Assembly (NCBI GenBank): GCA_903831545.1
Contig: CAIKYI010000558.1
Coordinates: 1 to 10,182, forward strand
Source of the DNA: an uncultured Methylobacter sp.
GTDB taxonomy: Bacteria > Pseudomonadota > Gammaproteobacteria > Methylococcales > Methylomonadaceae
Direction: 5' to 3'
Length of the DNA: 10,182 bases
The translations under genes were made by a program, and so were the position numbers. Position 1 is the stretch's first letter; every line of letters begins with the position of its first letter. Shown one piece after another: positions 1 to 10,182 of this stretch. Under the pieces are notes generated by a model. It saw only the letters and a program-made list of their open reading frames with translations, ran no database searches and had not been told where the DNA came from.

Positions 1-1
1 A

Positions 2-163
2 ACTTGTTCGGTATCTCAATGGGAAGCCGTATTTAAAGAGATAGGTGTTTCATCTAGCGATACAGAACGGTTTGCTTGCACAATGAGCAGCGCCAAAGAA
101 AGGCTTTTACTTAAAGAGGATGGTGTCGACGATGATGATTTGCATAAGAAATTTGAGTGGTGA
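2..163 (+). CDS. 3' end of an unrecognised gene (5' end outside window)
   Basis: An open frame enters from the left edge and ends at a TGA at 161-163, leaving 53 C-terminal residues. The visible tail reads TCSVSQWEAVFKEIGVSSSD at its start and ends in an acidic stretch with four consecutive Asp residues before LHKKFEW. No motif in it is diagnostic. The W-x-x-V-F-x-E-I-G-V pattern faintly recalls the helical C-terminus of HipA-type proteins, but that is too weak for a call. A hairpin with a T-rich tail lies about 40 nt after the stop, which supports a real gene end here. An internal ATG exists at 89, but the frame is open to the window edge, so the true start is probably upstream. Confidence 0.5.
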   Translation, partial: TCSVSQWEAVFKEIGVSSSDTERFACTMSSAKERLLLKEDGVDDDDLHKKFEW

Positions 164-203
164 AACTGCTATTCAAAATAAAGGATGTCCTTGTACTTAA
201 TAG

Positions 204-238
204 GCGCTTGAGCCAATCCCAAGCGCATTTCTGTTTTT
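204..238 (+). terminator. Probable intrinsic terminator after the partial gene
   Basis: GCGCTTG (204-210) and CAAGCGC (220-226) form a perfect 7-bp stem around a 9-nt loop. It is followed by ATTTCTGTTTTT (227-238). The position, about 40 nt after the stop at 163, fits Rho-independent termination of the incoming gene. The T tract is interrupted, so strength is uncertain. Confidence 0.5.
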
Positions 239-653
239 GTGGTGATTTTACTTTCATTAAAATAATGACCTATGAATTACTTAATTTTCATATTATACAA
301 TTGATTTATAAATATTATTTAATTAAATTGAGTATTGAATTGCAGGATTTAGGGATGATCTTATTGCCGAATAAAATCAGTCCACGGTTTTGAAAAATAA
401 AGATTAGAGAGATTTTTTAAAGCACATAAAACAACGATCAATTTGTCGTCATATCAAAATATGATTAATCCTTTTCTGTACTGAAATAAAAAATGATTTA
501 AGTAAAATTTAAACTAAATCAATAACACCAGGATTTGATCAACCGAACTATAAAAAATTTACAGTATCATATAGTATTATTTCATTTCTCTAGGTTCATG
601 TTCTGCCAATATGCATCCAGACAAGATATTCGGATCATTACCATTCATTGAAC
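239..653. other. AT-rich intergenic stretch, no convincing gene
   Basis: This stretch is strongly AT-rich and no reading frame in it looks like a protein. A 78-codon frame running 157-393 has low-complexity Leu/Ile/Tyr content and no recognisable domain, so it is left out. Two short dyads are visible: TCATAT-CAAA-ATATGA at 449-464, and a degenerate copy of the window's GTATGA/TCATAC-type element at 564-580. The stretch may hold upstream control sequence for the toxin-antitoxin operon that follows. Confidence 0.5.
564..580. repeat. Degenerate copy of the AT-rich palindromic element (site 1)
   Basis: The sequence GTATCATATAGTATTAT is related to the better copies near 1580 and 4130, which share the order TATCAT, ATATAGTAT. 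It is the left-most copy and lies about 75 bp before the operator of the toxin-antitoxin operon. The copy is imperfect and the DNA here is AT-rich, so chance resemblance is possible. Confidence 0.35.
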
Positions 654-678
654 AATGTGTTGACACTTGCAACACATT
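654..678. promoter_or_regulatory. Inverted-repeat operator over the toxin-antitoxin promoter
   Basis: AATGTGTTG (654-662) and CAACACATT (670-678) are perfect 9-bp inverted arms separated by 7 nt. A consensus -35 hexamer, TTGACA, lies at 660-665 inside the dyad. No strong -10 is visible at the right distance; TAATTT at 683-688 is the best 17-bp-spaced candidate and is weak. Ribbon-helix-helix antitoxins of this kind usually repress their own operon by binding such dyads, so this is the likely autoregulation site. The binding is inferred. Confidence 0.6.
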
Positions 679-723
679 AAGCTAATTTTTATCAATATTT
701 TTTATTTGAATAAGCATCTAATT

Positions 724-1005
724 ATGCAAACAACCGCTGAAGTAAATATACACTTGCGTGCCCGTGCGCATGACAAATTGCTCATTGACCAGGCAGTTGA
801 ATTGCTGGGCTCAAACCGTTCACAATTCATGATGGCCTCGGCTCTCAAAGAAGCTAAAAATGTAATTCTTGAGCAAACGTCAATTTATGTGGATAACCAA
901 ACCTTTCAAAATGTTCTGAGCTTGTTAGATACACCGGCAACAACAGAACAACTTGAAGGTTTACAGCGCTTAAATACTGTCAAAGCTCCTTGGTCGCATG
1001 AATAA
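724..1005 (+). CDS. DUF1778/TacA-like ribbon-helix-helix antitoxin
   Basis: A 93-residue protein of the DUF1778 (TacA-like) antitoxin family, partner of GNAT acetyltransferase toxins. Residues about 5-50 (VNIHLRARAHDKLLIDQA through NRSQFMMASALKEAKNVIL) match the family's N-terminal DNA-binding beta-strand and helices. The rest (about 55-93), ending LNTVKAPW, corresponds to the tail that neutralises the toxin. The frame extends upstream to 667, but the ATG at 724 gives the family's usual N-terminus, and the extra upstream residues are AT-rich and run into the operator region. The Shine-Dalgarno sequence is weak. The gene overlaps the toxin start by 8 nt, so translation is probably coupled. Expected role: neutralise the toxin and repress the operon through the dyad at 654-678. 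Confidence 0.88.
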   Translation: MQTTAEVNIHLRARAHDKLLIDQAVELLGSNRSQFMMASALKEAKNVILEQTSIYVDNQTFQNVLSLLDTPATTEQLEGLQRLNTVKAPWSHE

Positions 1006-1510
1006 AAAAACGGAATTTAGCGCACCGATTTATTTAACCGATGCGCATAAGACAGACGGTTTTCAATCTGGCGAGGAGGCCTTAGATACCTGGTTACAGG
1101 ATCGTGCGCTGGATAACATGAAAATTGGGGCAAGCAGAACTTATGTTGTTTGCCCAACTGCTACGCTTAAAATTATCGGATATTATGCTCTGTGTATGGG
1201 ACAGATTTTGAATGAGGATGTTACCGGGTCTATGCGACGCAATATGCCCAGACAGATTCCAACGGTCATTCTTGGCCGTCTTGCCATTGATAAACAATGG
1301 CAAGGAAAAGGCTTGGGCAAAGCACTTCTTCTAGATGCCGTTCAAAGGTCTGTACGGGCGGCAAAGGAAATATCGGCACGTCTTCTGGTTGTTCACGCAC
1401 TTTCCAAAGAAGCCGAGGCTTTTTATCTGCACCATGGATTTATTCGATTACCTATCGATGCACCGACTTACGCCATTGATCTCGTTAAGTTTGCCAGCCT
1501 TGTTGAATAG
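998..1510 (+). CDS. GNAT-family acetyltransferase toxin (TacT/AtaT-like)
   Basis: A 170-residue GCN5-related N-acetyltransferase of the type II toxin class that acetylates the amino group of charged tRNAs and blocks translation. Visible family features, in order: LDTWLQDRA (about 29-37), SRTYVV (46-51), GYYAL (61-65), VILGRLAIDKQWQGKGLG (90-107) with the acetyl-CoA-binding Q-G-K-G-L-G loop, and AFYLHHGF (141-148). Tyr143 in the last motif is the expected catalytic tyrosine. All these elements are present and the length is normal, so the toxin looks intact. It overlaps the antitoxin frame by 8 nt. The acetyl acceptor (which tRNA) cannot be read from the sequence. No clear terminator follows; a palindromic element starts 45 nt after the stop. 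Confidence 0.88.
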   Translation: MNKKTEFSAPIYLTDAHKTDGFQSGEEALDTWLQDRALDNMKIGASRTYVVCPTATLKIIGYYALCMGQILNEDVTGSMRRNMPRQIPTVILGRLAIDKQWQGKGLGKALLLDAVQRSVRAAKEISARLLVVHALSKEAEAFYLHHGFIRLPIDAPTYAIDLVKFASLVE

Positions 1511-1554
1511 TTAAATTACAAAACCAACAGCCCTGCTCTTTATAAAATAATTAC

Positions 1555-1590
1555 ATGATATTATATAGTATGATTTCATATCATACTATA
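1555..1590. repeat. AT-rich palindromic element (site 2)
   Basis: TATAGTATGA (1564-1573) and TCATACTATA (1581-1590) are perfect 10-bp inverted arms around a 7-nt centre. This is the GTATGA-N7-TCATAC form of the element. It lies between the toxin gene and the decayed gene on the opposite strand, and the last stop codon of that pseudogene (TAG, read at 1588-1586) falls inside the right arm. It may act as an operator or centromere site, or be a junction left by recombination. Confidence 0.75.
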
Positions 1591-2311
1591 GCTCTATTGC
1601 ACCACCAACTGCCCGCACCCCCCAAATAACAAATCCGTCTACCACTCCGTTTGTGGATCTGTAAGGTTTGGCATTGACTAGGGACTGTAATGAACCGTTG
1701 AGGATGTTTAAGGCTTGCTGGGATTTGGCATTAATAAATAAGCCTATCCTGGATTGGCCGACACAGCAGTGCCCTGGCAATCAGCGCTGCGGGTAGGTTT
1801 TTACACGAAACCCTAGCGCAGTTAACAAGCCTACTACGAAGGCTCGCCCACGGGGAAATTTCTAGGCTATCCGTTTCAAGATATGTAGCGCACCCAACAA
1901 CTCTAAAACTATCGTGTCACTGCCCTGCACTGCACCAGATTCATGGCCATCCATAAATCCCGATATATGGGATTATCTGTCGCCGCATCAATTGCAACGA
2001 CCTTGTTGTTTGAGTTCGGCAAAGCCTTTTAACAATTGCCGGTAAGCCGGGAAGTCAATTTCCGGCCACAGCTGTATGTCCTCGACAGATGCCCTGCCCT
2101 GCATGAACTGATCAAGTATTGGCTGTTGATCGCTCGCAATCTCCAGGTCTTTAAAAAATACGGTGGACTCTTGTTGTTTGTGAGTCTCGCCGATAATCGT
2201 TATGGTATCCGGCTTTAGCTGTTCAAGGATGGGATCGTAAACAGCAGGAAGCGTCGGGGCTGGTACCGATAATAGTATGATATTGAATGGTATCATACCA
2301 TATCGAATCAT
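1586..2311 (-). pseudogene. Decayed ChaN/Tiki-like (GETH motif) protein gene
   Basis: The remnant reads from 2311 down to 1586. Frame A (2311-1988) gives LPAVYDPILEQLKPDTITII, then GETHKQQESTVFF, then WPEIDFPAYRQLLKGFAELKQQG. Near 2000 the sense moves to another frame (VVAIDAATDNPIYRDLWMAM, down to a TAG at 1911-1909). It then returns to frame A as VLELLGALHILKRIA, an in-frame TAG, FVVGLLTALGFRVKTYPQR, an in-frame TGA, and LNGSLQSLVNAKPYRSTNGV to the end. The GETH motif and the later G-x-LH motif suit the ChaN-like haem-binding part of the Tiki superfamily; that family call is from memory of motifs. Two compensating frame changes and two stops make it non-functional. The first dozen codons lie in the palindromic element at 2272-2316, so the original 5' end (perhaps a signal peptide) seems lost. 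Confidence 0.78.
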
Positions 2312-2316
2312 ATCAT
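2272..2316. repeat. AT-rich palindromic element (site 3)
   Basis: ATAGTATGA (2272-2280) is followed 12 nt later by TCATAC, and TGGTATCATACCA (2288-2300) is itself a dyad with 6-bp arms and a 1-nt centre. Further TATCGAATCATATCAT half-sites run to about 2316. The stop codon of the ParG-like gene (TGA, read at 2315-2313) lies in the right edge, and the first possible start codon of the ChaN-like remnant is also inside. The element therefore marks the exact junction between two minus-strand genes. Confidence 0.7.
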
Positions 2317-2621
2317 TTTGTCAGCGCTTCAATCTTGCTGTCAATCGCGTCCTGCAACACATCAAGACAAAATTTCTGCATGCTGTCCGGGGTATGTTCG
2401 GCGATATATTTCAGCTTTAACAAATACGGTTCAGGCAGTCTCAGGTTATACACTTTGGTCACGTCTTCGCGTACCCCCTGCTCTTCCCAGGGAAAGGTGC
2501 TGTCCTGTTTCGCGGGGGCGGCTTCGACGGTTCGTTCATTGGCTCCGGCAATAAAGGCATCAATTTCCTCGGCCGTTTTTTTCCCGTTTTTTCCGGGCAA
2601 GCGGCTTTTCATGTTACTCAT
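2313..2621 (-). CDS. ParG-like ribbon-helix-helix centromere-binding protein
   Basis: A 102-residue protein placed directly after a ParA-type ATPase, as ParG follows ParF. Residues 1-50 are polar and look flexible (lysine/arginine-rich at first, then Pro/Glu-rich). Residues about 56-98 look like one ribbon-helix-helix unit: strand KVYNLRLP, helix EPYLLKLKYIAEH, then helix SMQKFCLDVLQDAI. This matches ParG-type partners, which dimerise, bind the centromere, repress the operon and stimulate the ATPase through the flexible N-terminus. The ATG at 2621 has AGAGG 9 nt upstream and overlaps the ATPase stop by 8 nt (ATGAGTAA), implying coupled translation. A second ATG three codons on is possible. 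The stop lies in palindromic site 3. The role rests on context plus fold; the sequence is not close to any ParG I could name. Confidence 0.75.
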   Translation of the reverse strand: MSNMKSRLPGKNGKKTAEEIDAFIAGANERTVEAAPAKQDSTFPWEEQGVREDVTKVYNLRLPEPYLLKLKYIAEHTPDSMQKFCLDVLQDAIDSKIEALTK

Positions 2622-3261
2622 CGCTAAATACCTCTTTATATAAGGTTTCCATTTCTTCTACGGCTTTTGCGTCTCTGGGTTTTAATTCGCTTACGCCCAA
2701 ACCGCTGCTGGCGGCTTTTCGATAGGCGATGCGATCTTTGATGCCGGTAGGGCTTAAGCTCAGATTGGTAAAGTCATTTAAAATTTCAACGGTATCATCG
2801 GATTCATGCACCGAAGGATTGGTAGACGAGCGGCTGATAATAACCCAGGCTTGCAAGTCGGGATTAAACGCTTTCGCGGTTTCGACCAGTTCGTCCATCT
2901 GGTTTAGCGTCCAGATATCAAACTGGCTGGGCTGGATGGGAATATAAGCTTTGTGCGCCACGACCATGGCCGATCTTAATTCAACCGAATCGCGACCGCC
3001 GGCATCGATGATGATGTCTTCATAACGGGTGGCCAGATCTTTAACTTCCGCCGGCAAGCCTTTACCGAATTTCTGCACGCAGGCAACCCGTGGCGTTATA
3101 TCCATTTCATCGCGGCTTTGCGCCCAATAGTTGGCGCTGCCCTGCGGGTCGGTATCTATCATTAACACGTCACGACCTGACAAAGCCCGCATGGCCGCCA
3201 GATTAGTCGCTATCGTGGTTTTTCCGGTGCCGCCTTTTTCGCCGCCAATTAAAACAATCAT
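2614..3261 (-). CDS. ParA/ParF-family partition ATPase
   Basis: A 215-residue P-loop ATPase of the ParA/MinD superfamily, in the short ParF-like class without an N-terminal DNA-binding domain. Visible motifs: deviant Walker A EKGGTGKTT (8-16) with signature Lys9 and Lys14; Walker A' VLMIDTDPQGS (32-42); and Walker B DIIIDAGG (82-89). These ATPases bind the nucleoid non-specifically when loaded with ATP and move cargo DNA through the centromere-binding partner. The length is close to ParF (about 206), and no part seems missing. The start at 3261 gives the usual N-terminus MIVLIGGEKGG; the Shine-Dalgarno sequence is weak (GAG about 10 nt away). Just upstream are a possible -10 (TATAAC, read at 3282-3277) and palindromic site 4, where a centromere/operator would be expected. 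It suggests that the region is, or came from, a low-copy replicon. Confidence 0.92.
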   Translation of the reverse strand: MIVLIGGEKGGTGKTTIATNLAAMRALSGRDVLMIDTDPQGSANYWAQSRDEMDITPRVACVQKFGKGLPAEVKDLATRYEDIIIDAGGRDSVELRSAMVVAHKAYIPIQPSQFDIWTLNQMDELVETAKAFNPDLQAWVIISRSSTNPSVHESDDTVEILNDFTNLSLSPTGIKDRIAYRKAASSGLGVSELKPRDAKAVEEMETLYKEVFSDE

Positions 3262-3276
3262 AGTAGGTCATCTCAT

Positions 3277-3310
3277 GTTATATCGTATGGTATGAAATCA
3301 TATCATACTA
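3277..3310. promoter_or_regulatory. Palindromic element (site 4), likely operator/centromere of the partition operon
   Basis: The element contains TATGAAATCATATCATAC (3291-3308), an N7-spaced pair of GTATGA/TCATAC half-sites, with an extra half-site CGTATGG just to the left (3284-3290). The 22 bp at 3289-3310 recur exactly at 3524-3545. It covers the 30 bp upstream of a candidate -10 (TATAAC on the minus strand, 3282-3277), with the ATPase start at 3261. The site and position are right for ParG-type autorepression and for a parH-like centromere. Protein binding is inferred. Confidence 0.65.
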
Positions 3311-3442
3311 ATGTTAAGTTTTTTGGTTATCGGATAAGGACATGCTGTCCGGTCAAGTCAGCAGGTCTTTTTTTCGGTTACTAAGCTCCGGCTTGAAAAC
3401 CTTTTTTGTGCATGTTGCGACAGCTATCAGCTTAAAGCGTGG

Positions 3443-3484
3443 GGGGTGCAAGCTCTGCTTGCGAGCAGGCGAAGCCTGCACTCC
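3443..3484. repeat. Cloverleaf-like double hairpin
   Basis: Two perfect 6-bp hairpins stand side by side: GCAAGC-TCT-GCTTGC (3448-3462) and GCAGGC-GAA-GCCTGC (3465-3479). An outer stem pairs 3443-3447 with 3480-3484 (one wobble pair). It is GC-rich in an AT-rich setting between the ATPase gene and the next module. It resembles small dispersed palindromic repeats (REP/BIME-like) found between genes in many gammaproteobacteria. No T tract follows on either strand, so it is not a simple terminator. Confidence 0.55.
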
Positions 3485-3523
3485 GAGTCTCTGGTACAGG
3501 AAGCTTGGGAACCGGAAACACGC

Positions 3524-3551
3524 GGTATGAAATCATATCATACTATATCAT
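3524..3551. repeat. AT-rich palindromic element (site 5)
   Basis: The first 22 bp (3524-3545) are identical to 3289-3310, with core TATGAAATCATATCATAC, and are followed by TATCATG. The stop codon of the minus-strand gene ending at 3548 (TGA, read at 3550-3548) lies inside it. Together with site 4 it brackets a 213-bp segment that holds the cloverleaf repeat but no gene. Confidence 0.75.
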
Positions 3552-3769
3552 GCCGCTTTGTCGCTATGGCCGTACAGATTACCAAACAGTCTGGTCACAA
3601 TGAAGATCATGGTTCGCGTGGTTTTGATCGCCGGAATCCGGCTGGGATCTTCTGCGGCGAAATCGTCAATCGCGGCATTCATAAACTCGACCAGACCCAT
3701 TTGCGGATTGTCCTTGATTACCCGGTTAACAAACCGATCCTGAAGTTTTGATTTTATTTTTTCGTCCAT
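3548..3769 (-). CDS. Hypothetical protein, second gene of a two-gene unit
   Basis: A 73-residue protein starting MDEKIKSKLQDRFVNRVIKD and ending FGNLYGHSDKAA. The composition is that of a small soluble, probably helical protein, with mixed charge in the first half and a more hydrophobic TMIFIVTRLFGNLYG segment near the end. I do not recognise the family. An open frame reaches 4042, but that extension is only the shadow of the upstream gene; the ATG at 3769 comes 10 nt after that gene's stop (3782-3780). Its stop codon is supplied by palindromic site 5. The tight spacing indicates one transcript with the 105-residue gene, and the location beside the partition cassette suggests a replicon-maintenance or accessory role, which is only inference. 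Confidence 0.6.
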   Translation of the reverse strand: MDEKIKSKLQDRFVNRVIKDNPQMGLVEFMNAAIDDFAAEDPSRIPAIKTTRTMIFIVTRLFGNLYGHSDKAA

Positions 3770-3779
3770 GTGCGTGTCT

Positions 3780-4097
3780 TTAACCAGCGACTGCAATTCT
3801 AGCGTCCAGGAGCACAGCTTGTTTGTCCAGCCAGTCGTAATCCATGTCAGCTTGAGAGGGCAGGGGACCGAAGGCGTGTTGAAAAACGCACAACACATCG
3901 AAGCAAAGATCCATGAACAGGTAAGCCATGTCTTCATTTTGTTCGGCGATAGCTTGCGGAAATAGGCCGAAAATCGCTTGAGCCAGGGCGGCTTGTTCGA
4001 GTTGGAACTGCTCAATAATTTTTGCACCGAATTCTTCGTCAATGCTCTTTGCGAAGGCGATAGCCTGGTACAGTTCTTGTTCGCTGAGTTCGTGCAT
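3780..4097 (-). CDS. Hypothetical acidic helical protein, first gene of a two-gene unit
   Basis: A 105-residue acidic protein starting MHELSEQELYQAIAFAKSID. It is rich in Ala, Leu, Glu and Gln and probably all-helical. A central stretch, LFPQAIAEQNEDMAYLFMDL, is followed by CFDVLCVFQHAFG with two cysteines at about 65 and 70. It ends with DYDWLDKQAVLLDARIAVAG. I cannot name the family. The frame is open up to 4133, but the ATG at 4097 is preferred because GAGGGAG lies 4 nt upstream of it, whereas the extension would be encoded by palindromic site 6. Site 6 sits right at the promoter position, so expression may be governed by the same factor that binds the other palindromes. The downstream 73-residue gene is co-oriented, 10 nt away. 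Confidence 0.7.
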   Translation of the reverse strand: MHELSEQELYQAIAFAKSIDEEFGAKIIEQFQLEQAALAQAIFGLFPQAIAEQNEDMAYLFMDLCFDVLCVFQHAFGPLPSQADMDYDWLDKQAVLLDARIAVAG

Positions 4098-4109
4098 TGC
4101 TCCCTCTAT

Positions 4110-4146
4110 TAGTATGATATGAATTGGTATCATACTATATCATATT
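4110..4146. repeat. AT-rich palindromic element (site 6)
   Basis: AGTATGATA (4111-4119) and TATCATACT (4128-4136) are perfect 9-bp inverted arms around 8 nt, followed by ATATCATA (4137-4144). The GTATGA and TCATAC cores are 12 nt apart, as in site 3, against 7 nt in sites 2, 4 and 5. It lies directly upstream of the Shine-Dalgarno sequence of the gene starting at 4097 and closes the palindrome-bearing block on the right. Confidence 0.75.
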
Positions 4147-4577
4147 AATTTATGAGGGGGCATCGTGCTGTTGGCGGAGTTAAGTTAGTCATCGTCAGTT
4201 GACGGCCAATTGTGGTCTTTGAGTACTTCGATAAAATAATCGTTTTAAGGACAGCTTATAGTCAGAAAACAGCCGCTCACTTTTTTGCAACGTCCTTGGT
4301 GTTGTCGGCTATCGCCGGGCTAGCAAGCACCGTTTCAGAATTTGACCAAAATGGACTCATAGAAATGATGGCCATCAATTTTTTTTACAAAAAAGGGTAA
4401 AACCATGTTGACTGGAAATGGAGTGGCTCATGTTGCTACAAGCAAATTGTGATCGACATGAGCCGTATTCCTAAAACTTCCTTGCTGTTTCATTCTGAGT
4501 AGCCAAAACAATATGAACTGCAGAAATTGGCTCGTAAATGGGGTTAACGCCAGAACTCTGCAGGCATGACGGCTTGA
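4147..4577. other. Gene-free stretch between the partition block and the exported-protein genes
   Basis: About 430 bp with no convincing gene. A 62-codon plus-strand frame (4212-4400) lacks a Shine-Dalgarno sequence and any recognisable domain, so it is left out. One dyad is visible: GGCTCATGT (4425-4433) and ACATGAGCC (4456-4464), perfect over 9 bp with a 22-nt loop and no T tract. This stretch is where the minus-strand transcript from 4578 would end, but I see no standard terminator. Confidence 0.45.
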
Positions 4578-5432
4578 TTAACTTGGTGGTTTTCGACGTT
4601 GTGCGCTGACTAGGCCTACCAACGCGCTGCCAAATAACCAGATTGAAGTGGGTATGGGTACTGCCGATGTTGTAATATTCAACGAATAACCCGCGAAAGG
4701 AGCAAAGTTAGTGCCTCCAGAATTTCCTCCTAGCAAAATCGTATAGATCTGTCCGGTGTTTGCGTGAAAAGTAATGCCGTCGCTCGAGTTTACGGTTGCA
4801 TCGTGAGTAAGGTAAGTCATACCACTTGCACTGAGAGGGTTATCCGAGTCGAAAGTAGGAGAAATTCGGACCCCATTGATGACGCAACTAGGGCAATTCC
4901 ATTGGCCGTGGCCATTCCAAGTACCCTCTGGCATGCCGGAAAAAATCGATATGCCGAAATTACTCCATGTTTCGGCGCTGCCAACTGGTTGAAGAGCACT
5001 GACCTTGATTGTTACATCGGTAGTGACATTCGCTCTAAATAATCCGACATCGGTATTATGTTCCCATCCTTTTGTGCCGTCGAACCAGGCGCCTTTTGCG
5101 GTGTCAATATCTGCCCAAATACCGTATCTATCATGGGCATCCTGAGATGAAACCGTTAAGGAGTCACCGCCCGTCGTGATTTCAGCAGCCCAGTGCAATT
5201 TGTCATTATTAAAACCGAAGGGAGTTAGTGATGAGGTCCATCCTGCAAAGACGGGGGATTCGTTTGCCCACCCATCAGCACCATGTTTATCGGTGTTAAT
5301 ATTTGAAGCGTATGCATTGACAGTGTTGTAGTAGGTGCTTGACGCCAGTGCGTTTGTGACAACACCCACCGTCAACATCGAACCGGCGATGGTGTTAGTT
5401 ATTGCTAACGCGAGCCTGCTTTGTTTTTTCAT
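4578..5432 (-). CDS. Exported protein with VPxPA/PEP-CTERM-type sorting tag
   Basis: A 284-residue secreted protein. Residues 1-30 form a signal peptide (MKKQSR, then a hydrophobic core, cut after TNALA). The C-terminus from 258, VPIPTSIWLFGSALVGLVSA followed by QRRK, is the tripartite sorting tag of the VPLPA/PEP-CTERM type: short Pro motif, membrane-spanning segment, basic end. Exosortase-type enzymes recognise such tags and move the protein to the outer surface. The body is rich in Thr, Ser, Gly, Asn and Trp with predicted beta structure (WAAEITTGGDSLTVSSQDAH; GIWADIDTAKGAWFD) and has one CxxC pair (Cys180, Cys183). I do not recognise the body domain. GAGG lies 7 nt before the start. It follows a second tagged protein by 96 bp on the same strand. 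No exosortase is in the window. Confidence 0.82.
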   Translation of the reverse strand: MKKQSRLALAITNTIAGSMLTVGVVTNALASSTYYNTVNAYASNINTDKHGADGWANESPVFAGWTSSLTPFGFNNDKLHWAAEITTGGDSLTVSSQDAHDRYGIWADIDTAKGAWFDGTKGWEHNTDVGLFRANVTTDVTIKVSALQPVGSAETWSNFGISIFSGMPEGTWNGHGQWNCPSCVINGVRISPTFDSDNPLSASGMTYLTHDATVNSSDGITFHANTGQIYTILLGGNSGGTNFAPFAGYSLNITTSAVPIPTSIWLFGSALVGLVSAQRRKPPS

Positions 5433-5528
5433 GTTAGTACCTCAATCAGATCAAGACTCTAAGCGCGCTCCATCCACCTGCTGTTTGAGTGGATCAAGCA
5501 CACTGATCATCCAAGCTAAACGGCGAAA

Positions 5529-6380
5529 TTAATTTTTTTTACGGCGAGCGGTTCCTGCCATGCCTAAGATCGCACTTCCAAACAACCAAGCTGCAGCTGG
5601 AATGGGCACTGCCGCTACTTGAGTGATGGTCAGAGATACAGGGAAGCCGCCCATCGAACCAACACCACCACCGTAATCCTTATGCCCGGTCATGCCCAGC
5701 CAACCGGTGAGATACGGCCCCATCATGCCCAATCTGGTTTCGTCGGCATAGACCATCTGTTCCATGATTGTCTGGGTAACGTTTGTTGGGTCGTTTTTGT
5801 CAAATACCAGGGTAAAGAAACCGTTGTTGTTGCGCGCGTTATTGTTACCTATGAAAGTCGTAAGATTTAAGCCTAATGCCCACGCGTTGTTGGGATTGGT
5901 GTCCGGATCCGTGCCCCAAACGTCATAGCCTCCGCCCGCCACAACATCAGTGCTGTTCTTCAAGAATGTGGTCGCCGTCACCAGGTTGCCGTTGATGGTG
6001 GTCGGTACAAGGTTATCGTAAGTCAAATGCAGAAGTGGGTATTCATTGTTCACGTAACCGCCGGGTTTGTTATAAACCTCTGTCAAGTAACCCGAACCGA
6101 TCACACTGCCGCCGTTGGTACCGCCAGAACCCGTGCCATTGGCATCAAATCTCGTACCGCTCCACCCAAACATGGATTCACCCAGGAATCCGGTAAAGTT
6201 CGTTACATTAGTCCCGTCGAAGTCGAAAGAGCCGTTAAAATCAGTCCAAGGATTTGGCTGACCGGGTTGGGTAAAACCACCGTCGATAAATCTTGCGGTC
6301 ACATTGTAAGTGGACGCTTGAGCCAGGGTAGAACTGCCAGCCAGCAGCACAGCTATGGCTAATTTGGTATTTAGTTTCAT
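5529..6380 (-). CDS. Exported protein with VPxPA/PEP-CTERM-type sorting tag
   Basis: A 283-residue secreted protein. The start at 6380 is chosen because it opens directly into a signal peptide (MKLNTKLAIAVLLAGSSTLA, cut after AQA at 22) and has AAGGCG about 6 nt upstream; the open frame reaches 6506 but that extension looks non-coding. The C-terminus from 258, VPIPAAAWLFGSAILGMAG then TARRKKN, is a classic sorting tag. The mature part is unusually rich in Gly, Asn and Thr (several GGG and NNN runs; DTNPNNAW; NNNARNNNG), typical of extracellular matrix or surface proteins in this class. I do not recognise a named domain. The protein is not obviously homologous to its tagged neighbour outside the tag, though both tags begin at residue 258. 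The two genes could share a transcript, since the 96-bp gap contains no clear terminator. Confidence 0.85.
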   Translation of the reverse strand: MKLNTKLAIAVLLAGSSTLAQASTYNVTARFIDGGFTQPGQPNPWTDFNGSFDFDGTNVTNFTGFLGESMFGWSGTRFDANGTGSGGTNGGSVIGSGYLTEVYNKPGGYVNNEYPLLHLTYDNLVPTTINGNLVTATTFLKNSTDVVAGGGYDVWGTDPDTNPNNAWALGLNLTTFIGNNNARNNNGFFTLVFDKNDPTNVTQTIMEQMVYADETRLGMMGPYLTGWLGMTGHKDYGGGVGSMGGFPVSLTITQVAAVPIPAAAWLFGSAILGMAGTARRKKN

Positions 6381-6452
6381 AAGTACGCCTTGGTATATAC
6401 GATTAAAGTCTGAAGGAAATGTACGGTTTGCAAATGTCATGCACCGCAAGCC

Positions 6453-6498
6453 TGCAAAGATAACTCCCTGTATCGCTTGCCCTATATGAATATAGGGC
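6453..6498 (-). promoter_or_regulatory. Palindrome and weak sigma-54-like motif upstream of an exported-protein gene
   Basis: GCCCTATA-TGAA-TATAGGGC (6479-6498) is a perfect 8-bp-arm dyad about 100 bp upstream of the start at 6380. Just downstream on the minus strand, GG (6467-6466) and GC (6455-6454) are exactly 10 nt apart, and the -12 part reads TTGCA. That is the spacing of sigma-54 promoters, although the -24 half matches only at GG. PEP-CTERM gene sets in other bacteria are often driven by sigma-54 with the PrsR activator, so the motif is worth noting, but the match is weak. Confidence 0.35.
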
Positions 6499-6506
6499 GC
6501 TTTCAT

Positions 6507-6994
6507 TTAGACCAGGTAGCAATACGCTTTGTGGCTCACATATTAATCTAGCAAGAAACATGCCAATATATATGTTATTAATAAATAATGAATAATCACA
6601 AACAGTCAGTCGGCTAGTATGTTATTTCACATAATTAATAAGGCATTTCACCGAATTTTCTTCAACCGATTTCCAGCAAAAAAATATAGGATTAGTAAAG
6701 ACTTTGGGACCAGACTATTCACTCTCGTTGCGCAAATGTTGAATTTCGTGAAAGCCAGGTTTCTATTTAAGTTGAAGGCAGTAAAGAACCTATAAATTGT
6801 TGCAGGTTTGCTGTTACTAACTACAGCTCTTACCCCTGAAGCAGTCGCAGAGTCCACGTATAATCGAATGGCTCCTTAGGGGTTGTAACCATAAGACCGT
6901 AGTTTGCAATTTAACCCCCAAAAACATCAACTAATTTTAAAAGACCCACTTGGCATTTTTGCCGAAGGCAACTTAGCCAACGACATCCACCCAA
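6507..6994. other. AT-rich gene-free stretch
   Basis: No convincing coding sequence on either strand. The minus-strand frames at 6648-6857 and 6927-7193 show no domain, lack good start signals and have unnatural composition (the second contains a run of five Pro from a G-rich DNA stretch). Small hairpins occur around 6952-6971, where GGCA-TTTT-TGCC overlaps TGCC-GAA-GGCA. The left part to about 6660 is strongly AT-rich and lies upstream of the exported-protein gene. Confidence 0.45.
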
Positions 6995-7085
6995 CATAAG
7001 CCCTTTGCGATAAAAGAGGAAAGCGGGCGTGATGTAAGTGCTTTGGTAAACAGTGAGTTACCCAGCGGAGATTTAAGGGCTTATG
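6995..7085. repeat. Long-range 11-bp inverted repeat
   Basis: CATAAGCCCTT (6995-7005) and AAGGGCTTATG (7075-7085) are perfect 11-bp inverted arms 69 nt apart. Between them is a smaller hairpin, GGTAA (7045-7049) with TTACC (7058-7062). The right arm ends 35 bp before the structured-RNA candidate at 7120. It could be part of one element together with that region, for example a boundary or upstream domain, but no terminal duplication was identified. Confidence 0.45.
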
Positions 7086-7119
7086 GTGGGCGGGGGGAGG
7101 TGGCGGGTCAAAACCTTTC

Positions 7120-7289
7120 GTGCGTACCGCACACAACTTGAGGGCAGGAGCCCGAACGGGGACGGCAGGATGCGCAGGGATAGCAACCTTCAACGCGGGA
7201 AAGACCTGGGCTATGCAACGAGAGTCAAGGCGGCACTCACACGGACGTGTGTGCCGCGCAGCCAGGGACGGTATATAAAGGAGTTTTGC
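7120..7289 (+). ncRNA. Candidate structured RNA (HEARO/omega-RNA-like or group II intron fragment)
   Basis: A GC-rich 170-bp stretch with dense local pairing, in AT-rich flanks and without a convincing protein. Pairings in order: GTGCG/CGCAC (7120-7124 with 7128-7132); GGGC/GCCC (7142-7145 with 7150-7153), competing with CCCG/CGGG (7151-7160); CCTGG/CCAGG (7205-7209 with 7262-7266) continued by GCT/AGC; and inside that CGGCAC/GTGCCG with ACAC/GTGT (7231-7256). It ends with AAAGGAG (7277-7283) before GCGCAGCATAACG, as though a ribosome-binding site once led into an ORF whose ATG is now ATA. That layout suits the RNA that precedes IscB/IsrB nucleases (HEARO, omega RNA), standing alone here. GTGCG is also the usual 5' end of a group II intron, but no domain V was found. 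The family is unproven. Confidence 0.35.
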
Positions 7290-7308
7290 GCAGCATAACG
7301 GCCAGCTC

Positions 7309-7656
7309 TCAATTTAATCTAACGCTATGCCAGCAACCTTTTGCCATGCGGCGGTCTATCAATTCCTTATATTGTTCCGGAGGGGGTGGCATTTTTCTCC
7401 GGTGCCGTTTTTGATTACAAAATAAGCAAGCCGCAACAATGTTATTTTGTTTAGACGAACCGCCATCCTGATGAACTTCAAGGTGTTCGCCGGTACATTG
7501 AAAATGCTTGGCCTGGCCAGGAGTTATCTTGTATTTAGAGGCGAATTCAAGGAGGTCGTTTGACCACATGGGTTGGTTGCAATAAAAACAGTAACCGGCC
7601 TGGCGAGTAAAAGCGATAGAGCGTGGTTTTATGAGTGATTTTCGGGATTTTGCCAT
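7309..7656 (-). CDS. Small HNH endonuclease-family protein
   Basis: A 115-residue protein with an HNH nuclease domain of the zinc-ribbon-supported type. Motifs in order: CFYC (23-26), first zinc knuckle; CTGEHLEVHQDGG (54-66), containing the catalytic-site His and the E-H-L-x-x-x-x-D-G-G pattern; NNIVAACLFCNQKRH (71-85), containing the family Asn, the second CxxC and a His. The tail reads PPPPEQYKELIDRRMAKGCWH. All metal and knuckle residues appear present. The start at 7656 (MAKSRKSLIKPRS) matches where such proteins begin; the open frame to 7809 would be encoded by a hairpin-forming leader. The SD-like GGA (read at 7668-7666) is weak and lies in that hairpin. HNH proteins of this size occur as stand-alone nucleases or mobile-element parts; the target is unknown. 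The structured-RNA candidate lies just past its 3' end on the other strand. Confidence 0.8.
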   Translation of the reverse strand: MAKSRKSLIKPRSIAFTRQAGYCFYCNQPMWSNDLLEFASKYKITPGQAKHFQCTGEHLEVHQDGGSSKQNNIVAACLFCNQKRHRRKMPPPPEQYKELIDRRMAKGCWHSVRLN

Positions 7657-7661
7657 ATAAG

Positions 7662-7731
7662 TTATTCCGACTGAAATGAATAAAGTCCCCGTCATCTCAT
7701 AGTTGAGAATTGACGGGAACCAGTCGGATAA
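7662..7731 (-). promoter_or_regulatory. Nested hairpin leader covering the HNH ribosome-binding region
   Basis: Three coaxial stems can be drawn. The outer pairs 7662-7673 with 7721-7731 (11 bp, one bulge; TTATTCCGACTG with CAGTCGGATAA). The middle pairs CCCGTCA (7688-7694) with TGACGGG (7711-7717). The inner pairs TCTCA (7695-7699) with TGAGA (7704-7708). On the minus-strand transcript, the 3' side of the outer stem contains the only SD-like GGA, 9 nt before the HNH start at 7656. Folding should therefore restrain translation, suggesting control by a protein, temperature or a small RNA. Confidence 0.55.
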
Positions 7732-7779
7732 TTCACGAACTGGCACAACAGGCGCCCTATATGGGTATAGCCAGAGTAA

Positions 7780-7809
7780 ATTATATAGCTGAATAGCTAA
7801 CAGAAACAA
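7780..7809 (-). promoter_or_regulatory. Candidate promoter of the HNH gene
   Basis: A perfect -10 hexamer TATAAT is read on the minus strand at 7785-7780. A weak -35, TTGTTT, is at 7809-7804 with an 18-bp spacer. Transcription from here would give a leader of more than 100 nt that includes the nested hairpin at 7662-7731. Confidence 0.45.
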
Positions 7810-7965
7810 CCGCTAAAATGAAATCGGGGCAGGAGGTGTCGCAATTAGCCGATCGGCAATTTCCGGTAGCTGAAAGCTTTGCTGGAAATGGTCTGTCCAA
7901 TTTTTACCCAATTTAACTGTAGGCCAATAGGGAAGGGGCTTACAACGGATTATGACAAATAAAAG

Positions 7966-8000
7966 CCAGGGTTATCCACAGATTTTGTGGATAACCCTGG
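7966..8000 (-). terminator. Strong intrinsic terminator carrying two DnaA boxes
   Basis: CCAGGGTTATCCACA (7966-7980) and TGTGGATAACCCTGG (7986-8000) form a perfect 15-bp stem with a 5-nt loop. Read on the minus strand it is followed by CTTTTATTTG, so it ends the transcript of the 57-residue gene, 12 nt after its stop. Each arm contains TTATCCACA, the exact DnaA-box consensus, in opposite orientation. No further DnaA boxes or AT-rich unwinding element was recognised next to it, so terminator is the main call. Confidence 0.8.
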
Positions 8001-8012
8001 TTGTCAGACAGT

Positions 8013-8186
8013 TTACCGGCCAACAAGGCTACCAAAAATAGCCGTTAGCAAAGCTCCCAGCAGCGTCAAAATCAACATGGCCGGTATAGCCGCAATAACC
8101 CATTTGACCATGAATACCACCATCGACATGAAAGGCATTTGAATATCGGTCACTACGACATTCTGTGTTTTAGATTCGTCCATCAT
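8013..8186 (-). CDS. 57-residue single-pass membrane protein
   Basis: A short gene read from ATG at 8186 to TAA at 8015-8013. The N-terminus, MMDESKTQNVVVTDIQMPFM, is polar. Residues about 21-51 are strongly hydrophobic (SMVVFMVKWVIAAIPAMLIL, then TLLGALLTAIF), making one long membrane helix or a helical hairpin around the Pro. The end is GSLVGR. AGGA lies about 6 nt before the first ATG; the second ATG (8183) is also possible. A strong terminator follows within 12 nt, which supports a real monocistronic gene. Small proteins with the VVVTDIxMPF N-terminus and one hydrophobic segment occur in many Proteobacteria, as far as I recall, without a settled function. The role is unknown. Confidence 0.75.
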   Translation of the reverse strand: MMDESKTQNVVVTDIQMPFMSMVVFMVKWVIAAIPAMLILTLLGALLTAIFGSLVGR

Positions 8187-8322
8187 ATTTTTCCTGTTTG
8201 TATTTTTGATTTAGCCTTGTTGTTACTAACCAAAACAATATTTAATGTTTCAAGTTTAGCCGTAGTTTGGCTTAATACTTATCTTTTATACTAAAAAAAA
8301 CATTTTAGTAATTTCAGTGTCA

Positions 8323-8336
8323 TTTCATATCATACC
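8323..8336. repeat. Half copy of the AT-rich palindromic element (site 7)
   Basis: TTTCATATCATACC matches the right half of site 2 (TTTCATATCATACT, 1574-1587) at 13 of 14 positions. It lies between the membrane-protein gene and the recombinase promoter, far from the other copies, and lacks the left half-site. Confidence 0.4.
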
Positions 8337-8395
8337 GGCGTGTTTTTATGCTTCTTAATAGGCGTTTTTTTGCGTGGCATAACATAAGTTACGTT

Positions 8396-8424
8396 TTGCC
8401 ATTCTCACTAAAACTCTATAAAAT
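8396..8424 (+). promoter_or_regulatory. Sigma-70-type promoter of the recombinase gene
   Basis: TTGCCA (8396-8401) and TAAAAT (8419-8424) each match the consensus at five of six positions, with the ideal 17-bp spacer. Transcription should start near 8431, giving a leader of about 70 nt that contains the hairpin at 8449-8486. Confidence 0.6.
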
Positions 8425-8448
8425 AGTAATTTTAGTAAATACAGTATC

Positions 8449-8486
8449 CGTGGATTGGACCTGAAAATACAAATCAGGTTTCCACG
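8449..8486 (+). promoter_or_regulatory. Leader hairpin upstream of the recombinase
   Basis: CGTGGA (8449-8454) pairs with TCCACG (8481-8486), and ACCTGA (8459-8464) with TCAGGT (8474-8479), around a 9-nt loop and an asymmetric bulge (TTGG against T). It ends 8 nt before the GGAG ribosome-binding site at 8495-8498. It may be a leader control structure, or a recombination site with paired arms for the recombinase it precedes. Confidence 0.45.
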
Positions 8487-8503
8487 CAGCGAATGGAGCA
8501 CCG

Positions 8504-9436
8504 ATGACCGATTCAATTGAAACTGCATTCGACAGAACCCGAAAAGAATTCCTGAGCTTTTTGAAATACACCAAAGGCCATGCCGATACCACTTGCTACA
8601 ACTACCATTCTGATCTGGGTATATGGCAGCGCTGGCTGCTTGGCGCAGAACTCGACTGGCAAAACTGCGGCCCGACCAACGTCGAGCATTTTGTCGCACA
8701 TTTATCTAGGGAAGGGGTAGGGGCGCATGCCGTTGCTCGGAAGATTTCCTGCCTGGCCACCTTTTACCGCTGGGCCAAGCGTAATAATAAAGTACAGGAA
8801 GATCCGATTTACCAGATTGAAAAGCCCAAACGACCCCGGCGTATGCCGGTGTGGCTGGAAACCGAAGAACAAACCGCGCTGCTCAAAGCCACCCGCAACT
8901 ATGACGACATCCCCGATAACGTCTTTGGTCGCAGTCGCGAGTTTTCGATGGGGGTGCGTCAGCGCTATGAACTGCTGTTTGAACTGATCCAGAAATCCGG
9001 TCTTCGCATCAGCGAAGCCCTGGGGCTCAAAGTCCAGCATATCCGGGTCGTTGATGGTATGGCCAAACACGTCAGGGTGATAGGGAAGGGCAATAAAGAA
9101 CGCCAGGTGCCGTTGCCTGAATCCTTTGCCCGGGTGCTGGCCTTGTCGCTGAACGGAAAAAATGCCGACGATTATGTGTTCGCCAAAAAGCCCGGCGGCA
9201 AACCGCCCGGTCCCCATGCGGTCCGAGCCTATTTAAAGAAACTGATCGACAAGGCTGGCATTGACAAAAAAGTCACCCCGCACAAATTGCGCCACACTTA
9301 CGCCACCCGGCTGCTAGAAAAGGATGTACAACTGGTCGACATACAAGCCTTGCTTGGTCACGAGAGCATTGCCACCACGCAGATATATACCCATGCGGGG
9401 CAGGAGCGGTTATCCAAATTGGTTGCGGATATATAA
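8504..9436 (+). CDS. XerC/XerD-type tyrosine recombinase
   Basis: A 310-residue site-specific recombinase of the phage integrase/Xer family. The N-terminal SAM-like DNA-binding domain spans about residues 8-95 (FLSFLKYTKGH; SCLATFYRWAK). The catalytic domain runs from about 115. All six active-site residues are present: Arg168 (SGLRISEALGL), Lys195 (VIGKGNKER), His260 and Arg263 (TPHKLRHTYATRL), His286 (LLGHES) and the nucleophile Tyr295 (TTQIYTHA). The length is close to XerC/D (about 300), with a short insertion around 131-150 (NYDDIPDNVFGRSREF). GGAG lies 5 nt before the ATG, and a good promoter and hairpin precede it. It is probably a plasmid or island recombinase rather than the host's own XerC/D, judged from context only. 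The broken gene at 9448 follows 11 nt after the stop and was probably co-transcribed. Confidence 0.92.
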   Translation: MTDSIETAFDRTRKEFLSFLKYTKGHADTTCYNYHSDLGIWQRWLLGAELDWQNCGPTNVEHFVAHLSREGVGAHAVARKISCLATFYRWAKRNNKVQEDPIYQIEKPKRPRRMPVWLETEEQTALLKATRNYDDIPDNVFGRSREFSMGVRQRYELLFELIQKSGLRISEALGLKVQHIRVVDGMAKHVRVIGKGNKERQVPLPESFARVLALSLNGKNADDYVFAKKPGGKPPGPHAVRAYLKKLIDKAGIDKKVTPHKLRHTYATRLLEKDVQLVDIQALLGHESIATTQIYTHAGQERLSKLVADI

Positions 9437-9447
9437 GGGATGAAATA

Positions 9448-9912
9448 ATGGGCAATGCAAGTCGAAGCAAATAGCTAAAAAGACGGGAAGTTGAAGCGCT
9501 TAAAAAATATACCGGGGTCAAAATGTCGGAGGCGCTACTTACGGTATGCGAACCTTACAAAATCAAGGGCATGACGAATAAACAATACGACAAGCTTGTC
9601 TCTTTTGGCGCTACCGCCTGGAATATTGCTATTCTCCCTGAATCACAGCGCCCACAGGAATTATTTAAAGTAGCGCAACGGATTCCTGAGCTAAAAGACA
9701 TGGAACAAGAAGAATTTATCTGATTACTGACAAATGGCTTACAGGATGATTCCAGCGAGCGCGCAGTGATGTTGCAAGTATTGGCTGGTATGATTCAGCG
9801 CAAGTTAGCGATTTATCCTGCCGATGACCGGTCAGTGATCGATTTCTGGTTTGAATCAATGGAAGGAAGACCTTCGTTACAATTAAAATCAGGCATCGCT
9901 GCTACTGAATGA
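9448..9912 (+). pseudogene. Small unrecognised gene broken by two in-frame stop codons
   Basis: One continuous frame of 154 sense-like codons runs from ATG 9448 to TGA 9910-9912, interrupted by TAG at 9472-9474 and TGA at 9721-9723. Before the first stop it reads MGNASRSK; after it LKRREVEALKKYTGVKMSEA and later CEPYKIKGMTNKQYDKLVSF; after the second LLTNGLQDDSSERAVMLQVL and DRSVIDFWFESMEGRPSLQL. The frame stays protein-like and in register across both stops, AAGGG lies upstream, and the start is 11 nt after the recombinase. This supports a recently inactivated 154-residue gene. The ATG at 9523 could still give a 66-residue middle fragment. I do not recognise the family. Confidence 0.7.
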
Positions 9913-9982
9913 CAATACTATTTAAATCCATCCGCGACGCTAGCTCCCCAATCTGCCTATGCGGCAGAAACTGAAACCGTTC

Positions 9983-10182
9983 TGGTTCATCCCCACAGAT
10001 GTGGGGAACACAATTGGAGTACCGGTATACGTATCAGAAAAAACGGTTCATCCCCACAGATGTGGGGAACACCTATCTCAGCAATTTTGTATTCTTGTTT
10101 ATCACGGTTCATCCCCACAGATGTGGGGAACACATGTAAACACACCCGCGCCGGACGGAATAAACCGGTTCATCCCCACAGA
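9983..10182 (-). CRISPR. Type I-E CRISPR array, trailer end (continues beyond window)
   Basis: Three full 29-bp repeats (9983-10011, 10044-10072, 10105-10133) and a cut fourth (10166-10182) are separated by three 32-nt spacers (10012-10043, 10073-10104, 10134-10165). The 29/32 rhythm and the repeat, which on the minus strand begins GTGTTCCCCAC and ends GTGGGGATGAACCG, match subtype I-E; the stem is CCCCACA/TGTGGGG. By that orientation transcription is leftward, the crRNA 5' handle is ATGAACCG, and the leader and cas genes would be to the right. The left-most repeat differs at one terminal base (T for C at 9983), as expected of the trailer end. The spacers do not match elsewhere in the window by eye. 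Confidence 0.97.

Follow-up and report, generated by a model that had tools for sequence, protein, structure and literature searches.

The centromere parS of plasmid pSM19035 is described as arrays of 7-bp repeats which overlap three promoters, those of copS, delta, and omega (PMC9499535), and the centromere-binding proteins of type Ib partition systems are described as doubling as repressors (PMC5016525). The locus in this study resembles the type Ib delta-omega-parS system of pSM19035 in pairing a ParA-type ATPase with a small predicted DNA-binding partner. It also resembles parFGH of TP228, where a ParF-like ATPase gene is followed by a small parG-like gene and repeats lie upstream of the operon (PMC5389482, PMC5016525). 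No description of a repeat centromere like the one proposed below, or of a methanotroph ParG, was found in the open-licence literature.

The window, that is, the whole stretch of DNA analysed here, is an entire contig of 10182 bases from a genome in 805 contigs that is 72.7% complete. It carries several copies of a palindromic element between its genes. It is likely that these copies are binding arrays, serving as operator and centromere sites, of a ParG-like protein whose gene lies between two of the copies.

Arrays of 5-bp units in the window

The six palindrome copies claimed in an initial annotation are present. A 24-nt degenerate pattern, RTATNATATNRTWTYATAYYATAY, with up to three mismatches, matches the window at 564-587, 1558-1591, 2275-2318, 3280-3308, 3520-3553, and 4112-4150, exactly the six claimed places, and nowhere else. 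The pattern gives 24 overlapping matches in the window where 0.01 are expected from 200 shuffles, and clusters of the words TATGA and TCATA number five against 0.03 expected (100 shuffles). Since overlapping 24-nt matches within one place are offset by multiples of 5 nt, each 'palindrome' is an array of 5-bp units: the arrays are runs of such units, with RTATG on one arm and, past the inversion centre, CATAY on the other. Across 42 arrays (those of L045, L073, and L013 left out), the fraction of distances from one ATG or CAT word to the next that are multiples of five is 0.869, against a mean of 0.204 and a maximum of 0.292 in 200 shuffles, and these arrays were chosen via short words of the repeat, a choice that may favour regular copies. 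The copies are not palindromes of fixed length; their length varies in 5-nt steps.

Upstream of the parG-like gene of locus L074 there are 17 consecutive ATATG units. No parA match was obtained in this locus and, since its contig ends 37 nt past the units, parA could lie further out. Both this long run and the variation of array length by whole units agree with neutral AT-rich simple repeats of the (TATGA)n kind, or with REP-like elements, without a binding protein. Such an origin is very unlikely, since the position of the arrays recurs, as far as Nitrosococcus, many copies have an inversion centre, and the arrays are associated with parA and parG. In a test that ignores the relatedness of the loci, arrays of one locus were more alike than arrays of different loci, to a degree that 1 permutation in 5000 attained (43 arrays from 11 loci); L066, L070, and L072 show no excess of likeness within the locus. 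Greater likeness within a locus is as expected of one binding protein.

Four of the arrays lie at parA, at parG, or at a neighbouring gene of about 180 amino acids. The array at 3277-3312 is directly upstream of parA, and that at 2272-2318 is at the parG stop codon and holds the start codon of a ChaN-like gene. The array at 3520-3553 lies at the end of the ~180-aa gene, where its parA-side arm stops at filler DNA, and the array at 4110-4150 lies upstream of the same gene, 17 nt from the frame matched in relatives. The copy at 1555-1591 stands where tacT and the ChaN 3' remnant converge, between their 3' ends. The weakest copy, at 564-588, is degenerate and lies 135 nt 5' of the tacA ATG at 724; it gives a single 24-nt match with two mismatches and no TATGA/TCATA word cluster. 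The copies at 1555 and 564 are not directly before a gene. A seventh, partial copy (8316-8335), absent from the list of the initial annotation and missed by the 24-nt pattern at three mismatches, lies in the integrase leader, 168 nt before the integrase gene; the YRD-M1 plasmid has a better copy at the matching place before its integrase. Between positions 400 and 4400, two terminators were detected against 4.2 expected in shuffles, and 14 promoter-like matches against 8.5 expected (sd 2.9), several of which, weak ones, fall on arrays.

Partition genes and arrays in related loci

The parA gene (2614-3261, minus strand) encodes a ParF-like Walker ATPase of 215 aa whose closest solved relative is ParF (PDB code: 4dzz; E 2.8e-14). 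It matches NCBIfam ParA_partition with an E of 3.3e-47 and 160.7 bits, under the 180-bit cut-off, and agrees with the small ParF-like ParA ATPases of about 200 aa that characterise type Ib. The parG-like gene (2313-2621, minus strand) overlaps parA and encodes a protein of 102 aa, for which no Pfam or NCBIfam family reaches its cut-off. Matches to Mnt (E 0.12-0.14) and to Arc (in 12 of 34 family members, best E 0.034) are weak; the AlphaFold model is poor (pTM 0.37), and a fold search with it gave no match. Based on the weak Mnt and Arc matches, the size of the protein, and the position of its gene after a ParF-like gene, the product is probably a ribbon-helix-helix DNA binder.

The family of the parG-like protein is large, with 1127 relatives among 7992 scored candidates, and a protein 98% identical to it (P0018) is encoded on a 7134-base contig. 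In the family of the window, 17 matches were found in 13 of 237 genomes, and in a class-wide sample the gene was found in one of 369 genomes, the window's own. Six plasmid records in PLSDB have matches, the window itself being known as a 10182-base contig only. No relative was found in IMG/VR and no match in phage records.

Related loci from genomes and plasmids were compared via their integrase, parA, parG-like, and neighbour proteins. Seventeen loci have parA: the window, L064-L073, L034, L038, L044, L045, L095, and L096. L071 and L072 are from one genome and nearly identical. Omitted from the seventeen are L013 (a near-duplicate of L066), L074 (no parA match), shorter or overlapping copies of the same loci, and L097 and L098, whose parA is 45-47% identical, whose partner does not match, and which have no array.

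An array lies directly 5' of parA in 13 of the 17 par loci, and also before parA on a Nitrosococcus plasmid. By the 24-nt scan it is absent there from L069, L073, L045, and L095; variant forms can be seen by eye in L045 and L095, and L073 is without any array. As sequence, the repeats before parA correspond to the type Ib centromere, which lies upstream of the par operon and consists of inverted and direct repeats, in these 13 of 17 loci, with a 5-bp phase. At the parG stop, an array is present in 12 of the 17 loci and missing from L044, L045, L073, L095, and L096; in L044 an array falls within the coding sequence of parG, and L045 has related repeats there (by eye). Other genes have arrays as well: the ~180-aa gene is preceded by one in six of the eight loci that show its start (exceptions L071 and L072), a gene of ~177 aa in three of three, and cpYpsA in two of two. 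For 16 of 17 ParG-like matches the fetched stretch has at least one array, the exception being L058 (pINp10 plasmid). Ten integrase loci show no parA on the DNA that was fetched (L007-L010, L012, L014, and L017-L020, several of them short contigs); nine of these have no pattern match and L017 has one weak match. The arrays associate with parA and parG, not with the integrase.

The integrase itself, a XerC/XerD-like tyrosine recombinase (8504-9436, plus strand), might be thought to use the copies as its sites, in an integron- or dif-like cassette array. The partial copy in its leader and the better one at the same place in the YRD-M1 plasmid agree with such a use. It is nevertheless extremely improbable. 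The integrase leader has an inverted repeat of its own, TACTAAAA-N6-TTTTAGTA (8289-8310), which is found in 12 of 14 aligned leaders (by eye) and which in the window occurs exactly at 8289-8310 and with three mismatches at 8416-8437, at no module edge. Moreover, no copy is present in nine of the ten parA-free integrase loci, and the copies are without two fixed arms and a constant spacer. Integrase sites were rejected since the leader repeat is absent from module edges and the arrays do not track the integrase. An integron cassette array was also rejected: the recombinase scores higher as XerC/XerD than as integron integrase, all scores being under the cut-offs, and arrays are absent from those nine loci.

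A strict palindrome pattern matches 8 of 237 genomes. Outside par loci it matches multi-megabase contigs in G020, G094, G158, and G163 and a contig of 16.6 kb in G032; in G020, G032, G158, and G163 these are lone copies with parG undetected, and in G094 a parG-like gene is on another contig. In IMG/VR the strict pattern was found in 63 stretches, nearly all with a single match; since the 24-nt pattern makes only 14 calls in 531 kb of these stretches, an isolated match carries little weight. The YRD-M1 plasmid (L034) has one copy flanked by an AAA gene and a YdjM-type gene, a site which L037 and L042 resemble, with one additional frame in between (by eye).

Reading frames and gene junctions at the arrays

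The gene order around parA and parG is cpYpsA, ~180-aa gene, ~177-aa gene, parA, parG-like gene, and ChaN-like gene. Order and orientation are constant in every mapped par locus, and few loci carry all the genes: cpYpsA is in L064 and L065 (Pfam was run for L064 only), and the ~177-aa gene is in L064, L065, and L068, with only its 3' part in L038. What had been taken for a 'two-gene unit' in the window (3548-4094) appears as one gene in two pieces. Its second half (3548-3769, minus strand) and first half (3780-4094, minus strand) both match the relatives' gene and are one base out of frame, and the gene is a single open frame of 179-190 codons in L034, L064, L065, L067, and L068. The frame has 166 codons in L071 and 137 in L072, and the L038 contig begins inside the gene. 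In place of the ~177-aa gene of three relatives, the window has a filler segment of 213 nt (3311-3523) which abuts an array. For this segment, previously described as a 'cloverleaf', no tRNA and no Rfam match at gathering score was obtained, and its fold does not stand out (z -1.75; 8 of 200 shuffles fold as well); a hairpin repeat that is dispersed in the window's family makes up about 43 nt of the segment.

The ChaN-like gene is represented in the window by a 5' part (1988-2311, minus strand), which starts inside an array, and by a remnant frame of its 3' region (1586-1780, minus strand), which ends in one. The ChaN label is weak, with Pfam E values of 0.011 in the window, 1.1e-5 in L064, and 8.3e-4 in L068, all under the cut-off. 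Compared with the L064 protein, the window protein lacks 15 residues after position 56 and its frame stops at residue 121; the second frame, 207 nt away, matches L064 residues 197-249, and the last 16 residues are unmatched. Judged by these alignments, the window gene is a remnant. The loss of its 5' end at a copy, as had been proposed, does not hold, as the ATG is inside the array in relatives too. The start codon lies inside the parG-stop array in six loci (the window, L064, L067, L068, L071, and L072), elsewhere in L065, and in L038 the ChaN-like gene follows a further array. Therefore, the array appears to supply the ChaN 5' end and is not a mark of loss. The first residues of the ChaN-like protein, e.g. 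MIRNHIISYLIILLLLPITSLA in L064, resemble a signal peptide by eye.

The three minus-strand stop codons reported within copies are exact (parG-like TGA at 2315-2313, TGA at 3550-3548, and TAG at 1588-1586). In 11 of the 12 loci that have an array at the parG stop, this stop, whether TGA, TAG, or TAA, is within the first array unit, and in L066 it is a few bases earlier. Through the six copies of the window, a stop occurs in 27 of 36 frames; stretches of the same lengths drawn at random from the window have a mean of 14.7 stop-bearing frames and a maximum of 25 (2000 draws). The initial annotation held that an operator/centromere could not explain why frames end and start at the copies. These ends and starts can be explained by arrays packed tightly on the genes, by a TATGATATGA run that has stops in most frames, and by the start of the ChaN-like gene inside an array.

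It had also been proposed that recombination between copies built an array of exchangeable modules, and part of this proposal stands: copies do lie at the edges of gene units, in relatives as in the window, and a few junctions of gene gain or loss coincide with copies. L038 has a truncated ~177-aa gene, whose homology picks up again 2 nt past an array; a second array and a duplicated parA start follow. In L067 a single array stands in the place of the array, gene, and array of L064, L065, and L068. L041 and L042 share a flank up to an array and differ beyond it (by eye), the flank of L041 being kept on one side only. In the window, the pair of a TacA-like antitoxin (724-1005, plus strand; Pfam TacA1, E 1e-14) and a TacT-like GNAT toxin (998-1510, plus strand; Pfam Acetyltransf_7, E 2.2e-9) is flanked by two copies in the same orientation, of which that at 564 is like 1559-1582 at 21 of 24 positions (88%).

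Gene order and orientation are constant in the mapped par loci, with no module at a new place within a locus, so free exchange is unsupported. None of 11 loci of TacT homologues has a copy (2.1-3.5 kb scanned each), and array lengths change in 5-nt steps, as the length of a fixed core for recombination would not. Furthermore, most genes are separated by arrays, so that any clean loss of a gene will necessarily have its end close to an array. It is distinctly unlikely, overall, that the copies are recombination joints at which homologous or site-specific exchange adds or removes modules. The few junctions suggest that the arrays may also be recombination-prone, and a limited form of recombination is kept alive by L038, L041, the bracketing of the TacAT pair, and the copies outside par loci.

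A probable dispersed operator/centromere and known systems

The dispersed operator/centromere, which had been set aside, is the best supported explanation and fits better than free module exchange. It is based on the repeated position of the arrays, their 5-bp phase, their association with parA and parG, the constant gene order, and the fact that arrays overlap the stop codon of parG and the start codon of ChaN. On this explanation, ParG-like dimers would bind the 5-bp units cooperatively, the array before parA would repress the par operon, and the remaining arrays would repress their own genes. Jointly, the arrays would form the centromere which is moved by ParA. Contiguous units of 5 bp, half a helical turn, would place neighbours on opposite faces of the helix, and the packing of the protein would then be different. 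The par locus is found in several methanotroph genera, on plasmids as well as contigs, and ties genes without an assigned function to one candidate regulator, and a candidate binding array doubles as coding sequence. A still broader proposal, in which a centromere of 5-bp units is divided into operators in front of most genes of the locus, is translated as a ChaN-like signal peptide, and is a preferred place of gene gain and loss where captured genes come under ParG-like control, is rather unlikely.

Among described systems with bracketed genes, the pdif modules of Acinetobacter are similar in that plasmid genes, including toxin-antitoxin pairs, lie between short sites (PMC13141974). However, pdif sites are described there as 28 bp long, with XerC and XerD arms and a 6-bp spacer, whereas the array lengths here vary; pdif modules are shuffled (PMC13141974), whereas the gene order here is constant in the loci seen. 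Since lengths change in 5-nt steps and the order is constant, pdif/Xer modules were rejected for these arrays.

Compared with TP228, described as having one upstream centromere and operator, the arrays here are at several genes and have a 5-bp phase, and the parG-like protein, unlike that of TP228 parFGH, falls outside the Pfam and NCBIfam families at their cut-offs. The several short contiguous repeat arrays beside several genes are shared with pSM19035, whose arrays overlap promoters (PMC9499535). The units differ, being 5 bp here and the 7-bp WATCACW in pSM19035 (PMC9499535), and parA and parG overlap here, whereas the pSM19035 genes are described as transcribed each separately (PMC5016525). 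In addition, and unlike pSM19035 as described, the associated genes are different ones here, and the beginning of a protein is read from one of the arrays.

Arrays beside a YdjM-type gene and within or beside parG-like genes

On the plasmid of Methylobacter YRD-M1 (L034), an array of the 5-bp units RTATG or CATAY, the putative sites of the ParG-like protein, lies at 17043-17086, just before a gene for a YdjM-type membrane protein and near an AAA gene, both assigned by Pfam. By eye, the same kind of array precedes a YdjM-type gene near an AAA gene in two other loci, L037 (3239-3282) and L042 (8319-8362), one of these settings being on a chromosome-sized contig and the other on a 16.6-kb contig.

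In the relative's locus L044, an array at 8322-8350 is within the parG coding sequence itself, at an insertion of the L044 protein. The locus L062 (G102:C2), which shares its contig with the parG of L070, contains another ParG-like match, interrupted by an internal stop. Arrays also adjoin this second match, and together they are perhaps a decayed second par locus.

Leader of the XerC/XerD-like integrase

Comparison of window 8289-8450 with the leaders of the homologues in L007-L017, L019, and L036 showed that the integrase (window 8504-9436, plus strand) has a conserved leader that contains both a TACTAAAA-N6-TTTTAGTA inverted repeat and a block resembling TTAATAGGCG-TTTTTTGC. In the window, the inverted repeat is exact at 8289-8310 and is matched with three mismatches at 8416-8437. 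This is possibly the recombinase's own site.

Other features of the window

The filler (3311-3523), where three relatives carry a gene of ~177 aa, includes a ~43-nt hairpin repeat at 3442-3484. A search of 237 genomes, with three candidates scored per genome, gave matches to the filler in 31 genomes other than the window's own, nearly all of these matches being to the 3442-3484 stretch. At 3548-4094, the relatives' ~180-aa gene is in two frames with a one-base offset; this split may be either real or an assembly error.

A CRISPR-like array at 9982-10182 consists of four repeats of CGGTTCATCCCCACAGATGTGGGGAACAC with a 61-nt period, the first slightly divergent and the last interrupted by the contig end. 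Two predicted proteins at 4578-6506 have C-terminal ends that, by eye, resemble PEP-CTERM sorting signals.
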